Assembly (NCBI RefSeq): GCF_002077945.1
Contig: NZ_LVYD01000013.1
Coordinates: forward strand, 186,001 to 250,000
Direction: 5' to 3'
Source of the DNA: Niastella vici
GTDB lineage: Bacteria; Bacteroidota; Bacteroidia; Chitinophagales; Chitinophagaceae
Length of the DNA: 64,000 nucleotides
Numbering within the stretch: position 1 is the stretch's first letter; every line of letters starts with the position of its first letter. The position numbers and the translations under genes were made by a program. Positions 1-64,000 of this stretch are shown in pieces. Under the pieces are notes generated by a model, which worked only from the letters and a program-made list of their open reading frames with translations, was not told where the DNA came from and searched no databases.

Positions 1-1
1 T

Positions 2-466
2 GCAGAAGTGACCTACGAAACAAATTTCCTCCAGGATAGGGCTGGCCCTCATGATAAGGAATTTACAATAGCATTTCGTAAAGAAATGCAAGATAGAGAC
101 TGGGTGCAGGAAGAACAAAGAGGTAAGATTACCAAGTTTACTCCCGGTGATAATATTGGTTCTTTGATAAAGGACTATGCAGTCTATTTCAGAGAAAAAG
201 GAAAACAAATTGTTTTTGTAATTCAACAGCTGAAAGATAAATCAACACATGAGTCTGAATTAATAGCAACCTTATATGCGGTTTGGAACAACCGGCTAAT
301 TAAGAAGAAGCCAGTTAAAATTAATTTACTAGTAGAAGATTTCTTCAATTGGTCACCTAAGAAAAAGGAAGAATTTCAGCCGGAGGAAGTATTGACAACT
401 TATAAATGGATGAAACAAATAAAATTTGTACCGAGCGGTTTTGGAAAAATTATTGGCACATATTAA
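2..466 (+). CDS. C-terminal part of an unrecognised protein (cut by window start)
   Basis: The frame is already open at the first bases, and the first possible start is a GTG at position 8, so this is probably the tail of a longer gene beginning outside the window. About 150 residues are visible: lysine-rich and soluble, with no signal peptide or membrane segment. I do not recognise a family. It ends 84 bp before the hsdM-like gene on the same strand, so it may belong to the same restriction or defence locus. It does not show the helicase or nuclease motifs expected of HsdR, nor the repeated target-recognition layout of HsdS, in the part that is visible. Confidence 0.6.
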   Translation, partial: AEVTYETNFLQDRAGPHDKEFTIAFRKEMQDRDWVQEEQRGKITKFTPGDNIGSLIKDYAVYFREKGKQIVFVIQQLKDKSTHESELIATLYAVWNNRLIKKKPVKINLLVEDFFNWSPKKKEEFQPEEVLTTYKWMKQIKFVPSGFGKIIGTY

Positions 467-549
467 ATCTCATCAACACTTCCTCCAAACAATCCACTAA
501 TATCAGGGACGTTTTAAAGAAAAAAGAAGATTGGGATAAATAAAATAGT

Positions 550-2046
550 ATGAGCAACAATAGTACTACAAATACATCTAGCATCGTTTCGAAAATATGG
601 GCATTCTGTAACACACTTAGAGATGACGGCGTCGGGTATGGCGATTATTTAGAACAGCTTACTTATCTACTATTTTTGAAAATGGCAGACGAGTATAGTA
701 AGCCTCCCCATAACCGCACTATGCCTATACCCAAAAAATTTAATTGGGAAAGCCTGGTAGGCAAAAGTGGCGACGATCTCGAAACCCATTATAGTAAACT
801 GCTTCGCGAGCTCGGTAATGAGAAAGGTATGCTGGGACAGATATTTATTAAGAGCCAGAACAAAATTCAAGATCCTGCTAAGCTCTATAAACTCATAGCC
901 CTCATTAATGCAGAAGAATGGGTGCTTATGGGCGTAAAAGATAAAGGCGATATCTACGAAGGTTTGTTGGAGAAAAATGCAGAAGATACTAAAAGTGGCG
1001 CGGGACAGTACTTTACCCCAAGGGCGTTGATCAAAGCAATAGTAGAGTGTGTTCGCCCCGAACCCAATAAGACCATTGCAGATCCAGCTTGTGGAACAGG
1101 AGGATTCTTTTTGGCTGCTTATGATTGGCTTACAGAAAACGCATTGCTGGATAAAGCCCAAAAACAATTCCTGAAATATAAAACGTTTGCTGGTAATGAA
1201 ATTGTAGCCAGTACCCGTCGGCTGGCATTAATGAACTTGTTCCTGCATAATATCGGAGATATTGACAGCGATACCATCATTTCGCCTAACGACTCCTTAA
1301 TTGGAGCACCGGACACTAGACATGACTACGTACTTGCCAACCCTCCTTTTGGTAAAAAAAGCAGTATGACTTTTACCAACGAAGATGGAGAACAGGAAAA
1401 AGAAGACCTTACCTATAACCGCCAGGATTTTTGGGTAACCACCAGCAATAAACAACTCAATTTTGTGCAGCATATTAAGAGCATGCTCAAAACAACCGGT
1501 CAGGCGGCAGTGGTATTGCCAGACAATGTATTATTTGAAGGTGGCGCTGGTGAAACTATAAGAAAAAAGCTACTCGAAACAACTGAGCTTCACACAATAT
1601 TACGGTTACCCACTGGTATCTTTTATGCCAATGGTGTAAAGGCAAATGTGCTGTTCTGGGATGGTAAACCATCCAGTAAAGATCCCTGGACCAAAGATAT
1701 ATGGGTGTATGACTATCGTACTAACATACACCACACACTAAAAAAGAACCCGTTAAAGCTGGATGACCTAAAAGATTTCATTAAATGTTATAACCCGGCT
1801 AATAGACACAAGAGAAAAGAAACATGGAGCGAATCAAATCCTGACGGTCGATGGAGAAAATTCTCTTACGATGAAATCATATCTAGAGACAAAACATCTC
1901 TTGACATTACATGGATTAAGGATAAATCACTTGCGGACCTTGATAACCTTCCTGATCCGGATGAATTAGCTCAAGACATTGTAGACAACCTGGAAGCGGG
2001 CCTGGAAAGCTTTAGAACAATTATTGCTGCGCTGAAAGGAAAATAG
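550..2046 (+). CDS. hsdM: Type I restriction-modification system DNA methyltransferase subunit (HsdM, N-6 adenine)
   Basis: This subunit transfers methyl from S-adenosylmethionine to adenine N6 in a type I restriction-modification complex. At 498 residues it has normal HsdM length. The N-terminal ~130 residues match the helical HsdM_N layout. The catalytic domain shows GQYFTPR (about 152-158), the SAM-binding motif I DPACGTGG (about 178-185) and the adenine-methylase motif IV NPPF (about 264-267). HsdM needs an HsdS subunit for DNA recognition, but no hsdS follows: the next gene starts 107 bp downstream and is a different protein. hsdR and hsdS could lie upstream of the window. The ATG start is kept because the N-terminal domain begins immediately after it. 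Confidence 0.93.
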   Translation: MSNNSTTNTSSIVSKIWAFCNTLRDDGVGYGDYLEQLTYLLFLKMADEYSKPPHNRTMPIPKKFNWESLVGKSGDDLETHYSKLLRELGNEKGMLGQIFIKSQNKIQDPAKLYKLIALINAEEWVLMGVKDKGDIYEGLLEKNAEDTKSGAGQYFTPRALIKAIVECVRPEPNKTIADPACGTGGFFLAAYDWLTENALLDKAQKQFLKYKTFAGNEIVASTRRLALMNLFLHNIGDIDSDTIISPNDSLIGAPDTRHDYVLANPPFGKKSSMTFTNEDGEQEKEDLTYNRQDFWVTTSNKQLNFVQHIKSMLKTTGQAAVVLPDNVLFEGGAGETIRKKLLETTELHTILRLPTGIFYANGVKANVLFWDGKPSSKDPWTKDIWVYDYRTNIHHTLKKNPLKLDDLKDFIKCYNPANRHKRKETWSESNPDGRWRKFSYDEIISRDKTSLDITWIKDKSLADLDNLPDPDELAQDIVDNLEAGLESFRTIIAALKGK

Positions 2047-2152
2047 GGTCATTTAATCTAGCAAATGTTAGATTATTTAACACTTGTGCATCGGATTATA
2101 AGTTACATATCATTAAGGACTCAAATTAATCTTAAAGTAATTAAAAGTTTTT

Positions 2153-3235
2153 ATGGAGGAATTAGATCAGTTACAAAAAGAATGGATTCTAATAATTGCC
2201 GCCAGAGAACTGTTAAGTATAGTAAAGAAAAGGCCTAACGTTTCTTATGAAGATGCGATAAAATTTGCAAAGCAAAATGCTGAACGAGTTTTTGCATATT
2301 CGAATACTGATTTTTTCAGAAAAAGTGTATTAGATAAGCTTTATGACAAATTCAAACAGGAAGCAACTGCAAAATCCATTGAAATCGGAAAGGATGTCTC
2401 TCCGGATATGCTTATCCAAGAACGAATAAGCGAATTAGATAGTCTAATATCCGTTTATCCTGAAGATGAATCTCCACAAGCATTAGAAAAAGAAAGAAAA
2501 TCTTTACGCAAACTATTAGCGGAGTCAAATGATAATATCTTAGGACTTGAGAGAGTTACGGAACATCAAGCAATCATATATGACTCCATTGTTACTAGGG
2601 CTAATAAGCAATTCGTAAATAGTCATCTGGGTAAATTTAACCAGTACGTTGATAAAGATAATGGTAGTGTATTTAGAATCAATATACTACATCCCAATCC
2701 TTCGGAAGCTATAACAGGAGCAGATTTGATTTATGAATATTATGATGTAAAGAAAGAAATGGTAAGGATTTCGGCTATTCAGTATAAGATTTGGGAGAAT
2801 GAAGTGTTATATATAAAAAGGGCAGGGAATATTTTAACTCAATTAATAAAAATGAAAGGTTGTTTCTGTGAAAAGGATTTTTGCAAATCTCCGGAAGACT
2901 TTGATAATAATGAAAGTTACCGAATGCCATTTTGCTCTGCATTCTTAAGGCCTACTGATAAACTTCAAGATCCGCAGAAATTAATTACCTCCGGCTACCA
3001 TGTGCCTATATGTAATCTAAAAAAGATTGGAGAAGGAGAATTTGAATATAAAATTGATATTGATTCTATTAGAAAGTTTTCTTTAAAGGCTCAAACATTT
3101 GAAGAGCTATTTAATGAAGAGATGGTGGGATCTAGATGGTTGAGGATCGACGAATTGCAATCTTTTTATATGGAGTCTAAGGTGATTGAGCCAAATCAAA
3201 GAATAATTCTATATGCGCAAAATGCTGTTGCGTAA
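2153..3235 (+). CDS. Unrecognised protein with a PD-(D/E)XK-like signature, next to hsdM
   Basis: A 360-residue soluble protein. The N-terminal ~150 residues are predicted helical and charged. The middle contains GAD (about 189-191) followed after about 18 residues by a strand ending in QYK (about 210-212). This D...(E/Q)xK spacing is what Mrr-like and other PD-(D/E)XK nuclease folds show. After it comes a cysteine cluster (CFC and two further Cys, about 238-246) and more Cys that could bind a metal. No family name is recognised. Its position directly behind hsdM suggests a defence effector or restriction component, which is inference. The possible nuclease fold rests only on the motif spacing. 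Confidence 0.7.
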   Translation: MEELDQLQKEWILIIAARELLSIVKKRPNVSYEDAIKFAKQNAERVFAYSNTDFFRKSVLDKLYDKFKQEATAKSIEIGKDVSPDMLIQERISELDSLISVYPEDESPQALEKERKSLRKLLAESNDNILGLERVTEHQAIIYDSIVTRANKQFVNSHLGKFNQYVDKDNGSVFRINILHPNPSEAITGADLIYEYYDVKKEMVRISAIQYKIWENEVLYIKRAGNILTQLIKMKGCFCEKDFCKSPEDFDNNESYRMPFCSAFLRPTDKLQDPQKLITSGYHVPICNLKKIGEGEFEYKIDIDSIRKFSLKAQTFEELFNEEMVGSRWLRIDELQSFYMESKVIEPNQRIILYAQNAVA

Positions 3236-3345
3236 GATTAGAGCTTTAAGAGAATAGTTGGCCTTTTTTATGATTGGCACTAGAACTACCGTTTGGAATT
3301 TTCGCAAATCTTTACTTGCTTTTACAAGATATATATCCCATTTAT

Positions 3346-3579
3346 TCTCTACCTTCAAGTCACTCAAGAACTCCCCTCACCACCCATTTTTCGAGTGGGC
3401 GCCGGGTGAGCAGCGAAAAGCGCTTAGTGTAACAAGTTGATAATATGCGGGTTTAAAGATATAAAAGCAGTCCTGTCGGGACTACTTCGACCGCCGAAGC
3501 CTTGGCAAAGGCGGTCAGAAATAAATCGAATAACCCGCATAGAATATTGATTTTATGCGGGTTTTTTGTTTTTGGTTGA
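3346..3579 (+). repeat. Dispersed intergenic repeat, longest copy
   Basis: This block starts with CTCTACCTTC and runs through CTCAAGAACTC, GCGCCGGGTGAGCAGCG and AAAAGCGCTTAGTG to TTTTTGGTTGA. Close relatives occur at 8210-8272 (5' part only) and 9011-9134. Compared with the 9011 copy, this one carries about 110 extra bases between two 11-bp direct copies of TATGCGGGTTT (3444-3454 and 3554-3564). The extra part contains the ACCGCC...GGCGGT hairpin and recurs alone at 5875-5966. The element sits between gene ends. Its nature (mobile repeat, cassette end or terminator cluster) is unknown. Confidence 0.8.
3532..3568 (+). terminator. Rho-independent terminator-like hairpin inside the repeat
   Basis: A perfect 10-bp stem AACCCGCATA / TATGCGGGTT with a 12-nt loop is followed by a run of six T. 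It would end transcription from the gene finishing at 3235. The same stem is present at 5932-5963 without the T run. Confidence 0.65.
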
Positions 3580-3602
3580 GTAGATAATTACTTTAACAGC
3601 AC

Positions 3603-4391
3603 TTATTCTTTTTTAAGCTCATTGGCAATGTCCTGATCCAGTTTTGAATTAACTAAATCTCCTTTTTTTTCATAAGCCCTACTGCGATATAAATAGAAGT
3701 CATAGCTAAGCGAAAAGTTAGGAAAAATCGCTAAAGCTTTATTATAGTCTGCTATTGCTTCATCGGGTTTATTCATTATAAATTTTACATATCCTCTGTT
3801 AAAATATACTTCTGGATAATTAGGTTGAATTTCTAAGGCTTTATTATAATCTTCAATGGCTTCTTTATACTTTTTTAATTGCTCTTTAGCGAAAGCCCTA
3901 TTGGCAAAAGCCTTGGCATAATCAGGTCTCAGAGCGATGGCAGTGTCTAAATCAAATATCGCTAGCTGGTACTCTTGCATATGGCTTTTAACAAAGGCTA
4001 AATTTAAATAACTCATTGCGTCTTCCGGACTTAATTGCCTGGCCTTATTTAGATCAGCTAAAGCTTGATTATACTTTTTAAGAAAACAATAGCACATGCC
4101 TCTATTAGTATAAGCATCTTTAATATAATCAGGGAACCGTTTGATTATATCGTTTTGTTCCTTAATGCAGGTCTCATAGTTACCCAATTGATACTCAAGT
4201 GCAGCATGTTTAAAATAGGCTGGGACATAAGTACTATCGAATTCTATAGCCAAAGATTGAATTTTCAGCTCACTTCTAAGTTCACGAAAATTAGAAGTGT
4301 CTTTTAATCCCTCAATTCCCCCAAATGGCATCTGAGAAAAGCTAAAATTACAAATGAGAAATAAAGTTCCTATAACGATTATACTTTTCAT
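3603..4391 (-). CDS. Secreted tetratricopeptide-repeat protein
   Basis: About 262 residues from an ATG at 4391; the longer frame to 4406 would need a TTG start. A short hydrophobic signal peptide ends near SFSQ. The rest is a run of about five to six TPR units. Typical features such as AYTNRGMCY, AYLNLA, AFANRA and VYFNRGY appear every 34 residues, each ending in a proline-containing turn such as P-D or P-N. TPR arrays are protein-binding scaffolds. Nothing shows the partner. The gene stands alone between the 3346-3579 repeat and a stretch of decayed coding sequence. Confidence 0.85.
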   Translation of the reverse strand: MKSIIVIGTLFLICNFSFSQMPFGGIEGLKDTSNFRELRSELKIQSLAIEFDSTYVPAYFKHAALEYQLGNYETCIKEQNDIIKRFPDYIKDAYTNRGMCYCFLKKYNQALADLNKARQLSPEDAMSYLNLAFVKSHMQEYQLAIFDLDTAIALRPDYAKAFANRAFAKEQLKKYKEAIEDYNKALEIQPNYPEVYFNRGYVKFIMNKPDEAIADYNKALAIFPNFSLSYDFYLYRSRAYEKKGDLVNSKLDQDIANELKKE

Positions 4392-4768
4392 AAAGTTTGC
4401 GTACAATTATATATTCTGCTAGTATACACAATTTTTAGCAGCAAATAAATTTGTATTATATACTTTTTAATTACCCGCAAAAAGCACCGTTAGTACCGTT
4501 TCCACTAAGCCAGAAACCTCAGGAGTTAATTAAATTGTTCGAGGAATTGATCGACCGAAGATCCCGGAAATCGGCACTCTAGCTCCAACACCCTAATTAA
4601 CAGGACGGGGGAATGCGGTTGCTACTCCATTCATACTTTCCCATTAATTCAATCGATTTGAGACATAAATAATAATATTATCTATTTGCAGGATAATTTA
4701 TTCTAAATAGCTCTTATTTTTATTAAAGAGTTGCCATCAATTAAATCTATCATGAAAGGCTTTTATGA
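4392..4768. other. Intergenic stretch upstream of the TPR gene
   Basis: About 375 bp, A+T-rich for most of its length. It contains the promoter region of the minus-strand TPR gene. I see no convincing gene, RNA or strong hairpin here. Confidence 0.5.
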
Positions 4769-4903
4769 ACTAAAAAAATCCCATACGATGAAAAAACAGA
4801 GAAACTTTTACAATTAGCTTTGGTTAAATCTGCAGGGCAAATAGCCGATCAGGTAGACTTCATACATAGCTATCTACAAAGTAGAACTGAAAGCGATATT
4901 TAA
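4769..4903 (+). pseudogene. Open remnant of a small unknown gene
   Basis: An open frame of 44 codons without a start codon (it follows a TGA at 4766) has protein-like composition: helical and charged, with YDEKTEKLL near its beginning. A second short frame, ATG 4913 to TGA 4996 (27 codons), follows in a different frame and runs into the 4983-5192 gene. The three pieces look like one or two small genes broken by frameshifts. No family is recognised. Confidence 0.35.
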
Positions 4904-4982
4904 GACGTATTTATGGAATCAACACACTATTTTACAAGAGAATGGGATGAAACTACTGGCGATCAATTAACCGATAGTAACC

Positions 4983-5192
4983 GTGAAGGATTTTGAGTTA
5001 TCATTTCAGCAAATCAGGCAGGCACTTCATTATTGCAAATTGCTGGAATGCAAAAATGATAATCCGGAAAAGTTTTGTCATAACTGTATTTTAAGGGTTA
5101 AACAGTTTAATGAAACTATTGATGAAGATGATCCCGAACAACCCAATTGGGAAAGAGCAACCAGGTTATTTAAAAGATATTTTGAAAACTAA
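4983..5192 (+). CDS. Small cysteine-containing hypothetical protein, possibly truncated
   Basis: A 69-residue frame with a GTG start and four Cys (CKLLEC and CHNC, about residues 18-37) that could bind zinc, then an acidic turn and a helical tail ending in ERATRLFKRYFEN. The start overlaps the end of a 27-codon frame beginning at ATG 4913, so the real gene may once have been longer and be frameshifted. The composition is protein-like, but no family is recognised. Confidence 0.45.
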   Translation: MKDFELSFQQIRQALHYCKLLECKNDNPEKFCHNCILRVKQFNETIDEDDPEQPNWERATRLFKRYFEN

Positions 5193-5356
5193 ATCTAAAA
5201 TGTTCAAGCTAAAAATCTCAATAGTGTGATAAATGCAGGCTATTATCTTCATTTTCACCAGTGACAAATTGAATATGCCCATAAGTAACGGGGAGATTTT
5301 TGAAGAAGAGAAATCTTTAACGGCATGATTCCGCTATTTATGGTTGACCGCGAGTC

Positions 5357-5824
5357 TTACCTGACCAGGCATTTTTCATCTAATTCTCTGAATAAAACTG
5401 TATCGTAGCCTAACTCTTTTTCAGGATCGATGGAAATATCCCATAGCTTCTTATCGTTAAAATCAATTTTAACCCAACCTATTATCGGGTCATCATTACG
5501 TTCGGTATTATGTACTGTGATTTGAATTATTGCTATACCACTGTGTACTGTGTCGACCCATACTCCAAACCCTAACTTCTTTATTTCCGGGTCAAAACTG
5601 CTTTTATCAATAAGTGAATGTAACAAATCATGACAGTTAATAGTGGAAACGGATTTTTGCGAAAGGTGTACCGAATTATCTTTCACCCTGTTACTATCTA
5701 TTGTTAGTAAAGGCCTGGATGCCGAATCCTTGATTGTGCTTTTGTCCTGCGCTCCAGACTGAGGTGTTAGGTCGCCGCAGCTGATGAACAATACCGTAAT
5801 AACAAATAATATTTTATTACTCAT
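5357..5824 (-). CDS. Small lipoprotein, copy A of a duplicated pair
   Basis: 155 residues. A hydrophobic N-terminus leads to a lipobox at FISCGD, so the mature protein should be a membrane-anchored lipoprotein. The mature part has a Ser/Asp-rich linker and a C-terminal domain with CHDLLHSLI and a conserved GFGVWVDTV stretch. The family is not recognised. A near-identical copy lies at 19346-19813. Similarity extends from the stop codon through about 60 bp upstream of the start, into the first bases of the 5875 repeat, so the duplicated unit included the promoter. Confidence 0.8.
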   Translation of the reverse strand: MSNKILFVITVLFISCGDLTPQSGAQDKSTIKDSASRPLLTIDSNRVKDNSVHLSQKSVSTINCHDLLHSLIDKSSFDPEIKKLGFGVWVDTVHSGIAIIQITVHNTERNDDPIIGWVKIDFNDKKLWDISIDPEKELGYDTVLFRELDEKCLVR

Positions 5825-5874
5825 AGATCGACAAAAGTTACAACATCGGCTAATAATCGATTAAATAATTTTCA

Positions 5875-5966
5875 TGTCGGAACTACTTCGGCGCCGAAGC
5901 CTTGGTGAAGGCGGTCAGAAATAAATCGAAAAACCCGCATAGAATATTGATTTTATGCGGGGTTGA
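5875..5966 (+). repeat. Dispersed repeat, 3' half only
   Basis: Matches the second half of the 3346-3579 element (TGTCGG..ACTACTTCG, the CGCCGAAGCCTTGG...AAGGCGG hairpin, then ACCCGCATAGAATATTGATT). The T run found in the longer copy is lost. The first ~14 bases also appear upstream of the second lipoprotein copy at about 19862-19875. Confidence 0.75.
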
Positions 5967-5991
5967 CTACCTTGCCACCAGGTTGCAGATA

Positions 5992-6783
5992 CTAGTCGTC
6001 CAGGGCTCCCATGGTCAAATTGACGGTTGTTCCCATCATTCCGCTTGCTTTATCGGAAGCCATAAAGGCCGCTACATTAGCCATCTCTGCGAGTGTCAGG
6101 AAACGTTTGGGATGGTTCATGCCTGCAAGATAACTTGAGAACTGTTCCCAGGTTACGCCCGCTGGCCTGGCCTTACTTTCAAATATTTCCCTTATTGTCT
6201 CTGTCTCCGGCATGCCGTGCGGCTGCAGACAGACCACGCGGATGCCCTGAGGCGCGAGTTCAACCGACAGGTATCGGGTAAGCGCCTCCTTGGCAGCCTG
6301 TGACGGACCATAACCTCCGTTTGGCGTGCCTATTCTTGCGGGAGGCGCAGTAACAGTCATGATTACCCCGGATTTATTCGGGAGCATGCGTCTTGCAGCT
6401 AAACGCGCAGTCAGAAAATATGATGTGGTATAGCTCGTGATCGGCATGGAGAATTGTTTAAGATCCATATCAACCAGCGATGCCCCCAGATACCTGGTTG
6501 GCGAGTTCCCCATCGCATTGAACGAAATATCAATACGGCCTGCCTTAGCCACTACAGACTGCAGATGCTTATCTATAGCCTGCTCATCAAGGGCATCAAC
6601 CTCCGCTGCCTCGGCATCGCCGCCAGCAGACACGATGTCCCTGGCAACCGCTTCCACAGGCGCCAGGCGGTGCCCGGTAAGAAAAAGCCTGGCTCCTTCG
6701 CATGCGAAAGCACGTGCGACAGCGCCGCCGATTTCGCCACCTGCCCCATAGATCACTGCGATTTTGTCTTTCAATTCATTCAT
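5992..6783 (-). CDS. Short-chain dehydrogenase/reductase (SDR) family oxidoreductase, atypical active site
   Basis: About 263 residues from ATG 6783 (MNELKDKIAVI), where the Rossmann fold begins; the 17 codons upstream are not SDR-like. The cofactor-binding glycine motif YGAGGEIGG is present near the start, followed by a typical NAD(P)-binding fold. At the active site the usual YxxxK reads YGPSQ, with Gln where the catalytic Lys should be, then AAK. The oxidoreductase activity is therefore uncertain. The gene appears richer in G+C than its neighbours and lies directly after a dispersed repeat, consistent with transfer. Substrate unknown. Confidence 0.88.
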   Translation of the reverse strand: MNELKDKIAVIYGAGGEIGGAVARAFACEGARLFLTGHRLAPVEAVARDIVSAGGDAEAAEVDALDEQAIDKHLQSVVAKAGRIDISFNAMGNSPTRYLGASLVDMDLKQFSMPITSYTTSYFLTARLAARRMLPNKSGVIMTVTAPPARIGTPNGGYGPSQAAKEALTRYLSVELAPQGIRVVCLQPHGMPETETIREIFESKARPAGVTWEQFSSYLAGMNHPKRFLTLAEMANVAAFMASDKASGMMGTTVNLTMGALDD

Positions 6784-6873
6784 TATTTTTCTTTTTAATG
6801 TTGAGAAATTATACGTGAATCCTTCACGCTGCATGACTAAGACGTTTGGCGTTTACGTTTCCGGACATTTTTT

Positions 6874-7185
6874 TTGGATTATATTAGCATCCTCATTAGT
6901 TACAAATGGAAAATACTCACCAGCCCTATCAAAAGCCAATTAAGGCAATTGTGTAATAGGGAAGGAATAGGTTTTGAAGATTGGACTACGGTAAGAATCT
7001 TATGCAAGCAATGCAGCGAGGGAATGCCTCATGAACAACATGATCATGATAATAAAGTATCAGCAGATGCAGTCCGAACCTTTGGGTTGGCAGCAATAGA
7101 TAAAAATACCGTTGAAGAAATACTTAAAGAATGGAGTATTTCAACAGCCACTAATTATTCAGATATTGTGCTGGAGTTGGAGTAA
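6874..7185 (+). CDS. Small hypothetical protein
   Basis: About 103 residues with a TTG start. The first 15-20 codons may not be translated, and an ATG in another frame at 6906 gives only 16 codons. The body contains CKQC followed by HEQHDHD (about residues 47-60), a possible metal site, then a helical acidic tail. It is the first of a same-strand row of small genes (6.9-8.9 kb) of the size and variability typical of immunity or antitoxin genes. No family is recognised. Confidence 0.5.
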   Translation: MDYISILISYKWKILTSPIKSQLRQLCNREGIGFEDWTTVRILCKQCSEGMPHEQHDHDNKVSADAVRTFGLAAIDKNTVEEILKEWSISTATNYSDIVLELE

Positions 7186-7231
7186 AGGGCCTGCTCAAAG
7201 GAAATACCTTGGTATAAAACTTTAAACCAAT

Positions 7232-7765
7232 ATGGATTTAGTTATAACAGGTGATAAGATATTTATTTCAAAAAAGTCTTCAGACAGTAAGTCATGGAAG
7301 GAGATATTATTTTTTTACAAATCAAGTAGAACCTTTAATAGCAACCTTGAATTAGAAGAATATCTTCAAATTAATTACAACCTTTCAAGTCTTGACTTTG
7401 AGAAAATTAATAAGGGTTTGTCTGATAATACTACGCATGCAGTTGAACTGATATTCTCTACGGATGGTATTCCCTTTCAAATTAGAGAATTAAATATAAA
7501 TATCGGTAGTAGTGAAAGTAAACCGCAGCGTATCTGTGAGGAAGAATGGTTTTATACTTTGGATAAAGCAGTTGATGGATTTTTTTTATTTGTTTACTTA
7601 GGCGGTATTTGTGAACAGATACGAATAATTAAACTCAGTGACAGCCAGGTAGAGGCGTTTCAAAATATCGGTAAATCTTTTGTTAAGGAATTGGCGGCCG
7701 ATATTTGGAAACAGGACTCCCAGGTTTTTAAAGAAGCAATCAGAGAAAATAGAAGAGTCGTGTAG
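7232..7765 (+). CDS. Hypothetical protein, possible immunity-type protein
   Basis: 177 residues from a clear ATG, soluble, Asp/Ser/Lys-rich, with no signal peptide. It has the mixed strand-helix pattern of many small bacterial immunity proteins, with an EEWFYTLDKAVDGFF core and a helical, basic C-terminus. It lies 46 bp after the 6874 gene and 47 bp before the 7813 gene, so the three are probably co-transcribed. No family is recognised, and the immunity role is inference from size and context. Confidence 0.65.
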   Translation: MDLVITGDKIFISKKSSDSKSWKEILFFYKSSRTFNSNLELEEYLQINYNLSSLDFEKINKGLSDNTTHAVELIFSTDGIPFQIRELNINIGSSESKPQRICEEEWFYTLDKAVDGFFLFVYLGGICEQIRIIKLSDSQVEAFQNIGKSFVKELAADIWKQDSQVFKEAIRENRRVV

Positions 7766-7812
7766 AAAGGGTAACTTTTATTTCCTATGAGCGTAATGTC
7801 TTATATTGAAAT

Positions 7813-8169
7813 ATGATTAAACATTCATTTCGTATTAATGAAGGAGGATTGCCTGGTTTTGCAATTGAGAATAAATACTGGATGTTAATGGACTTGCATA
7901 CAAGGGACATTAGAATTGTAAAGAAAATTATCAAAGATCTGGAGTCGGTAATAAATGATGAGGTGGAAAAGGCTGAAATAGAAGGTTATGATATAACATA
8001 TGTGGAATGTTCCAAAAATGGTTGTTTAATTTATTGTTCTGGTGAGGATACGATGGGACCCATACCCGTTCAATGGTTCCTGGATTTATTTAAAGATTGG
8101 TTGGCGTTTTTAGTCAATTTTGAAGAAGCTAAAAGAAATGATTCTAATTCCTCTTCGTCAAAACCTTAA
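7813..8169 (+). CDS. Hypothetical protein, possible immunity-type protein
   Basis: 118 residues from ATG 7813. An N-terminal strand region (SFRINEGG, GFAIENKYWML) is followed by a helix around DIRIVKKIIKDLES, a strand pair containing three Cys, then an amphipathic helix around WFLDLFKDWLAFL and a Ser-rich tail. No family is recognised. It is the last gene before the repeat at 8210, in the same run as the two genes upstream. Confidence 0.65.
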   Translation: MIKHSFRINEGGLPGFAIENKYWMLMDLHTRDIRIVKKIIKDLESVINDEVEKAEIEGYDITYVECSKNGCLIYCSGEDTMGPIPVQWFLDLFKDWLAFLVNFEEAKRNDSNSSSSKP

Positions 8170-8209
8170 TTTTTTTGTTATTGGTATTGGTTTGAATTTT
8201 CATATTTTC

Positions 8210-8272
8210 CTCTACCTTCAAGACACTCAAGAACTCCCAAAACCATCCAAATTTCGCGGGCGCCGGGTGAGC
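8210..8272 (+). repeat. Dispersed repeat, 5' half only
   Basis: Shares CTCTACCTTCAAG, ACTCAAGAACTCCC and GCGGGCGCCGGGTGAGCA with the copies at 3346 and 9011, then stops. With the 9011 copy it brackets the single gene 8315-8929 as an imperfect direct repeat about 800 bp apart. Confidence 0.75.
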
Positions 8273-8314
8273 AATTAATACTTTAGCACAAATAAATCTG
8301 TTGTAAGAAATTCT

Positions 8315-8929
8315 ATGACACCACTACCAATAGAAGAAATAATTAAGTTCCTCAAGACTAACATTCAGCCACTAACTGATGTAATTTATGGAAACGGATA
8401 TCGAGCGTCTGTTACTCTGACAGACGGACTTCACTTGCCTTGTGTGCTATTTCGCAATACCTCAAAGATTATTGACTTAGCCATAAAACGCTTTGACGAA
8501 GAACAATCAGGCAAAAGCATTTTCAGCAAATCCTCGGGCTTGGGATACAGGGAAATCGTAAAAACATTTGTAACAAGTGGCAACTGCCTCAATTATTACG
8601 ACATTGCAAAGGTTGACAAAAGCGATTTCGCCTTTCCGGAACAAACATTAAGACAAATTCGTGGCGAAACGAAAATGGGCTGGACAGGCTTTGTTGCAAA
8701 AATGAAAGACGGAAAACAGTTTTCGTTTGGGACTTCATTTTTGTTCGACTTCTTTGAAATGCCAAAAGGGTATTCACCAAATGACATCATTGAAATTATC
8801 AATCATTCTTACCTAGACAAAGATGGGAATTTAAAAAGCTATCATGTTCCCGAAGTTTACAAAGAGTTTGACAAAAGTCTTGTGTATCGGGAAAAACCAT
8901 ATTTCGAATGTTACCTTGACAACTTATAA
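8315..8929 (+). CDS. Hypothetical protein on a repeat-bracketed segment
   Basis: 204 residues from ATG 8315, soluble, no signal peptide. The visible pattern is mixed alpha/beta with aromatic-rich strands (GWTGFVAKMKDGKQFSFGTSF) and a C-terminal stretch containing HVPEVYKEF. I recognise no family. The segment containing it is bounded by imperfect direct copies of the dispersed repeat (8210-8272 and 9011-9134), so it looks like an independently inserted gene unit. Confidence 0.65.
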   Translation: MTPLPIEEIIKFLKTNIQPLTDVIYGNGYRASVTLTDGLHLPCVLFRNTSKIIDLAIKRFDEEQSGKSIFSKSSGLGYREIVKTFVTSGNCLNYYDIAKVDKSDFAFPEQTLRQIRGETKMGWTGFVAKMKDGKQFSFGTSFLFDFFEMPKGYSPNDIIEIINHSYLDKDGNLKSYHVPEVYKEFDKSLVYREKPYFECYLDNL

Positions 8930-9010
8930 AGTCAGGCGATGGACACAGAAACATCAAATTTTTTAAGTGCCCACTATTTTACAATAGGTTACTAGCTCAA
9001 ATAATAAATT

Positions 9011-9134
9011 TCTCTACCTTCGATTCACTCAAGAACTCCCAAAATCACCCGATTTTCGCGGGAGCGCCGGGTGAGCAGCGAAAAGCGCTTAGTGTAACAA
9101 GTTGATAATATGCGGGTTTTTTGTTTTTGGTTGA
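9011..9134 (+). repeat. Dispersed repeat, continuous short form
   Basis: Runs from TCTCTACCTTC through GCGCCGGGTGAGCAGCG, AAAAGCGCTTAGTG and TAACAAGTTGATAATATGCGGG to TTTTTGGTTGA. It equals the 3346-3579 copy without its central ~110 bp. One TATGCGGGTTT marks the junction where the longer copy has two. Either the longer copy gained an insert or this copy lost it by recombination between direct repeats. Confidence 0.8.
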
Positions 9135-9212
9135 CAAGACCTGACAGAAATAATTACCCGCTTATACAACTGCTTAGAAGGGGGGACGCGAGGGGGAAAG
9201 GAGAAATTCTTA

Positions 9213-9515
9213 TTGGCGGGAAGTGAGGTCGCCAAGGATTGTTTGCGTTTGATTCACTCTTCCAAGGCCGCAATCTTTGCATATAGCAAATATAAATCTT
9301 CCACCGACGAACACGCTGACAGCGCAGTTTGGTTAATTAAGCAGCTAGCGCATCCAGTTTCTTTTCGGTGGATAGAGGCGTTTTTGAATGATGCAAATGT
9401 TATAGGTTGGGGGCTCGGGGTTTGGGATCAGCTCCAAATTCCATATGACGAAAAGGCTGAGGCGCTGATACAAATGGCTCTGACCAACTCTAAAGGACAA
9501 TTGACCCACCAGTAG
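9213..9515 (+). CDS. Small hypothetical protein, start uncertain
   Basis: About 100 residues. The first possible start is a TTG at 9213, and the frame stays open further upstream, so this could be the C-terminal part of a longer or broken gene. It is helical, with WLIKQLAHPVSFRWIEAFL and GWGLGVWDQLQIP as distinctive stretches. No family is recognised. It follows the 9011 repeat on the plus strand, in the run of small genes. Confidence 0.45.
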   Translation: MAGSEVAKDCLRLIHSSKAAIFAYSKYKSSTDEHADSAVWLIKQLAHPVSFRWIEAFLNDANVIGWGLGVWDQLQIPYDEKAEALIQMALTNSKGQLTHQ

Positions 9516-9678
9516 ACCTCATACGTGATTATCTGCGGGAGAATACTGAGTAAGGGTTGGTATGTTGAACCATTCCCACCTGAGTTGTATTTGCGCAATA
9601 AGTAGCGTATTTTAGCAGAAATACATCTGTAAGCGGCAAGCATTTACACCCTACCAACACAACGTAACAATTAGACAA

Positions 9679-10500
9679 ATGAAACGAACCACAGGCATTT
9701 TCAGTTTGACATTTTTAATTTTATGCTCTTGCCAATCTACTACTAATAATGCCAATTCAGAAGAAGAAGATATAATTTTCAAGGACAATTCGGGACATTC
9801 TTTATCGAAGAGTGACCTTGCAAATGTCACCGGACAAGTAAACTATGAAATTGTGAGCAATCAAACTATTGATGCAACAGCTAAAGCTTTGCATAAGGAA
9901 GCAAGAGAATTTGGACAAGCTGGCAGATACGATTTATCTATTGCTAAACTTGAACAAGCAGTAAAAATTCAGCCGACTTGGGCATACCCAACTTATGATT
10001 TGGCTTACACATATTTACTGAAAGGCGATTTTGACAACGCTTTAAAATTTTACAAAAAGACCGATGAATTAGAACCAAAGGGATTTTTCACAACAAAGAC
10101 GGCTTTATACTCATTGGAAGGAGAACAATCAGGAAAATTCCCAAAAGGCTTGTATACAGCTTACATGCAAATTGAGTGGACAAATGACACAAACAAAAAA
10201 CTTGAAATTGCAAATGCTCTAACTGCAAAAGCTCCAGACTTTGCACCTGCTTGGAAAGAACTTGCAAACCTGCTAAATGACAAAACAGAAAGACTAAAAG
10301 CAATTGAACAAGGGCTTTCAAAAAATCCTGATGCTGACACTAAAGGAATTTTAGAAATAAACAAAGCAATTATATTGAATGAAAGGGGAAAGACAGAAGA
10401 TGCTAAACAACTTTTAGGAAACCTCATTTTTTCACCCGATGCGACTACAGGAAATGTAGAATTAGCAAAATTTACTTTAAAAACAATTACTGAAAAGTAG
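9679..10500 (+). CDS. TPR-containing lipoprotein
   Basis: 273 residues from ATG 9679. The signal sequence ends at a lipobox (LILCSC, Cys near residue 18). The mature part has an acidic linker and then TPR-type helical pairs, clearest at residues ~70-150 (SIAKLEQAVKIQP, AYPTYDLAYTYLLKGD, NALKFYKKTDELEP). Probable role: membrane-anchored protein-interaction scaffold; partner unknown. An imperfect long inverted repeat follows the stop codon immediately. Confidence 0.85.
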   Translation: MKRTTGIFSLTFLILCSCQSTTNNANSEEEDIIFKDNSGHSLSKSDLANVTGQVNYEIVSNQTIDATAKALHKEAREFGQAGRYDLSIAKLEQAVKIQPTWAYPTYDLAYTYLLKGDFDNALKFYKKTDELEPKGFFTTKTALYSLEGEQSGKFPKGLYTAYMQIEWTNDTNKKLEIANALTAKAPDFAPAWKELANLLNDKTERLKAIEQGLSKNPDADTKGILEINKAIILNERGKTEDAKQLLGNLIFSPDATTGNVELAKFTLKTITEK

Positions 10501-10527
10501 CCTGATACCATGCGTGCCGCTTACATA

Positions 10528-10652
10528 GGTTTTGTGTTATGCTGGGCTGACGAACAAAGGCTTATCTTTAGTTTTTCAATTGGGCTTGTAGTTATGGTTG
10601 GTCGGACGGTTCCCTATTTCCCGCCACAGCACAAAGTCCTAAAACGTTGTAC
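10528..10652 (+). repeat. Imperfect long-spaced inverted repeat after the TPR lipoprotein gene
   Basis: AGGTTTTGTGTTATGCTGGGC (10528-10548) is partly complementary to GCCACAGCACAAAGTCCT (10623-10640), with bulged bases and about 75 bp between the arms. The downstream arm is followed by ACGTTGTAC. Its position just behind a gene end and its bulged two-arm form resemble a cassette recombination site; see the findings. Confidence 0.45.
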
Positions 10653-10670
10653 GTCCCTTTAAAACATGCT

Positions 10671-11225
10671 ATGAAACATTTAAAATACATCTTGACGATT
10701 TTTGCTTTTGGTATACTATCTTTTTCGACAATAGACCCAAACGACTTTGAGTTTAGCTATCCGAAACGTAATAAGACAACTATTACCAGTAAGCTTGACA
10801 ACTTTAAAAATTTTGACAAAGAATGGCGTGGAACAGACTACTATTATTATGGTATTAGTACCGACAGTATAATCTGTTCGGTCCTTTATTATAAGCTGAA
10901 TAAAGACGAGCAAAAACAGTACGTCGACATTTTTGGAGGAATGACAAATGCAGGAATCCCATTTGCTTATTTTTCAGAGAATTCAAACTTAAAGAAATAT
11001 GAAACGAATGTTGAGAATTGGGGTAAAATGACCGATGATTTTATGTTTAGACAAAACGACATTACAGAGTATGAAGGAATTAAAATTCGACAGAAACATA
11101 TGTATGCTTATACAATGTTTGACAAGGATTTATTTGTAATTGTACATTTGTCAAAGACAAATTATTCTTCTTTTGACTCAACGACTATGAGAACAATTCT
11201 TGACAACTTTAAGAAAAAGAATTAG
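10671..11225 (+). CDS. Hypothetical secreted protein
   Basis: About 184 residues from ATG 10671 (MKHLKYIL). Eight codons of open frame lie upstream (to 10647) but are less signal-like. The N-terminal ~20 residues form a hydrophobic signal peptide ending around LSFS. The mature part is rich in Lys, Asp and Tyr, with a YYYYG stretch and a C-terminal region DKDLFVIVHLSK. No family is recognised. It stands between two inverted-repeat sites, like the genes on either side. Confidence 0.65.
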   Translation: MKHLKYILTIFAFGILSFSTIDPNDFEFSYPKRNKTTITSKLDNFKNFDKEWRGTDYYYYGISTDSIICSVLYYKLNKDEQKQYVDIFGGMTNAGIPFAYFSENSNLKKYETNVENWGKMTDDFMFRQNDITEYEGIKIRQKHMYAYTMFDKDLFVIVHLSKTNYSSFDSTTMRTILDNFKKKN

Positions 11226-11246
11226 TTAACGCAACGACAAAAAGCG

Positions 11247-11311
11247 AACGCTTGCTGCTGTGCTGGCAGGCGAATAAACCTTCATCTTTTTGCTCACTAG
11301 CAGCAACCGTT
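11247..11311 (+). repeat. Strong inverted repeat with one bulged base, after a gene end
   Basis: AACGCTTGCTGCTGTG (11247-11262) pairs with CACTAGCAGCAACCGTT (11295-11311). Fifteen of sixteen positions match if one A is left unpaired. The loop is about 32 nt. It starts about 20 bp after the stop of the upstream gene. There is no T run, so it is not an ordinary terminator. Confidence 0.6.
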
Positions 11312-11421
11312 GGGAGTATACGTATTCTATTCGGCTTTCAGGTTTTCTTTTTTATAATTATCCTCTATTTCAAAAAAAAGAAGTAGGACCTTATTCGCTA
11401 CTTTGTTGCTAGTTTTAGGTT

Positions 11422-11724
11422 ATGTTACAAGATTTAAAAAATGATCAATTGGCATTAGCAGAATTGATGAGTCAATTATCTGAAAAAGGCTTTTGTGCTG
11501 GTTGGATGAATGGGCTGGAATTCGATTTATGGCGTATCCTAAATGGCAGCAATAGAAAGTATGGTCACCACGCAATCACGCAAGAGGAACTCGATCAACT
11601 TCAATTTTTATCTGATAAATGTGGTTGCTGGATTGTTTTTGATGATGTAAATGAGGAAACAGCAATAGATCTTGAAACATGGAAGAAAATGTTCTTAAAC
11701 AATTCCTCATTTCATAATTTCTAA
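11422..11724 (+). CDS. Small hypothetical protein, immunity-protein size
   Basis: 100 residues from ATG 11422. Conserved-looking stretches are KGFCAGWMNGLEFDLWRIL near residue 25, then ITQEELDQL, then CGCWIVFD. Helix-rich, soluble, no signal peptide. I believe similar uncharacterised proteins occur in other bacteria but cannot name the family. It is the last of the small-gene run; the next gene is convergent, 27 bp away. Confidence 0.65.
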   Translation: MLQDLKNDQLALAELMSQLSEKGFCAGWMNGLEFDLWRILNGSNRKYGHHAITQEELDQLQFLSDKCGCWIVFDDVNEETAIDLETWKKMFLNNSSFHNF

Positions 11725-11751
11725 CCACTTAACCCATGATCTCATCAAAAC

Positions 11752-13905
11752 TTATACTTCTTCCAGCGTAAAAGGCAATTTGCGAATACGTTTTCCTGTA
11801 AGGTCAAAAATAGCATTGCATAGCGCCGGTGCAAAAGCAGGTAATCCCGGTTCACCAACGCCACCGGGCTTTTCATCATTCTCCATAACATGTACTTCTA
11901 TTTCCGGAATTTCATTAATACGTGGCATGGAATAGGTGTTAAAATTTCTTTCAACAGCTTTACCTTCTTTAAAATGTGTTGCATGGTTAACTGATGCCCC
12001 CAGTGCCATTACAATGCTTCCTTCAACCTGGGCACGAATAATATCCGGGTTTACATACCAGCCGCAATCCATCAGGGCAAATACTTTGTCGATCTTGATC
12101 TTTTTGTCCTGCCCCCGCGATACTTTCACTACTTGTCCAACCATGCTGCCAAAACATTCGGTGATTGCTACGCCCCAGCCATCATTTTTGTGTCGTGATT
12201 CCCAGTTGCTGATAGCTGCCAGTTTATTTACCAAAGCCTGGTAACGATCAGAGGTAAGATGCGCCCTTCTGAATTCAAGCGGATCCTGCAAAGCAAGATG
12301 TGCCAGTTCATCTAAAAAGCATTCACTGGCAAATGCATTCGTATTGGCCCCAGGTGCCCGCCACCACATGGTTGGTATGGGAGATGTAGTAGGCAAGTTT
12401 CCAAAACTATAGTGTGGTATTGATTTGTAATAGTCACCGGGAAGGCCACCAATCCCGCCAAGATTATCTGTTACCCGTTTCGGTTCTGCATCTTTGTCTT
12501 GTCCGGGGCCCATGTTTTGAGAAGCGGAAATGATCTGTAATGCAAAGATCTTTTTTTGTGCATCCACCCCGCCCCTGCACCTGTATAATGCCCCGCTACG
12601 AAAAGGCCCCATGCTTATATCATCTTCTCTTGTCCACATCACCTGCACCGGTGCCTTTATCTCTTTTGAAATAAGTGCCGCTTCAACCGGATAATCTGTA
12701 AACGCCTTTCTGCCAAAACCGCCACCGAGAAAAGTCATATTCACTGTGACATTTTTAATGGGGATATGCAGTCTTTCGCTTAATTCTGCCTGTATCCAGT
12801 TGGCTTCCTGTATGGGGCCCCATATCTCAATACTGTCATCTTTTACATCGGCAATGCAGTTGAGCGGTTCCATACAGCTATGTGATTGGTAAGGCGTTTC
12901 ATAAACAGCCTCTATATTGGCCGAAGCTTTTTTTAATGCCTCTTCAAAAAGCGCTGATGGTAAGGGCTTGTAAAGATCCTGTTGCATCCTCGCATGAAGA
13001 ATTTCAGAATCCAGGTGCTCGAATCCATCATCATTCCACTCAACTTTCAACTGTTTGCGGCCTTGCATAGCCGCCCATAAAGAATCTGCCACTACAGCCA
13101 CGCCTTCATACAATAAACCAAAAACGGCTCTTTGCACTGTAAAAACATGTTTTACACCGCTAACGGATTTTGCAACCGAATCATCGAAGCTTTTTACTTT
13201 CCCTCTAAACCGCGGATTGCGCTCCACCACCGCATACAACATACCCGGCAGTTTTTTGTCCAGCCCAAATACGGCTGCGCCATTAATTTTAGCGGTGGTA
13301 TCATTACGGCGCAGGGGTTTGCCAATAATTTTATAGTCTTTACGCTCCTTTAGTTTGACCTGCTGCGGCGGTTTTATTTGCGAAGCTTCTTTTACCAGTG
13401 CACCATAACCGAGTTTTCTGCTGGTACCACGATGTATTACCTGTCCATTTTCAGCATAACATTCAGTTGCTTCAACACCCCATTGTTTTGCCGCGGCCTC
13501 AATAAGCATTTCCCTGGCTGTGGCGCCTATACGTAACAATTGCTGGTACCAGCCACGTATAGAAAAACTTCCTTCCTGGGGTTGCGGGCCATATTTTTGA
13601 GGGTTGGCTGCCGCAGACCGAATACTTATCTGGTCCATGCTAACTTCCAGTTCTTCTGCAATAATTTGTGGAATCGCCTGCCAGGTTCCTTGTCCCATTT
13701 CCGAACGGTGATTAAAAATGGTTACCTTGCCGGTATCGTCTATTGATATCCATGACATCAGTTCCGTTTCTGCATTATTCGCATGAATAATTTCGCCAAC
13801 ACTTTTTCCCGATACAGGCCAATAGCAGCCAATTGTTAAAGCAATGCCAGATAGACCGGCTTGTCGCAGAAAATCCCTCCTGGAAAAATCCTGTTTATGC
13901 TTCAT
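11752..13905 (-). CDS. Molybdopterin-binding oxidoreductase large subunit (isoquinoline 1-oxidoreductase beta-type, xanthine dehydrogenase family)
   Basis: 717 residues, usual length for this family. The N-terminus carries a twin-arginine signal (SRRDFLR), so the folded molybdoenzyme should be exported by Tat. Cofactor-domain motifs are visible: GGGFGRK at about 394-400, PGANTNAF, and the C-terminal GVGEPG containing the catalytic Glu of the family. Members hydroxylate N-heterocycles or oxidise aldehydes. They normally work with a small 2Fe-2S subunit (IorA type), and no such gene lies on either side, so the partner must be elsewhere or absent. Substrate unknown. Confidence 0.92.
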   Translation of the reverse strand: MKHKQDFSRRDFLRQAGLSGIALTIGCYWPVSGKSVGEIIHANNAETELMSWISIDDTGKVTIFNHRSEMGQGTWQAIPQIIAEELEVSMDQISIRSAAANPQKYGPQPQEGSFSIRGWYQQLLRIGATAREMLIEAAAKQWGVEATECYAENGQVIHRGTSRKLGYGALVKEASQIKPPQQVKLKERKDYKIIGKPLRRNDTTAKINGAAVFGLDKKLPGMLYAVVERNPRFRGKVKSFDDSVAKSVSGVKHVFTVQRAVFGLLYEGVAVVADSLWAAMQGRKQLKVEWNDDGFEHLDSEILHARMQQDLYKPLPSALFEEALKKASANIEAVYETPYQSHSCMEPLNCIADVKDDSIEIWGPIQEANWIQAELSERLHIPIKNVTVNMTFLGGGFGRKAFTDYPVEAALISKEIKAPVQVMWTREDDISMGPFRSGALYRCRGGVDAQKKIFALQIISASQNMGPGQDKDAEPKRVTDNLGGIGGLPGDYYKSIPHYSFGNLPTTSPIPTMWWRAPGANTNAFASECFLDELAHLALQDPLEFRRAHLTSDRYQALVNKLAAISNWESRHKNDGWGVAITECFGSMVGQVVKVSRGQDKKIKIDKVFALMDCGWYVNPDIIRAQVEGSIVMALGASVNHATHFKEGKAVERNFNTYSMPRINEIPEIEVHVMENDEKPGGVGEPGLPAFAPALCNAIFDLTGKRIRKLPFTLEEV

Positions 13906-13963
13906 TGCCGCAAATTTTATTGGTATTGGTTGTATAAAGAAAATAGTTGGCTCACCCCTTTAA

Positions 13964-14119
13964 ATTTATTCATTTACAGGTAAGGAAACAAACACTATTG
14001 ATGAATTGCTGGTAGACGTATATAAGTGGCAGAATAAAAGCATAAGATGGCTTTTACCGATCAGAGCAAAGAAGTATAAATTGGCTTGTGCAAGAAATAA
14101 GGAATATTCCGATAATTAG
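13964..14119 (+). pseudogene. Open remnant of an unknown coding sequence
   Basis: A start-less open frame of 51 codons between stops at 13961 and 14117. It has coding-like composition (TIDELLVDVYKWQNK, then a basic stretch). It sits in the 440-bp gap upstream of the molybdopterin oxidoreductase gene. It may be the tail of a lost gene; no family is recognised. Confidence 0.3.
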
Positions 14120-14140
14120 TGTTCTCATAAGGTTGCATAC

Positions 14141-14330
14141 GTTTGAGTATTTGCGAACGCCGGAAATTCATAGATTGTCCAGCCCGGTACAAGTGCTTAT
14201 TTGAAAATATGGTGTTGAAAATATGAACTAAAGCTGAAAATTGAACGTCGAGCCCGAACCGCTGCTAATGCTTGCGCATAACTGATGTTTCATTGTCCTG
14301 CCCTGCTTTTGCCAATACTTTTGTTGGTGG
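14141..14330 (-). repeat. Cassette-end-like site A, downstream of the hydrolase/membrane-protein gene pair
   Basis: Located directly 3' of the minus-strand gene ending at 14345. GCCAATAC (14311-14318) is opposite GTATTTGC (14147-14154). The stretch between contains GCCCGAACC and CTGATGTTTC, resembling site C at 17571-17769. The outer arms match less well than at site C. This is a weaker member of the set. Confidence 0.4.
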
Positions 14331-14344
14331 CTGTAGTTCTTTTC

Positions 14345-15676
14345 TCAAACCATCATTGCTAAAAAACGTTCAGCATCAAAAATTGCGTTATGTGCTGAGG
14401 GAGATATTTTGGGCAATTGGAGGTCAAAAGCATGATCGGTCTGTGGCAAAATATGCATCACCGTTTTATTTTTTTTCTCTACCAATCGATTGTACAGGGA
14501 ACGCGTGGTTTTTACCGGGGCCATCAGGTCCTGCTCTCCATGTATCAGCAAGGTGGGAGGACAATTTAAATGCACATGAGTGACTGGTGAGAATAGAGCG
14601 TAGGTTTCGGGACACTCATCCGGGTGCCCTCCTAAAAGAGGGGCAAAAGTCACTGCATTTTTATTCATTCCCAGGCGATAATATTCTTTTCCCATTTTTT
14701 TAATTATCCATGCCGGCATTTGAATGGGGGTAGTTTTTTTTTGTCTGCCGGGAATGGATCGGGTAGTAAGATGTTGGTTAGTGTGGTAATACATGGGCTC
14801 CAGGTCGGTCGGACCATATAGGGAGATCACCGCACATACGCTGGTATCCTTTCCCTCAAGTTCTATTGGTGTAAACTGTAGATCGTTAATGGTATAGGCA
14901 GCCATCAGGGCAAGGTGCCCACCTGCAGAACCGCCACCCACAACAATTCGTTCGGGGTTAACTCCGTACCTACCCGAATTTTCTTTCATCCAAACGATGG
15001 CCCGCTTTACATCGTTTACCATTCCCATCATGTCCGTTTCAGGAGCGAGTCTATAAGCCACGTCTATGATCACATGTCCCTGTGCTGTCAAATGACTAAA
15101 GAACGGACGGGTACCTAGATCTTTGTCCAGAAAATACCATGCGCTGCCATGCAGATAGATAAAAGCCAGGCCTGAAGGGATAACAGTGGAGGGTGGCTGC
15201 CATATATCACATAAAAGTTTTCTGTCTGTACCTGGTATGTTTGCAAATGAAATGTTTTGTTCGATGCGTGGATGCGGAACAGCCGGTAATTTTAATACGG
15301 TACGTCCTGGAAGAAAGGAATTTTTTAGTTGGGGATTTATTTTGTCTTCCCAATGCAAACCGAAAGCCATGTCAAAGTTGCTTGAAGCATCAGGTGGTCT
15401 TGTAACACTGAATATGTGTATACAAAAAATCAAAACGTTATAAATTCCAATTAAACTGATAAAGACCGAACCTGTTGCCAGGCCTACAACGGTGGTGAAT
15501 ACCCCAATTAAGACAAAAAGTGGCGATAATGCAGAGGAATATATTTTTAATAACCACAAAGCTGGTGCAGGCCAATGCAACTGGAGAAAAAGCAAGATGC
15601 TCAATAGCGCAGTAGGAAATCCTAAGAGGGCGGCAAGAAACTGAATTATTATTATAACGATCTCCATGCGAATCAT
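14345..15676 (-). CDS. Alpha/beta-hydrolase (esterase/lipase, hormone-sensitive-lipase-like) with N-terminal membrane segments
   Basis: About 443 residues from ATG 15676; a TTG at 15700 and an ATG at 15667 are alternatives. The first ~100 residues are hydrophobic (probably three membrane segments). Then comes a carboxylesterase-type domain: oxyanion loop YLHGSAW, nucleophile elbow GGGSAGG, acid in HGEQDLMAP and catalytic His in DHAFDL. It hydrolyses an ester, substrate unknown. The start region overlaps the stop of the DUF998-like gene upstream (15697), so the two are probably translated from one mRNA. Confidence 0.88.
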   Translation of the reverse strand: MIRMEIVIIIIQFLAALLGFPTALLSILLFLQLHWPAPALWLLKIYSSALSPLFVLIGVFTTVVGLATGSVFISLIGIYNVLIFCIHIFSVTRPPDASSNFDMAFGLHWEDKINPQLKNSFLPGRTVLKLPAVPHPRIEQNISFANIPGTDRKLLCDIWQPPSTVIPSGLAFIYLHGSAWYFLDKDLGTRPFFSHLTAQGHVIIDVAYRLAPETDMMGMVNDVKRAIVWMKENSGRYGVNPERIVVGGGSAGGHLALMAAYTINDLQFTPIELEGKDTSVCAVISLYGPTDLEPMYYHTNQHLTTRSIPGRQKKTTPIQMPAWIIKKMGKEYYRLGMNKNAVTFAPLLGGHPDECPETYALFSPVTHVHLNCPPTLLIHGEQDLMAPVKTTRSLYNRLVEKKNKTVMHILPQTDHAFDLQLPKISPSAHNAIFDAERFLAMMV

Positions 15677-15696
15677 TTTTTGACTGATAAGGACGA

Positions 15697-16341
15697 TCAA
15701 ACAATGTGACTGTAGTTGAGAGGTTTATTATTTCTCCTCATCAGCATAATGGCAAATACAATCACCCAAATCATGTAGGCACCTATGTTGATGCGTTCCC
15801 AGATGCCTATGTAGGGTGTGGGCAGATTAGCTTCAAGCCCGCGGCTTTCTTTTGTTGTCAATATGCCGAACACGATAAAGAGTAAAACAATAGCTACTGA
15901 AAAGATCCGGAAACCTTTTCCGAATACTGATGCGCCAAAGCCGATCATTACCAACATCAGAACAAGATGGACAAAGGCCCAAACAACATGGAGTGTGTCT
16001 GTAAGTGTTCCACCTCCTCCGGCAATGATCTCCCGCTGGTGCATCGGCGGCCAGAAGAATCCCAAAACTGCATCGAAAAGAATAACGGCTGCAACGACCT
16101 GAAGGTTCCGGTTTTCATTTGCTGATAGCCAGATACCTAACCCGAAAGCGATAAAGAAAAGAGAATAGAATATTCCGAGCACAACCCAAAATGTCCGGGT
16201 GGGTGCATTTATAGCCGACAGTTCACTTACTGTTTGCGAAGCGCTGTCATAGCCCGGGTATTCCATCGGCACCAGGATATTCATTGCTACATACCATAGC
16301 ATCGCAAGAATACCGCAAATGAGTAAACTCTTCCGTGCCAT
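15697..16341 (-). CDS. DUF998-like integral membrane protein
   Basis: 214 residues from ATG 16341 with about six hydrophobic segments. The first contains the LICGILAMLWYVAMN pattern, followed by a periplasmic loop with PGYDSASQTVSELSA. This arrangement is typical of DUF998 proteins, whose function is unknown. It precedes and touches the hydrolase gene, suggesting joint action in the membrane. Confidence 0.8.
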   Translation of the reverse strand: MARKSLLICGILAMLWYVAMNILVPMEYPGYDSASQTVSELSAINAPTRTFWVVLGIFYSLFFIAFGLGIWLSANENRNLQVVAAVILFDAVLGFFWPPMHQREIIAGGGGTLTDTLHVVWAFVHLVLMLVMIGFGASVFGKGFRIFSVAIVLLFIVFGILTTKESRGLEANLPTPYIGIWERINIGAYMIWVIVFAIMLMRRNNKPLNYSHIV

Positions 16342-16460
16342 TTATTGAATATTCTATGTCTACAAAGAAAAATATATTAGTGCTGACAAACAATGATTAT
16401 CATCATCAACAGGCATGATGAGCAATATGCCTGAAATTCTGTTTTGATAATTTCTGCTCT

Positions 16461-16525
16461 GAACCACTGTACAACAGAATTACCGCTGTTGATTGCTCCG
16501 ATGTCAAGCCCCGCTATTGGCAATA
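16461..16525. repeat. 65-bp direct repeat B, left of the G+C-rich hydrolase gene
   Basis: From GAACCACTGTACAA to CCCCGCTATTGGCAATA. By my count it matches 55 of 65 positions of the repeat at 17693-17757. The two copies bracket the single gene 16625-17476 in direct orientation, 1232 bp apart. The flanking long inverted arm seen at site C is not clear here. Confidence 0.75.
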
Positions 16526-16624
16526 TTATTCCATTCTCTTTTGTTTGATTTATTGAAAAATGTTCGACAAAATTTTCTTTTTTAATCTTAATTATCATGT
16601 AAGTTTTGGTTCTAATCTTTCTCC

Positions 16625-17476
16625 CTACCTAGAGAAGAAGTCTCCAATCACCTTGGCAACCTCCCTTGGGGCTGTTCGTTCGATGCCGAAGTGGTCGAGT
16701 TTGGGGAATACCATCGTTTCACAGGATGGGATGACTGCAGGAAGCCGCTCAATTACTAAATCAACGGCCCTACTGTCACTGCGGCCACCGTATAGGAGCA
16801 AAACGGCCGCAGATATTTCACGGTAATCAATGTAATGGCCGTCGAGTCTCGCGATCTCCCGCCATTCGCACAAATTCTGCTGTAGAAGCCCTAGCATTTG
16901 TTTGGAGTCGGGGTAGCGAACGAAGAAAAGGCGCAGCATCAATTTCATTAGCCAGGCCGGGATCTTCGCCAGACGAGCCGGAGCATCCGCAAGGGTGAAT
17001 TCGACTAAAGCGTCGAGGTTCCTATTCTCCGCCAGCTTCTTCTCATAGCCTTGCATCCAGTAAACCGGCATCGAGCCGTCGATAGACACACCAGGCTCAT
17101 ACACGGCGATCTTTGTGAAAGCACTGTTGTTTCGGGCAACCTCCAATGCAACCAATCCTCCGTAGCTATGGCCCACCAAGAAACTTGCGCCTGTCTCCCG
17201 CTGCAGTGCGAGCACGTCATCAATTTCCTTTTGAATGCCATAGCCATCGCCTTGCGGTCCACTCCTGCCGCGACCTCGACGCTCCAGGGTATAGACGGCG
17301 AAGTTGTCTGCAAGGGCCGAAGCGAAGGCGGCATAATCGCTCGCCATCGAAAGAACGCCGGGGAGCACGATTACTCCGTTTCCCTTGCCCACCGAGAGGA
17401 AACTGACGATCGTACCATCCTTGGAGATCACGGTACGCGATTCACGTTTTCCATAGCGAGAGTTTGTCTTTGTCAT
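16625..17476 (-). CDS. Alpha/beta-hydrolase, probably horizontally acquired
   Basis: 283 residues from ATG 17476. Alpha/beta-hydrolase fold with nucleophile elbow GHSYGG, acid in the GGRSDSR stretch and catalytic His in LDHFG near the C-terminus. It probably hydrolyses a small ester or amide; substrate unknown. Three things set it apart: visibly higher G+C than both neighbours, a classical AGGAGGAG Shine-Dalgarno five bases before the start (rare in this phylum), and a 65-bp direct repeat on each side. All point to a recently inserted gene. Confidence 0.9.
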   Translation of the reverse strand: MTKTNSRYGKRESRTVISKDGTIVSFLSVGKGNGVIVLPGVLSMASDYAAFASALADNFAVYTLERRGRGRSGPQGDGYGIQKEIDDVLALQRETGASFLVGHSYGGLVALEVARNNSAFTKIAVYEPGVSIDGSMPVYWMQGYEKKLAENRNLDALVEFTLADAPARLAKIPAWLMKLMLRLFFVRYPDSKQMLGLLQQNLCEWREIARLDGHYIDYREISAAVLLLYGGRSDSRAVDLVIERLPAVIPSCETMVFPKLDHFGIERTAPREVAKVIGDFFSR

Positions 17477-17481
17477 AATCG

Positions 17482-17489
17482 CTCCTCCT
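17482..17489 (-). promoter_or_regulatory. Strong Shine-Dalgarno sequence
   Basis: AGGAGGAG on the minus strand, five bases before ATG 17476. Such sequences are unusual for Bacteroidota genes and support both this start and a foreign origin. Confidence 0.75.
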
Positions 17490-17570
17490 TTAGAGTGTGA
17501 TTATATTTCGAGCCGTAGATTGAAGGCAATGATTCGCATAAGCCACTATCTCTATTGAGCAGTTTATTGC

Positions 17571-17769
17571 GCACAACGTGCAAGTATTGCCGATGGTGGG
17601 GAATTTTATATTCGCCCGCTCGGAACTGTTGCTTGGCTTTTTGATAAAGTTAAATATTAAGAACTAAAGTTGGGCTTTGTTTGTTCAGCCCCGAACCACA
17701 GTACAATAGAATTACTTCTACTGATTGTTTCAATGTTAAGCCCCGCTATTGGCAATACCAATGTTGTGC
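17571..17769 (-). repeat. Cassette-end-like site C: long-spaced inverted repeat downstream of a minus-strand gene
   Basis: The left arm GCACAAC-N6-GTATTGCC (17571-17591) is the complement of the right arm GGCAATAC-N4-GTTGTGC (17751-17769). Two perfectly matching boxes on each side are separated by spacers of unequal length. The arms enclose about 160 bp, which includes one copy of the 65-bp direct repeat (17693-17757). It starts about 30 bp after the stop of the gene at 17799. Two paired boxes with extra unpaired bases is the layout of integron attC sites, although the core does not fit GTTRRRY. Confidence 0.6.
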
Positions 17770-17798
17770 GTTCGTGTTAATGTATTGAAGAAAAATAG

Positions 17799-19178
17799 TC
17801 ACTTTAATGTTTCTTCACCATTATTATGGTTTAAAAATTTCCTGATAGTTTGAACAGCCCAGTCTTTATTAAGTGTAATCATGTGATGCCCCATGTTTGC
17901 GGCTTTTATGTGAATAGTCTGTGGCGGTAGCTTTGGAATTGTATATTTTTCCTGGTAGGCGGGCCCAAGAATACTGCATTCGCCACTCATTAACAACAAA
18001 TCCCCATGATAGGCGGCCATTCCATTGGTGAAATCATATTTCATAGAACCCGGGTTATCCATGACAGGTTTTAAAATCGTGTTGTATACCGCATATCCCA
18101 TCCGTTTAAATGTATTGGGCGGTAAGTCCTGTCCCGGGCAATTGTAGGGCGGGCCCGGCTCCGTCTGACCGGCTATTTTAGTTCCAACGTACTCATAGCC
18201 CTCTTGTCCGTCTTCTTTACTGACAAAGGGGTAATACATAATATTTGTAGCAATGTTCCAAATTGATCCCAGCTTCGACGCACCCTTAAATTTTTCGACC
18301 CATTCTTTTACCGGAGCACCGGGATAGAGAATAAAAGGCTCCACAATTACTGCCTGCGAAACCATGTCGGGATGTTTTGATAAATACCCAACCACCAGCG
18401 TAGCACCCCAAGAGTGACCAATGAGTTTCACTTTTTTGCCATTGGAGAAATGCTGCACGATCGAATGAAGGTCATCTAAGTTTTGTTCTATTGTTAGAAA
18501 TTTTTTATCCACCCGTGGCGACAACCCGGTGCCCCGCTGGTCATAAAAAACAACCCGGTAATCATTCGACAGTTCCTTTAAAGGTTTCAAATATTCGTAA
18601 TCAAGCCCCGGCCCGCCGTGTACCACAATGAGCGGCGTAGCGTCTTCAGAGCCAACGGTTTGCACATGGTACTTGTACCCGTTAATTTCTACAGCAGGGA
18701 GCGAAGAATCAAACTGTACGGTTCTTGGCACATGCAGGTGAATGGTTAATAACAATACCTGAAATACAGAGAGCAATAATAAGCAAGCGACAACTGCATA
18801 CCTGATTTTTGAAGTGCCGGTATTGCTTTCTTTTCTGCCGTAGGCTTTGAAGGTCAAAAAAATTCCAATGGCAAAAAGAAACGCCAATCCTAAATATGTA
18901 ACTGAATTTTTGGGTGCTTGCGGCGCCTCCGGTACAAACATTCTGTACAGGCCAACAAGAATACAAAACCAGCCCATAAGCGTAACCAAAACGGGCCAAC
19001 CCCGCCAATGGTTGTGAACCCGGATGATGGCCAACCCTGCAACAAATAATAAAGTGCCATTGAGATACGTGACAGGAGCGATGTTGACAGCCCAGATATG
19101 GAAATTCATCGCTTCGGATAGAGTGAGTGCGATAATAGTGGGGCCAACCAATCCGGCGATTTTATTTGAATTGGTCAT
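17799..19178 (-). CDS. Membrane-anchored alpha/beta-hydrolase, proline iminopeptidase-like (S33 type)
   Basis: About 459 residues from ATG 19178 (MTNSNKIAG); the longer frame to 19232 needs a TTG. The N-terminal ~170 residues hold about five hydrophobic segments. The hydrolase domain follows: HGGPG oxyanion loop, DQRGTGLS, nucleophile elbow GHSWG and a late catalytic-His region at GHHMI. HGGPG plus DQRGTG is characteristic of proline iminopeptidase relatives that cleave N-terminal proline or related amides. The fused membrane domain is not usual for that enzyme, so the true substrate is open. Confidence 0.88.
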   Translation of the reverse strand: MTNSNKIAGLVGPTIIALTLSEAMNFHIWAVNIAPVTYLNGTLLFVAGLAIIRVHNHWRGWPVLVTLMGWFCILVGLYRMFVPEAPQAPKNSVTYLGLAFLFAIGIFLTFKAYGRKESNTGTSKIRYAVVACLLLLSVFQVLLLTIHLHVPRTVQFDSSLPAVEINGYKYHVQTVGSEDATPLIVVHGGPGLDYEYLKPLKELSNDYRVVFYDQRGTGLSPRVDKKFLTIEQNLDDLHSIVQHFSNGKKVKLIGHSWGATLVVGYLSKHPDMVSQAVIVEPFILYPGAPVKEWVEKFKGASKLGSIWNIATNIMYYPFVSKEDGQEGYEYVGTKIAGQTEPGPPYNCPGQDLPPNTFKRMGYAVYNTILKPVMDNPGSMKYDFTNGMAAYHGDLLLMSGECSILGPAYQEKYTIPKLPPQTIHIKAANMGHHMITLNKDWAVQTIRKFLNHNNGEETLK

Positions 19179-19345
19179 TTTAATATTTATTTTATTGGCA
19201 AGAGCTAAACTGCAAGAAAACAACTTTATCAATTAAAAAAAATGATGACAATCAGTAAAAGAGATGATGCGAATTAGGGAAGTAAGCCTTAAATCCTCGA
19301 TCTCCTGGTTCGATAATTCTCCAGGGTGGTGCCGACATTCGATCA

Positions 19346-19813
19346 CTACCTGACCAGGCATTTTTCATCTAATTCTCTGAATAAAACTGTATCATAACTT
19401 AACTCTTTTGCAGGATCGGGTGAAATATCCCATAACTTCTGATCATTAAAATCAATTTTAACACTGCCTATTACCGGATCATCATTACGTTCGGTATTAT
19501 GTACTGTAATTTGTATTATTGCTATTCCACTGTACACTGTGTCGACCCATACGCCAAACCCTACCTTCTTTATTTCAGTGTCAAAACTGCTTTTTTCAAT
19601 AAGTGAATGTAACAATTCATGACAGTTTATAGTGGATCCGGATTTCTGCTTAAGATGTACCGGATTATCTTTCACCCTGTTACTATCTATTGTTAGTAAA
19701 GGTCTGGATACCGATTCTTTGTTAGAGTTTTTGTCCTGCGCTCCAGAGTAAGGCGTTAGGTCGCCGCAGCCCATGAACAATACTGTAATAATAAATAATA
19801 TTTTATTACTCAT
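19346..19813 (-). CDS. Small lipoprotein, copy B of a duplicated pair
   Basis: 155 residues from ATG 19813 (the ORF extends to a TTG at 19822). The lipobox is at FMGCGD. Almost the same sequence as the lipoprotein at 5357-5824; the differences are scattered substitutions and the stop codon (TAG here, TAA there). Similarity begins at the stop codon and continues about 60 bp upstream of the start, to GGACTACT. Both copies look intact, and there are no gaps in the protein, so both may be functional. Function unknown. Confidence 0.8.
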   Translation of the reverse strand: MSNKILFIITVLFMGCGDLTPYSGAQDKNSNKESVSRPLLTIDSNRVKDNPVHLKQKSGSTINCHELLHSLIEKSSFDTEIKKVGFGVWVDTVYSGIAIIQITVHNTERNDDPVIGSVKIDFNDQKLWDISPDPAKELSYDTVLFRELDEKCLVR

Positions 19814-19876
19814 AAATTGCAAAAGTTACAACATCGGCTAATAACCGATTAAATAATTTTCCTGTCGGGACTACTG

Positions 19877-20211
19877 TCTATGTTTTTCTTTTTTGGGGCA
19901 AGTACTGGTAAGCCAGGAAGAAACAACAGGTACGGCAGAATTTGTTTCATTTCTATAGTTGAATTACTAATTTTAATGCACACATATGTAAATTATTATT
20001 GTGTTGTGCAACGCAGTGAGAGCAAAAGCCGCCTGGTTTTCGAAAGTTATAATTATTGGGTATTACTTATTCAATTGCCTGAAGAATTAATGCACAGTTA
20101 TTACCTAAAATAACGCGGTTATAGTCAAAATTGACACAGTTATGAATCCGTTTATGAGGTTCATAGAGTTTAATTTAAGTTTGCTGTTAGGAAACCAAAA
20201 ACCCTGTACCG
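19877..20211. other. Intergenic stretch with no convincing gene
   Basis: Follows the end of the duplicated lipoprotein segment. A 77-codon frame at 19880-20113 has a low-complexity start and no recognisable features, and I do not accept it as a gene. The last part contains the promoter region of the lipoprotein gene at 20212. Confidence 0.5.
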
Positions 20212-20691
20212 ATGAACTTAAAACACGCAATTTTATTTGCCTGTACCCTCATTTCATTCACAGCATGTAAAAAGGAAACTGTCACGTTAATAGACAAACA
20301 GGTTCGACTCGAACTAAGCGCCGTCTTTGATGTTGGAACCAGTGATACAACATGGTATATGCCTTATTATGAGACGTATCAATTAGTGAAGTTTAATAAG
20401 CATAATTATATTTACGACAGAGTCAAATCAATAATTTTCAGTCCTTCCATGCATACTTCAGATCAAAATGTAAGTTGCATTGTTGACTTATATAATGTAA
20501 CAGATAGCGTTCCCATAGCCGGAAGCCAGGTTGTTTCCAATGATATCAGCTGGCATTTTTATGAATCGCAGGACATAAAGGATGCTTTACCTGATAAGGA
20601 AATAACTTTAAGTATACGGGTTAGATCTCAAAAAATGGGTACATTCGTAAGTACCGGTGTGAGAAATTTTATTTTTATTAACCGGGAATAA
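20212..20691 (+). CDS. Hypothetical lipoprotein
   Basis: 159 residues from ATG 20212. A short signal ends at the lipobox SFTACKK. The mature part is predicted mostly beta-strand (an immunoglobulin- or lipocalin-like pattern is possible), with WYMPYYETYQLVKF and a C-terminal strand VRNFIFINRE. No family is recognised. Probably anchored in the inner or outer membrane. Confidence 0.75.
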   Translation: MNLKHAILFACTLISFTACKKETVTLIDKQVRLELSAVFDVGTSDTTWYMPYYETYQLVKFNKHNYIYDRVKSIIFSPSMHTSDQNVSCIVDLYNVTDSVPIAGSQVVSNDISWHFYESQDIKDALPDKEITLSIRVRSQKMGTFVSTGVRNFIFINRE

Positions 20692-20745
20692 AGGCCCTGG
20701 ACAGAAATTGCGAAATAAAAAAATGACTTCTGGATACTAAAAAAC

Positions 20746-20874
20746 TTGTCGCATAACTGCAGGCAACAGGAGTTTTGCAAAATACGGGCGATAGAATATC
20801 GCCTTAAATGCATATGTAATTCTAATCGGCTTTTGTACCGAAAATACCTATACGTTGACTGTAATGCGATACAA
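20746..20874 (+). repeat. Imperfect long-spaced inverted repeat before the acetyltransferase gene
   Basis: TTGTCGCATAACTGCAGG (from 20746, followed by CAAC) is partly complementary to GTTGACTGTAATGCGATACAA (20854-20874). About 85 bp lie between, containing the small hairpin GGCGAT-AGAAT-ATCGCC (20788-20804). It begins about 55 bp after the stop of the lipoprotein gene and ends just before the next start. Same general form as the sites at 10528 and 17571. Confidence 0.4.
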
Positions 20875-20879
20875 CTACA

Positions 20880-21425
20880 ATGAAACTTCAAACAGACAGA
20901 CTGAATTTCAGACAAGTATCAACTGATGATATAAATAATATTCACGAATTACATTCTTTGCCAGAAACAGACAAGTTTAACACGTTGGGAATTCCAGAAA
21001 CAATTCAAGAGACAGAAGGAATTATCAAAGAATGGTTGGTTGAACAAAATGCAAAACCACAGATTTCATATGTTTTTTGTTTAGACTTAGTAGACACAAA
21101 TAAATTTATTGGACTCATAGCTTTGAATATAGGAAAGCCGAATTATAAGACAGCTGAAGTTTGGTATAAAATTCATTTAGACTATTGGGGGCAAGGTTAT
21201 GCTACAGAGGCTTTAATAAAACTCTTGGACTTTAGTTTTAATGAACTCAAACTTCATAGAATTGAGGCCGGTTGTGCAGTTGAAAATATTGCTTCAAGCA
21301 GAGTGCTTGAAAAAGTTGGTTTGATAAAAGAAGGTATGAAAAGAAAGAAATTACCAATTAGAGGAGAATGGAAAGACAATTATTTTTATGCAATTTTAGA
21401 CGAAGACTTTTATAGCAGTAAATAG
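20880..21425 (+). CDS. GNAT family N-acetyltransferase (RimJ/RimL-like)
   Basis: 181 residues from ATG 20880. Acetyl-CoA-dependent acetyltransferase fold: the N-terminal TDRLNFRQVSTDDI strand, the pyrophosphate-binding loop WGQGYATEAL (about 104-113), and the C-terminal ENIASSRVLEKVG motif seen in ribosomal-protein-Ser/Ala-type GNATs. The substrate (protein N-terminus, amino acid or antibiotic) cannot be told from sequence. The A+T-rich composition matches the small-gene island rather than the following region. Confidence 0.9.
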   Translation: MKLQTDRLNFRQVSTDDINNIHELHSLPETDKFNTLGIPETIQETEGIIKEWLVEQNAKPQISYVFCLDLVDTNKFIGLIALNIGKPNYKTAEVWYKIHLDYWGQGYATEALIKLLDFSFNELKLHRIEAGCAVENIASSRVLEKVGLIKEGMKRKKLPIRGEWKDNYFYAILDEDFYSSK

Positions 21426-21552
21426 CTTCGGACATAAGATTTTCAAATGCCGACAAATCGGAACATTGGTTAGATTAATCCAATAAGTATGACCTGCTTC
21501 GTGAAATGAACAGCAGCTTTCATCGGGTTTGGTTATTTGGCGGCTTACATAA

Positions 21553-22419
21553 TCATTGCTTCGGTTCCAGTAGTTTAAAAAACTGATCGAGTTGCGGAAG
21601 AATGATAATTCTTGTTCTGCGGTTGATTGCCCGGTTCTCCGCTGTACTGTTATCTAAAAGAGGGTTGTATTCACCACGGCCAGCAGCAGCCATCTTTGCC
21701 GGGTCCATGCCATATTGGTTTTGTAAAATACGTACAACCGATGTAGCTCTTTTTACACTGAGATCCCAATTGTCGAGTAAAACTCCGCTTTGATAAGGAA
21801 CCGTATCCGTATGTCCTTCCACCATGAACTCAATTTCAGGATGGCCCTTGAGCACCGTCGCAACCTTTCCCAGTACTTCCTGTGCCTTTGGCGTCACTTC
21901 ATATCTGCCGGTTTTAAAAAGCAGTTTGTCTGAAATATCAATGTATACTACACCCTTGTCTATTTTTATATTGATATCCTTATCATTCAAATCGCCGATG
22001 GCGCCTTTCAGGTTCATCACCAGCACAAGATTCAGCGAATCTTTGCGTGACATAGCTGTCTGCAAATTCTGAATATAAATATCTTTCGCACCTATATTCT
22101 CCAATGATTTTTTTATACTCTCCGCCTGTGAAGATGAAAGTACCGACAAATCCTGGAGCTGTTTCAGCACTGTGGTATTATTCTCTTTCAGAAATTCTAT
22201 CTGTTTGTTCAGATCGCTGATGCGGGTTTCAAGACCGGCTTTATCACTTTCCACCGAAGCTTTTTGCCGCGCCAACTCTGTTTTGGCATCATTACAACTG
22301 CTTAGGTCACCCTGCAGTTGCGTGTACTTTGTTTGCAGGCTTGTGAATTTTTTATTACTAACGCAGGAAGAAAGTAAAAATGCAGATGTTAGCATCAGGA
22401 TAAAAGAACTTGCTTTCAT
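21553..22419 (-). CDS. OmpA-family lipoprotein with coiled-coil stalk
   Basis: 288 residues. Signal and lipobox (LLSSC, Cys about residue 19), then a coiled coil of about 80 residues (KTELARQKASVESDKAGLE pattern), then a C-terminal OmpA domain. The domain contains EGHTDTVPY, NWDLSVKRA and NRAINRRTRI, the residues that bind peptidoglycan meso-diaminopimelate. It should link the outer membrane to the cell wall, like Pal/MotB relatives. It stands alone, and nothing around it indicates a motor or secretion role. Confidence 0.92.
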   Translation of the reverse strand: MKASSFILMLTSAFLLSSCVSNKKFTSLQTKYTQLQGDLSSCNDAKTELARQKASVESDKAGLETRISDLNKQIEFLKENNTTVLKQLQDLSVLSSSQAESIKKSLENIGAKDIYIQNLQTAMSRKDSLNLVLVMNLKGAIGDLNDKDINIKIDKGVVYIDISDKLLFKTGRYEVTPKAQEVLGKVATVLKGHPEIEFMVEGHTDTVPYQSGVLLDNWDLSVKRATSVVRILQNQYGMDPAKMAAAGRGEYNPLLDNSTAENRAINRRTRIIILPQLDQFFKLLEPKQ

Positions 22420-22661
22420 ATTCTGGTATTAATGTGAAAGGATATTATTGGCTTGTCAAAGCTATTGCATCAGATATAGAAAAATAATGACCATAGTCAA
22501 TGCAGGGGATAATGGGGTAAATAAATTAATGACGAAACTCATCTTCATCATTGACCGTCGTTCCCGAAAGATATTATTACCTGTATTACCTTTTACACAC
22601 TTTTATTTTATGCAATGAAAAATGTGGTTTCCAGGGTTCATTGCTGTTAAAGCATATAACG

Positions 22662-23882
22662 ATGAAAGCAATTATCAAATGTAGCGTTATGTGGGGTATG
22701 CTGCCATTACTGGTACTATTTATGTCTGCATGCAAAACTATCCCTCAGCAACGGCCGGCAGTGTCGCTACAGGTTTTTTATAACGAGTTGACGCCTTATG
22801 GCCAATGGCTTAATGATCCGGATTATGGTTATATATGGGTGCCGGCAGTAGATGCCGGATTTCAACCCTATTACACAAACGGGTATTGGATCATGACAGT
22901 ATACGGACAAATGTGGGTATCTGATTATCCATGGGGATGGGCGCCGTTCCATTACGGGCGATGGAGCTGGTCTGATTTCTATGGTTGGATATGGATACCC
23001 GATACCATTTGGGGCCCTGCCTGGGTTTGCTGGCGAAGTGGCGGCGGTTATTATGGATGGGCTCCCCTTACGCCGGGCATCAACATAAGCATATCGTTCA
23101 GTAGTTACAATTGCCCGCCAAACTGGTGGATATTTATACCAGAAAAATATATCCATTCACGAACTTTTCACCGGTATCATGAAGGGCGCGGGAACAATGA
23201 TCATATTATCAAAGTCACAAAATTTGTGCAAAACACTTACATAAATAACCAGGTAACCTATGTTGCCGGTCCAAAGGCAGAAGATATTAACAGAGCTACC
23301 CATGAGAAGGTACCAGTTTACCGGATTCATAATAATGACCGTCCCGAAAAAACGAAAGTTGAAGAAAGGACCGTAGCTATCTACCGGCCGGAATTCAGGG
23401 GTGCCGAAAACAAAAATCAGCTGCCGGCGCCTCCAGGCGTAAAAAACAACGATCATCCTCTCATCAAAAAGCCGCAGGCGGATGCAATAAAAGAAGGAAA
23501 GCCCGCAGTTATTTCAGACCAGGGGCCAACCCCGTCGCAACCGCCGGTGCCACCGCCTGCATTGCCACCGGTGAAGCAACAAAAGTCAATACCTGAAAAT
23601 AAGCCAATTGAAAATCGTGTACCCGTTCCTGCACGGGCAGAAAAACAAAAGCCTGTTTTTGAAAAACCAGCTGGAAAGCCAGTGCAGGTTCCATCGCCGG
23701 CCAAACAACAAAGACCAGTACCCGAAATAAAACCAGTTCAAAAACGTGCTATTCCTGCACCAGAAAAGCCGAAGCCCGTTATACAAAGACCAACCAGGCC
23801 AGGACAGATTTCGCCGCCTGCCAAACAACCAGCTCCTTCTCCTGTTGCTCCATCCAGGAAAACAAGAAGGAAGGATGATTAA
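22662..23882 (+). CDS. DUF6600-like lipoprotein with proline-rich tail
   Basis: About 406 residues from ATG 22662 (MKAIIKC); the 37 codons upstream lack signal character. Lipobox at FMSACKT. Residues ~35-150 are the Tyr/Trp-rich YGQWLNDPDYGYIWVP domain with repeated W-x-P/G-W patterns, typical of DUF6600 proteins found in many Bacteroidota. The C-terminal half is a Pro/Lys-rich low-complexity region with repeated PVPAPEKPKP-like units, suggesting an extended cell-wall-spanning stalk. Function of the family unknown. Confidence 0.85.
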   Translation: MKAIIKCSVMWGMLPLLVLFMSACKTIPQQRPAVSLQVFYNELTPYGQWLNDPDYGYIWVPAVDAGFQPYYTNGYWIMTVYGQMWVSDYPWGWAPFHYGRWSWSDFYGWIWIPDTIWGPAWVCWRSGGGYYGWAPLTPGINISISFSSYNCPPNWWIFIPEKYIHSRTFHRYHEGRGNNDHIIKVTKFVQNTYINNQVTYVAGPKAEDINRATHEKVPVYRIHNNDRPEKTKVEERTVAIYRPEFRGAENKNQLPAPPGVKNNDHPLIKKPQADAIKEGKPAVISDQGPTPSQPPVPPPALPPVKQQKSIPENKPIENRVPVPARAEKQKPVFEKPAGKPVQVPSPAKQQRPVPEIKPVQKRAIPAPEKPKPVIQRPTRPGQISPPAKQPAPSPVAPSRKTRRKDD

Positions 23883-23885
23883 ACG

Positions 23886-24111
23886 ATGAAATTTCTTATT
23901 AGTATTGTAGAAACGTCACCAACCTGTTGGAATTGCAGCAGCCCTTATATGAAAAAAAGGCTGGAAACCTGTTGCTGTGAAGAAAGCAGCGAGATTTGTT
24001 CAGGCTATCAATCCAAAACAGCCTGATCAGGAATACATACCGCCTGGAAGGAAAATTCGATTGGTTTTAATTGATTTCGGTTTGCCAAACCGTAATTTCA
24101 GCGCAAGTTAA
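23886..24111 (+). pseudogene. Overlapping small coding remnants
   Basis: Two frames overlap here. ATG 23886 to TGA 24026 encodes 46 residues with a cysteine cluster (CWNC, CCC). The start-less frame 23953-24111 encodes a protein-like tail (KPVAVKKAARFVQAINPKQP, then GRKIRLVLIDFG). The second looks more like real protein sequence, so this is probably the decayed 3' end of a lost gene. No family is recognised. Confidence 0.3.
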
Positions 24112-24196
24112 TTTCAGATCACTTCTGATTTAACAAATTGCAAAGTATTGGCATTTGCACCTTCCCAAAAACAAACGTAAAATAGCGGTATATATA

Positions 24197-24745
24197 ATGA
24201 AACTTACCACAACAGTATATAAATACAAGCGTTCCGCCCCCTGGATGATAGCGCTGATGGTGCTGGCAACAGTATTGTTTTTTTTCTTTTCCAGTACTTT
24301 TCACCCGATTATAAATGCTTTGGGAATAGCCGTATTGATTTTTCTTGCAGTGTATGCGGTACTGCGGCCAAAGTCGGTTTTCTCACTTCGCTCTGTTGAT
24401 GACCGAAAACTCGTGTTCTCTCCTGATGAATTGATATGGGGTACCTTGCGAATGCCGATTCATGAATTGGAAAAACTGGATGTATATATTTATGCATTCG
24501 ATACGTTTAAACATCCTGCCATGATCTCTGCAGGACGAAAGATATTTACCACAGAATACGGGGATAAAAACACAATTTCATTCCTTTATCGCAGTGTAAG
24601 TTATGATCTGACGTTTTACCTGGGAACTTTTAAGCACTATGATACATTGGTTAAGATCATGCAAAGCTGGCGCGAAAAAGGGATTGATTTTTCGGCACGG
24701 TCTGCCTTTACTGATAGCTATATTCGGGAACAGGAAAACCGGTAA
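24197..24745 (+). CDS. Hypothetical membrane protein with cytoplasmic C-terminal domain
   Basis: About 182 residues from ATG 24197; an in-frame start 14 codons earlier is possible but less hydrophobic. Two adjacent membrane segments (about residues 15-55) are followed by a soluble domain of about 120 residues. The layout resembles small bacterial proteins with a PH-like domain after a membrane hairpin, but I do not recognise a named family. Single gene, next gene convergent. Confidence 0.7.
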   Translation: MKLTTTVYKYKRSAPWMIALMVLATVLFFFFSSTFHPIINALGIAVLIFLAVYAVLRPKSVFSLRSVDDRKLVFSPDELIWGTLRMPIHELEKLDVYIYAFDTFKHPAMISAGRKIFTTEYGDKNTISFLYRSVSYDLTFYLGTFKHYDTLVKIMQSWREKGIDFSARSAFTDSYIREQENR

Positions 24746-24774
24746 ATCGCTGCCAGGCTATTACTAACTTCTAT

Positions 24775-25104
24775 TTAATCACTACCACTGCCCGAAGATC
24801 TTTCCACTACCCTTGTAATAAACTGGGTATTTGTTCCCTGTCTTGCCATGGCAACTTCATTAAAACCTATTCCCTTTAACTCATTTTGCCAAAGTATAGC
24901 TCCGTCTGAAGCATTGAGCGCATAGATCCGGCCGTGGCAGCCGGCGAAGATCTGTTCCCCGTCAATGAGTACACTCACATCGTTGCCACGGGAGCCGCCC
25001 AAAATTCCGTCGCGTAGTTTGGTGCGCCAGAGCTCCTGGCCATTGCTGGCGAGAATGGCCGACACATATCCGTTACAGCCAATGATAAGCAGGTTTTTTT
25101 GCAT
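24775..25104 (-). CDS. Short PQQ-like beta-propeller repeat protein
   Basis: 109 residues containing about two blades of the PQQ-enzyme/outer-membrane-assembly propeller repeat: ILASNGQELWRTKL and IYALNASDGAILWQNEL. The W-x-x-x-L ends of blades are clear. A complete propeller needs six to eight blades, so this is either a small stand-alone form or a fragment of a larger gene. No signal peptide is seen. It ends with a Ser/Gly-rich tail. Confidence 0.7.
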   Translation of the reverse strand: MQKNLLIIGCNGYVSAILASNGQELWRTKLRDGILGGSRGNDVSVLIDGEQIFAGCHGRIYALNASDGAILWQNELKGIGFNEVAMARQGTNTQFITRVVERSSGSGSD

Positions 25105-25448
25105 GGAAGAAGTTTAAAGTGGATCGAATTTAATGAAAAGATATAAGCCAGGAAAATCGGATGATTTAATGTTCATTCCTTAAATTGTAACTTATTTCAA
25201 TAACTTCCATTTGACATAAATTGAAATTATCATGGCCTGGGATGAAATGATTGCCAAACGCCCTTCGATACGGATTGATCTTCGGATAATCTCACTGCTT
25301 TCTGCCTTGCTCTTCAGCATATAAGAGCGTTCGTCCAAATCAACCCTCTATAAAGTCTATTCCACCCCCTTTACGTTTGTTATATAGACTCTACTTTTGC
25401 TCTGTAATCAATCAGTACAGATTTAGCAATTGAAAAACAAACAATAAA
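25105..25448. other. Intergenic stretch between divergent genes
   Basis: About 344 bp. It contains a 30-codon frame (MAWDEMIAKRPS..., from about 25232) that is probably chance or a remnant. The last 100 bp must hold the promoter of the 25449 gene. TACTTTTG at 25392-25399 resembles the -7 element TAnnTTTG of Bacteroidota promoters, but no well-spaced -33 TTG was found. Confidence 0.35.
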
Positions 25449-25889
25449 ATGAAGAGTCAAAATTTCACTTCCACAATTTTGGTGGAACAAACACCCGCAG
25501 AGGCCTATAATGCCATTTTAAATGTCAGGGCATGGTGGTCGGGCTTATATGGCGAATCATTTAATGGAAGCTCAGAAAAACTGGGTGATGAATTTAGCTT
25601 TTTGGCAGGTGGTGATGCGCATTATACCAAACAAAAGCTGGTAGAGCTGGTACCAAATAAAAAAGTGGTCTGGTTGGTAACAGAGGCCAAACTCTCCTTT
25701 GTAGACAAGACCGACGAATGGAACGGAACCAAATTAAGTTTTGAAATTTCTCAGGAACCTGGCAAAACCAAAATTGTGTTCACGCACATAGGGTTGGTTC
25801 CTGAGTTTGAATGTTACGATTCCTGCGCACCGGCATGGACGCAGTATATACAGGAAAGGCTCGTGAATGTAATAACAAAAGAGAACTGA
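25449..25889 (+). CDS. SRPBCC (AHSA1-like) domain protein
   Basis: 146 residues, normal single-domain length. The START/Bet v1-like fold is shown by the opening FTSTILVEQTPAEAYNAI, the WWSG motif, ...VELVPNKKVVWLV... and the GTKLSFEIS strand followed by TKIVFTHIGLVPEFECYD. Such proteins bind small hydrophobic ligands or act as stress-related co-chaperones. The ligand is unknown. A terminator overlaps the stop codon. Confidence 0.88.
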   Translation: MKSQNFTSTILVEQTPAEAYNAILNVRAWWSGLYGESFNGSSEKLGDEFSFLAGGDAHYTKQKLVELVPNKKVVWLVTEAKLSFVDKTDEWNGTKLSFEISQEPGKTKIVFTHIGLVPEFECYDSCAPAWTQYIQERLVNVITKEN

Positions 25890-25922
25890 GGAAAAACGCC
25901 TTACACCTTTTCCTCTTTTTTA
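25888..25922 (+). terminator. Rho-independent terminator
   Basis: An 8-bp stem GAGGAAAA / TTTTCCTC followed by a T run, overlapping the stop codon of the AHSA1-like gene. Confidence 0.85.
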
Positions 25923-25925
25923 GGA

Positions 25926-25957
25926 GTTAGCCCGCCGAAGCATTCGTGAAGGCGGGC
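25926..25957. repeat. REP-like hairpin between convergent genes
   Basis: AGCCCGCC / GGCGGGCT stem enclosing GAAGCATTCGTGAA. The same loop type (CCGCCGAAGCCTTGG..AAGGCGG) occurs inside the dispersed repeats at 3346 and 5875, so this palindrome type recurs in the genome. Confidence 0.65.
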
Positions 25958-25970
25958 TTATTAGCCCTGC

Positions 25971-26984
25971 TTAACTTTTATTACCCTTTTGATACCCCAC
26001 CGGTGTAGTGCCCGTCCATCGTTTGAATGCACGGCTGAATGCGCTGATCTCATTATACCCCAGCAAATAGGAAATTTCCTTCACCGGATAATTACCTGCA
26101 TTGAGGTAATACAGGGCCAGGGATTTTCTGATGTCATCTGCCACCTGTTGGTAGCTCACTCCTTCCTCTTTCAATTTTCGTTGCATCCACCGGGCGCTTA
26201 CATTAAAATTGGCTGCAATTTCTTCCAGTGATACAAGCCCTAAATACGAGTTTGTCAATAAATAATTATACACTTTACTTCTATAGCTTTCCCTGTTTGC
26301 CGATGGTAACTCATCGTTTATTTTTTTAAGAAGGAGCGTTTGCAACTCATAATTGTGTGTAATGACCGGTTCATCCCAAAGCCTGTTTGAAAAAGTGATG
26401 GAATATTCACCGGGCTTTTTTACAGGCCGGCAACGCAATACCCGTTCGTATTCATTAATATCGCTTACCGTATGAGGAAAACATACTGATACCGGTTTCA
26501 ATTTGGTTAATAGAAGGCCATTCATTTCATGTATCACAAATACCATAAAAAAATCGATCGTTTGCAGAAATGAAAAGGAAGGCTTTTCTTTTTCACTGGC
26601 ATGCGGAATAAAATGCATGGTGAAGGTTTCGTTGGTACGCGCCAGGTCAATATGAAACAGGTCGGTTAATAAATGCGTGAGTTTTGTTGACAGTGTTACG
26701 GCTTCTCCAATTGTACTGCTGCTTTTTATTATATCACCCACTACCCCTAAGGCGGTCAACTGCAATGATTCGCCAAAATGCAGTCCAAACAATTGATCAT
26801 TACTTACATGACAGGCATTCACCCAAAGATCATTCATTTGTTTAGGCGTTGGTTCAAATTCGCCGCTCTTTTGCAAAAGCTCCATATCGATACCACTCAA
26901 ACTACATAATAGTTGTGCCGAAACATCCCGCTGCACCGCATAAGCAAGCAGGTTCTGTACAAAAAGTTTCCGGTGATTGTTCAT
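25971..26984 (-). CDS. AraC-family transcriptional regulator with arabinose-binding-type N-domain (OruR-like)
   Basis: 337 residues from ATG 26984. The N-terminal ~200 residues have the layout of the Arabinose_bd domain common in OruR/ArgR-type AraC regulators. The C-terminal ~100 residues hold two helix-turn-helix motifs: SLEEIAANFNVSARWMQRKL, then VKEISYLLGYNEISAFSRAF with the family ending RWTGTTPVGYQ. It is divergent from the SnoaL-like gene at 27145 with 160 bp between them, and so probably controls it. Confidence 0.9.
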   Translation of the reverse strand: MNNHRKLFVQNLLAYAVQRDVSAQLLCSLSGIDMELLQKSGEFEPTPKQMNDLWVNACHVSNDQLFGLHFGESLQLTALGVVGDIIKSSSTIGEAVTLSTKLTHLLTDLFHIDLARTNETFTMHFIPHASEKEKPSFSFLQTIDFFMVFVIHEMNGLLLTKLKPVSVCFPHTVSDINEYERVLRCRPVKKPGEYSITFSNRLWDEPVITHNYELQTLLLKKINDELPSANRESYRSKVYNYLLTNSYLGLVSLEEIAANFNVSARWMQRKLKEEGVSYQQVADDIRKSLALYYLNAGNYPVKEISYLLGYNEISAFSRAFKRWTGTTPVGYQKGNKS

Positions 26985-27144
26985 GTTGTAAAGTTAGGGC
27001 CCCTGGTCTTTTTACCACACGGGTTGTCGCGAAATGATAAGGATTTGTCGTGTAATGGTAATAGCCAACCAGCCATCGGAAAATAGCTTTGCATAACGAT
27101 CAACACAAAAGATCATCCTTATTAAAAAACTTAAAATAAAGAAA

Positions 27145-27543
27145 ATGGAAAATCATGCATTGCAAACAGTCAGCGCTTTTTTAACTGCAGTACAACAGGG
27201 AAACACAGAACAGTTGGGGGCTATATTACATCCGCAGGTTGAATGGAACCAGCCAGGTAATAACCGGTTCTCGGGAATTAAAAAGTCGGTAACCGAAGCA
27301 TTTGAAATGGTGGGTGGCATGTTCCAGTTAACGGCCAATACCCTTGCCTTAACCGAGATTGGTGTAATGGCAGTAAATGGTAACCGGGTAAGTTGCCTGG
27401 TTCGCTGGAACGCGAAAAAAGCAGACGGCTCCACGCTGGATGTGGCTAATATAGATGAATACACCGTAGAGAATGGAAAGATCATCAGGGCAACGGTGTA
27501 TTCGGCCGATATTGACCAGGAAAATAAATTCTGGGGCAATTAA
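27145..27543 (+). CDS. SnoaL-like / NTF2-fold protein
   Basis: 132 residues, standard length for the SnoaL-like fold. It starts with the amphipathic helix TVSAFLTAVQQGNTEQLGAIL, then the strand HPQVEWNQPG, and ends with the paired strands VANIDEYTVENGKI and ATVYSADID. Members are isomerases, cyclases or ligand-binding proteins, and the reaction is not shown by sequence. Its divergent AraC-type neighbour is the likely regulator. Confidence 0.85.
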   Translation: MENHALQTVSAFLTAVQQGNTEQLGAILHPQVEWNQPGNNRFSGIKKSVTEAFEMVGGMFQLTANTLALTEIGVMAVNGNRVSCLVRWNAKKADGSTLDVANIDEYTVENGKIIRATVYSADIDQENKFWGN

Positions 27544-27573
27544 CCTTAGTGCCTATAGATGTGAAAAGGAAAA

Positions 27574-27606
27574 GAGTAACCCCTGGTTAGCAGGGGGCTC
27601 TTTTTT
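27574..27606 (+). terminator. Rho-independent terminator
   Basis: Stem GAG-CCCCTG / CAGGGG-CTC with a small internal bulge, then six T, directly after the SnoaL-like gene. Confidence 0.85.
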
Positions 27607-27650
27607 ATCAGTGGCTTGTTTTATAGGCAATTTGCGCTTAAATTGATTGC

Positions 27651-29288
27651 ATGAAAAAGCTGGTTTACGGGGCGTTAATTTTTGTTGCCACTTTACATAC
27701 ACAAGCGCAAACCAATAGCCGCATATCGCAACTGGCCACGCTCGGTAAAGTATGGGGTTTTCTGAAATATTATCATCCTGCTGTTGCCAAAGGAAAACCT
27801 GACTGGGACAGTGTACTGTTGCAAATGATCCCCCTGGTTGAGGAAGTGAAAACCGGCAAAGCGTTAGACTCATTGTTCGATTCATGGTATCGCTCCCTGC
27901 CCACGGCCACTTTGTCTGTTACGCGGGTAAACTGGAAAGCCGACTCGTTAATCAGGATCTTTACTGAAAAAGACATTCAACAGTTCCGGGTTTCTGCATG
28001 GTTGAAAAAGGAACTGGTCCGTTTATATCAATACCACATGCCCGATACCAACCGGTATGCTACCCGGTATTATGGTGGGTATTATTATGATCATATTATT
28101 CATGATGAAGCTGCCTTCGACAAGCCTGCCTGTCCCATGCAACCGGTACGGCTACTCACCCTGTTCCGTTACTGGAATACGATCAATTATTTTTATCCTC
28201 ATAAGGATCATTTGCCTGCCTGGGACACTGTTTTAACAGGTTATATTCCCCGTTTTTTGCAGGCCGATAATGCTGCCCAATATCAGTATGTTGTACGGCA
28301 GCTCATACATGAGTTGCGCGACTCCCACTCCTTTTATCAACCGCGTGGCCTGTATTTTACCCCCTTCCATGTTGATTATATTGAAAGAAAATACCTCATC
28401 ACCGATTGTAATGACAGCATTGCAAAAAAATGGGATTATCGGCCTGGTGATGAAATAATTGCTGTTAATGGAAAAGACTGCCGGCAAAGGGAAAAAGAGT
28501 TGTTAGCGGTCACAACGGGCACCAATTCGCTTTCATTATACCGCAATATTGCCTATGAATTGTTAAGGGGTGAAGATTCTGTTGTGCAGGTAGGCTTCAA
28601 AAGGAACGGTAACGTTTTTACCAAAACTGTTGGTATGCTGGGGTTTGATGCGTACCTGCAGATCGCGAAATTAGCTGAAAAACCTTTGTGGCAGCAATTG
28701 GATAAAGGGATCTGGTACGTGCGTTTTTGTCGCATCACCAATGCCGATACTTTACGTCAATTATTCAGTGATATCCGCCAGGCAAAGGCGGTTATCTGGG
28801 ATATGCGTGATTATCCCAATTTTAAGGTTACCACAGAATTATATAAGTACTTCTTTCCGGCAAAAACCCTTTTTGCTGAATTAAGGAATTCGTGGGATTA
28901 TTATCCGGGAACTTTTGTTAAAAGCCCCATGCACTTTATACCTGAAGGTAGGGAGGAACTGATCTATAACGGACCATTGATCGTTTTAATAGATGAACAT
29001 ACGCAGAGCCTCGCTGAATCAGTAGCCTCGGCTTTGAAAGTGCGGACTAATACCATTACCATGGGCCGGCAAACAGCAGGCACCACAGGTAATATCACCT
29101 GGCTAACTTTACCCGGCGGTATAGAAGTAAGTTATACGGGTGTGGGGGTAGCAGGTGCGCAGCGGAGTTTTCGCGAGGTAAAAGGCGTTCAACTCGATAT
29201 ACCGGTCACGCTTGACCAGGCTGGCATCATGCAAAGAAGGGATTACATCCTGGAGCAAGCGATGCAATATGCCAGAAAATACTATTAA
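27651..29288 (+). CDS. Secreted S41-family peptidase (tail-specific protease type)
   Basis: 545 residues. Signal peptide ending near TQAQ, then a long N-terminal region typical of Bacteroidota S41 proteins (LATLGKVWGFLKYYHP). A PDZ-like segment with YRPGDEIIAVNGKDC (about 260-274) follows, then the catalytic core. The nucleophile Ser is probably in HTQSLAE (about 447-453), followed by GRQTAGTTG. The canonical general-base Lys position is not obvious, as is usual for this subgroup. Expected in the periplasm or at the cell surface; substrate unknown. Confidence 0.88.
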   Translation: MKKLVYGALIFVATLHTQAQTNSRISQLATLGKVWGFLKYYHPAVAKGKPDWDSVLLQMIPLVEEVKTGKALDSLFDSWYRSLPTATLSVTRVNWKADSLIRIFTEKDIQQFRVSAWLKKELVRLYQYHMPDTNRYATRYYGGYYYDHIIHDEAAFDKPACPMQPVRLLTLFRYWNTINYFYPHKDHLPAWDTVLTGYIPRFLQADNAAQYQYVVRQLIHELRDSHSFYQPRGLYFTPFHVDYIERKYLITDCNDSIAKKWDYRPGDEIIAVNGKDCRQREKELLAVTTGTNSLSLYRNIAYELLRGEDSVVQVGFKRNGNVFTKTVGMLGFDAYLQIAKLAEKPLWQQLDKGIWYVRFCRITNADTLRQLFSDIRQAKAVIWDMRDYPNFKVTTELYKYFFPAKTLFAELRNSWDYYPGTFVKSPMHFIPEGREELIYNGPLIVLIDEHTQSLAESVASALKVRTNTITMGRQTAGTTGNITWLTLPGGIEVSYTGVGVAGAQRSFREVKGVQLDIPVTLDQAGIMQRRDYILEQAMQYARKYY

Positions 29289-29396
29289 GGTAAGCCTGTT
29301 GTTCTTAATTTCAGTGAAAGAACGGTTTTTTATTTCGTTGGATAATTGCATATTGTCTTTATTTTAAACCCTGCAATTAATTTAAACTGTAATGTT

Positions 29397-30584
29397 ATGA
29401 ATGACGAACTGCTGCAAAAATTAATAGAGATAAGAAGAAGAATTCATCAACATCCCGAATTGGGTTACCAGGAATTTAATACGGCCGCGATCGTGTGTGA
29501 ACAGTTGGATCTTTTGAAAATACCTTATCAAAATAACGTTGCCAAAACTGGCGTGGTGGCATCCCTTACCAAAGGCAATGGCCCTGGCGTTGCGCTCAGG
29601 GCCGATATGGACGCGCTGCCCATACAGGAAGAAGCAGACCTTGATTTTAAATCAACGGTCGATGGTAAAATGCATGCATGCGGTCACGATGTTCATACTA
29701 CTATGTTGATTGGGGCGGCACATTTGCTGGCGCACGAAAATTTTAACGGAACCGTTAAGTTCATCTTTCAACCTTCAGAAGAAGGATGTTATAACGATCC
29801 TGAAAAGAAATCGGGCGGCGAAAGAATGGTTGAGTTAAATATTCTTCAAGGGGTACAGGCAGCTGTAGGATTACATGTACATCCGCTTCTTCCGGCAGGC
29901 AAAATCGCTTACAAATTAGGGCAGGCGCTGGCTTGTACAGGTTTTATAAAGATCACGATAAAAGGTAAAGCCGGGCATGCCGGAGCAGCACCTCATTTAG
30001 CTATTGATGCCATTTATATTGCCAGCAGTTTGATCCAGGCCTTACAGTCAACTGTATCGCGGTATACCGATCCTGTGCAACCGGTAGTGCTTTCGTTTAC
30101 CCAGATAAATGGGGGCTATGCACCTAATATTATAGCTGATAAAGTTGTAATTGAAGGTACGCTAAGAGCCATCGATCTGGAAACCTACCAACAATTAAAA
30201 CAGAGAATTCAATCAATCTCCAACGGCATAGCTGTCACTTTTGGGGCCACTATTGAAATCGAATATCTTTTAGATTATCCCAGTCTGCTGAATGATAAAG
30301 AAGTTCATAAGCAACTGCTTCCTGCATTGGCATCTGCATTTGGCAAAGAGAACGTTATAGAAACCGAAGCCCTGATGGGTGGCGAAGATTTTGCTTTTTT
30401 CTCACGTACGGTGCCGTCTATGTTCTATTTTTTGGGTGCACGTGATACGGCAGACGATTGTTTTTTTGTGCATCATCCCAAAGTGGTCATAAACGAGGCG
30501 TGTATTCGATTTGGCTCCAGCTTTTTAGCAAAAGGGGCGCTTTCTCTCCTGAAGCATTTTGCTGAAAAAGAAGAAAAGAATTAA
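29397..30584 (+). CDS. M20D-family amidohydrolase (hippurate / N-acyl-amino-acid hydrolase type)
   Basis: About 395 residues from ATG 29397 (MNDELLQKL); an in-frame start at 29346 adds 17 unlikely residues. The family opens with [14 protein letters not shown]. Metal and catalytic motifs follow: [18 protein letters not shown] (the zinc-binding Cys and His), PSEEG (catalytic and metal-bridging Glu) and the dimerisation domain with [10 protein letters not shown]. It hydrolyses N-acyl amino acids. Cytoplasmic. A bidirectional terminator follows. Confidence 0.93.
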
Positions 30585-30604
30585 AATTGTTCCCCCAATA
30601 AAAC

Positions 30605-30639
30605 AAAAACCCGTTCCGGCTCAGCCTGAACGGGTTTTT
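30605..30639. terminator. Bidirectional terminator
   Basis: An 11-bp stem AAAACCCGTTC / GAACGGGTTTT serves both the amidohydrolase gene (plus) and the small gene at 30658 (minus), which converge here. Confidence 0.9.
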
Positions 30640-30657
30640 GTAAAAAAGGTTATCAAG

Positions 30658-30870
30658 TTAAAATCCAAGTTTGCTTCCCAGGTCGCCCAGTATATTGCTG
30701 CCGGTGTTTTTGTCTGATGCATCGCCGCTGGTCCCTAATACAGAATCGATCTGCCCGCCAAATTGCGGAAATTTTTGTTTAATAAAACCGGCCACTACCC
30801 CTAATACCTGTTGCGCCTGTTCGGCAGGGATGCCTGTTTTCTCTACTATCTGGTTAATTAATTCGCTCAT
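30658..30870 (-). CDS. Small helical hypothetical protein
   Basis: 70 residues from ATG 30870. The N-terminal helix pair (LINQIVEKTGIPAEQAQQVL, then VAGFIKQKFP) is followed by a Gly/Ser/Asp-rich loop and a short hydrophobic tail (ILGDLGSKLGF). This resembles small cytoplasmic proteins of the DUF2780/DUF937 sort, but I cannot assign one. Good coding composition, and the terminator at its 3' end supports a real gene. Confidence 0.75.
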   Translation of the reverse strand: MSELINQIVEKTGIPAEQAQQVLGVVAGFIKQKFPQFGGQIDSVLGTSGDASDKNTGSNILGDLGSKLGF

Positions 30871-30952
30871 AATATATGATTTTATGGTAATGCAAATCTA
30901 CGGCCTTGGCACAACACTTATGCACCATTGTTTAGGGTTGTATAAATAAATT

Positions 30953-31075
30953 CTATTGCTTCAGCGGTTTCGAAAAATAATAATCGGCGCCGGAGTCTAA
31001 CCCTTCTACCTGCGACTTCACCGCACTTTTTGCGGTAAGCATATTAAAAGGGATATGCAGGCTGGCAAACACAGC
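30953..31075 (-). pseudogene. C-terminal remnant of a response-regulator receiver domain
   Basis: The minus-strand frame reads IPFNMLTAKSAVKS, then VEGLDSGADYYFSKPL and a stop. This is the beta4-to-alpha5 part of a receiver domain: the LTA switch residue, the GLDSGADYY strand-helix and the conserved Lys of the SKP motif. The phosphoacceptor Asp region and any output domain are missing, so only the last ~40 codons remain. Confidence 0.7.
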
Positions 31076-31159
31076 GGCACAGTAACGTTTGAAGCAACAG
31101 GAGCGGGATTATTACCGGGAGCAACCGAACTGCAAACCGTTGTGCCGGGCCAGCCATAA
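31055..31159 (+). pseudogene. Short remnant, possibly the end of a secreted beta-sandwich protein
   Basis: A 34-codon frame (ATG 31055) reads SGTVTFEATGAGLLPGATEL and ends TVVPGQP. This resembles the final beta-sandwich strands of glycosidase or adhesin proteins. It overlaps the antisense receiver-domain remnant by about 20 bp, so this gap looks like a joint between two lost genes. Confidence 0.35.
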
Positions 31160-31253
31160 TAATGCATAATATTTCGCTAAAATAAGATGACCAGTTTTGT
31201 ATATTTATCGGTTACAGGTAATATTAACCGCCTGTAACCTTTAAAATACATTA

Positions 31254-32099
31254 ATGAAAAACGTCATCCTGTTTGTATTAATATTTCTGATCGCTTCTAT
31301 AAATGCCTGGTCGCAACCGGAAAAGTATGAAGTGTATACAGTGAGATTTGCCTCATCAGATACAGCATGGCCAATTTCTATGTGGGTCGACAAAGGACCT
31401 CAGAAGGATAGTGTAAACATCAATTTCATGGTCTGGCTTATCAAGGGGAATGGCAGGAACATTCTGGTAGATGCCGGGTTTTTAAATGATATTCCCGATG
31501 CAAAGGAATTCGACGTGGTGAAATATGTGCGACCCGATTCAGCACTGCTACCATTAGGCTTGAAAGCTACAGATATTACCGACATTATATTAAGCCATCC
31601 GCATTGGGGCCATATAGATGGAATCGATCTGTTCCCCAATGCACAGGTATGGATGCAACAGACGGATTTCTATTACTTCATTGGCGTTGCCTGGCAAAAG
31701 GGCGGCGTTAATGGCGGGTTTAATAAAAGAGATGTACATAAGATCCTCGATAAGAACATGGCGGGCAAATTATCGTTGGTTGATGGCGATAACCAGGAAA
31801 TAATGCCCGGTATAAAAGTTTTTACCGGTTCAAAACACACCTTCGAATCGCAATATGTGTTGGTTGAAACGGGTAAGAAAAAAATAGTCCTTGCCTCAGA
31901 TAATATCTGGGTGTATTATAGCCTGGAACATCTGCTGCCTGCTTCGGCCGGCGGTACTTTTGACCCGGCAGGTTATGTAAATGCCATGCGGAGAATGAAA
32001 ACACTGGTCTCCGATCCAAAATACATTATCCCCGGCCATGATGCCGCCATATTTACAAAGTTCCACGCTGTAAAAGAAGGAGTTGTGAAAATTGAATGA
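31254..32099 (+). CDS. Secreted metallo-beta-lactamase-fold hydrolase (AHL-lactonase-like)
   Basis: 281 residues. Signal peptide ending near AWSQ. The MBL core shows SHPHWGHIDG (about 114-123), where the usual HxHxDH metal motif has Gly in place of Asp, then GSKHTFESQ, ASDN and the late PGHD. The arrangement matches the N-acyl-homoserine-lactonase-like branch of the superfamily. The missing Asp normally helps hold the second metal and position water, so activity may be altered or mononuclear. Exported; substrate unknown. Confidence 0.88.
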   Translation: MKNVILFVLIFLIASINAWSQPEKYEVYTVRFASSDTAWPISMWVDKGPQKDSVNINFMVWLIKGNGRNILVDAGFLNDIPDAKEFDVVKYVRPDSALLPLGLKATDITDIILSHPHWGHIDGIDLFPNAQVWMQQTDFYYFIGVAWQKGGVNGGFNKRDVHKILDKNMAGKLSLVDGDNQEIMPGIKVFTGSKHTFESQYVLVETGKKKIVLASDNIWVYYSLEHLLPASAGGTFDPAGYVNAMRRMKTLVSDPKYIIPGHDAAIFTKFHAVKEGVVKIE

Positions 32100-32196
32100 G
32101 GCTACCGGAAGAACCCTGGCTGATCTTTGCGGTAAAATATACTACCTTTGAATTATATAAGACCAACATTTATCGTATTTCAATTGTAATATTACA

Positions 32197-33135
32197 ATGG
32201 AAAAGAAGATCCCCACTGAAAGTCTTATCCAGTACTATGAGCGAATAGGTTACGAGGTGCCCAGGAGCCTGCTTACTGGCGGCAACGGTCATTTCAGTGT
32301 ACGAAAGGCCACTGTTCCCATTCGTAAATCACCTTTTAACCGCCGCGATTATTTCAAGATCTGTTTAAGCAGCGGTTCGGGCAAGGGACATGGCACCCTT
32401 ATTTACAACGACCAGGAAATAAATCTGCCCCGGCCCTGTCTTATTTTTACCAATCCTTCAGTTCCGGCTTCTATTGAGGTTACCTATTGCAATGTTAACC
32501 GTGTTGCCTGTTTATTTAATAAGGAATTTATAGAAAGCATCATTCCGCCCGATGTGCAGTATGCCAGCCCCCTGTTCAATCCGCAGGTATACCCGGTGGT
32601 AGCGCTTACTGAAGAAGAAAGGGAGCGCCTGCATGTTTACTTCAATGAAATGCAGGTATTACAGGAGTCGGATTACCCGTTTAAATGGGATATGGTGCGG
32701 AATATATTACAGCTGTTGATCCATGAAGGGATCAGGCTGCAGCAAAAACAGTTCCTGCAAACGGCTGCGGTGCGCGACAGGCTGGTAAATGAGTTCTTTT
32801 CCCTGCTGAACCAGCAATTTCCGGTTGATTCGCCCGAGCATTCCCTGAAGCTGCTGACACCTGCCCATTTTGCCGATCTGTTGCATGTGCATGTAAACCA
32901 CCTCAACAGCGTGGTGAAAAAATATTCCGGCAAAACTACCCGCGTCATTATTCACGAACGTATTGTAGCCGAAGCCAAAACACTGCTGCGGAACACCAAC
33001 TGGAATATTGCCGAAATTGCTTACTCACTTGGGTTTGAGTACCCTTCCCACTTTAACAAATACTTTAAACAGTTTGCATCGGTTACGCCGGTGGAGTTCA
33101 GGCTGAGCAATACCGCTCTTGCCGTTCACCTTTGA
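32197..33135 (+). CDS. AraC-family transcriptional regulator
   Basis: 312 residues from ATG 32197. The N-terminal ~180 residues are a cupin-like effector domain (GKGHGTLIYNDQEI, LPRPCLIFTNPSVP). The C-terminal ~100 residues are the AraC DNA-binding domain, including NIAEIAYSLGFEYPSHFNKYF and the ending VTPVEFRLS. It lies 87 bp upstream of the Bcr/CflA-type efflux gene on the same strand and is its likely regulator. Confidence 0.92.
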   Translation: MEKKIPTESLIQYYERIGYEVPRSLLTGGNGHFSVRKATVPIRKSPFNRRDYFKICLSSGSGKGHGTLIYNDQEINLPRPCLIFTNPSVPASIEVTYCNVNRVACLFNKEFIESIIPPDVQYASPLFNPQVYPVVALTEEERERLHVYFNEMQVLQESDYPFKWDMVRNILQLLIHEGIRLQQKQFLQTAAVRDRLVNEFFSLLNQQFPVDSPEHSLKLLTPAHFADLLHVHVNHLNSVVKKYSGKTTRVIIHERIVAEAKTLLRNTNWNIAEIAYSLGFEYPSHFNKYFKQFASVTPVEFRLSNTALAVHL

Positions 33136-33222
33136 TTTGTATAAGTATACCTTTGAAAGGTATAATTCTGATACCGTTGGGCCGGTTTACCTTTACAAAG
33201 CCAATTTTTAAAGGCTTTACCA

Positions 33223-34461
33223 ATGAGGAATATTAAAGAATCACAGATACGTTCAAACACTATTGTTGCGCTGGGTTTAATTCCACTTTCCGGTTTTGCA
33301 ATGGATGTATACATTCCATCGTTGCCCGATATGGCCACGCAGTTGCATACAACACCGGCTGCAATTCAATTAACCCTTTCTTTTTTCATTATCAGTTATG
33401 GAATATCCCAGCTGATCGTTGGCGGATTGCTCGACAGTTATGGCCGTTACTGGCCTACGCTGTTCGCGATGTTGTCATTCAGTGCTGCCAGCTTTGCCAT
33501 TGCCTGGTCACAAAATATGCAGGTGATCTATGCCATGCGGGTTGTACAGGGATTTACCGTAGCAGTTATTGTGGTAGGCAAACGATCGTTCTTTGTTGAT
33601 ATGTACAAGGGCGAACAGCTGAAAAAATATACCAGTCTTTTCTCTGTCATTTGGGCCATCGGTCCTATTGTGGCGCCTTTCCTCGGCGGCTTTTTCCAGA
33701 CAACCTGGGGCTGGACCTCAAATTTTATCTTCCTTGGCTTTTTCAGTCTGATCTTTTTCCTGATAGAATTGATGATCGGCGGTGAATCGCAAAAGGCCAG
33801 GCAGCCATTCAGCGTAAGGCAGGTTGCCAGCGCTTACAGCAAAATGGTGAAAACGCCTGATTTTACGGCTGGCATGGTCATCCTTGGTTTAGCCTATGCC
33901 ATGGTCTTATTGTATGGAATGGCCAGTCCGTTTTTGATAGAGCACCGCCTGCACCTGTCGCCACACGTTACCGGCTACTGTGCGCTGTTTTCGGGTGTGT
34001 CGGTCTTAACAGGTGGCACCCTTTCAAGAATAATGATCAAAAAGCCTTTTGTAAAGAAACTGGTCCTGGCTTCGAGTCTGCAACTGGTAGCGGTATCTTT
34101 ATTGATAACCCTCACCTTCTTTTACCAAAGCCTGCCCACCCTGTTGTTGTATGTTTTCCTGTTGCACAGTACGGCCGGGTTTATATTTAATAACCTGATG
34201 TCGTATACGTTGATCCGTTTTCCGGAGTATGCAGGAAAAGCGGCCGGTTTGGTAGGCGGTGGGTTCTCGGTAGTAACTTCCATCTTAAGCTCAGTGCTGG
34301 TAAATACTTTAACCATAACCAATCAAACTGTATTAGGTATTGGTTATGCGGTGCTGGCAATTGGGACGATGGCGATTATAGTAAAAGCAAAATGGAAAGT
34401 GAGTGAAGAGGCGGCTGCCAAAAAGGAAGAACGCCCGGTGCAAGCCTCCGTTGCGGCATAA
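33223..34461 (+). CDS. MFS multidrug efflux transporter, Bcr/CflA type
   Basis: 412 residues, twelve predicted membrane segments, the normal size for drug:H+ antiporters. The family opening MDVYIPSLPDMATQLHTTPA is followed by the motif-A-like loop GGLLDSYGRYWP and motif C in helix 5 (AIGPIVAPFLGG). It should export toxic compounds across the inner membrane using the proton gradient. The AraC-family gene just upstream probably controls it. Confidence 0.92.
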   Translation: MRNIKESQIRSNTIVALGLIPLSGFAMDVYIPSLPDMATQLHTTPAAIQLTLSFFIISYGISQLIVGGLLDSYGRYWPTLFAMLSFSAASFAIAWSQNMQVIYAMRVVQGFTVAVIVVGKRSFFVDMYKGEQLKKYTSLFSVIWAIGPIVAPFLGGFFQTTWGWTSNFIFLGFFSLIFFLIELMIGGESQKARQPFSVRQVASAYSKMVKTPDFTAGMVILGLAYAMVLLYGMASPFLIEHRLHLSPHVTGYCALFSGVSVLTGGTLSRIMIKKPFVKKLVLASSLQLVAVSLLITLTFFYQSLPTLLLYVFLLHSTAGFIFNNLMSYTLIRFPEYAGKAAGLVGGGFSVVTSILSSVLVNTLTITNQTVLGIGYAVLAIGTMAIIVKAKWKVSEEAAAKKEERPVQASVAA

Positions 34462-34480
34462 AGCAATATGCTTCTACATA

Positions 34481-34517
34481 AAAAAACTCCCCCCGGCTTA
34501 GCCAGGGGGAGTTTTTT
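34481..34517. terminator. Bidirectional terminator
   Basis: Stem AAACTCCCCC / GGGGGAGTTT with T runs on both strands, between the convergent MFS gene and the 34546 gene. Confidence 0.9.
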
Positions 34518-34545
34518 ATAATTTATAGAGGTTGCTGTGCTATTA

Positions 34546-35046
34546 TCAGGAGAATTGAACGCCTTCTTCAAACAGGGCCGACAACATTTTTTTACGCGGA
34601 TACAGCATAACCGGGATGATCATTTGAAGGCCCAATAAATAAAGGAAAGTGTATTTGCCGGTTATAATAAACAGCACCAGGGTGGTAGCGCAGGCGAATG
34701 CATTCGCGATCGTTTTCTTTTTATAAAAGCTTTCGTATTTCGAAAACCGTTTAATCGGATCGGCCGTTTCGCGAATGAATTTAGTGACCTTTTTACTGCT
34801 GAAATAATTGATAATACCGAAAGCGGCATACATAACAACCAGGTACCAGGGGTTGGTGGCGCCCAGTACGTTGTAATTGCCCGTTGGCTCAAACACGAAA
34901 TACATAACGAGTGCCGTAATAGCAATGATAACATTGAACGTAACAAAAACGTAGAAGGCTCTTTTCATTCCTTTCAGGCTAAAGGCGGGTGCGGGCATTT
35001 CGGGGTTCATATTGGTATTTTCGTGCAAAATAATCATAATATTCAT
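34546..35046 (-). CDS. Hypothetical membrane protein
   Basis: Up to 166 residues. ATG codons at 35046, 35037 and 35010 are all possible; the last (MNPEMPAPAF) begins closest to the conserved-looking part. Four hydrophobic segments are arranged as two hairpins: FVTFNVIIAITALVMYF, a segment around WYLVVMYAAFGIINYF, then TIANAFACATTLVLFII and a last one. A basic loop lies between the pairs. No family is recognised. Confidence 0.7.
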   Translation of the reverse strand: MNIMIILHENTNMNPEMPAPAFSLKGMKRAFYVFVTFNVIIAITALVMYFVFEPTGNYNVLGATNPWYLVVMYAAFGIINYFSSKKVTKFIRETADPIKRFSKYESFYKKKTIANAFACATTLVLFIITGKYTFLYLLGLQMIIPVMLYPRKKMLSALFEEGVQFS

Positions 35047-35207
35047 TTGAACATAATGGTGGTTAAACAGGCGATATTTTTTGTGATCTGTTCAAAACTG
35101 ACCGGTGATTGTATCAAAAGCGAACAAGCGGCGCCGTTTTTTTCATTGTATTTATTTGTGGATCTTACGGTTAATTACTGGCATATTTTTTAATCCGAAA
35201 TTCAGGT

Positions 35208-37598
35208 ATGTTTAAAAGTTATCTCAAGATCGCCGGCCGGCAATTACTCAGAAGCAAGTTGCATTCTTTTATTAATATAACCGGACTGGCTGCCGGTATG
35301 GCTATTGCCATACTGATTGGGTTATGGATATGGGACGAGCTTTTTTACGATAAGTATAATAAAAATTATGACCGAATAGCTTCCGTGATGGAGCAAATAA
35401 CTTTCAATGGAGAAGTGGGTACCAGCTATTCCTGTCCTATTCCATTAGCCGATGAATTGCGTAATAATTATGGTAGCGAATTCAAGCGTGTTGTGCTATC
35501 CTGGTGGAACCGCGATCATATTCTTTCTTTCGGTAATGCAAAATTCACCCGTATAGGGAAATTCATGGAACCGGAAGCGACCAGGCTGCTTTCATTGAAT
35601 ATGCTGAAAGGCGATCATGATGGGTTGAAAGACCCCTCCTCCATTCTACTGTCTGCTACAGTGGCGAAAGCAGTTTTTGGAAATGCTGACCCGCTGGGAA
35701 AAATGATGTTGATCGATAACCGGCTGCCTGTAAAGGTTACCGGTGTTTATGAAGACCTGCCCCATGCTTCCCGTTTTAAAGATGTTATGTTTATTGCACC
35801 CTGGCAACTGTTTGTTAACAATGATGAGCTTGCTAAAACCCATAAAAATAACTGGGGATTCGAGATGGCTGAGATATTTGTGCAGCTTGCAGATAAGGTT
35901 GATATGGACAAGGCATCTGCAAGCATTAAGAACAGTAAGTTGGAAAGAGTTAAAAACGATGCCGGATTATCTGTTTATAAACCCAGGATCCTGTTGCAAC
36001 CTATGAGCCGGTGGCATTTGTTTGCGGAATGGAAAAACGGCGTAAACACGGGTGGCAGCATTCTATTTGTAAGGTTATTTGCATTGATCGGGTTACTGGT
36101 ATTACTGCTGGCCTGCATCAACTTTATGAACCTGTCAACGGCACGCGCCGAAAAACGCGCCCGCGAGGCAGGCATTCGTAAAGCCATTGGTTCAATGAGA
36201 AAACAACTGGTTATCCGGTTCTTTACCGAATCATTGTTGATTGTTGTGCTGGCGTTTGCACTTTCCCTTTTATTGATACAATTGGCGCTTCCTGTTTTTA
36301 ACCAGGTTGCCGATAAAAGATTATCTATCCCCTGGACCAATGTTTATTTCTGGATGGCTGCTATAGGGTTTAGTGTTTTTACCGGAATTATTGCCGGTAG
36401 CTACCCGGCCTTTTATTTATCTTCTTTTCAACCGGTGAAAGTATTGAAAGGTACTTTTAAAGCAGGCCGCTATACCTCCGTGCCAAGAAGGGTGTTAGTG
36501 GTTTTGCAGTTCTCGGTTTCGGTTATACTGGTCATTGGAACTATTATAGTTTTTCAACAAATTCAATATGCCAGGAACCGCCCGGTAGGTTACAGCCGGG
36601 ATGGATTGATCCAGTTGCAAATGAATACGCCCGGGTTTTATGAACATGAGGCCGCATTGAGAAACGATTTGTTGAAGACCGGTGCCGTTGTGGAAGTAGC
36701 AGAGTCTTCGAGTCCTGCAACAGGAATTTGGGTGTTTCGTGGAGGATTTGACTGGCCGGGTAAAGATCCTTCCCTGCAACCCGATTTTGGGGTTGTGGCA
36801 GTAACGCCTGAGTATGGTAAAACAATGGGCTGGCAGTTCAAAGCAGGAAGAGATTTTTCAAGGGCGTTTACTACGGATTCTTCTGCCCTGGTGCTCAATG
36901 AAGCGGCAGTAAAATTCATGAAACTGAAGGACCCTGTTGGTTCAACAATAAAATGGGACCATGGAAATTATACGGTAGTTGGTGTAATAAAGGATATGTT
37001 GATGGAGTCGCCTTATGAGCCGGTAAGTCAGATCGTTTATTCCCTGAAAAATGAAAAACTGTTGTTCCTGTTTATAAAAATAAATCCCGCCATGGGCGTT
37101 AATGAAGCCCTGGATAAGGTGCAGGAAGTGTTTAAAAAGTATGTGCCGGCCGCACCATTCGATTACAAATTTGTAGATGAGGATTTTGCCGGGAAGTTCG
37201 CTGTGGAAGAACGCATTGGCAAACTGGCCTTTTCTTTTACCGCGCTGGCTATTTTTATCAGTTGCCTTGGGCTGTTGGGAATGGCTTCGTTTTTGGCCGA
37301 ACAAAGGACCAAAGAAATAGGCATTCGAAAAATACTGGGCGCATCGGTACTGAATGTTTGGCAGTTGTTATCGGCAGATTTTGTATTGCTTGTTTGCATT
37401 TCCCTGTTAATAGCCTCACCCATTGCCTGGTATTGTATGCATACCTGGTTGCAGAATTTTCAATACCGCACCACCATTAGCTGGTGGATCTTTGCCGCAG
37501 CCGGATTGGGCACATTAGCGATCACTTTTGTGGTCATAAGCTTTCAAACCATAAAAGCGGCCATCACCAACCCTGTAGCAGCATTAAGAAGCGAGTAA
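35208..37598 (+). CDS. ABC transporter permease, MacB/FtsX type (large Bacteroidota form)
   Basis: 796 residues: two MacB_PCD-FtsX units in tandem. One membrane segment lies near the N-terminus (about 20-40), followed by a long periplasmic domain, three segments at ~285-410, a second periplasmic domain, and three segments at the end. EKRAREAGIRKAIGS and RTKEIGIRKILGAS are the two coupling-helix motifs. No ATPase gene is adjacent, which is common for this family. Probable role: export or mechanotransmission across the envelope; substrate unknown. Confidence 0.92.
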   Translation: MFKSYLKIAGRQLLRSKLHSFINITGLAAGMAIAILIGLWIWDELFYDKYNKNYDRIASVMEQITFNGEVGTSYSCPIPLADELRNNYGSEFKRVVLSWWNRDHILSFGNAKFTRIGKFMEPEATRLLSLNMLKGDHDGLKDPSSILLSATVAKAVFGNADPLGKMMLIDNRLPVKVTGVYEDLPHASRFKDVMFIAPWQLFVNNDELAKTHKNNWGFEMAEIFVQLADKVDMDKASASIKNSKLERVKNDAGLSVYKPRILLQPMSRWHLFAEWKNGVNTGGSILFVRLFALIGLLVLLLACINFMNLSTARAEKRAREAGIRKAIGSMRKQLVIRFFTESLLIVVLAFALSLLLIQLALPVFNQVADKRLSIPWTNVYFWMAAIGFSVFTGIIAGSYPAFYLSSFQPVKVLKGTFKAGRYTSVPRRVLVVLQFSVSVILVIGTIIVFQQIQYARNRPVGYSRDGLIQLQMNTPGFYEHEAALRNDLLKTGAVVEVAESSSPATGIWVFRGGFDWPGKDPSLQPDFGVVAVTPEYGKTMGWQFKAGRDFSRAFTTDSSALVLNEAAVKFMKLKDPVGSTIKWDHGNYTVVGVIKDMLMESPYEPVSQIVYSLKNEKLLFLFIKINPAMGVNEALDKVQEVFKKYVPAAPFDYKFVDEDFAGKFAVEERIGKLAFSFTALAIFISCLGLLGMASFLAEQRTKEIGIRKILGASVLNVWQLLSADFVLLVCISLLIASPIAWYCMHTWLQNFQYRTTISWWIFAAAGLGTLAITFVVISFQTIKAAITNPVAALRSE

Positions 37599-37765
37599 CC
37601 TTTGGTGAACTTCTTGCGGAGATGCTGCCAAAACGGGATGAAAAGCTTGCGGGAGGGTCAGGTTTTGGTAACAATTTGTTAATGTGAGGGGTGGTTGCCT
37701 CAATAATTTTCACTGATTTTTCGTTGTAAAGGGTAGGATAACCTTTGCAACCTAAAATCCTGGCC

Positions 37766-38569
37766 ATGACAATAGTAGAGGCGCTGCATACTTTAGTTAG
37801 AAAATATTGTATAGAAGAGTTCAATTTCTGGAAGAAAGAATATGCCGAAAAACGGACTGGTTCCGACTTTCCTGAGTACACCTATTCTGATAGCGATTAT
37901 AATTTATTCCCCCGGTACAATGCCATTGATGCTATATTAAAAGGCATTGAAACAATTATTCCGGCCGATTATACTGATTTTAATGTTCTGAAAAAGGATA
38001 TCATTCAATTTGGCTTAGAGAATGAAACCGCCGCCATTTCCAACCCCGACAACGACATTGAAGCAAGAGCCATACAGGAAGAGCGGAAAAAATTCAGGGC
38101 GCATGTGGAAGCTATAACAGAAAAGGAAGTAAAAAATGTGGAACCATTACCCTTACGGCGCAGATTGAAAATTGAGGAAAAGCAATCTGTTCGTCATATG
38201 CTGCAGAATGCATGGGGGTATGATGGCGATTATTGGGAACCGCTGTTGGAAAAATGCCAGCGCGAAACGGTTTTCATATTAAGAAAGCATATTACGGATG
38301 ACGATAGTGTTTTTATAAAACAATTGCTGGCCAAAAAAGGCATCAGCCATTTGTACGAGATCAATGAAACGGGCGATGATTATGAAACCGACCTCGAAGG
38401 TTTTGAGTCGTCCTATAGCAACCATGAGGTTATTTATGTTGATGAAACTTATAAATGGGCTATTTACGGTTCGCATGAAGAAACAATTACGTTTGGTGGC
38501 GACTGGCTGATCACCTGTATTAAAGACCGGTTCAAGAACAGACAGAATGTGCTTAACAGCTGGAATTGA
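37766..38569 (+). CDS. Hypothetical soluble protein
   Basis: About 267 residues from ATG 37766 (MTIVEALHTL); a TTG seven codons upstream is less likely. Charged, helical N-terminal half with KKEYAEKRTGSDFPEYTYSDSDYN, and a C-terminal part with strands around YEINETGDDYETDL and WAIYGSHEETITFGGDW. No signal peptide. I do not recognise a family. Single gene between the ABC permease and the CAP-domain gene. Confidence 0.65.
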   Translation: MTIVEALHTLVRKYCIEEFNFWKKEYAEKRTGSDFPEYTYSDSDYNLFPRYNAIDAILKGIETIIPADYTDFNVLKKDIIQFGLENETAAISNPDNDIEARAIQEERKKFRAHVEAITEKEVKNVEPLPLRRRLKIEEKQSVRHMLQNAWGYDGDYWEPLLEKCQRETVFILRKHITDDDSVFIKQLLAKKGISHLYEINETGDDYETDLEGFESSYSNHEVIYVDETYKWAIYGSHEETITFGGDWLITCIKDRFKNRQNVLNSWN

Positions 38570-38654
38570 CAAGTCGATAACATAAATATTAGTAATCCTT
38601 TATATTTTTATGGCTTGAAATTGGCATAAATGGCCAGCAATCAACCCTATTAGT

Positions 38655-39155
38655 ATGAAGCAGTTATTATCCCTTGCCCCCGCCCTGTTGTTTTGTGTTG
38701 TTATTGAAGCCAGTCCTGCGTTTGTACCGGTTTCCTCTCCCACATCACATGTATATGTAAAAGCGCCGTTGCAGCATGCAAATATGGCCAATGAGATCCT
38801 GAAGTACATCAATGAATATCGCAGAAAAAAAAGATTGCCGGCCCTGGCAATGAATGCGGTCATAACCGCGGAAGCGCAAAAGCACAGCGAAAATATGGCC
38901 TCGAACCGTACCGATTTTGGTCATAGTGGTTTCAAAACCCGCATGAAAAGGATCATTCCTCAAATAAACGGGAACGGTTCCATGTCAGAGAACGTTGCTT
39001 ATGGTAACATGACTGCCAGGCAGGTAGTGGAAGAGTGGTTGGAAAGTTCTATGCACCGCGAAAATATTGTGGGGCCGTATAATGTGACTGGTATTGGCAT
39101 TGCCGCCGACAGAAGGGGTGCGCTCTATTTCACCCAGATCTTTGCTGCCAATTAA
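38655..39155 (+). CDS. Secreted CAP-domain (SCP/PR1-like) protein
   Basis: 166 residues. Signal peptide of about 22 residues, then the CAP fold: IVNEYR-like opening ILKYINEYRRKKRLPAL, KHSENMA, the GH-S motif HSGFKTRM, SENVAYG, the WLESSMHRENIVG stretch and the final strand GALYFTQIFAAN. The putative His/Glu site residues of the family are present. CAP proteins bind sterols or lipids or act on cell walls; the bacterial role is not settled. Confidence 0.9.
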   Translation: MKQLLSLAPALLFCVVIEASPAFVPVSSPTSHVYVKAPLQHANMANEILKYINEYRRKKRLPALAMNAVITAEAQKHSENMASNRTDFGHSGFKTRMKRIIPQINGNGSMSENVAYGNMTARQVVEEWLESSMHRENIVGPYNVTGIGIAADRRGALYFTQIFAAN

Positions 39156-39327
39156 TTTGACCAGGATATACCTAAAAAAATAATACGGCCTAACTATCAT
39201 CGAATTCGCCCAACCGCTCGGGAACCTGGACAACCCTGGTCGACGACGTGGAGTGGTAATCGAAATAGTTGTTTGAAGGTTTATGATAATAGCCCGGTGA
39301 TAGCCAATGTTGCTGTTGCCGGGTTTT

Positions 39328-40002
39328 TTATTGTTGGTACTGATACTGTATGCCGTTTGCAAAAGGTGTCCACCAACAGGCTTTTTGCCCACATGCTTTT
39401 AATGCATTGTTTGCCCAGGTATTACAGGTATGAAATAAGCTGTACCGGCCTCTTGCTTCATAAAAAGCGTCGTGATCGCCGTAGGGTTGTGCTTCAATCA
39501 TTATCGGATTGCCGGTAGTAGTTGTTTGCAAACTGTTTTCAATGAATTTGATCAGCCGTTGGTATTGTTCAGTGGAGAGGTTGAGCCGTACGCAGGTCTT
39601 GCTTTCTTTTACTTTGGTGTAGTAAGTGGCATGAACCGCAGAGCTGCTTAGCCAGAATGCGGCTTTAAAGGCGGTACTTGCAGTAAGATCGGACAGGTGT
39701 TGGGTATGCAGGTAAAATCCTTTATCGCCCCAGCCTATTGCTATATAGTTAAATGCGCTGTCGCCGGTTTTGGTGTTCTTATACAACAAGCTTTGGCTCC
39801 AATCCTTCGTTGCTGTTTTAACAGGCAGAATGAGGTCTGTATGAACCGGGTTTGTTTTAATATAGATGGCAACCTGGTGTGCGGTATTCGGTTCAGCAGC
39901 TACGGTTAACCGGGATAATGCCCATGCAGAAGCAACGTACACGAGTAATAGAAGGATGATGGTTAAAAGGGTGTAACCAGTGTATTTCAGGAATTTCCTC
40001 AT
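39328..40002 (-). CDS. TIGR02117-family (DUF2459) protein
   Basis: About 224 residues from ATG 40002 (MRKFLKYTG). One N-terminal membrane segment is followed by the family's landmarks: NPVHTDLILP, AIGWGDKGFYL and the C-terminal CNTWANNALKACGQ with WTPF. These are the marks of the urease-region protein family TIGR02117/DUF2459, whose Cys/His pattern suggests a papain-like hydrolase. Function unknown. No urease genes are nearby. Confidence 0.85.
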   Translation of the reverse strand: MRKFLKYTGYTLLTIILLLLVYVASAWALSRLTVAAEPNTAHQVAIYIKTNPVHTDLILPVKTATKDWSQSLLYKNTKTGDSAFNYIAIGWGDKGFYLHTQHLSDLTASTAFKAAFWLSSSAVHATYYTKVKESKTCVRLNLSTEQYQRLIKFIENSLQTTTTGNPIMIEAQPYGDHDAFYEARGRYSLFHTCNTWANNALKACGQKACWWTPFANGIQYQYQQ

Positions 40003-40131
40003 GTGGAAACAGGTTATTGATCTTTCTTTATTCCGCAAACTACAGGAAAGTAACCTATTTTCATTAAAAATACCCGCTAAGTGTTATGTCAATGCGTTTA
40101 GCACTAACGGATAGTTATCGAGATAAAAAGG

Positions 40132-40171
40132 AAAGGCGCCACCTGGCAAAAAATACCAGGGGCGCCTTTTT
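40132..40171. terminator. Rho-independent terminator of the nucleotidyltransferase operon
   Basis: Stem AAAGGCGCC / GGCGCCTTT with a second ACCTGG/CCAGG-type pairing inside and A/T runs outside. It ends 12 bp before the last gene of the minus-strand operon. Confidence 0.85.
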
Positions 40172-40183
40172 ATAAATACGTGT

Positions 40184-41242
40184 TTACCCGTATAATTCGG
40201 CTCGCATTTGTACTAATATTCCTTCAACCAGTTCTTTATCAGGAAGTGATGGTAAGGAACTGCTCAGTTCCGCTTTTTCAATGCGCTCCATAAGCGCATT
40301 GGCCATCGCCAGCAGTTCGTCGTATTGAAACCCGCCTGCTTTAATGGAAAGCAGTTCTTCCCGGTTTTGCCGTTTAACGTTCAATGTTCCGGTTGCCAGG
40401 ATCTCTTCTGCTACCTGCAGTAGCCTTATGGTATGCATCATGTTTTTGGCATCGTAACCTTTACCATGTTCTGCATTGCCCAGGTAACGGTCTTCGTTAC
40501 GTTTTTGAACCCATTCCCAATACTCCTTATAATCCTTGCAATAAGAAGAATAGCTTTCTATATTGAAATAGAGGTAAGCCATTTCTTTTTCACCTTTGGG
40601 TATGGATGATAAGGAAACATCATTGGCCAGTTCGCTGCTCATGATGCCCCGGTAGTGATGCCTGGCTTCCTTATCATAGAACAGGGCGTATAAACCTTTT
40701 GAATGGGGAATGCTGGTAAGCCCGCATTGTTCCTGTACAAAATGGTTTTGCGCCAGCCATTCATTCAAAGGAATTGAGCTGTGGCCCTGCAGTATGAAAC
40801 AGAAATCAGGTACCGTTTTCCTTTCGGCCTCAACCGGGTTTATGATCTTCTTTTTGTAGCCTCTTGCTTTTTTTATTTGCGTGAGGGCATAGCCGGCAAA
40901 GGTTTCTTTACAAAGTTTGCTCAGGAACATACTGATAGGCAGCCTGCTCATGATGGCATGCCTGTACAGTATGCAATCATCGGGTGATGCCAGTAGTTCA
41001 AGTATATTGGGGTTGTTCTTTATCAGCAATTCCACAAAGCGCCCCAGTTCATAGTACACCTCATCACTGGTTTCGTTGCTTATTTGCGAAATATATTCCA
41101 GTCCATAGAATTGCGCTTTGGGCAGGTAGTAAACGCCTTTCAGGTCTGTGTCGCTTTTGGCGGTGTTCAAACCATACGCTTTACTGCCGCTTATGCACTC
41201 GAAGAGCAACAACCCTTTTTCTTTTATCTCCTTAATGGTCAT
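40184..41242 (-). CDS. Nucleotidyltransferase, DNA polymerase beta superfamily (COG3541-type, RNA-repair-associated)
   Basis: 352 residues from ATG 41242, overlapping the end of the previous gene by 11 bp. The N-terminal motif SGSKAYG (about 18-24) with D-x-D (DTD, about 31-33) is the active site of polymerase-beta-type nucleotidyltransferases. A long helical C-terminal domain of about 250 residues follows. These proteins are thought to add nucleotides to RNA ends and are found with RtcB ligase, TROVE/Ro60 or WYL regulators in predicted RNA-repair clusters. Here the operon also carries a second nucleotidyltransferase and a tRNA-like RNA. Confidence 0.85.
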   Translation of the reverse strand: MTIKEIKEKGLLLFECISGSKAYGLNTAKSDTDLKGVYYLPKAQFYGLEYISQISNETSDEVYYELGRFVELLIKNNPNILELLASPDDCILYRHAIMSRLPISMFLSKLCKETFAGYALTQIKKARGYKKKIINPVEAERKTVPDFCFILQGHSSIPLNEWLAQNHFVQEQCGLTSIPHSKGLYALFYDKEARHHYRGIMSSELANDVSLSSIPKGEKEMAYLYFNIESYSSYCKDYKEYWEWVQKRNEDRYLGNAEHGKGYDAKNMMHTIRLLQVAEEILATGTLNVKRQNREELLSIKAGGFQYDELLAMANALMERIEKAELSSSLPSLPDKELVEGILVQMRAELYG

Positions 41243-41993
41243 ACTGCTTAATGGTTGTTACAAAGAATTCATCCAGTTTATCAGCGTCAAAATGATCTCT
41301 TTTCAATTGAGTCGATGCTTCGCTGATGCGGGCGAATTCGTTATCAATATAGGTTTTCAGTTCGGCACTTACTTTTATCACAAAGCTTTCCGCCGCGGTT
41401 GATTTTAAAGTGATCAATTCGCGTACCTGTTTTTGCAGGTGGGCGGGCAGTGCTGTCATTAAAGGGCCAATGGTCATAGGCGCAATGCTTTCTTTTTCCA
41501 AACACCATTTGGCTGCCAGCAGGGGCCGTAGCACATAGAACAGCTTTTTGATCTTTATTTCGCTGTCGTTGGCCATGGTTTCCAGCGCACCCTGCGCAAT
41601 ACCAAGGTAGTGATGAATATTCGATCGCTGGCCAAAAAAAGCCTGACTCAGCGACCAAAGGGCATTTCTAAAATCATCGTCCTGCCTGTAAATGATAGGG
41701 GACTGCAACCACTCAAAAGGCGTGGTGTTTGATTTTCGCATCAATTGCAACACCTTGCGTATGTCCCAGCCGTACATATCCAGGTCCCCGTTTATGGGAA
41801 AGTTCAGATCGTATTTGCGGTCGAGCACGGAAAGATAGAACCGGTAGGGACGCACATAAATAAAGCGTACATCATAATCGCTATCCGGCGACGGAAATTC
41901 CCATCCCCTGCTGCCCGATTCGCAGGCAAACAGGATCTTTATGTGCTGTTCCTGTTCTATTGCTGCCAGTTTGTTGATTATTGTTTGTTGCAT
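41232..41993 (-). CDS. Nucleotidyltransferase, DNA polymerase beta superfamily (COG3541/YcgL-like)
   Basis: 253 residues from ATG 41993, one base after the stop of the gene before it. The active-site signature GSRG (about 27-30) is followed by SDYD with D-x-D at about 39-41. A helical C-terminal domain follows. It belongs to the same superfamily as the next gene but to a different, shorter subfamily, so the operon encodes two distinct nucleotidyltransferases. Likely substrate: RNA ends, possibly of the tRNA-like transcript encoded just upstream (inference). Confidence 0.87.
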   Translation of the reverse strand: MQQTIINKLAAIEQEQHIKILFACESGSRGWEFPSPDSDYDVRFIYVRPYRFYLSVLDRKYDLNFPINGDLDMYGWDIRKVLQLMRKSNTTPFEWLQSPIIYRQDDDFRNALWSLSQAFFGQRSNIHHYLGIAQGALETMANDSEIKIKKLFYVLRPLLAAKWCLEKESIAPMTIGPLMTALPAHLQKQVRELITLKSTAAESFVIKVSAELKTYIDNEFARISEASTQLKRDHFDADKLDEFFVTTIKQYDH

Positions 41994-41994
41994 G

Positions 41995-42318
41995 TTATTC
42001 CACTTTATAAATGATCCTGTTCTGGTGTTCTGCTTCCACTACCCTGCCATAGATTATTTTCGTCCACCCGTTTTCAAAACCATGGTTATTGGCAATAAGG
42101 AATCCTTTGTTGGTGTCTTTTTTTATTACTTTATGTGCATCGATATACCTGCCCTTTACTTTGCAAAAAACAATATCGCCAATATCATAGTTGGCTGCTT
42201 TTACAAAAGTTAACAGGCTTCCATTTTTCAGGATGGGCAACATGGAGTTGCCGAATGCTTTTAGTTTTCCGGTTCCGGCTATATCCAAATCGTTTTTTAG
42301 CCGTTCATATTTGTTCAT
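41995..42318 (-). CDS. S24/S26-like peptidase-fold protein
   Basis: About 107 residues from ATG 42318 (MNKYERL); the frame extends to 42342. The LexA/signal-peptidase-like core is visible: GNSMLPIL with the nucleophile Ser (about residue 24), the GDIVFCKV strand, and IDAHKVIKK where the S26 H-(R/K)-V-I motif lies. There is no membrane anchor and no DNA-binding domain. It may be a self-cleaving switch or a sensor. It begins about 27 bp after the tRNA-like RNA and is the first protein gene of the operon. Confidence 0.8.
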   Translation of the reverse strand: MNKYERLKNDLDIAGTGKLKAFGNSMLPILKNGSLLTFVKAANYDIGDIVFCKVKGRYIDAHKVIKKDTNKGFLIANNHGFENGWTKIIYGRVVEAEHQNRIIYKVE

Positions 42319-42344
42319 TTCCTTTCTGATTAAAAAATACAAAA

Positions 42345-42541
42345 GGTTCCCCTGGTGAGATTCGAACTCACAAACCCATCACTGAGCTGTATGGCTGTAA
42401 ATACGCTTCCCTACTTTACGACAGGGTATTTCGGTGCACTGTAAACTCTACCCATAATTTCGCGCAGATATTACGGGAATTTCCATACACGCTGCGGTAA
42501 GCTAATTTTGCCGCAGGCTTTTCCTTTTAAGCTACAGGGGC
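42345..42541 (-). ncRNA. tRNA-like structured RNA, ~195 nt, first element of the nucleotidyltransferase operon
   Basis: Minus strand. The 5' acceptor strand GCCCCTG (42541-42535) pairs at 6 of 7 positions with CAGGGGA (42354-42348). U-A follows, then a D-arm GCTT-AAAAGGAA-AAGC (42532-42517) with the GG pair of real D-loops. A perfect T-arm GTGAG-TTCGAAT-CTCAC (42371-42355) precedes the 3' strand, which ends ACC, not CCA. In place of the anticodon arm there is a CTGCGG/CCGCAG stem with a 13-nt loop, then about 110 nt of extra hairpins (TGTATGG/CCATACA, CCCGTAAT/ATTATGGG). It is not a normal tRNA. It resembles the tRNA-mimicking YrlA RNAs of RNA-repair loci. Confidence 0.75.
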
Positions 42542-42548
42542 TGGTTAG

Positions 42549-42607
42549 GAAGTAAGATGTAAGAAGTAGGATTATTCCATAATCTTTTACTTCCTGCATC
42601 TTACTTC
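42549..42607. repeat. Long hairpin between the two tRNA-like modules
   Basis: A perfect 11-bp outer stem GAAGTAAGATG / CATCTTACTTC continues inward as an imperfect stem over nearly the whole 59 bp. It lies 8 bp upstream of the tRNA-like RNA on the minus strand. It could be a processing hairpin, a terminator of an upstream RNA, or an unrelated intergenic palindrome; the hairpin at 44032-44068 has a similar AGTAAGC/GCTTAC theme. Confidence 0.7.
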
Positions 42608-42706
42608 ACTTGTTTTACTTTGAGGTTATTATAAAATTTAATTAATCTATCAACAACGATGTTACAGCCGCTGTATTTCGCGCCCACGTTAATACTCTCT
42701 TCCGGT

Positions 42707-42730
42707 GCTCTACCACTGAGCTACTGCTTC
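42707..42730 (-). ncRNA. Partial tRNA-like module (acceptor 5' strand plus D-arm)
   Basis: On the minus strand GAAGCAG (42730-42724), then T-A and a perfect D-arm GCTC-AGTGGTA-GAGC (42721-42707), are indistinguishable from a real tRNA 5' quarter. No matching anticodon stem, T-arm or CTGCTTC acceptor partner follows. It may be the 5' domain of a longer leader RNA or a remnant of a second tRNA-like gene. Only the recognisable part is given; transcript ends are unknown. Confidence 0.55.
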
Positions 42731-42822
42731 GTGACAAAAACGGTAATTGAAAAAGTAAACTTTAAGATTTTGAAGTAACTTATTCTTGACCTGTTTTTGA
42801 TACAGCAAATATGCACATACGA

Positions 42823-42843
42823 CTGCGCAGCACACTTGCGCAG
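42823..42843. promoter_or_regulatory. Candidate operator 1 (CTGCGCA-N7-TGCGCAG)
   Basis: Perfect 7-bp inverted repeat with a 7-bp spacer, on the operon side of the divergent intergenic region. The same half-sites and spacing recur at 42935-42955. It is a likely binding site for the WYL regulator encoded next to it (inference). Confidence 0.6.
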
Positions 42844-42934
42844 CGATGAATTATTTTGTAACATGTTTTTAATTGTTTGGTGCACAGTTTATTAGCCGCT
42901 GAAATAATTTCTTCCCATAAAAAATATTGTCTTG

Positions 42935-42955
42935 CTGCGCAGTTCTATTGCGTAG
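42935..42955. promoter_or_regulatory. Candidate operator 2 (CTGCGCA-N7-TGCGTAG)
   Basis: Same palindrome as at 42823 with one substitution, extended outward by CTTG/CAAG to an 11-bp stem. It lies about 40 bp upstream of the WYL gene start, where it could allow autoregulation. Confidence 0.6.
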
Positions 42956-42995
42956 CAAGATTTAGCGTGCTATTTTTACGCATCGAAAACCTTAT

Positions 42996-44027
42996 ATGTC
43001 TGTAAATAAACTGGCCCTTATTCGTTATAAAACCATCGATGACTGTTTGCGAAACAGGTATCGTAAATGGACCCTGGACGACCTGATAGAAAAAGTAGCG
43101 GATGTACTGTACGAGCTCGAAGGTATTACCACCGGCGTAAGCAAGCGTACCATTCAGGCCGATATACAGGTAATGCGCAGTGACAAATTGGGTTACAATG
43201 CGCCGATCATTGTAGTTGACCGCAAATTTTATTGCTACAGCGAAAATGATTACAGTATCACCAATGCCCCGGTGAATAAAGCCGATGTGGAGAAAATGAA
43301 GGAGATCGTAGGGGTGCTGAAACAATTTAACGGGTTTACCTATTTTGATGAAATGAGCGAGATGATCGCGCGGTTGGAGAATAACGTATATCGTTCAACT
43401 CATCAGGGCCGCAATTATATTCAGTTTGAAAATAACAGGCTGGTGAAAGGGTTACAGCATATCAACCCCCTGTACCAATCTATTTTGAACAAACGATCAT
43501 TGCTGATAGAATACAAATCGTTCAAAGCAGCCGCTTCGCAACAGTTGATCTGCTATCCTTATTTACTGAAAGAATACCGCAACCGCTGGTTCCTGATAGC
43601 CCAGACAAAGAATAAAAAATTGTTGCTTACCATGGCACTCGACCGCATCATTGAATTTCAGGAGCTCATAAAAGAACCCTTTTTAGAGTATGGAGGACTG
43701 GATTTTGATCAGTATTTTGATGACCTGATAGGGGTAACCAAAACGGTCAAAGACCGTGCTCATAAGGTGGTGTTGTTTGTTGACAAATACAATGCGCCCT
43801 ATGTGCTTACCAAACCATTACATCATTCGCAAAGGGTGCTAAAAGAAGAAGAGAACGGTATTATAATTCGAATAGATGTAGTAATGAATTTTGAACTGGA
43901 AAGGGAGATCCTGGGTTTTGGCGAATGCATGAAGGTATTGGCGCCACGACTGCTGGCATCAAAGATAAAAGCGCGGTTGAGCAAGGCGAAGGAATGGTAT
44001 GAAGAGAAACCGAAGAGAGATACTTAA
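42996..44027 (+). CDS. WYL-domain transcriptional regulator
   Basis: 343 residues from ATG 42996. The N-terminal ~70 residues form a winged HTH (WTLDDLIEKVADVL, then SKRTIQADIQVMR as recognition helix). The middle and C-terminal parts carry the WYL ligand-sensing domain with YPYLLKEYRNRWFLIAQ (about 188-204) and a WCX-type C-terminal extension. WYL domains bind nucleic acids or nucleotides and commonly regulate defence and RNA-repair loci. It is divergent from the tRNA-like RNA/nucleotidyltransferase operon and probably controls it through the paired palindromes. Confidence 0.92.
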   Translation: MSVNKLALIRYKTIDDCLRNRYRKWTLDDLIEKVADVLYELEGITTGVSKRTIQADIQVMRSDKLGYNAPIIVVDRKFYCYSENDYSITNAPVNKADVEKMKEIVGVLKQFNGFTYFDEMSEMIARLENNVYRSTHQGRNYIQFENNRLVKGLQHINPLYQSILNKRSLLIEYKSFKAAASQQLICYPYLLKEYRNRWFLIAQTKNKKLLLTMALDRIIEFQELIKEPFLEYGGLDFDQYFDDLIGVTKTVKDRAHKVVLFVDKYNAPYVLTKPLHHSQRVLKEEENGIIIRIDVVMNFELEREILGFGECMKVLAPRLLASKIKARLSKAKEWYEEKPKRDT

Positions 44028-44031
44028 GGAT

Positions 44032-44068
44032 GAGGTATGAAGTAAGCGGGTTGCTTACCTCATACCTC
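44032..44068. terminator. Strong hairpin between convergent genes
   Basis: A 16-bp stem GAGGTATGAAGTAAGC / GCTTACCTCATACCTC with one mismatch, between the WYL gene and the convergent lipoprotein gene. Likely a bidirectional terminator, although the T run is displaced. Confidence 0.75.
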
Positions 44069-44075
44069 CTGCTTT

Positions 44076-44738
44076 TTATTCCAGGCTGGTGCCGTCGTTG
44101 AACAATACTTTTTCGGGGGTGAAGACAAACTTTACTTCTTTAATTGATTTGGCTCTTAATTCTTTGTCTTCATCCATAAACTGGTTATAGTCGGTGGAAT
44201 AGCTGTTTTTAAATGTTTCACTGGCTTTTACGCCATTGTCAAAAACGATATCCAGTTCTTTTATCTTCTTATCGAAAAGATCTGTAATTAACAACGATCC
44301 TTTAACGGCTTTGATATCTTTTCCGCTTTTATTCTCAAAGGCAAGATCGTATTGAATATGGTCCTGAAAATCTCCTTTTACATAACCAATGTTATACAGG
44401 GCCACGTTTACCGCAGCACCGAGGCGTGTTCGTTTTTCAGCTTCTTCTTTGGCGGTTTTATCGGCCAGGGCTTTTTGCCCGGCCACGGCGTCCTGGGCTT
44501 TTTTGAGCATTTCGGCATAGGTCATGGTTTCCAGTTTTTCGCCGCTGATCTTTGCCCTGATGATGTAACCAGCTAAAAGCCTCATGTCTTCATCGCTCAG
44601 TTTTTTGCTTTCTTTGATCGCTTTAACATCCATCATGAATTTATCGTCGCTGTACTTGCGATTCAGTGGGCTGCTACCGCAGGAAGTAATAAATAAGGTT
44701 ATCATGATAAGGGCTGGCAGAAATGAAAATCTTTTCAT
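44076..44738 (-). CDS. Hypothetical lipoprotein
   Basis: 220 residues from ATG 44738. Lipobox at FITSCGSS. The mature part begins with a helical region (DVKAIKESKKLSDEDMRLLAG, then AEMLKKAQDAVAGQ). A beta-rich C-terminal domain follows (YDLAFENKSGKDIKAVKGSL), of the kind seen in small surface-stress lipoproteins. No named family is recognised. Probably periplasm-facing. Confidence 0.8.
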   Translation of the reverse strand: MKRFSFLPALIMITLFITSCGSSPLNRKYSDDKFMMDVKAIKESKKLSDEDMRLLAGYIIRAKISGEKLETMTYAEMLKKAQDAVAGQKALADKTAKEEAEKRTRLGAAVNVALYNIGYVKGDFQDHIQYDLAFENKSGKDIKAVKGSLLITDLFDKKIKELDIVFDNGVKASETFKNSYSTDYNQFMDEDKELRAKSIKEVKFVFTPEKVLFNDGTSLE

Positions 44739-44970
44739 GGTACTGTTTTAGGGGTTAATGAAGTATAAAAGGCTTTGACAATCCTGTAATGTAAATAGTA
44801 ATAATTTTTCGGGTATTACTATTCGTTAACAGGTTGCTCTTTATCGTTTAATTGAAGTAGTTTATTGTTTAAGGATGGTAAATAAGGAATAGAGCCTTCA
44901 CATGGATAGTTTGAGGGGGAGTTTGAGTTACTGGCACAACAATAACGGGTATAAGTTACACCCAAACTAC

Positions 44971-45023
44971 AAAGGAGCTGAACGGAATGATTGTCCCGGT
45001 GACAATTACCGTTCAGCTCCTTT
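44971..45023. repeat. Isolated two-part hairpin in a gene-free region
   Basis: A perfect 15-bp stem AAAGGAGCTGAACGG / CCGTTCAGCTCCTTT with a nested ATTGTC/GACAAT stem. It lies between divergent genes (starts at 44738 and 45147), where no protein gene ends, so it is not an obvious terminator. It may end a small RNA transcribed from about 44.8 kb or form a 5' leader element of the 45147 gene. The rest of 44739-45146 shows nothing else. Confidence 0.75.
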
Positions 45024-45146
45024 TCTATATGAAATAATGGTTAATTATACTACGTGGCTTGTGAAGAAAAATTGAAAAAATAGGCGTGTTAACGGCCATT
45101 CATACCTGCTATCTTTTGTAGCTTTAAGCCCATTAAATACCAATCC

Positions 45147-45533
45147 ATGGCTAAAAGTGCAAAAAAAGCAAAACCAAAGCCTAAACCTTCCATAAAAACC
45201 AAAGGGGAGACCGTGAAACCGCAAGCGCTCACTGCCAGTTCGCTGGTTGCAACAGAAGCCCCCCATTCGCAGCAGGTAAACATTGCCTTTACTTTCACTG
45301 GTGGTTTAGGACAGGCCACCGCAGTGCTCTTCAGGCGAGGCGTATTGATCAATATGCAAAGTGTTAGCAACAGCGGAAATATAAACTTTTCAAATGTGCA
45401 AACCGGAGATGTGGTTGCTGTTAACGGCGTGTGCGCCGGGAAAGCAGTAGTTGCCATTAACACCGATACTGTACCTGACAGCCCGGAAGAATTTACTGCC
45501 GGTTTGATCATTGCATCCTATTTAATAAAATAA
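45147..45533 (+). CDS. Hypothetical protein with basic N-terminal tail
   Basis: 128 residues from ATG 45147. The first ~25 residues are Lys/Pro-rich (AKSAKKAKPKPKPSIK), unlikely to be a signal peptide and more like a nucleic-acid- or surface-binding tail. The rest is a small beta-rich domain (VNIAFTFTGGLGQATAVLF, GDVVAVNGVCAGKAVVAI). It is 16 bp upstream of the 45550 gene on the same strand, probably co-transcribed. No family is recognised. Confidence 0.7.
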   Translation: MAKSAKKAKPKPKPSIKTKGETVKPQALTASSLVATEAPHSQQVNIAFTFTGGLGQATAVLFRRGVLINMQSVSNSGNINFSNVQTGDVVAVNGVCAGKAVVAINTDTVPDSPEEFTAGLIIASYLIK

Positions 45534-45549
45534 TTAAACTGAAATCCAG

Positions 45550-46752
45550 ATGGGCAAGATCTCTATAATCGGGATCCTATTACTACTATGTTTATCAGTA
45601 CCCGTGTTTGCGCAAAAGAAAACTGCTCCCAACCCTGTTATAACTGCCGATTCATTGGTTACCGGAAATTATAAAGATGTGCTGAATAATTTCTTCCAGT
45701 TGGCATTTGAAAATCTGGCCGGCCCTAATAAGGAAATTAAATTCACCGGTTCTCCTTTTGCCGTAATGGCCAAACTCGATACCACATTACTGGTAGATAC
45801 TATCTACAGGCATTACGCAGGATTAAGGAATTTGAATTATGCAGTAGGGCTAAAACTCGATACCAATTACCGGTTCAATGGCTTTTCATCCACTATCAAA
45901 TACGCCATTATCAATAGAAGAGATGAAACAGTGTCGAAGACATTTCTGGGGATGGTAGTAAACGATACCCTGGTAAAACAGCTTACTATGCTTAACCTGC
46001 TGATCTCGGCAAATATCTCGAACATAGGCGCCCCCGGTTCTGCAGAACAAAACGCCGCAATGCTCGAATACACCGATTTCAGAAAGGGTATCAAAGATTT
46101 CGGCGAGCTTAGTAAGGCTACAAAAGATACTATTCTGGCAGTGTTAAACAGAAATGATTCAACGAAAAGATTGTATGATTACCTGAAGGGCAACGATCAA
46201 TTTAATATGAAAAAAACCGCCGATAGTATTTACAGGGATTTCAGGGAAAATTTCAATCGCAACTTATTGTGGACCGCCGGGGTTACCGATACCACTTACA
46301 AGGACCAGTTTATTTTTTCAAACGTAGTATTCAGCTCAGACCTGGTAAAAGGGTTGAATAAATACAGCAGGGCCAAAAACGAGCTGGAGTTGAATATTCA
46401 CTCGCAATTGCAACTGGTTGATGATACGCTTAAAGCCGGCCATGATCTAAAGCGGGCTGTATTCAACTTCGAGCCGGGCGTTAACCTTGCGTTTAAAACG
46501 AAGTATAGTAAGAAGAGTTATCTCGAAATAAAATTCAGCGGCGCCTGGTATCACAACTTCAGCTACCTGTATGTTAATGAAGAACGTGACAGGATAATGG
46601 CAAATGCTACCGTACGGCTGAGAGTATTTAATGATATCTGGATCCCGATCGAAATAAAGTATGACCCTAAGAATGGAAATTTATTCGGGTTCGTGAATGT
46701 GAGGGCCAACTTTAAAGCTTTGGCTGGCGCTGCCAAACAAATTCGGTTTTAA
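45550..46752 (+). CDS. Hypothetical secreted/outer-membrane-associated protein
   Basis: 400 residues from ATG 45550. Signal peptide ending near VFAQ. The mature protein is Asp/Thr/Asn-rich and predicted mixed helix and strand, with long helical stretches in the middle and strand-like segments near the C-terminus. No domain is recognised. A terminator follows directly. Confidence 0.75.
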   Translation: MGKISIIGILLLLCLSVPVFAQKKTAPNPVITADSLVTGNYKDVLNNFFQLAFENLAGPNKEIKFTGSPFAVMAKLDTTLLVDTIYRHYAGLRNLNYAVGLKLDTNYRFNGFSSTIKYAIINRRDETVSKTFLGMVVNDTLVKQLTMLNLLISANISNIGAPGSAEQNAAMLEYTDFRKGIKDFGELSKATKDTILAVLNRNDSTKRLYDYLKGNDQFNMKKTADSIYRDFRENFNRNLLWTAGVTDTTYKDQFIFSNVVFSSDLVKGLNKYSRAKNELELNIHSQLQLVDDTLKAGHDLKRAVFNFEPGVNLAFKTKYSKKSYLEIKFSGAWYHNFSYLYVNEERDRIMANATVRLRVFNDIWIPIEIKYDPKNGNLFGFVNVRANFKALAGAAKQIRF

Positions 46753-46779
46753 TTGCAGGAGTACTGAAAAGTACCCCTG

Positions 46780-46815
46780 AAGCTGCCTGAAGATTAAGTC
46801 TTTAGGCAGCTTTTT
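46780..46815 (+). terminator. Rho-independent terminator
   Basis: Stem AAGCTGCCT / AGGCAGCTT followed by T5, 28 bp after the stop of the 45550 gene. Confidence 0.88.
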
Positions 46816-46866
46816 ACCCGAAACCCCTGTATTACCCCGTGGCATAATTTTATATTAAAAGTATAT

Positions 46867-49422
46867 ATGCCCCGCCATGTGAGGTCATACATACATCTTT
46901 GGCTGATACTTGTATCCCTTAACTCTACAGCTCAGCAATTAGCAGCAGATACTGCAACTCATAAACTCATTGCCGCCAGCCCTGTCTACCAACGGCCACC
47001 CCTTTTCCAAAAGCTTTGGGGCCGCAATCACCGCGTTGAATGGGCAACACCTGTTTGTGTTCCCATTTTGAAGTTAGATACGGCATATGGTGGTTTAATA
47101 CCTTATAAAATTGGCGGCGGCAATGAATCCAAATCACTCCGGCTGCATACAAAAGAGGGGAAGGAATATGTACTTCGATCAATCAATAAATCAAGAACAG
47201 AAGTAATACCACCCGGTTTCAAAGGCACTTTCCTCGAAGATATTGTCAATGACGGTATTTCCATGTCGCATCCCTACGGCGGTTTTGCCGTCCCTGTCAT
47301 GATGAAGCATGCGGGTCTATACCATACCTGGCCAAAGCTCGTTTATCTGCCCGAACAAAAGGCCCTCGATACCTTCAATACGAAATTTGCGAACGATCTG
47401 TATATGCTGGAACAAAAGCCGGAAGGCGACTGGCATGAAGCCGGTAACCTGGGTAATTTCCGCGCCTTTTACAGTACCGAGGAAGTATTGGCAAAACTGA
47501 AGATGAGCAATACCTATTCTGTAGATCAGCGTGCTTTTGTAAAAGCAAGATTATTCGATATCCTGATCGGTGATTGGGACCGGCATGAAGGCAACTGGAG
47601 TTGGGGTGAAGTTACGGTTCGGGGTGGCACGCAATTCAAACCAATTCCAAAGGACCGCGATCAGTCGTTCTTTTATCATAACGGCCTCATCATTGACCGC
47701 ATTATACAGGGTTCAGGATTAAGCTTTATGCAGCATTTTGATGATGAGTTGGAGAAGCCTTATGTCTTAAGCTCTTCGGCGAGGTATATCGACAGGGCCT
47801 TTACCAATGCCCTTACGCTGGAGGATTGGCTGCGCGAAGGAGAAGCGCTGCAAAAAGAGTTAACTGATTCAGTGATCGTGCATTCGGTGGCGCAATTGCC
47901 GCCCGAAGTGTACGCGTTAAAAGGAGAGGAAATCGTAGACAGGTTAAAGGCGCGGCGCGAACAGATCCCCGCCTTTACAAAAAAGCATTACCTTTTTATT
48001 GCAAAAGAAGTAGAGGTGATTGGCAGTAATGAACGGGAGTATTTTGAGGTTACCGGCAAAGGTGAAGAAACGGTGGTGACCGTGTTTCGCATAAGCAACC
48101 ACGGAGATAAAGCTAAAACACCATACTATAAAAGAAGCTTTAAGCCAACGGAAACAAAAGAGATCAGGTTGTTTGGCATAAATGGAGAAGACGTATATGA
48201 GGTGAATAACAGGGTAAAGGATATAACTATTCGCATTATTGGCGGTCCCGGCAAGGATTCCATTGTTCAATCAAAACGGCCGGTGCATATTTACGATGAT
48301 GCTGATAATGTATTTCACACCACTGCAGCGCACATGCATTTGTCTAAGGATACTTCCATTCACAACTGGGATTACAAATGGTTTAATTATAATAAGAAAG
48401 GGTTTAAGCCAGTATTATTTTATAATAACGCCGACAGGATCTTTGTGGGCCTGAACTACAGGATCCTGAAGAATAAATGGCGGCATGAACCTTATGCATC
48501 AAGAAATACATTCGGTGTTCGGTATTCTATTTCCCAGAATGCCATGAGTGTTTTTTGGGAAGGCCTGTATCCAAATGTAATAGGCAGGTGGAACCTGGCC
48601 ATACGTGCAGACTATGATGCCATCCGCTGGACGAACTTCTATGGCACCGGTAATGAAACCAAATCGTTGACGACCAATGTCAATTATTACCGTATGCAAA
48701 GCGAAGAATGGTTTGCCAGTGCGGGGTTGAACCGGAATTTTGGAAGAAGTGCGGTACAGGTAACAGGTTATTACCAGCAGGTAAGGACCCTATACAACAG
48801 CGACCGGTATTTTTCAAAAGTGTTTTCTCATAATGACGAAGTGTTTGAAATAAACCCTTATGCCGGACTGCAGCTAACTTACTCGTATGTGAGGCTGAAA
48901 GATTCAGTGGTGCCCGAAAAAGGCTTTACTTTTTTGGCGAATGCCATTTATGCAAACAACTTCAAACAAAATGAATTTTTTCAGCGCTACAATGCCCAAT
49001 TGTTTGCCTGGTTCCCGTTGGTACAACATGTGTCGCTGGCTGTGCGGCTGGGTGGTGAAACAATTGTAAATGACGATGTGTTGAATTCGGGCCAGCCATA
49101 TGAACATGCTATCATTGGTGGTCCCCGTACATTACGTGGATACCGGCGCGAACGGTTCTGGGGAAAAACAGCTTTCTACAACAGTAATGAATTGCGATAT
49201 ATTATTCCTTTCCGCTCTTACCTCATGACCGGCAAGATCGGCGCCTTCGCCTTCTTTGATCAGGGACGCGTATGGATGCCCGATGAAAAGTCGAACAAAA
49301 TGCATATCTCCTGGGGGCCGGGCATCATGCTGGCGCCGTTTAATAAATATAATGTTTCTGCTACCTATGGTATAACAGAAGAGATCAGGCTGGTTCAATT
49401 ACGCCTCAACAAAACGTTCTAG
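46867..49422 (+). CDS. Outer-membrane protein: kinase-like periplasmic domain fused to an Omp85/BamA-type barrel
   Basis: 851 residues. Possible signal peptide at the start (HLWLILVSLNSTAQ). Residues ~70-300 contain KEYVLRSINKSRTE, the GDWDRHEGNW motif (about 234-243) and PIPKDRDQSFF (about 259-269). These resemble the catalytic and metal loops of atypical (HipA/Fam20/CotH-type) kinase folds. The C-terminal ~350 residues are a beta-barrel with the surface-antigen motif GGPRTLRGYRRERFWG (about 752-767) and FFDQGRVW. Such fusions occur in Bacteroidota. Whether the front domain phosphorylates anything is unknown. Confidence 0.82.
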   Translation: MPRHVRSYIHLWLILVSLNSTAQQLAADTATHKLIAASPVYQRPPLFQKLWGRNHRVEWATPVCVPILKLDTAYGGLIPYKIGGGNESKSLRLHTKEGKEYVLRSINKSRTEVIPPGFKGTFLEDIVNDGISMSHPYGGFAVPVMMKHAGLYHTWPKLVYLPEQKALDTFNTKFANDLYMLEQKPEGDWHEAGNLGNFRAFYSTEEVLAKLKMSNTYSVDQRAFVKARLFDILIGDWDRHEGNWSWGEVTVRGGTQFKPIPKDRDQSFFYHNGLIIDRIIQGSGLSFMQHFDDELEKPYVLSSSARYIDRAFTNALTLEDWLREGEALQKELTDSVIVHSVAQLPPEVYALKGEEIVDRLKARREQIPAFTKKHYLFIAKEVEVIGSNEREYFEVTGKGEETVVTVFRISNHGDKAKTPYYKRSFKPTETKEIRLFGINGEDVYEVNNRVKDITIRIIGGPGKDSIVQSKRPVHIYDDADNVFHTTAAHMHLSKDTSIHNWDYKWFNYNKKGFKPVLFYNNADRIFVGLNYRILKNKWRHEPYASRNTFGVRYSISQNAMSVFWEGLYPNVIGRWNLAIRADYDAIRWTNFYGTGNETKSLTTNVNYYRMQSEEWFASAGLNRNFGRSAVQVTGYYQQVRTLYNSDRYFSKVFSHNDEVFEINPYAGLQLTYSYVRLKDSVVPEKGFTFLANAIYANNFKQNEFFQRYNAQLFAWFPLVQHVSLAVRLGGETIVNDDVLNSGQPYEHAIIGGPRTLRGYRRERFWGKTAFYNSNELRYIIPFRSYLMTGKIGAFAFFDQGRVWMPDEKSNKMHISWGPGIMLAPFNKYNVSATYGITEEIRLVQLRLNKTF

Positions 49423-49561
49423 AGTATTTAATTCTGCTATTTATATTTCTGCCATTTTGAAATGGCCATCTGTACGGCCAGGCTTTCTACTGTCCAAAAT
49501 CAATGATTTTTTACAATTCTCCGCGTGCCGGGGGTTATAGTTTTGTGTGAAACAAATAACA

Positions 49562-50434
49562 ATGAGTAAAGTAAATACGAGAACATACCTGTTGAGCATG
49601 CTGATCATCCCCGGCATGGTTAACGCCCAGGCAACAAATAATATCACAAAAAATTATAAAAACAAGGAGATAATCATGAACACCACACAACAAAACAAGG
49701 ACGTAGTAAGAAAGATCTTTGAAGAAGGCATTAATAAACGGAACCCCGATCTGTTAAAAGAACTGATTGCTGATGATTATGTAGGGTTCCTGGGTAAAAA
49801 AGGAGCTGCCGGCTTCCTGGAACCAGTGCAGCCACTGATCAAAGCATTTCCTGATATTCAATGGAATATAACGGAGTCGATTGCAGAAGGTGATAAAGTG
49901 GTATTGAGCTGGAAATGGAAAGGAACCGAAACGGCTCCTTATTATGAAAATATTCCAGCTACAGGCAAAGCGATCACCAATGATGGAATGGCCATATTTA
50001 CGCTTGCAAATAGTAAGGTCACACATATTCAGGTGTTGACAGACAGGCTGGGTTTTTTACAGTCGATGAATATTTTGCCAGCTGATATAAACAAAGTGGT
50101 GGGTAAAAAAGCACAGAACGGACAGGTTAATTTCATCGACAGGTTCCTGGTGCCGGCGCCTGCCATAAAAGAGTTTAAGGAACGAGTGAAGATAAACCGT
50201 GACTTTATCAAAAACCTGCCCGGCTTTATAGAAGATGTCGAATATGAGTATACCGATAACGATGGGAATTTGATTTTGGTAACTGTTGCCTTGTGGAAAA
50301 ACCAGGAAGCTTTGAACACAGCCAAAGAAGTGGTACAGGCTGAATATAAGAAAACGGGTTTTGATGCGCCAGCCATGATGAAAAGACTAAATATTACCAT
50401 GGACCGGGGTATATATACCCAAACGCATGATTAA
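49562..50434 (+). CDS. Secreted two-domain protein: SnoaL-like ester cyclase plus ABM-type monooxygenase fold
   Basis: About 290 residues from ATG 49562 (MSKVNTRTY), which gives a signal peptide ending near VNAQ. A second good start at 49676 (MNTTQQN, preceded by AAGGAG) would give a cytoplasmic form. The N-terminal half is SnoaL-like (VRKIFEEGINKRNPDLLKEL, VVLSWKWKGTE, VTHIQVLTDRLGF). The C-terminal ~100 residues look like an antibiotic-biosynthesis-monooxygenase ferredoxin-like fold (FKERVKINRDFIKNLPGFIE). Role unknown; the domain pairing is uncommon. Confidence 0.75.
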   Translation: MSKVNTRTYLLSMLIIPGMVNAQATNNITKNYKNKEIIMNTTQQNKDVVRKIFEEGINKRNPDLLKELIADDYVGFLGKKGAAGFLEPVQPLIKAFPDIQWNITESIAEGDKVVLSWKWKGTETAPYYENIPATGKAITNDGMAIFTLANSKVTHIQVLTDRLGFLQSMNILPADINKVVGKKAQNGQVNFIDRFLVPAPAIKEFKERVKINRDFIKNLPGFIEDVEYEYTDNDGNLILVTVALWKNQEALNTAKEVVQAEYKKTGFDAPAMMKRLNITMDRGIYTQTHD

Positions 50435-50682
50435 AAGAGGCCATTAATGACGGGTTTTTGGCAAATGCCGCAACAATGCCGTACAAATGCCCATACCTTT
50501 TCGTGCGCGGAGCGAGGTGGTATGGGCAAATTTGTTTTGATAAATGAGGAAGGGCAATCCAGGTTCAGTCATGAGATAAATAAAAAAAGCTACCCGGTCG
50601 GTCACAGGCAGCTTTCGGTCTCACGGATTGGATTAATGGTAAAAAAACCGGAAGGAGAAATGATGCTTGTTCGGAAATATCT

Positions 50683-51126
50683 TCAACTATTCTGAATATT
50701 GATTGTTGCATTAAAAACTATTGTTGACTTCACTGAATTGGAGATGAGGCAGGCGGCTTCAGATTTTTCAAGCAGCTTCAGCGCTTTCTCTTTTTCAGCA
50801 TTGTTTTTAATAGTTAATACAGGCGACAGGGCAATTTCACTGATCATATATTTTCCATCTACTTTTTCCAGCTTGCCGGTAGCGTTGCTTGTAAAGCTTA
50901 TAAACTCAAATTTTGAGTTTTCTGCAATGGCAAGAAAGGTGGTCATAAGGCAGCTGTTCACCGCGGCCACCAGTAAATGTTCCGGCGACCAAATGCCGGG
51001 TATTCCTTTAGGAAATTCGGGCGGGGTGGCTACTTCTATGTTCGATTGTAAAACGGGCGAGCTTATCAATCCCTTTCTATCGGCCTCCCAGTTGAGCTTT
51101 ACTTCGTAGTAATGGGCAGTATCCAT
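50683..51126 (-). CDS. OsmC/Ohr-family protein
   Basis: About 147 residues from ATG 51126 (MDTAHYYEV); the frame runs to 51159. The OsmC fold is shown by EVATPPEFPKGIPGIWSPEH, VNSCLMTTFLA (catalytic Cys) and the late stretch KSEAACLISNSVKS (second Cys). These peroxidases reduce organic hydroperoxides with a Cys pair. Cytoplasmic. Convergent with the preceding SnoaL-like gene. Confidence 0.88.
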   Translation of the reverse strand: MDTAHYYEVKLNWEADRKGLISSPVLQSNIEVATPPEFPKGIPGIWSPEHLLVAAVNSCLMTTFLAIAENSKFEFISFTSNATGKLEKVDGKYMISEIALSPVLTIKNNAEKEKALKLLEKSEAACLISNSVKSTIVFNATINIQNS

Positions 51127-51200
51127 TTTATTAATGTTTAGTGTAAGGATTAACTGCATACAAAGCTAAAAGCACAGTTTGTTAATGTTACTGATATTGG

Positions 51201-51602
51201 TTGGTGAACAGGCTGATTGCGGTCAGTGGGGAGTCGGCGACCCAAACAGGGACTCTGTTAGTTATTCCCCTTTCGATGTCGAGAGGTAGCTTACTGGTTC
51301 AGGCTGTTTCAGCAGAAGCTGCTAAAAACGCACTGAATTCCTGTGCGCACGGCGCTGGCAGAAGGTTGTCGCGCTTTGATGCCATGAAATACTGGAAAAC
51401 AGTATTGAAAGAAAAGGAACGCCGGGAATACAAAGAACGCTTCAGCGAGTTGCTGAACAGGTCTGGCAATTTTCCGCAGGGTTACATCCAGGAGTTTGAT
51501 TTTGCTTATAAGGATTCGACTGATATTTTAACTTATCAGTCTTATTTGAAAAAAGTAACACAAACAACGCCGGTAGTAACGATTAAGTATACGGAAATTT
51601 AA
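51201..51602 (+). pseudogene. rtcB: 3' fragment of an RtcB RNA ligase gene
   Basis: 133 codons (GTG start after an in-frame stop) match the C-terminal third of RtcB: SGESATQTGTLLVIPLSMSR, then NSCAHGAGRRLSR with the His that is guanylylated in RtcB (about residue 50), then GYIQEFDFAYKDSTDILTYQ and the ending VVTIKYTEI. RtcB joins 2',3'-cyclic phosphate and 5'-OH RNA ends. The N-terminal two-thirds with the metal-binding Cys/His residues are missing, so this piece cannot ligate. It keeps its own terminator, so the 5' part was lost. It may be linked to the RNA-repair-like locus at 40-44 kb. Confidence 0.8.
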
Positions 51603-51609
51603 TGCTGTG

Positions 51610-51643
51610 AAGGGCTGCCTCAAGATCAGGGGCGGCCCTTTAG
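51610..51643 (+). terminator. Terminator after the rtcB fragment
   Basis: Stem AGGGC-GCC / GGC-GCCCT with loop, then TTTAGTTTT, immediately after the stop codon. Confidence 0.75.
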
Positions 51644-51815
51644 TTTTGTCCCAAACGGCGTGGTACCCCTGAAAAACCAGATTTTCCTGCACACTTATCG
51701 GCTAAATCAACACGCTTATTGGCAAAAATGCGCATCTATCAAATGTGACCAACAATTCTTTTTTACGTATTGATTGAGTTATAATTTCGTGCCCAAACCA
51801 AACACAGACCCGTCT

Positions 51816-53564
51816 ATGAGAAAAGATAAATTCCCCCTTCTGGTACTCTTCATGTGTAAAAATAGCATCCTGTCCAAAAGAAAAAGGGCTCTTATTTTAC
51901 CGGCCATCATTCTGTTAAATTTGTTCCAGTCGTTTCAACTGCATGCGCAAACCTGGCAGTATCTCAACGGCAATGCTTATTATAATGGACGAGTTGGAAT
52001 TAACACCTCCACTCCTGAAACAGATCTTCATGTTAACGGAAACATTGCAGCTTCATACGGCGGTTTAAGTGGTTTTACAATGTTGTGGGGCGACAATGCC
52101 ATCGTTTATAGGGAAGGTAATTCGAACGGATTGCGTTTTGGAACAGCCACCAATTTATCAGCCGCCGGTTGGTCCGAAAAAATGCGAATAACGAGTGCAG
52201 GTCTGTTAGGTATTGGTACCACTGCTCCGATATCAAAACTTGATATTGTGACGGGCATTGGTGATGGAAGCGTTGGTGAAGAAAATTGTATCCGGCTGCG
52301 GCATACAGCAACTGCTGGCAATTCGCAATGTCTGCAATTAGGTGTAAGTAATATAGCTGCTGGTGGCAATAATAATGGTTACGGTTATATTAGTTCGGTG
52401 TATTGGGGGGCGAGCGAAGATAATCCCTTAGTGCTCAACCCTAAAGGCGGCACTGTAGGTATTGGCCTAACCAGTGGGGTTAGGTGGAACGCCACGGTTA
52501 AAGATGCTGTAGCTATAAGGGCTTCCACGGCCGGAGCTAATAACAGTCTGATGGGTAAACTGATCTTCGCACATGGGCAAGCTTACGGAGGTAACAGTGC
52601 TTTTATTGCCGGCGTATATGACAAAACGGCGTGGACATCGGGTGCCGGTATGGTTTTTCACACCATTTCAGGCTCAGATATTTCCGGAGTAGACGGTGTT
52701 GAAAGAATGCGGATCAGTTCAGATGGGAATGTAGGGATAGGAACTAACAATCCAACGGAAAAATTATCTATTCAGGCTGCTGCAGGTAATAATGCAGTTA
52801 ATATGGCCCTTAGAAATGGCGATGGCACCCCTTTGCTTTCGTTAGCAGCGGATGGAAGTGCATACTCCTCCATTTCCTCATACTACGGACTTACATTTAA
52901 TTCTAATAACAGTCCTTACTACTCATTTAAACTTGCCGGTAATGAAACTTTCAGGATCGATGGATCGGGTAATGTAGGAATCGGTGGAGTGGGTGTTCCG
53001 CTGGCACGACTGCATATAAGCGGTGGTATGCAACCGATGTCCGGCGCTTCTGTTATTTTTGATAAAGGGCCAGCTTCTAAACAGTTTTATTTTGCCTTTA
53101 ATGGTGACAATTTGCAGCAGGCATTTATCGGTCAGCCGGCAAATGTTTCAAACCGCCTCGATTTTGGGACGGGGGCTGCAAATATTGTCATGACGGTATT
53201 GGGAGATAATGTCGGTATTGGTACAACCAATCCACAGGCAAAACTGGCCGTAAATGGTACTATCTGCGCTACCAAAGTAAGGGTTGCGCAAACAGGTTGC
53301 TGGGCCGATTACGTTTTTAATACCGGTTACCGCTTGCGCCCGCTTTCTGAAGTGGAACAATATATTAATCAAAACCATCATTTACCCGAAGTACCTTCTA
53401 CTGAAGAAGTGGAAAAGAATGGACTGGATGTTGGTGATAACCAGGCTACCTTGCTGAAGAAGATTGAAGAGTTAACCTTGTATGTAATTGAACAGAATAA
53501 AAAACTGGAATCGCAGCAGCAACAAATAGATGCCTTGAAAAAAGAAGTAAATAATAAAAAGTAA
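51816..53564 (+). CDS. Secreted tail-fibre-like repeat protein with C-terminal coiled coil
   Basis: About 582 residues from ATG 51816; ATG 51852 (MCKNSILSKRK) places the signal peptide, which ends near LHAQ, right at the start. The mature protein has repeated units ending VGIGTxxPxxKL, for example at ~65, 145, 320 and 480, each preceded by MRI(S/T)S/DG. This is the pattern of trimeric tail-fibre-type surface proteins found in Bacteroidota. The C-terminus has LPEVPSTEEVEKNG and a coiled coil of about 45 residues. Probably a trimeric surface adhesin; no catalytic domain seen. Confidence 0.85.
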   Translation: MRKDKFPLLVLFMCKNSILSKRKRALILPAIILLNLFQSFQLHAQTWQYLNGNAYYNGRVGINTSTPETDLHVNGNIAASYGGLSGFTMLWGDNAIVYREGNSNGLRFGTATNLSAAGWSEKMRITSAGLLGIGTTAPISKLDIVTGIGDGSVGEENCIRLRHTATAGNSQCLQLGVSNIAAGGNNNGYGYISSVYWGASEDNPLVLNPKGGTVGIGLTSGVRWNATVKDAVAIRASTAGANNSLMGKLIFAHGQAYGGNSAFIAGVYDKTAWTSGAGMVFHTISGSDISGVDGVERMRISSDGNVGIGTNNPTEKLSIQAAAGNNAVNMALRNGDGTPLLSLAADGSAYSSISSYYGLTFNSNNSPYYSFKLAGNETFRIDGSGNVGIGGVGVPLARLHISGGMQPMSGASVIFDKGPASKQFYFAFNGDNLQQAFIGQPANVSNRLDFGTGAANIVMTVLGDNVGIGTTNPQAKLAVNGTICATKVRVAQTGCWADYVFNTGYRLRPLSEVEQYINQNHHLPEVPSTEEVEKNGLDVGDNQATLLKKIEELTLYVIEQNKKLESQQQQIDALKKEVNNKK

Positions 53565-53580
53565 TAAAAGAAACCGATCA

Positions 53581-53616
53581 GCAAAAGGCTGCCTCATCTT
53601 TGAGGCAGCCTTTTGC
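53581..53616. terminator. Bidirectional terminator (perfect 16-bp palindrome)
   Basis: GCAAAAGGCTGCCTCA / TGAGGCAGCCTTTTGC with a 4-nt loop, between the convergent fibre-like gene and the carboxylase operon. Confidence 0.92.
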
Positions 53617-53648
53617 ATTAAGCCTGAAACCAGAGCCATAACTGTCAC

Positions 53649-55193
53649 TTACAACGGTATATTCCCATGCTTCTTCTTCGGAAGCTTCGCTACTTTGTTT
53701 TCTAACATGGCAAACGCCTTGATGAGCCTGGCGCGGGTATATTTCGGTTCTATTACTTCATCTACAAAACCCCTTTCGGCTGCCAGGTAGGGGGTGGCGA
53801 ATTTAGCGGCATACTCCGCTTCTTTTTCGGCCAGCTTACTGGCGGGGTCAGCCGCTTCGGCAATCTCTTTCTTGAAAATGATCTCACTGGCGCCTTTGGC
53901 GCCCATTACCGCAATTTCTGCCGTTGGCCATGCGTAATTGATATCGGCGCCAATATGTTTTGAGTTCATTACATCATACGCGCCGCCATAGGCCTTTCTG
54001 GTAATGACCGTAACGCGGGGCACCGTAGCTTCGCTGAATGCATACAACAACTTGGCGCCATTGGTAATAATGCCATGCCACTCCTGATCGGTGCCCGGTA
54101 AAAAACCCGGCACATCAACCAGCACCAGTAAGGGAATATTGAAACAATCGCAAAAGCGCGTGAACCGGGCGGCCTTTTTTGAACTATCAATATCCAGTAC
54201 GCCTGCCAGGCTCATGGGTTGATTGGCGACAATACCAATGCTTCTTCCCGCCAGCCGCGCAAATCCGATAACAATGTTGGTGGCATAATCGGGATGTATT
54301 TCAAAGTAAGAGCCTTCATCACAAATTCCTTCTATCACCGACCGCATATCATATGGTTGGTTGCTGCTTTCGGGAATAATGGTTTCCAGCGCGGGTCTTG
54401 TTTCATCGCCTAACGTGTAGGGCACTTTAGGTGTGGTGTCTTCACAATTCTGCGGTATATAACTTAATAATTTTTTTATCTCGGCAATGCATTCCATATC
54501 ATTGGCCGCCGTAAGGTGCGTAACACCCGATTTGGTTGAATGGGCCGAAGCGCCGCCCAGTTCTTCCGGACTTACTTCTTCATTGGTAACCGTTTTCACT
54601 ACGTTGGGCCCGGTTACAAACATATAACTGGTGTTCTCAACCATCAGGGTAAAATCGGTCATGGCCGGTGAGTACACTGCGCCGCCGGCGCAGGGCCCCA
54701 TAATGGCTGATAGTTGTGGTATTACACCCGATGCCAGTACATTGCGGTAAAAGATATCGGCATAACCGCCTAAGGAGCGAACGCCTTCCTGTATGCGGGC
54801 GCCGCCTGAATCATTCAGTCCGATCATGGGGGCACCGGTTTTCATGGCCAGGTCCATTACCTTGCAAATTTTCTCGGCATGGGTTTCTGACAGGGCGCCG
54901 CCAAATACGGTAAAGTCCTGCGCAAACACATAGGCCAGGCGTCCGTTGATGGTGCCATAGCCGGTAATTACTCCATCGCCATAAAACTGCTGGCTATCCA
55001 TACCGAAGTCCTTGGTGCGATGCAGCACCAGGGCGCCGATCTCTTCAAATGATCCGGGGTCCATCAACAGGGTAATGCGTTCGCGGGCCGTAAGTTTTCC
55101 TTTTTTATGCTGCGCTTCATTTCTGTGTGCCCCACCGCCCAGTTTACCTTTCTCAATTTTCTGTTGTAATATTTCCGATTTTGTTTTTTTCAT
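53649..55193 (-). CDS. pccB: Acyl-CoA carboxylase carboxyltransferase subunit (propionyl-CoA carboxylase beta type)
   Basis: 514 residues. Carboxyltransferase fold with [20 protein letters not shown]-type opening, [28 protein letters not shown] (oxyanion region, about 163-176) and the C-terminal [13 protein letters not shown]. It moves CO2 from carboxybiotin to acyl-CoA, most likely propionyl-CoA to methylmalonyl-CoA. It is 14 bp after the biotin carboxylase gene in a three-gene minus-strand operon. Confidence 0.93.
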
Positions 55194-55207
55194 CAGGGAT
55201 CGTTTTA

Positions 55208-56677
55208 TTATGATCTTTTTGTCCAGTTGGTTGCAACCGGTTCCACAGCATGCACTTCTTTTTGCTTTTCTAACCAGTATCGTAAGGCCACAAGCGCTGC
55301 CAGCTCGGCTTTGGTTTTTTGCCGGACTAACAGTTTTTCGGGTGAATAATATTTTTGAACAAATTGCGTGTCGAACCGGCCGGTTATAAATGCTTCGTGG
55401 TCCATAACAAACTGGCCAAAGGGTAAGGTGGTTAGTACGCCTTCTACCTTATAATCGGCGATGGCCCCTTTCATTTTCTGAATGGCTTCGGTTCGGTTGT
55501 TTCCATGCGTTATCAGTTTGGCGATCATGGGGTCATAATATACCGGTATGGTCATTCCTTCGGTATACCCGCCATCTACCCGTATGCCTTCGCCGGCTGG
55601 CGTTTGATATTTCGTAAGCGTGCCGGTGGCGGGCAAAAAATCATTCAACGGGTCTTCTGCGTACACCCTCAGTTCCAGCGCATGTCCGTTGATGGTAATG
55701 GCTTCCTGCTGGTACCGCAGCTTTTCGCCCCGGGCAATCCTGATCTGTTCTTCAACCAGGTCAATGCCGGTGATCATCTCCGTAACGGGGTGCTCTACCT
55801 GTAACCGGGTGTTCATTTCAAGGAAATAAAAATTGAGCTGTTCATCGACCAGGAATTCTACCGTACCGGTGCTTCTGTAATTGCACGATTTGGCAACCAG
55901 TACGGCCGCTTCCCCCATCTTTTTTCGTACGTCGGGGGTTAAAATGGCTGAAGGAGATTCTTCCACTACTTTCTGGTGCCGCCGTTGTATACTGCATTCG
56001 CGTTCAAACAAATGAATGGTGTTGCCATAATTATCGGCCAGTACCTGTATTTCAATATGCCGGGGTGAATTGATGTATTTTTCAATGAACACCGATCCAT
56101 CACCAAATGACGACAGGGCTTCGCTGGTGGCTCTTTCTATTTGTTCGCCCAGCTCACTTTCCCTGGCGGCTACACGCATGCCTTTTCCGCCGCCGCCGGC
56201 TGATGCTTTTATAAGCACCGGATAACCGATTTCACCCGCTATCTTTTTTGCCACGTCAATATTGTCAATGGCTTTATCGATACCGGGCACCATGGGAATA
56301 TTGTATTTCTTTACGCATTCCTTGGCGGCCAGCTTGCTGCCCATGATGCGCATGGCTTCGGCGCCGGGGCCAATGAACGTAATGCCGGCTTTCTCCACCT
56401 TTTTGGCAAACCCGGCGTTTTCGCTCAAAAAACCATAACCGGGATGTATACCGTCTACACCCAATTGTTTGGCAAAGGCAATGATGGCATCGCCGTTCAG
56501 GTAGCTCTGGCTGCTTGGCGCCGGCCCCAGGCAAACGGCTTCATGGGCAAATAATACGTGCGGCGCCTGCCGGTCGGCTTCTGAATATACTGCCACCGAT
56601 TGAATGCCCATTCTGTGTATCGTATGCATGATCCGTAAGGCTATTTCTCCGCGATTGGCAACTAATATTTTTTGCAT
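55208..56677 (-). CDS. accC: Biotin carboxylase subunit of acyl-CoA carboxylase
   Basis: 489 residues, starting with the [16 protein letters not shown] motif typical of biotin carboxylases. The ATP-grasp domain has the glycine-rich loop GGGGKGM (about 165-171), the catalytic [14 protein letters not shown] stretch (about 287-300) and C-terminal [13 protein letters not shown]. It carboxylates biotin on the separate carrier protein encoded upstream. Slightly longer than AccC of fatty-acid synthesis, like propionyl-CoA carboxylase alpha without its carrier domain. Confidence 0.94.
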
Positions 56678-56702
56678 CGTTCGTCTTTCTTTTGGTATAT
56701 GG

Positions 56703-57200
56703 TTATTCCAGCGTTACAAGTACCTGTCCTTTTTCAACGGCCTGTCCGGCTACCACGGTCACCTTTTTGATGGTAGCATCGGCATGTATAAGAATGCTGT
56801 TCTCCATTTTCATGGCTTCCAGTATCAGTATCCGGTCTCCTTCTTTTACGGGTTGTCCGTCGGTAACGGCAATTTCAAGGACCAGCCCGGGCATGGGTGC
56901 TTTTATTTCTTTTACCTGTTTGCTGCTGGCGGTGCCAAAACCCATTTGTTCAAGTTTTTGGTCAAGTGCGTCCTTGATGACCACCTCAAAGGTTTCGCCG
57001 CCTGTTTCAATGGTAAATGTTTTGGTGTGTCCGTTGGCGCTTAACAGCCGGGCATTGGCGCTCTGGTGGTCCTTTATGACATTGAATTCAGAGGGCGACA
57101 GGGCAACCAGGTCAAGGGTTTCCAGGTCGGTTTGGGAAAAATAAAATTCGAACCCGTTGACCATTATTTTGAACGTATCGTTAGCGGGCATTGGCGGCAT
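56703..57200 (-). CDS. Biotin carboxyl carrier subunit
   Basis: About 165 residues from ATG 57200 (MPPMPANDTF); a later ATG at 57191 and the longer frame to 57239 are alternatives. The C-terminal ~70 residues are a biotinyl domain with EAMKME around the biotinylated Lys and the opening PMPGLVLEIAVTDGQPV. The N-terminal ~90 residues form a linker domain that docks the carrier onto the carboxylase. First gene of the operon; 25 bp before accC. Confidence 0.9.
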   Translation of the reverse strand: MPPMPANDTFKIMVNGFEFYFSQTDLETLDLVALSPSEFNVIKDHQSANARLLSANGHTKTFTIETGGETFEVVIKDALDQKLEQMGFGTASSKQVKEIKAPMPGLVLEIAVTDGQPVKEGDRILILEAMKMENSILIHADATIKKVTVVAGQAVEKGQVLVTLE

Positions 57201-57248
57201 TTTACTGTAATTTAAGTAATTGAGGAATGCAGGTTGCAAGAAACTGTA

Positions 57249-57788
57249 ATGAAGGGGATTGCGTATTTTTATTGGGTGAATATAAATATTACCATATCAC
57301 TGGCAACGCCTGGTGATGCATGGGCCATTGCCGATGTGATCAGCGAAGCCGCCCACGACCTCACGACTAAATTTGGCACGGGGCATTGGAGCGCCGTAGC
57401 TTCTGAAAAAGGTGTGCTGAATGGCATGAGCAAAGCAAAAGTGCTGGTTGTTCGAAGCGAAGTGGAGGTAGTAGGCACGGTGCGCCTTACCCCTTCAAGA
57501 CCCTGGGTCATAGATCCTGCCTATTTTACCCCGGTTCCCCGCCCCATATATCTGGTTGATATGGCCATACGGCCAGGTTATCAGCGGATGGGTGTTGGCC
57601 GGGCGTTGATAGAAGAAGCAAAAGCCCTGGCCACTGCACTGGCTGGCGATTCTATCAGGCTCGATGCCTATGAAGGCGTGGCCGGCGCCTGCGGGTTCTA
57701 CGAAAAATGCGGATTCACCGAAATGGGGCACATATCTTATAAAAAAGTGCCCCATGTTTATTTTGAATGGCTGATTGAGAAGAAGTAA
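57249..57788 (+). CDS. GNAT family N-acetyltransferase
   Basis: About 179 residues from ATG 57249; a GTG at 57276 and a TTG at 57234 are alternatives. GNAT fold with YLVDMAIRPGYQRMGVGRAL (about 102-121), holding the acetyl-CoA loop R-x-x-G-x-G/A, and GACGFYEKCGFTEMG near the C-terminus. The start lies only about 50 bp from the divergent carboxylase operon start, so their promoters overlap. Substrate unknown. Confidence 0.88.
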   Translation: MKGIAYFYWVNINITISLATPGDAWAIADVISEAAHDLTTKFGTGHWSAVASEKGVLNGMSKAKVLVVRSEVEVVGTVRLTPSRPWVIDPAYFTPVPRPIYLVDMAIRPGYQRMGVGRALIEEAKALATALAGDSIRLDAYEGVAGACGFYEKCGFTEMGHISYKKVPHVYFEWLIEKK

Positions 57789-57794
57789 AAATAA

Positions 57795-58193
57795 TTATAC
57801 TTCGTATACAGGAGGAAGTAAGGCGTATAGTGCTTTATTAAATTCTTCAGAAGAAGCGTCCTTGCAAATATATCCATCGGCACCCAGTTCCCGGGCACGG
57901 TTCATATATACGCTTCCGTTTTGCATGGAAAAGAAAAGGATCTTGATCGCGGGCCATTTCTTCTTAAGCTGAACAGCCGTTTCAAAACCGTTCATTATTG
58001 GCATATTGATATCGAGGAGGCAAAGATCGGGAGAGGGTGCATCTTCCAGTTTGTCGAGGAATTGTTTACCGTTTTCGGCTTCAATTATTACTTTGTACCC
58101 CATGCCGGTTAACCGGAAATTTACTGCTTTACGTAACAATGCATGATCGTCTACTACTGCAATAGTTGATTGATTTTTCATAGATTCCTTCAT
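57795..58193 (-). CDS. Stand-alone response-regulator receiver domain
   Basis: 132 residues; ATG 58193 or 58181 can start it. CheY-like receiver with VVDDH (acidic pair), LLDINMP (phosphoacceptor Asp, about 59), FFSMQ (the switch Thr is Ser here) and ADGYICKDAS with the conserved Lys. No output domain, so it must act by protein contact. The sequence around HALLRKAVNFRLTG is typical of LuxR-type (NarL) receivers, so it may be a NarL-type regulator shortened to its receiver. No histidine kinase is adjacent. Confidence 0.9.
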   Translation of the reverse strand: MKESMKNQSTIAVVDDHALLRKAVNFRLTGMGYKVIIEAENGKQFLDKLEDAPSPDLCLLDINMPIMNGFETAVQLKKKWPAIKILFFSMQNGSVYMNRARELGADGYICKDASSEEFNKALYALLPPVYEV

Positions 58194-58570
58194 TAATAGT
58201 TATGGGTTAATAATGGTAGAAATTCCATCCCGCAAGGCGGGAGAATTTTTAATGATCACCGGAACATCCACTTTCCGGTATTTACAACCCATCGGCCCAA
58301 TAAAGCGGTCAGGATTAATAAACCAGGGGAATTATTGAAAATTTGGGGCCAGCCACACTGGTTTATGGTAGGAAAGGGTAAGTGGTTGGAATAGATTTAT
58401 ACAATTAAAACCAATTCATGGCCCCTTTTTACTACACGTAACTGGCTTTTGAGTTGTAAATGAATACTTACCGGCAAGCCGGTAAATAATATTACTTATG
58501 GGTGGGAGTATGTCTTTAGTGAATTGATAAAGCAAGATGATGTTTAGCCATTTTTATTTTATCCCCACCT
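58194..58570. other. Intergenic stretch with small hairpins
   Basis: 377 bp upstream of the receiver gene. Three short palindromes are visible: TCCCGC-AA-GGCGGGA at about 58228-58242 followed by a T run, ACCGGC-AA-GCCGGT near 58470, and CCCCACCTTCAGGGGATGGGG-like sequence near 58563. No gene or RNA is recognised. Confidence 0.5.
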
Positions 58571-58747
58571 TCAGGGGATGGGGGGCGCGTATCGCCTGAT
58601 CTCGGCCAGTAATTTTTTAACGTTTGCCCTTATGATAACAAGTTCATTACGAGGGGCATTTTCTTTCAATGCCTTCAGGAACTTTCCAACTTCTGCCATG
58701 TATTGTTTGTGCAGAAGCATGAGATAATCGGTCGTACTATCTTTCAT
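58571..58747 (-). CDS. Small helical protein, unknown
   Basis: About 58 residues from ATG 58747 (MKDSTTDYLML); the frame extends upstream to 58855 but that part is unlikely to be translated. Two amphipathic helices (LLHKQYMAEVGKFLKALKE, ELVIIRANVKKLLAEIRR) suggest a small coiled, possibly protein-binding or anti-regulator peptide. It lies near a single-domain response regulator, but no functional link is shown. Confidence 0.5.
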   Translation of the reverse strand: MKDSTTDYLMLLHKQYMAEVGKFLKALKENAPRNELVIIRANVKKLLAEIRRYAPPIP

Positions 58748-59021
58748 GCTCACAGATTCTCTAGGTACACAATTATTTATAAACATATTACAAATCCTGT
58801 ACCCATGAAAAAAGTACCGCATAAGGGTGGTGTTTATAAAAAAAGGAGGCATCAATGCCCCCGTTTATTTTTTCATATAGTTCTGGCCGTAAGTGGTTTG
58901 TTTATTTGAAAAACTAAGTGTTATTATTTATTTGATGATTATTGATTGTAGAAAAGCTATTTTAATTTGTGGAACCGGCTCCCCATTTCAAACTCCTTCC
59001 ACACCACACTTTACAGAGTAA

Positions 59022-59495
59022 TTATGCTTCATCGTAAGCCTGCTTCAGCGTAGCAATATCCAATTTGTCCATCCTGAGCATGGCTTCCATAACCTTAACC
59101 GATTTGCCCGATTGATTGCTTAACATTTCGCCTAAAACTGGCGGAACGACCTGCCATGATAAACCGAACCTGTCTTTCAGCCATCCGCAATGACTGGGTT
59201 GTCCGCCATCAGCCAGCAGCGCATTCCATAAATGGTCTATCTCCTCCTGGCTGTCACAGTCAATCACAAATGAAATGGATTCATTGAATTTAAAATGCGG
59301 CCCGCCGTTCAGGGCTATAAATGGATTGCCGTTGAGTTCGAAACTAACGGTCATAACGCTCCCTTTTGGGCCGGGGCCTGCCTCGCCATAGCGGGCAATA
59401 TGCTTTATTTTAGAATTTTTAAAGATAGCCGTATAGAAGTTGGCAGCTTCTTCTGCATTGTCGTTAAACCATAAGAATGGCGTGATCTTTTGCAT
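59022..59495 (-). CDS. VOC-family protein (PhnB / 3-demethylubiquinone methyltransferase-like)
   Basis: 157 residues, the usual PhnB-like length. Opens with ITPFLWFNDNAEEAANFYT, followed by GSVMTVSFELNGNPFIALNGG, SISFVIDCDSQEEID and WLKDRFGLSWQVVP. These are the strands of the paired betaalphabetabetabeta glyoxalase/VOC fold. Members of this branch have no agreed enzyme activity. Cytoplasmic single gene. Confidence 0.9.
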   Translation of the reverse strand: MQKITPFLWFNDNAEEAANFYTAIFKNSKIKHIARYGEAGPGPKGSVMTVSFELNGNPFIALNGGPHFKFNESISFVIDCDSQEEIDHLWNALLADGGQPSHCGWLKDRFGLSWQVVPPVLGEMLSNQSGKSVKVMEAMLRMDKLDIATLKQAYDEA

Positions 59496-59640
59496 ATAAT
59501 GTGTTTTTGTTTTTGACCATTGGTTTGTTGTCCCAAAAGTACCGGTATTGGTTTTTGTCCATGGGGTGAGATAATGACAAAAACAGGGGGAATCGCGACA
59601 TTCTGGCTATTGCCTTATTTTTGATATGGAGGTAACCATC

Positions 59641-60063
59641 ATGACAACAACAACAACCGGTTTTTCATTGCAACCCATAGGCCTTGTTCAGTCAACCATT
59701 ACCAATCGTTCTGATGCGCCCCGGCAGGGGTATGAAGGGGCACCCGATGTATGGATTGAGCTCAATGCTGATTATATAGCTGCCCTGCATGGTTTGGCGG
59801 TGGGTGATGATATTATTCTTATCACCTGGTTCCACCAGTCAAAACGCGATGTGCTGCAGGTACATCCCCGGGGTGAGCTCAAAAACCCCATCACCGGGGT
59901 CTTTGCTACCCGCTCGCCCGACCGGCCCAATCCGTTAGGTTTGCACAGGGTCACCGTAAAGAAAATAGATAAAAACAGGCTACAGGTTGGGCCGCTCGAA
60001 GCCATTGACGGTACGCCAATAGTGGATATTAAACCGGTGCTCGACGCTTCGGCAGATGCATAA
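59641..60063 (+). CDS. trmO: tRNA (N6-threonylcarbamoyladenosine-37 N6)-methyltransferase TrmO
   Basis: About 140 residues from ATG 59641, chosen because GGAGG lies 8 bases before it. TrmO/YaeB (UPF0066) fold: LQPIGLVQSTITNRSDAPRQ, LAVGDDIILITWFHQSKRD, the SAM-site stretch GVFATRSPDRPNPLGLH and IDGTPIVDIKPVL. It methylates t6A37 of tRNA-Thr. Shorter than the E. coli protein, lacking its extra C-terminal domain, which is normal for many bacteria. Confidence 0.93.
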   Translation: MTTTTTGFSLQPIGLVQSTITNRSDAPRQGYEGAPDVWIELNADYIAALHGLAVGDDIILITWFHQSKRDVLQVHPRGELKNPITGVFATRSPDRPNPLGLHRVTVKKIDKNRLQVGPLEAIDGTPIVDIKPVLDASADA

Positions 60064-60168
60064 CGCGCTGCCGGTATCTGCATTTCAATACGCTGTTTCT
60101 ACATTTCGGTCAGAAGCAAAGGCAATAACCTGCATTTTGTTGTAGCATTGGTTGTTAAAACCAACTAC

Positions 60169-60978
60169 ATGAGAAGAATTTTGCTATTGCCAATGGCTTG
60201 TTGCTGGCTGCTTGCCGCGGCGCAACGCGATGAAGTAGCGCAGGCCGAACGGGCATTTGCCCAAATGGCAGCAGACAGCGGCACCAAAAAAGCATTCCTT
60301 CATTTTTTAGCAGATAGCAGCTTCATTTTCTATAAAGGCGACTCCTATGCTGCCATGCCATACTGGAAAAGTGTGCCCGAAAGAACCACCCTTTTGCTCT
60401 GGAAACCGGTATATACAGGCGTAGCCAGCTCAGGCGAAATAGGCTTTTCAACCGGTCCTTTTGAACAAAGGTTACAACCGGCCGGCCCCATTGGCGAAAG
60501 CGGTAATTACAACAGTATTTGGGCAAAAAACAAACAGGGCCAATGGAAGGTGGTGATCGATATTTCGGTATCCTATAAACCTTCCCTGTTTCAACAACAA
60601 TGGGAGCAGCCTGTTAATGGGAAGTTGATCCCTGTTACCGGTAAATGCGACTGGCAAAAAACAGAACTTGATTTCATTGATCAGCATAAGCAAAAAGGTA
60701 ACCGTGCATTTCTGCAATATGTTACCAATAATACCTGGTTCAATGTGCAGGACCGGCAACCCTGGCATTCGGTAAAAGAAATAGAAGCGGGGCTGGCGCA
60801 AATTCCGGCCGGTCTGCAATTCAGCATTATGGGCGGTGGTATAGCTGCTTCCGGTGATCTGTTCTATGTATACGGGCTGGTGACCCACAACGGCAATAAA
60901 GAAAATTACCTGCGCGTTTGGGGCTATCAACCCGATGGCTGGAAATTGCTGTTGCAGGTATTGAAATGGCCCCGGTAA
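60169..60978 (+). CDS. Secreted NTF2/SnoaL-like protein (DUF4440 type, probably two domains)
   Basis: About 269 residues from ATG 60169 (MRRILLLP). Signal peptide ending near LAAAQ. The mature protein has two repeats of a cone-shaped NTF2-like fold: residues ~22-145 (AERAFAQMAADSGTKKAFL, then IWAKNKQGQWKVVIDI) and ~150-268 (ELDFIDQHKQKGNRAFL, then WGYQPDGWKLLLQV). Ligand or catalytic role unknown. Exported to the periplasm. Confidence 0.8.
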   Translation: MRRILLLPMACCWLLAAAQRDEVAQAERAFAQMAADSGTKKAFLHFLADSSFIFYKGDSYAAMPYWKSVPERTTLLLWKPVYTGVASSGEIGFSTGPFEQRLQPAGPIGESGNYNSIWAKNKQGQWKVVIDISVSYKPSLFQQQWEQPVNGKLIPVTGKCDWQKTELDFIDQHKQKGNRAFLQYVTNNTWFNVQDRQPWHSVKEIEAGLAQIPAGLQFSIMGGGIAASGDLFYVYGLVTHNGNKENYLRVWGYQPDGWKLLLQVLKWPR

Positions 60979-61133
60979 TGAGGCTTGCACCGGGAGCGAT
61001 GTGAGTGCAGTTGAAAGATCGAAGGGCATGCATGGTAACATTTCGCTGAACGGCTCGCAGGGAGCGTAGTGGAAGTGTATGCCTACATTTGCAGAACGAA
61101 AGCCGGTTTGCAAACTCAATATTCAGTTATAGT

Positions 61134-62192
61134 ATGAACGAAAAAAAGATCAGGTTGTATACGCCCGTTTTTCTCTTTGTATTTACGCTCGTGTTCTTCA
61201 TGGGCATGTTCATTCGTGATATGCGTACTGCCATCCTGGTGCTGGTGATGAGCGCTTTCTATTGCATGCTCACCAGTGAAAGCGCCCGGCTGATCTTTAT
61301 TTTCGGGCGTAAAAAAAATCCCGGCTTAACGAATGCAAAGCGCCGCGTGCTATACGAGCTAAAGATTGGTATCCCGTTTTTGATCCTGGTCCCTGTGCTC
61401 GAAGAAGCCTTTACCATCCTCATTGGTTATTTTCCGTCCTATAAAATCAAATGGGGCGCTCTTTTTGGAGATTACCTGTTTATGGTTGGTTTAAATGTAC
61501 TGGGTACGGCCATTGTGGTGGGTTTGTTCGAAGGGCTATATTATATCCAGAACTGGAAAGTACTATATGCAGAATCGGAACGCCTCAAACGCATAAACGT
61601 CAACAGCCAATACCAGTTCTTAAAAGACCAGGTAAAACCGCACTTTTTATTTAACAGCCTCAATACATTGGCCTCATTGATTGGAACCGATGCCGAACGC
61701 GCCGAGAAGTTTGTGATGGAAATGTCGGCCGTGTATCGCTACCTGCTCAGTAAAAAAGAAACCGAGCTGGCCCTTTTGCGGGATGAACTGCGTTTTTTGA
61801 ACTCCTATGTACTGATGTTAAAAACCCGTTTTGCCGATTCCCTGCAAATGACGATCGATATTGATGAAAAGGAATTCGACTTTCTGCTGCCGCCCTTTGT
61901 ATTGCAATTGCTGGTTGAAAATGCGGTAAAACACAACGTGGTCTCGCGCGAAATGCCGCTGTATGTATCCATAACGAACGATGCACAGCACAACCTCATT
62001 ATCACCAATAATATTCAGCGCAAACGACAACCCGAGCCGTCGGAGAAAACGGGACTTACCAATTTGATCACGCGGTATCAGCTGCTCAAAAAAGAAGAGC
62101 AGCTTTGCATTACCGATGATGGGCAGGTGTTTAAAATTATTTTGCCATTGATAGAGACCAGCGTGTATAAAGCAGTGGCGTTACCCGATTAG
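61134..62192 (+). CDS. Sensor histidine kinase, LytS/YehU type (HPK7)
   Basis: About 352 residues from ATG 61134 (MNEKKIRLY). The N-terminal ~150 residues contain four membrane segments. The His_kinase domain follows with QVKPHFLFNSLNTL (phosphoacceptor His) and the ATP-binding N-box VENAVKHNVV. No sensor domain outside the membrane, so the signal is probably sensed in the membrane. It precedes the LytTR regulator gene by 60 bp; together they form a two-component system. Confidence 0.92.
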   Translation: MNEKKIRLYTPVFLFVFTLVFFMGMFIRDMRTAILVLVMSAFYCMLTSESARLIFIFGRKKNPGLTNAKRRVLYELKIGIPFLILVPVLEEAFTILIGYFPSYKIKWGALFGDYLFMVGLNVLGTAIVVGLFEGLYYIQNWKVLYAESERLKRINVNSQYQFLKDQVKPHFLFNSLNTLASLIGTDAERAEKFVMEMSAVYRYLLSKKETELALLRDELRFLNSYVLMLKTRFADSLQMTIDIDEKEFDFLLPPFVLQLLVENAVKHNVVSREMPLYVSITNDAQHNLIITNNIQRKRQPEPSEKTGLTNLITRYQLLKKEEQLCITDDGQVFKIILPLIETSVYKAVALPD

Positions 62193-62252
62193 TTGAATGG
62201 CATGAAATAAAAAACGAATAGGTGCTATCTTTGGCCATTAAGTGTAATTTGT

Positions 62253-63011
62253 ATGACTGTTGTTATTATTGAAGATGAAGCTTTAGCTGCCGAACGGCTT
62301 ACCCGCTTTGTAAAGGAATATGATGCCGGTATAGAAATAAAAGCCTGGCTCGATACGGTAAAAGGCGCGGTAAAATATTTTGATGAGAACGGCTCGCCCG
62401 ATCTCGTGTTGCTTGATATTGAATTGGGCGATGGAAAGAGCTTCGAAATCTTCAAAGAAGTGGAGGTAACAAGCCATATTATTTTTGTGACCGCCTTTAA
62501 TGAATATGCCATTCAGGCCTTTAAATACAACAGTGTAGACTATTTATTAAAACCGCTGGTAAAGGAAGAACTATATTTTGCGCTGGATAAGTATAAGTCC
62601 CAGGCCAACGCCATAAAACCGGTCGATCTCACTGCCCTCATAGAACAGCTGCAACCCAAAGCAGAAAAGGAATACAAGACCCGTTTCCTGGTTAAAAAAG
62701 GAAGCCGCTATTTTTCCATTGAAGCCAAAAATGTGGCCCATGTGTACACCCGCGAACGGGTGCATTACATTAAAACTTTCGATGGCGCCGATTATATTAT
62801 CGAGAACAACCTCGATGTGCTGGAACAACAGCTATCGCCCGAAACCTTTTTCCGCGTGAACCGGCAGTTCATCGTAAACTATACTTCTGTAAAAGAAGTG
62901 ATCACCTGGTTCGATGGTAAGCTGAAGCTCATCATTAAACCCGACCCTTTCGAAGAGATCATCATCAGCCGTCTCAAGGCGGGTGATTTCAAGAACTGGT
63001 TGAATAAATGA
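62253..63011 (+). CDS. LytTR-family response regulator
   Basis: 252 residues from ATG 62253. The receiver domain (residues 1-~120) has IIEDEALAAERL, the phosphoacceptor in LLDIELGDG (about 52), VTAFNEYAIQAF and DYLLKPL. The C-terminal LytTR DNA-binding domain has RFLVKKGSRYFSIE, VHYIKTFDG and FFRVNRQFIVNYTSV. It is the partner of the LytS-type kinase gene immediately upstream. Target genes not identifiable here. Confidence 0.94.
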   Translation: MTVVIIEDEALAAERLTRFVKEYDAGIEIKAWLDTVKGAVKYFDENGSPDLVLLDIELGDGKSFEIFKEVEVTSHIIFVTAFNEYAIQAFKYNSVDYLLKPLVKEELYFALDKYKSQANAIKPVDLTALIEQLQPKAEKEYKTRFLVKKGSRYFSIEAKNVAHVYTRERVHYIKTFDGADYIIENNLDVLEQQLSPETFFRVNRQFIVNYTSVKEVITWFDGKLKLIIKPDPFEEIIISRLKAGDFKNWLNK

Positions 63012-63118
63012 AATGGTCAATGGTCAATGGTCAATGGTCAATGAATTTTAGGCTGCGTAAGATCGATTATTAATCTCAAATATCGCGAGCAATTCACCAT
63101 TCACCATTGACCATTCAC
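63012..63118. repeat. Tandem heptamer with inverted partner at convergent gene ends
   Basis: Four near-perfect copies of ATGGTCA (63012-63043) on one side and CACCATTCACCATTGACCATT (63091-63115) on the other give a long imperfect stem between the LytTR gene and the convergent pectinesterase gene. It probably serves as a bidirectional terminator. Confidence 0.75.
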
Positions 63119-64000
63119 CTCTTCTCAGGCCACTGAAAAGCCCGCATGGTTTGTTCCTGGTACCATTTCGGGTTCACCGGTAATGCCGATCCTTCATTGT
63201 TAAAAATGGTGGTCAGCGAATAACCCGCTGCTTCTTTCTCAGTCAACTGATGGCCCCATTTAACCCGGTTGGTGATATCGGCGCCAGGGCCGCTGTTTTT
63301 GTATTCTGCGTAAAAGGTGGTTTGTTCATTGGCGGGGTTACTCCAGTTGTTCCAACCTTCGGGCGTAATATGTTTATCCATAGTACAACGAATGAACACT
63401 GTTTTTGCATTGGCACGCCAGGGCCGTCCCAGGTATACTTTATTAACCCCGCTGTCGGCCGTAAGCCTGCAATCCATAAATACATACCCGAATTTTTTGC
63501 CTTGCGTGGTGCTGGCGGCAGTTACGAATGAGTTGGTTTTGCTGTGTATTTCGCAGTTCTGGAATACCGCTGTGGCCGGGCCAAAGATGAAATCGGTTGT
63601 ACCTTCAATATAGCAGTTCACGAACAATTGGCGGGCTGTTTCGCCACCGGTAAAAATAGTATCCTGATTGCCCAGAAAACGGCAGTTTACAAATATCGCC
63701 TGATCGCTTTCCACATGCAGGGCTACGGCTTGCCCTACCGCACCGGCAGCATTGGAAAACGTAATGTTCTCGGCCCTGAAGCGGTTGCCCGAGATCTTTG
63801 CGGTGAAAGAGTTAAAGGTATTGAGTTTGCCGCGGCCTGAATAGTCGTTGAATACGATAATGGTTTTTTCAGCGCTTTCTCCAATAAAGGTCACATCAGT
63901 ATTGGTAGCAGGCAGGTCAATTTTCTCATTGTATACGCCATTCTTTATGTACAGGGTGATGGGCGCCAGTGGGTATACCCGCATGGCATCGATGGCGTCC
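63115..64000 (-). CDS. Pectinesterase family protein (cut by window end)
   Basis: About 290 codons of the C-terminal part are visible; the start and any signal peptide lie beyond the window edge. The right-handed beta-helix family motifs are present in order: GQAVALHVESDQ, QDTIF, GTTDFIFGPATAVF (the two catalytic Asp lie in the QDT and DFIF motifs) and LGRPW. It de-esterifies pectin and would be exported for plant polysaccharide use. No other pectin-degrading gene is in the window. Confidence 0.93.
   Translation of the reverse strand, partial: DAIDAMRVYPLAPITLYIKNGVYNEKIDLPATNTDVTFIGESAEKTIIVFNDYSGRGKLNTFNSFTAKISGNRFRAENITFSNAAGAVGQAVALHVESDQAIFVNCRFLGNQDTIFTGGETARQLFVNCYIEGTTDFIFGPATAVFQNCEIHSKTNSFVTAASTTQGKKFGYVFMDCRLTADSGVNKVYLGRPWRANAKTVFIRCTMDKHITPEGWNNWSNPANEQTTFYAEYKNSGPGADITNRVKWGHQLTEKEAAGYSLTTIFNNEGSALPVNPKWYQEQTMRAFQWPEKR

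Follow-up and report, generated by a model that had tools for sequence, protein, structure and literature searches.

Which role does an RNA that mimics a tRNA play when its gene stands at the head of an operon for RNA-repair-like enzymes? The question is raised by a minus-strand locus of Niastella vici, which we analyzed within a 64,000-nt stretch of DNA (the window). The sequence-only reading of this stretch had proposed an RNA-repair-like operon with its own tRNA-mimicking RNA, a proposal that the protein families of the two nucleotidyltransferases, covariation in the RNA and the neighbors of its relatives support.

The operon and its tRNA-like RNA

The genes follow each other in the order tRNA-like RNA, S26-like gene, RlaP1, RlaP2 (Table 1). 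A 1-nt gap separates the S26-like reading frame (end at 41995) from RlaP1 (start at 41993, end at 41232), which in turn overlaps RlaP2 (start at 41242) by 11 bp. The coordinates and Pfam matches thus bear out the set of RNA, S24/S26-like protein and two nucleotidyltransferases described earlier, including the gap, the overlap and the divergent WYL regulator, which has WYL and WCX domains.

Table 1. Features of the operon and its surroundings (window positions)
Feature	Coordinates	Strand	Evidence
RlaP2, second, divergent RlaP-type nucleotidyltransferase	40184..41242	-	PF10127, E 1e-22
RlaP1, polymerase-beta-type nucleotidyltransferase	41232..41993	-	PF10127, E 4e-75
S26-like small protein, 107 aa, conserved Ser (GNSM) and His	41995..42318	-	PF00717, alignments; viral-contig relatives
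tRNA-like RNA gene, 195 nt	42347..42541	-	Covariation, lengths; copies in 18 bacterial genomes and 8 viral contigs
Relic of cl8-type tRNA-like RNA (retains the 5' part and the D-arm half, lacks the T-arm half)	42702..42790	-	Inspection against L013, L014, L015, L016, L021 and L022
Second operator-like inverted repeat TGCGCAAGTGTGCTGCGCA (read on the minus strand), 112 bp from the first	42824..42842	.	
Operator-like inverted repeat TACGCAATAGAACTGCGCA (read on the minus strand), adjoining the WYL gene	42936..42954	.	
WYL/WCX transcription regulator, divergent from the operon	42996..44027	+	PF13280 and PF25583

Both RlaP1 (253 bits) and RlaP2 (81 bits) score above the cut-off of 23 for PF10127, a family that Pfam places in the RNA repair pathway. 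The RNA ligase gene RtcB is absent from the operon. Searches of solved structures by sequence gave no match for either RlaP protein and a single chance-level match (E 0.025) for the S26-like protein. The latter matches Peptidase_S24 (PF00717, E 8e-7), reaches 25 bits against the NCBIfam S26 signal peptidase cut-off of 52, i.e., falls below it, and on inspection lacks a hydrophobic N-terminal segment (membrane anchor). Its Ser and His are present in all 14 bacterial alignment rows (13 distinct places) as well as in the viral rows, in which the His is off by one column in the alignment; we take this pair to be the S26B-type catalytic pair of S26 signal peptidases. An AlphaFold2 model of the S26-like protein (five close sequences) had a mean pLDDT of 47.5 and was discarded.

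The RNA has a tRNA cloverleaf in the normal, unpermuted order, with a small variable-arm hairpin and an inserted domain in the variable region. About 115 nt are extra in this region, and the domain spans about 120 nt between the anticodon-position stem and the T-arm. Its acceptor forms 6 of 7 pairs (1-72 is G-A), and it has a D-arm with GG, a TTCGAAT T-arm in agreement with TTCRA, A73 and no encoded CCA; in the anticodon position, a CTGCGG/CCGCAG stem carries a 13-nt A-rich loop. The acceptor pairing, both arms, this stem and the extra hairpins had all been noted earlier and were seen again. The order is normal in all 17 complete bacterial copies; the L109 copy is truncated on the 5' side. None of the 18 bacterial copies has the 7-nt anticodon loop of a decoding tRNA; the loop measures 11-17 nt and includes AAAA in all of them, and by eye the loops of viral copies are likewise unlike the 7-nt type. 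We also considered that the A-rich loop may form a U-A-U triplex with the UUU stretches; the columns involved are invariant and so offer no covariation.

On the window, ARAGORN called neither a tRNA on this RNA nor a tmRNA. At gathering score, no Rfam 15 family, Y-RNA models included, matched the RNA in the window or in L023, L103, L106, L107 and L109. At a permissive threshold, Rfam gave only chance-level matches to the RNA region, the best on the adjoining palindromic intergenic repeat; a Y_RNA match (E 4.7) sits on this neighboring palindrome, outside the RNA.

Conservation, neighbors and viral copies

A covariance search across genomes, which had been proposed as a check, revealed compensatory changes in the paired regions. 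In a 6-genome alignment made by MAFFT and not fitted to any model, 99.6% of cells pair vs 96.8% after shuffling and 38-45% with slid partners; 7 pairs change on both sides, and 0 of 500 shuffles reached the observed values. In an 18-genome alignment, which was fitted to the covariance model and so leans towards it, 96.7% of cells pair (99% in the anticodon-position stem), both partners have changed in 33 of 45 base pairs, and each of the eight helices has at least one such pair. Near-invariant unpaired stretches are shared by two bacterial families and the viral contigs, and the inserted domain is the most strongly conserved part of the RNA. These data confirm a conserved, compensating RNA structure beyond chance. 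That the gene is a degenerate or intron-bearing tRNA gene without a function of its own would be in line with the 5 of 18 genomes in which it lies within or next to a tRNA array and with the missing ARAGORN call in the window, but compensatory changes in all helices and the near-invariance of the unpaired stretches in such distant places make this explanation extremely improbable.

Using the covariance model, we detected the RNA in 18 bacterial genomes, 15 among 394 of the family and 3 further ones among 395 of the phylum. Members score >100 bits, and the next best matches reach 40 (family) and 38 bits (phylum). The 40-bit matches in G119, G113 and G189 were excluded for having no recognized cluster and no core motif, only a WYL-like gene being nearby in G119; weaker matches, many of 73-86 nt, were collectively judged from their length and score to be ordinary tRNAs. 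Cultured carriers include Longitalea luteola, Niastella populi and Niastella soli.

In 17 of the 18 genomes, the RNA has a repair-cluster gene or a tRNA array in its vicinity, so that its neighbors are not only unrelated genes, the outcome that would have counted against the earlier proposal. The near neighbors are WYL only in L156 and AAA and tRNAs only in L104; in L101, no repair gene was recognized within about 7.5 kb, and the contig carries an AAA-WYL-SPFH-RtcB cluster elsewhere. The S26-like gene accompanies the RNA in 7 of 18 loci, RlaP in 10 and RtcB in 8, RtcB being present in 17 of the 18 genomes (family background, 191/394). Scaffold proteins vary between loci or are lacking, with SPFH in 5 of 18 and TROVE not seen in 15 of 18. 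At the genome level, RlaP occurs in 11 of 15 RNA-bearing family genomes vs 55 of 379 others (p 1e-6), and 55 of 66 RlaP genomes are without the RNA. The RNA is tied to no single protein.

In seven genomes (the window, L014-L017, L023 and L102), the RNA precedes the two RlaP genes and shares their strand, with only the S26-like gene (plus one further ORF in L102) in between. This arrangement, together with the tRNA-like 3' end (A73 in 16 of 18 copies), is what one would expect if the RNA itself were extended by the RlaP enzymes or sealed by RtcB and were thus their dedicated client, not a cofactor. We regard such a substrate role as unlikely, since 4 of the 15 RNA-bearing family genomes are without RlaP and neither a break site nor missing nucleotides were seen in the RNA gene.

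In 6 of the 7 loci with an S26-like gene, the start codon of this gene follows the end of the RNA by 19-37 nt; in L015, the distance is 157 nt. In L105, 58 nt separate the RNA from the longest TROVE reading frame downstream. Such spacing would suit a leader controlling the downstream gene in cis through folding or tRNA-type processing. Against this, the downstream neighbor varies (S26, TROVE, RtcB, ordinary tRNAs, other tRNA-like genes and unknown ORFs) while the RNA keeps its sequence and fold, and the distance to tRNA genes is 4-16 nt for some of the viral copies; we consider control in cis to be very unlikely. In L103, ordinary tRNAs flank the RNA 10 nt upstream and 5 nt downstream, so that one would expect it to be excised in the same way.

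The RNA and tRNA genes occur on the same piece in 8 viral contigs (IMG/VR, covariance model), five of them 129-380 kb long; we presume that these contigs are giant phages. Among 15 viral contigs chosen by motif, 7 were not matched by the model. Searching phage and plasmid records with the RNA by blastn gave nothing, although the covariance model finds the IMG/VR copies. S26-like genes recur among the tRNAs of large viral contigs, and of 18 viral S26 loci, just one clearly has the RNA within 6 kb.

The presence of the RNA beside viral tRNA genes and the well-kept anticodon-position stem would also fit a decoy or sensor, which would expose an anticodon arm resembling that of a tRNA to anticodon nucleases; its cleavage would either spare the real tRNAs or free a cyclic-phosphate fragment that activates the WYL regulator, comparable to the effect of 5' tRNA fragments on RtcR in Salmonella. 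However, the loop is of the wrong type in bacterial and viral copies alike, and a simple bait would not need the inserted domain, in which conservation is strongest. A decoy or sensor is therefore a possibility that we hold only tentatively, as the foremost of the alternatives.

Operator-like sites and a probable distributed regulon

The operator-like pair (111-112 bp apart) precedes both the window operon and an unlinked Rsr locus and is rare, occurring at only 9 places in the 10-Mb genome. Among the 18 RNA loci, 6 have the pair, another 3 show single sites or distant ones, and the remaining 9 lack such sites. Besides the window operon, the genome has Rsr and Y-RNA-like genes at a second locus, and a different contig carries RtcB together with a tRNA array; at this RtcB/tRNA-array locus, no operator-like site was found even with 2 mismatches. 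Based on the common pair, Rsr and the Y RNAs probably belong to the same regulon as the window operon in this genome, and RtcB and the reserve tRNA array, which are linked in sister genomes, perhaps do so as well. The earlier description of the set as being without Rsr holds for the locus but not for the genome. The idea that the RNA, the S26-like protein and two nucleotidyltransferases form a self-contained set was not upheld: Rsr lies behind the same operator-like pair, RtcB lies elsewhere, and the S26-like and RlaP genes are each missing from many RNA loci. The operator-like pair predicts which unlinked genes are regulated together.

Between this pair and the operon lies the relic of another tRNA-like RNA, which was first read as a TROVE-type Y RNA; comparison with related loci, in which an RNA of this type sits upstream of the large protein cl8, shows that it is of the cl8 type. 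By inspection, the Y-RNA-like genes adjacent to TROVE look circularly permuted (T-arm, acceptor hairpin, D-arm). A permuted tRNA-like type was seen in L023 and L039, and SPFH loci have a second, permuted-looking type.

A proposed role and related systems

The long, non-anticodon-like loop and the conservation of the inserted domain favor an adaptor or cofactor. We give about an even chance to the reading that the RNA undergoes tRNA-type maturation and serves tRNA repair in trans in this capacity, a mechanism that we infer. The RNA would be transcribed ahead of the S26-like gene and both RlaP genes, probably under the WYL regulator; RNase P would free its 5' end and RNase Z its 3' end. Proteins of maturation or repair that bind tRNAs could then recognize its elbow and acceptor, and the inserted domain, itself conserved, would hold a partner from the repair machinery, in a similar way to Y RNA and Rsr.

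Among the tRNA mimics in bacterial RNA repair, Y RNAs are the best known; their role in this process is unsettled. The YrlA type has a permuted tRNA-like module closed at the acceptor. As with YrlA-type RNA and Rsr/Ro60, the RNA described here is a tRNA-mimicking non-coding RNA of RNA-repair operons, in a genome where Rsr lies behind the shared operator-like pair; it differs in its normal order and inserted domain, whereas the Y-RNA-like genes near TROVE look permuted. In the loci searched, Rfam matches neither these TROVE-linked genes nor the window-type RNA.

Burroughs and Aravind (NAR 2016) reportedly described a tRNA-like molecule in SPFH/Band-7 RNA-repair systems. Compared by description only, that molecule and ours share the setting of RtcB/RlaP systems with SPFH, whereas the window-type RNA is also seen beside TROVE or cl8, or without any scaffold; the permuted-looking second type of SPFH loci may be the molecule reported. 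Because of this earlier report, we do not claim absolute novelty for the RNA.

Three further systems are related, as far as the accessible parts of the sources tell. The Salmonella rsr-yrlBA-rtcBA operon controlled by RtcR (PMC7790460) likewise has Rsr, a tRNA-mimic RNA, RtcB and regulation linked to tRNA damage; by contrast, here the regulator is WYL rather than RtcR, an RlaP pair, an S26-like gene and tRNA arrays are added, and the genes occupy three separate loci. The stress-induced trn operon of Anabaena (PMC10272220) co-regulates reserve tRNAs with RtcB under translation stress, but has a ribbon-helix-helix repressor, and the accessible text mentions no such RNA. Jumbo-phage RNA-repair and tRNA sets (PMC7824862) contain RlaP, RNA ligases, TROVE and many tRNAs; a tRNA-like TROVE partner is mentioned, but neither a window-type RNA nor an S26-like gene in the portions available. 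A literature search, with coverage mostly outside subscription journals, returned no recognized description of this RNA.

We put at roughly half-and-half the wider proposal that this is an undescribed class of trans-acting RNA, with a normal tRNA body and a giant variable-region domain, that is common to WYL-linked repair clusters and the tRNA regions of giant phages, both using it with an S26-like helper for the repair or protection of tRNAs under attack. A second, differently built mimic with varied scaffolds, operator-like sites shared with Rsr (in one genome) and copies in presumed giant phages provides a comparative handle on the purpose of mimicry. With this RNA, it can be asked which proteins bind it and whether tRNAs are protected or repaired, and its copies in bacteria and presumed phages point to a side of the contest over tRNAs that is still unexplored.

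Build and structural conservation of the tRNA-like RNA

The tRNA mimicry proposed in the sequence-only reading holds position by position in the acceptor, the D-arm, the stem at the anticodon position and the T-arm; Rfam and ARAGORN scans of the window returned no calls. The acceptor comprises 6 pairs, with 1-72 unpaired, and is followed by T8-A9, a 4-bp D-stem with GG within the D-loop, a stem of 5 to 6 bp at the anticodon position and, in the 3' half, a perfect T-arm and A73, with no encoded CCA. Two features set the RNA apart from a decoding tRNA. First, the anticodon-position loop is 11 to 17 nt long with AAAA on its 5' side in 18/18 copies. Second, 108 to 122 nt (120 in the window copy) separate the anticodon-position stem from the T-arm. 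This inserted domain consists of a long stem, a covarying hairpin, a short U-R-C/G-Y-A stem bearing a variable tip hairpin, whose closing pair occurs as five pair types, and a small variable-arm hairpin. Some unpaired stretches of the RNA, e.g., AGUAGGGAAGCG, are near-invariant. The main rival to the function that we favor below is a role as an anticodon-nuclease decoy or sensor; the conserved long loop, unlike a natural anticodon loop, disfavors a simple bait.

Compensatory changes, for which a covariance search across Bacteroidota had been proposed, are present. In a MAFFT alignment of six genomes, which was not fitted to any model, 99.6% of the cells pair and 7 pairs change on both sides, a result matched by 0/500 shuffles. 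Changes on both sides were found in 30 of 45 pairs across 15 genomes and in 33 of 45 (150 cells) across 18 genomes, with covariation in the latter of 0.581 vs 0.233 after shuffling and ≤0.116 with partners slid; these two alignments, having been fitted to the model, are biased in its favor. In L109, the contig ends within the copy and cuts off its 5' end.

The window operon and its locus

The 195-nt RNA is followed on the minus strand by the genes for the S26-like protein, RlaP1 and RlaP2, and the 1-nt gap and 11-bp overlap reported for these three genes agree with the gene coordinates. Pfam assigns both polymerase-beta-type nucleotidyltransferases to RlaP ("RNA repair pathway DNA polymerase beta family") and the divergent regulator gene to WYL/WCX, as anticipated.

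Coordinates of features in the window and at other loci
Feature	Locus	Position	Strand
tRNA-like RNA	window	42541-42347	-
S26-like gene, ATG 28 nt past RNA end	window	42318	-
WYL regulator gene	window	42996-44027	+
Operator-like sites	window	42936-42954; 42824-42842	
First half of another tRNA-like RNA	window	42702-42790	
Imperfect inverted repeat immediately 5' of RNA	window	42540-42625	
C-terminal piece of RtcB-type gene	window	51234-51600	+
cl8-type RNA sites upstream of cl8	L013	2260-2600	
	L014	1850-2200	
	L015, L021, L022, L109		
Tandem units by SPFH genes	L103	11212-11278	
	L107	7722-7786	
	L108	7936-7999	
	L024	9447-9516	
SUKH/SMI1-KNR4 immunity-type gene	L157	9155-9724	
Operator-like site 76 bp before ORF	L174	2746 (G000:C48:12745)	
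Viral genes near RNA	L182	4937-5812; 7744-8583	
	L179	1935-2294	
	L207	8289-9107	

The half tRNA-like RNA retained upstream is of the type that precedes, in L013, L014, L015, L021 and L022, the gene for cl8, a third large protein (about 750 aa) with a weak Prok-RING match under Pfam's cut-off. Because this relic is kept while cl8 is absent in the window and L016, the ancestor of both loci probably had cl8. In cl8-type RNAs, the D-arm and T-arm halves are separated and GGTCAA...TTACTTC modules are repeated; cl8 may represent a third scaffold-like protein that has a tRNA-like RNA of its own. Tandem T-arm/acceptor/D-arm units beside SPFH genes are permuted-looking tRNA-like RNAs and could correspond to the tRNA-like molecule that has been reported from Band-7 systems.

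The inverted repeat next to the RNA (GGAAGTAAGATGTAAGAAGTAGG type) looks like an intergenic palindromic element; a similar repeat also flanks the RNA in L008/L015. The RtcB-type piece (PF01139 positions 313 to 425) is apparently truncated, and this 10-Mb genome has an intact RtcB on contig C1.

Repair clusters and operator-like sites

Within flanks of up to about 7.5 kb (shorter near contig ends), 17 of the 18 RNA loci have a tRNA array or one or more repair-cluster genes near the RNA; in L156 there is only WYL, and in L104 only AAA and tRNAs. The L101 flanks, of the same maximal length, contain neither; an AAA-WYL-SPFH-RtcB cluster (L164) lies elsewhere on that contig. The scaffold is TROVE at 3 loci, SPFH at 5 (broken across two reading frames in L108) and cl8 at 3, with none seen at 7, and WYL, RlaP, RtcB and S26 genes occur at 12, 10, 8 and 7 of the 18 loci, respectively. 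Arrays of 9 to 15 tRNA genes are present at 5/18; in L103, ordinary tRNAs flank the RNA on both sides, at distances of 10 nt upstream and 5 nt downstream. The arrays are adjoined by an RNaseH_like (PF04308) and/or an AAA ATPase gene (families assigned on L107, relatives found by blastp). In or beside the RNA-repair clusters of the phylum, 9- to 15-gene arrays occur at L103, L104, L105, L106, L122, L133, L136, L158, L161 and L162, all accompanied by an AAA and/or RNaseH_like gene within the stretch analyzed. The immunity-type gene of L157, a locus of the second bacterial family, lies between TROVE and the RNA.

Two copies of a 19-bp inverted repeat (TRCGCA-6-YTGCGYA), 112 bp apart, separate the WYL gene from the RNA, a position suggesting that the WYL regulator binds them. 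Across the loci collected, pairs 109 to 114 bp apart were found at 13 distinct WYL-bearing loci (L129 has two pairs and a WYL gene cut by the stretch end) and at three TROVE loci (L039, L040 and L042 of G000, G001 and G004), where tblastn found no WYL gene in the surrounding 14 to 17 kb; in G003 and in G015, the TROVE locus has a single site. Among the 18 RNA loci, however, only 6 have a pair, 3 have single or distant sites and 9 have none; control of the other clusters must therefore be of another kind or via diverged sites.

In the N. vici genome, the pattern gave 15 strand matches at 9 places (1 match for the reversed control pattern). Two pairs stand out, i.e., the window pair and one on contig C48, with its sites spaced 111 bp, immediately ahead of the TROVE gene, where three Y-RNA-like motifs with T-arms come next. 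In this genome, these matching pairs make co-regulation of the window operon with Rsr (the TROVE product) probable. The N. vici RtcB locus (AAA, RNaseH_like and 12 tRNAs) has no operator-like site, and the RtcB locus of G005 has two, 154 bp apart, within the tRNA array; RtcB and the arrays would be linked to the regulon mainly by linkage in sister genomes. In G015, the S26-like gene lies apart from other recognized cluster genes, and one site starts 59 bp before its ATG. The 527-aa ORF of L174, which has no Pfam family above cut-off, is a candidate additional regulon member.

Distribution in bacteria and viral contigs

The S26-like gene is present in 11 of 59 related genomes, with the RNA directly upstream in 6 of these 11. 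The covariance model scored >100 bits in 15/394 genomes of the family (next best, 40 bits; many weak matches were 73 to 86 nt, ordinary-tRNA size) and 158 to 211 bits in 4/395 of the phylum (next best, 38), namely N. vici and three genomes from another family of the class; both surveys ran under the stricter filters of Infernal, which weak copies can fail to pass. RlaP occurs in 11/15 RNA-bearing family genomes vs 55/379 others (Fisher p 1e-6), and thus the RNA is absent from 55 of 66 RlaP genomes. RtcB is found somewhere in 17/18 RNA-bearing genomes (family, 191/394), the exception being the fragmented assembly G324. We recognized no prior description of the RNA in literature of limited coverage, outside which the closest report of a tRNA-like repair RNA lies.

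An exact core motif and two variants matched 15 viral contigs, with phage status based on IMG/VR assignment and size. The model matched 8 of them (156 to 224 nt, 39 to 70 bits; one copy 5'-cut; source contigs of 380, 129, 46, 14, 244, 376, 154 and 39 kb, five of them large) and none of the remaining 7. All eight RNA-bearing pieces examined carry tRNA genes (1 to 24 each), and in five copies the RNA lies 4 to 16 nt from a tRNA. On the 129-kb contig, about 3 kb separate the RNA from an S26-like gene (41% identity to that of the window over 93 aa). Counting this one, 18 viral loci encode relatives of its product; the contigs reach 412 kb, and tRNA genes lie no more than 6 kb away at 18/18, which ties the S26-like protein to tRNA biology. 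The RNA, by contrast, is clear within 6 kb at only 1/18, the 129-kb contig; L198 gave a 29-bit, 119-nt match. In L208, the RNA is accompanied by a relative of TROVE (24% identity, E 8e-20). By eye, the tabulated viral genes resemble a P-loop kinase, Thg1-like, Pth2-like peptidyl-tRNA hydrolase and tryptophanyl-tRNA synthetase genes.

Because the RNA is tied to no single scaffold, is most strongly conserved in the part missing from a decoding tRNA and lies where tRNA maturation should release it, we read it as a putative adaptor or cofactor of tRNA repair. Cut free by tRNA maturation, it would act in trans, in a role comparable to that of Y RNA but with a different build.
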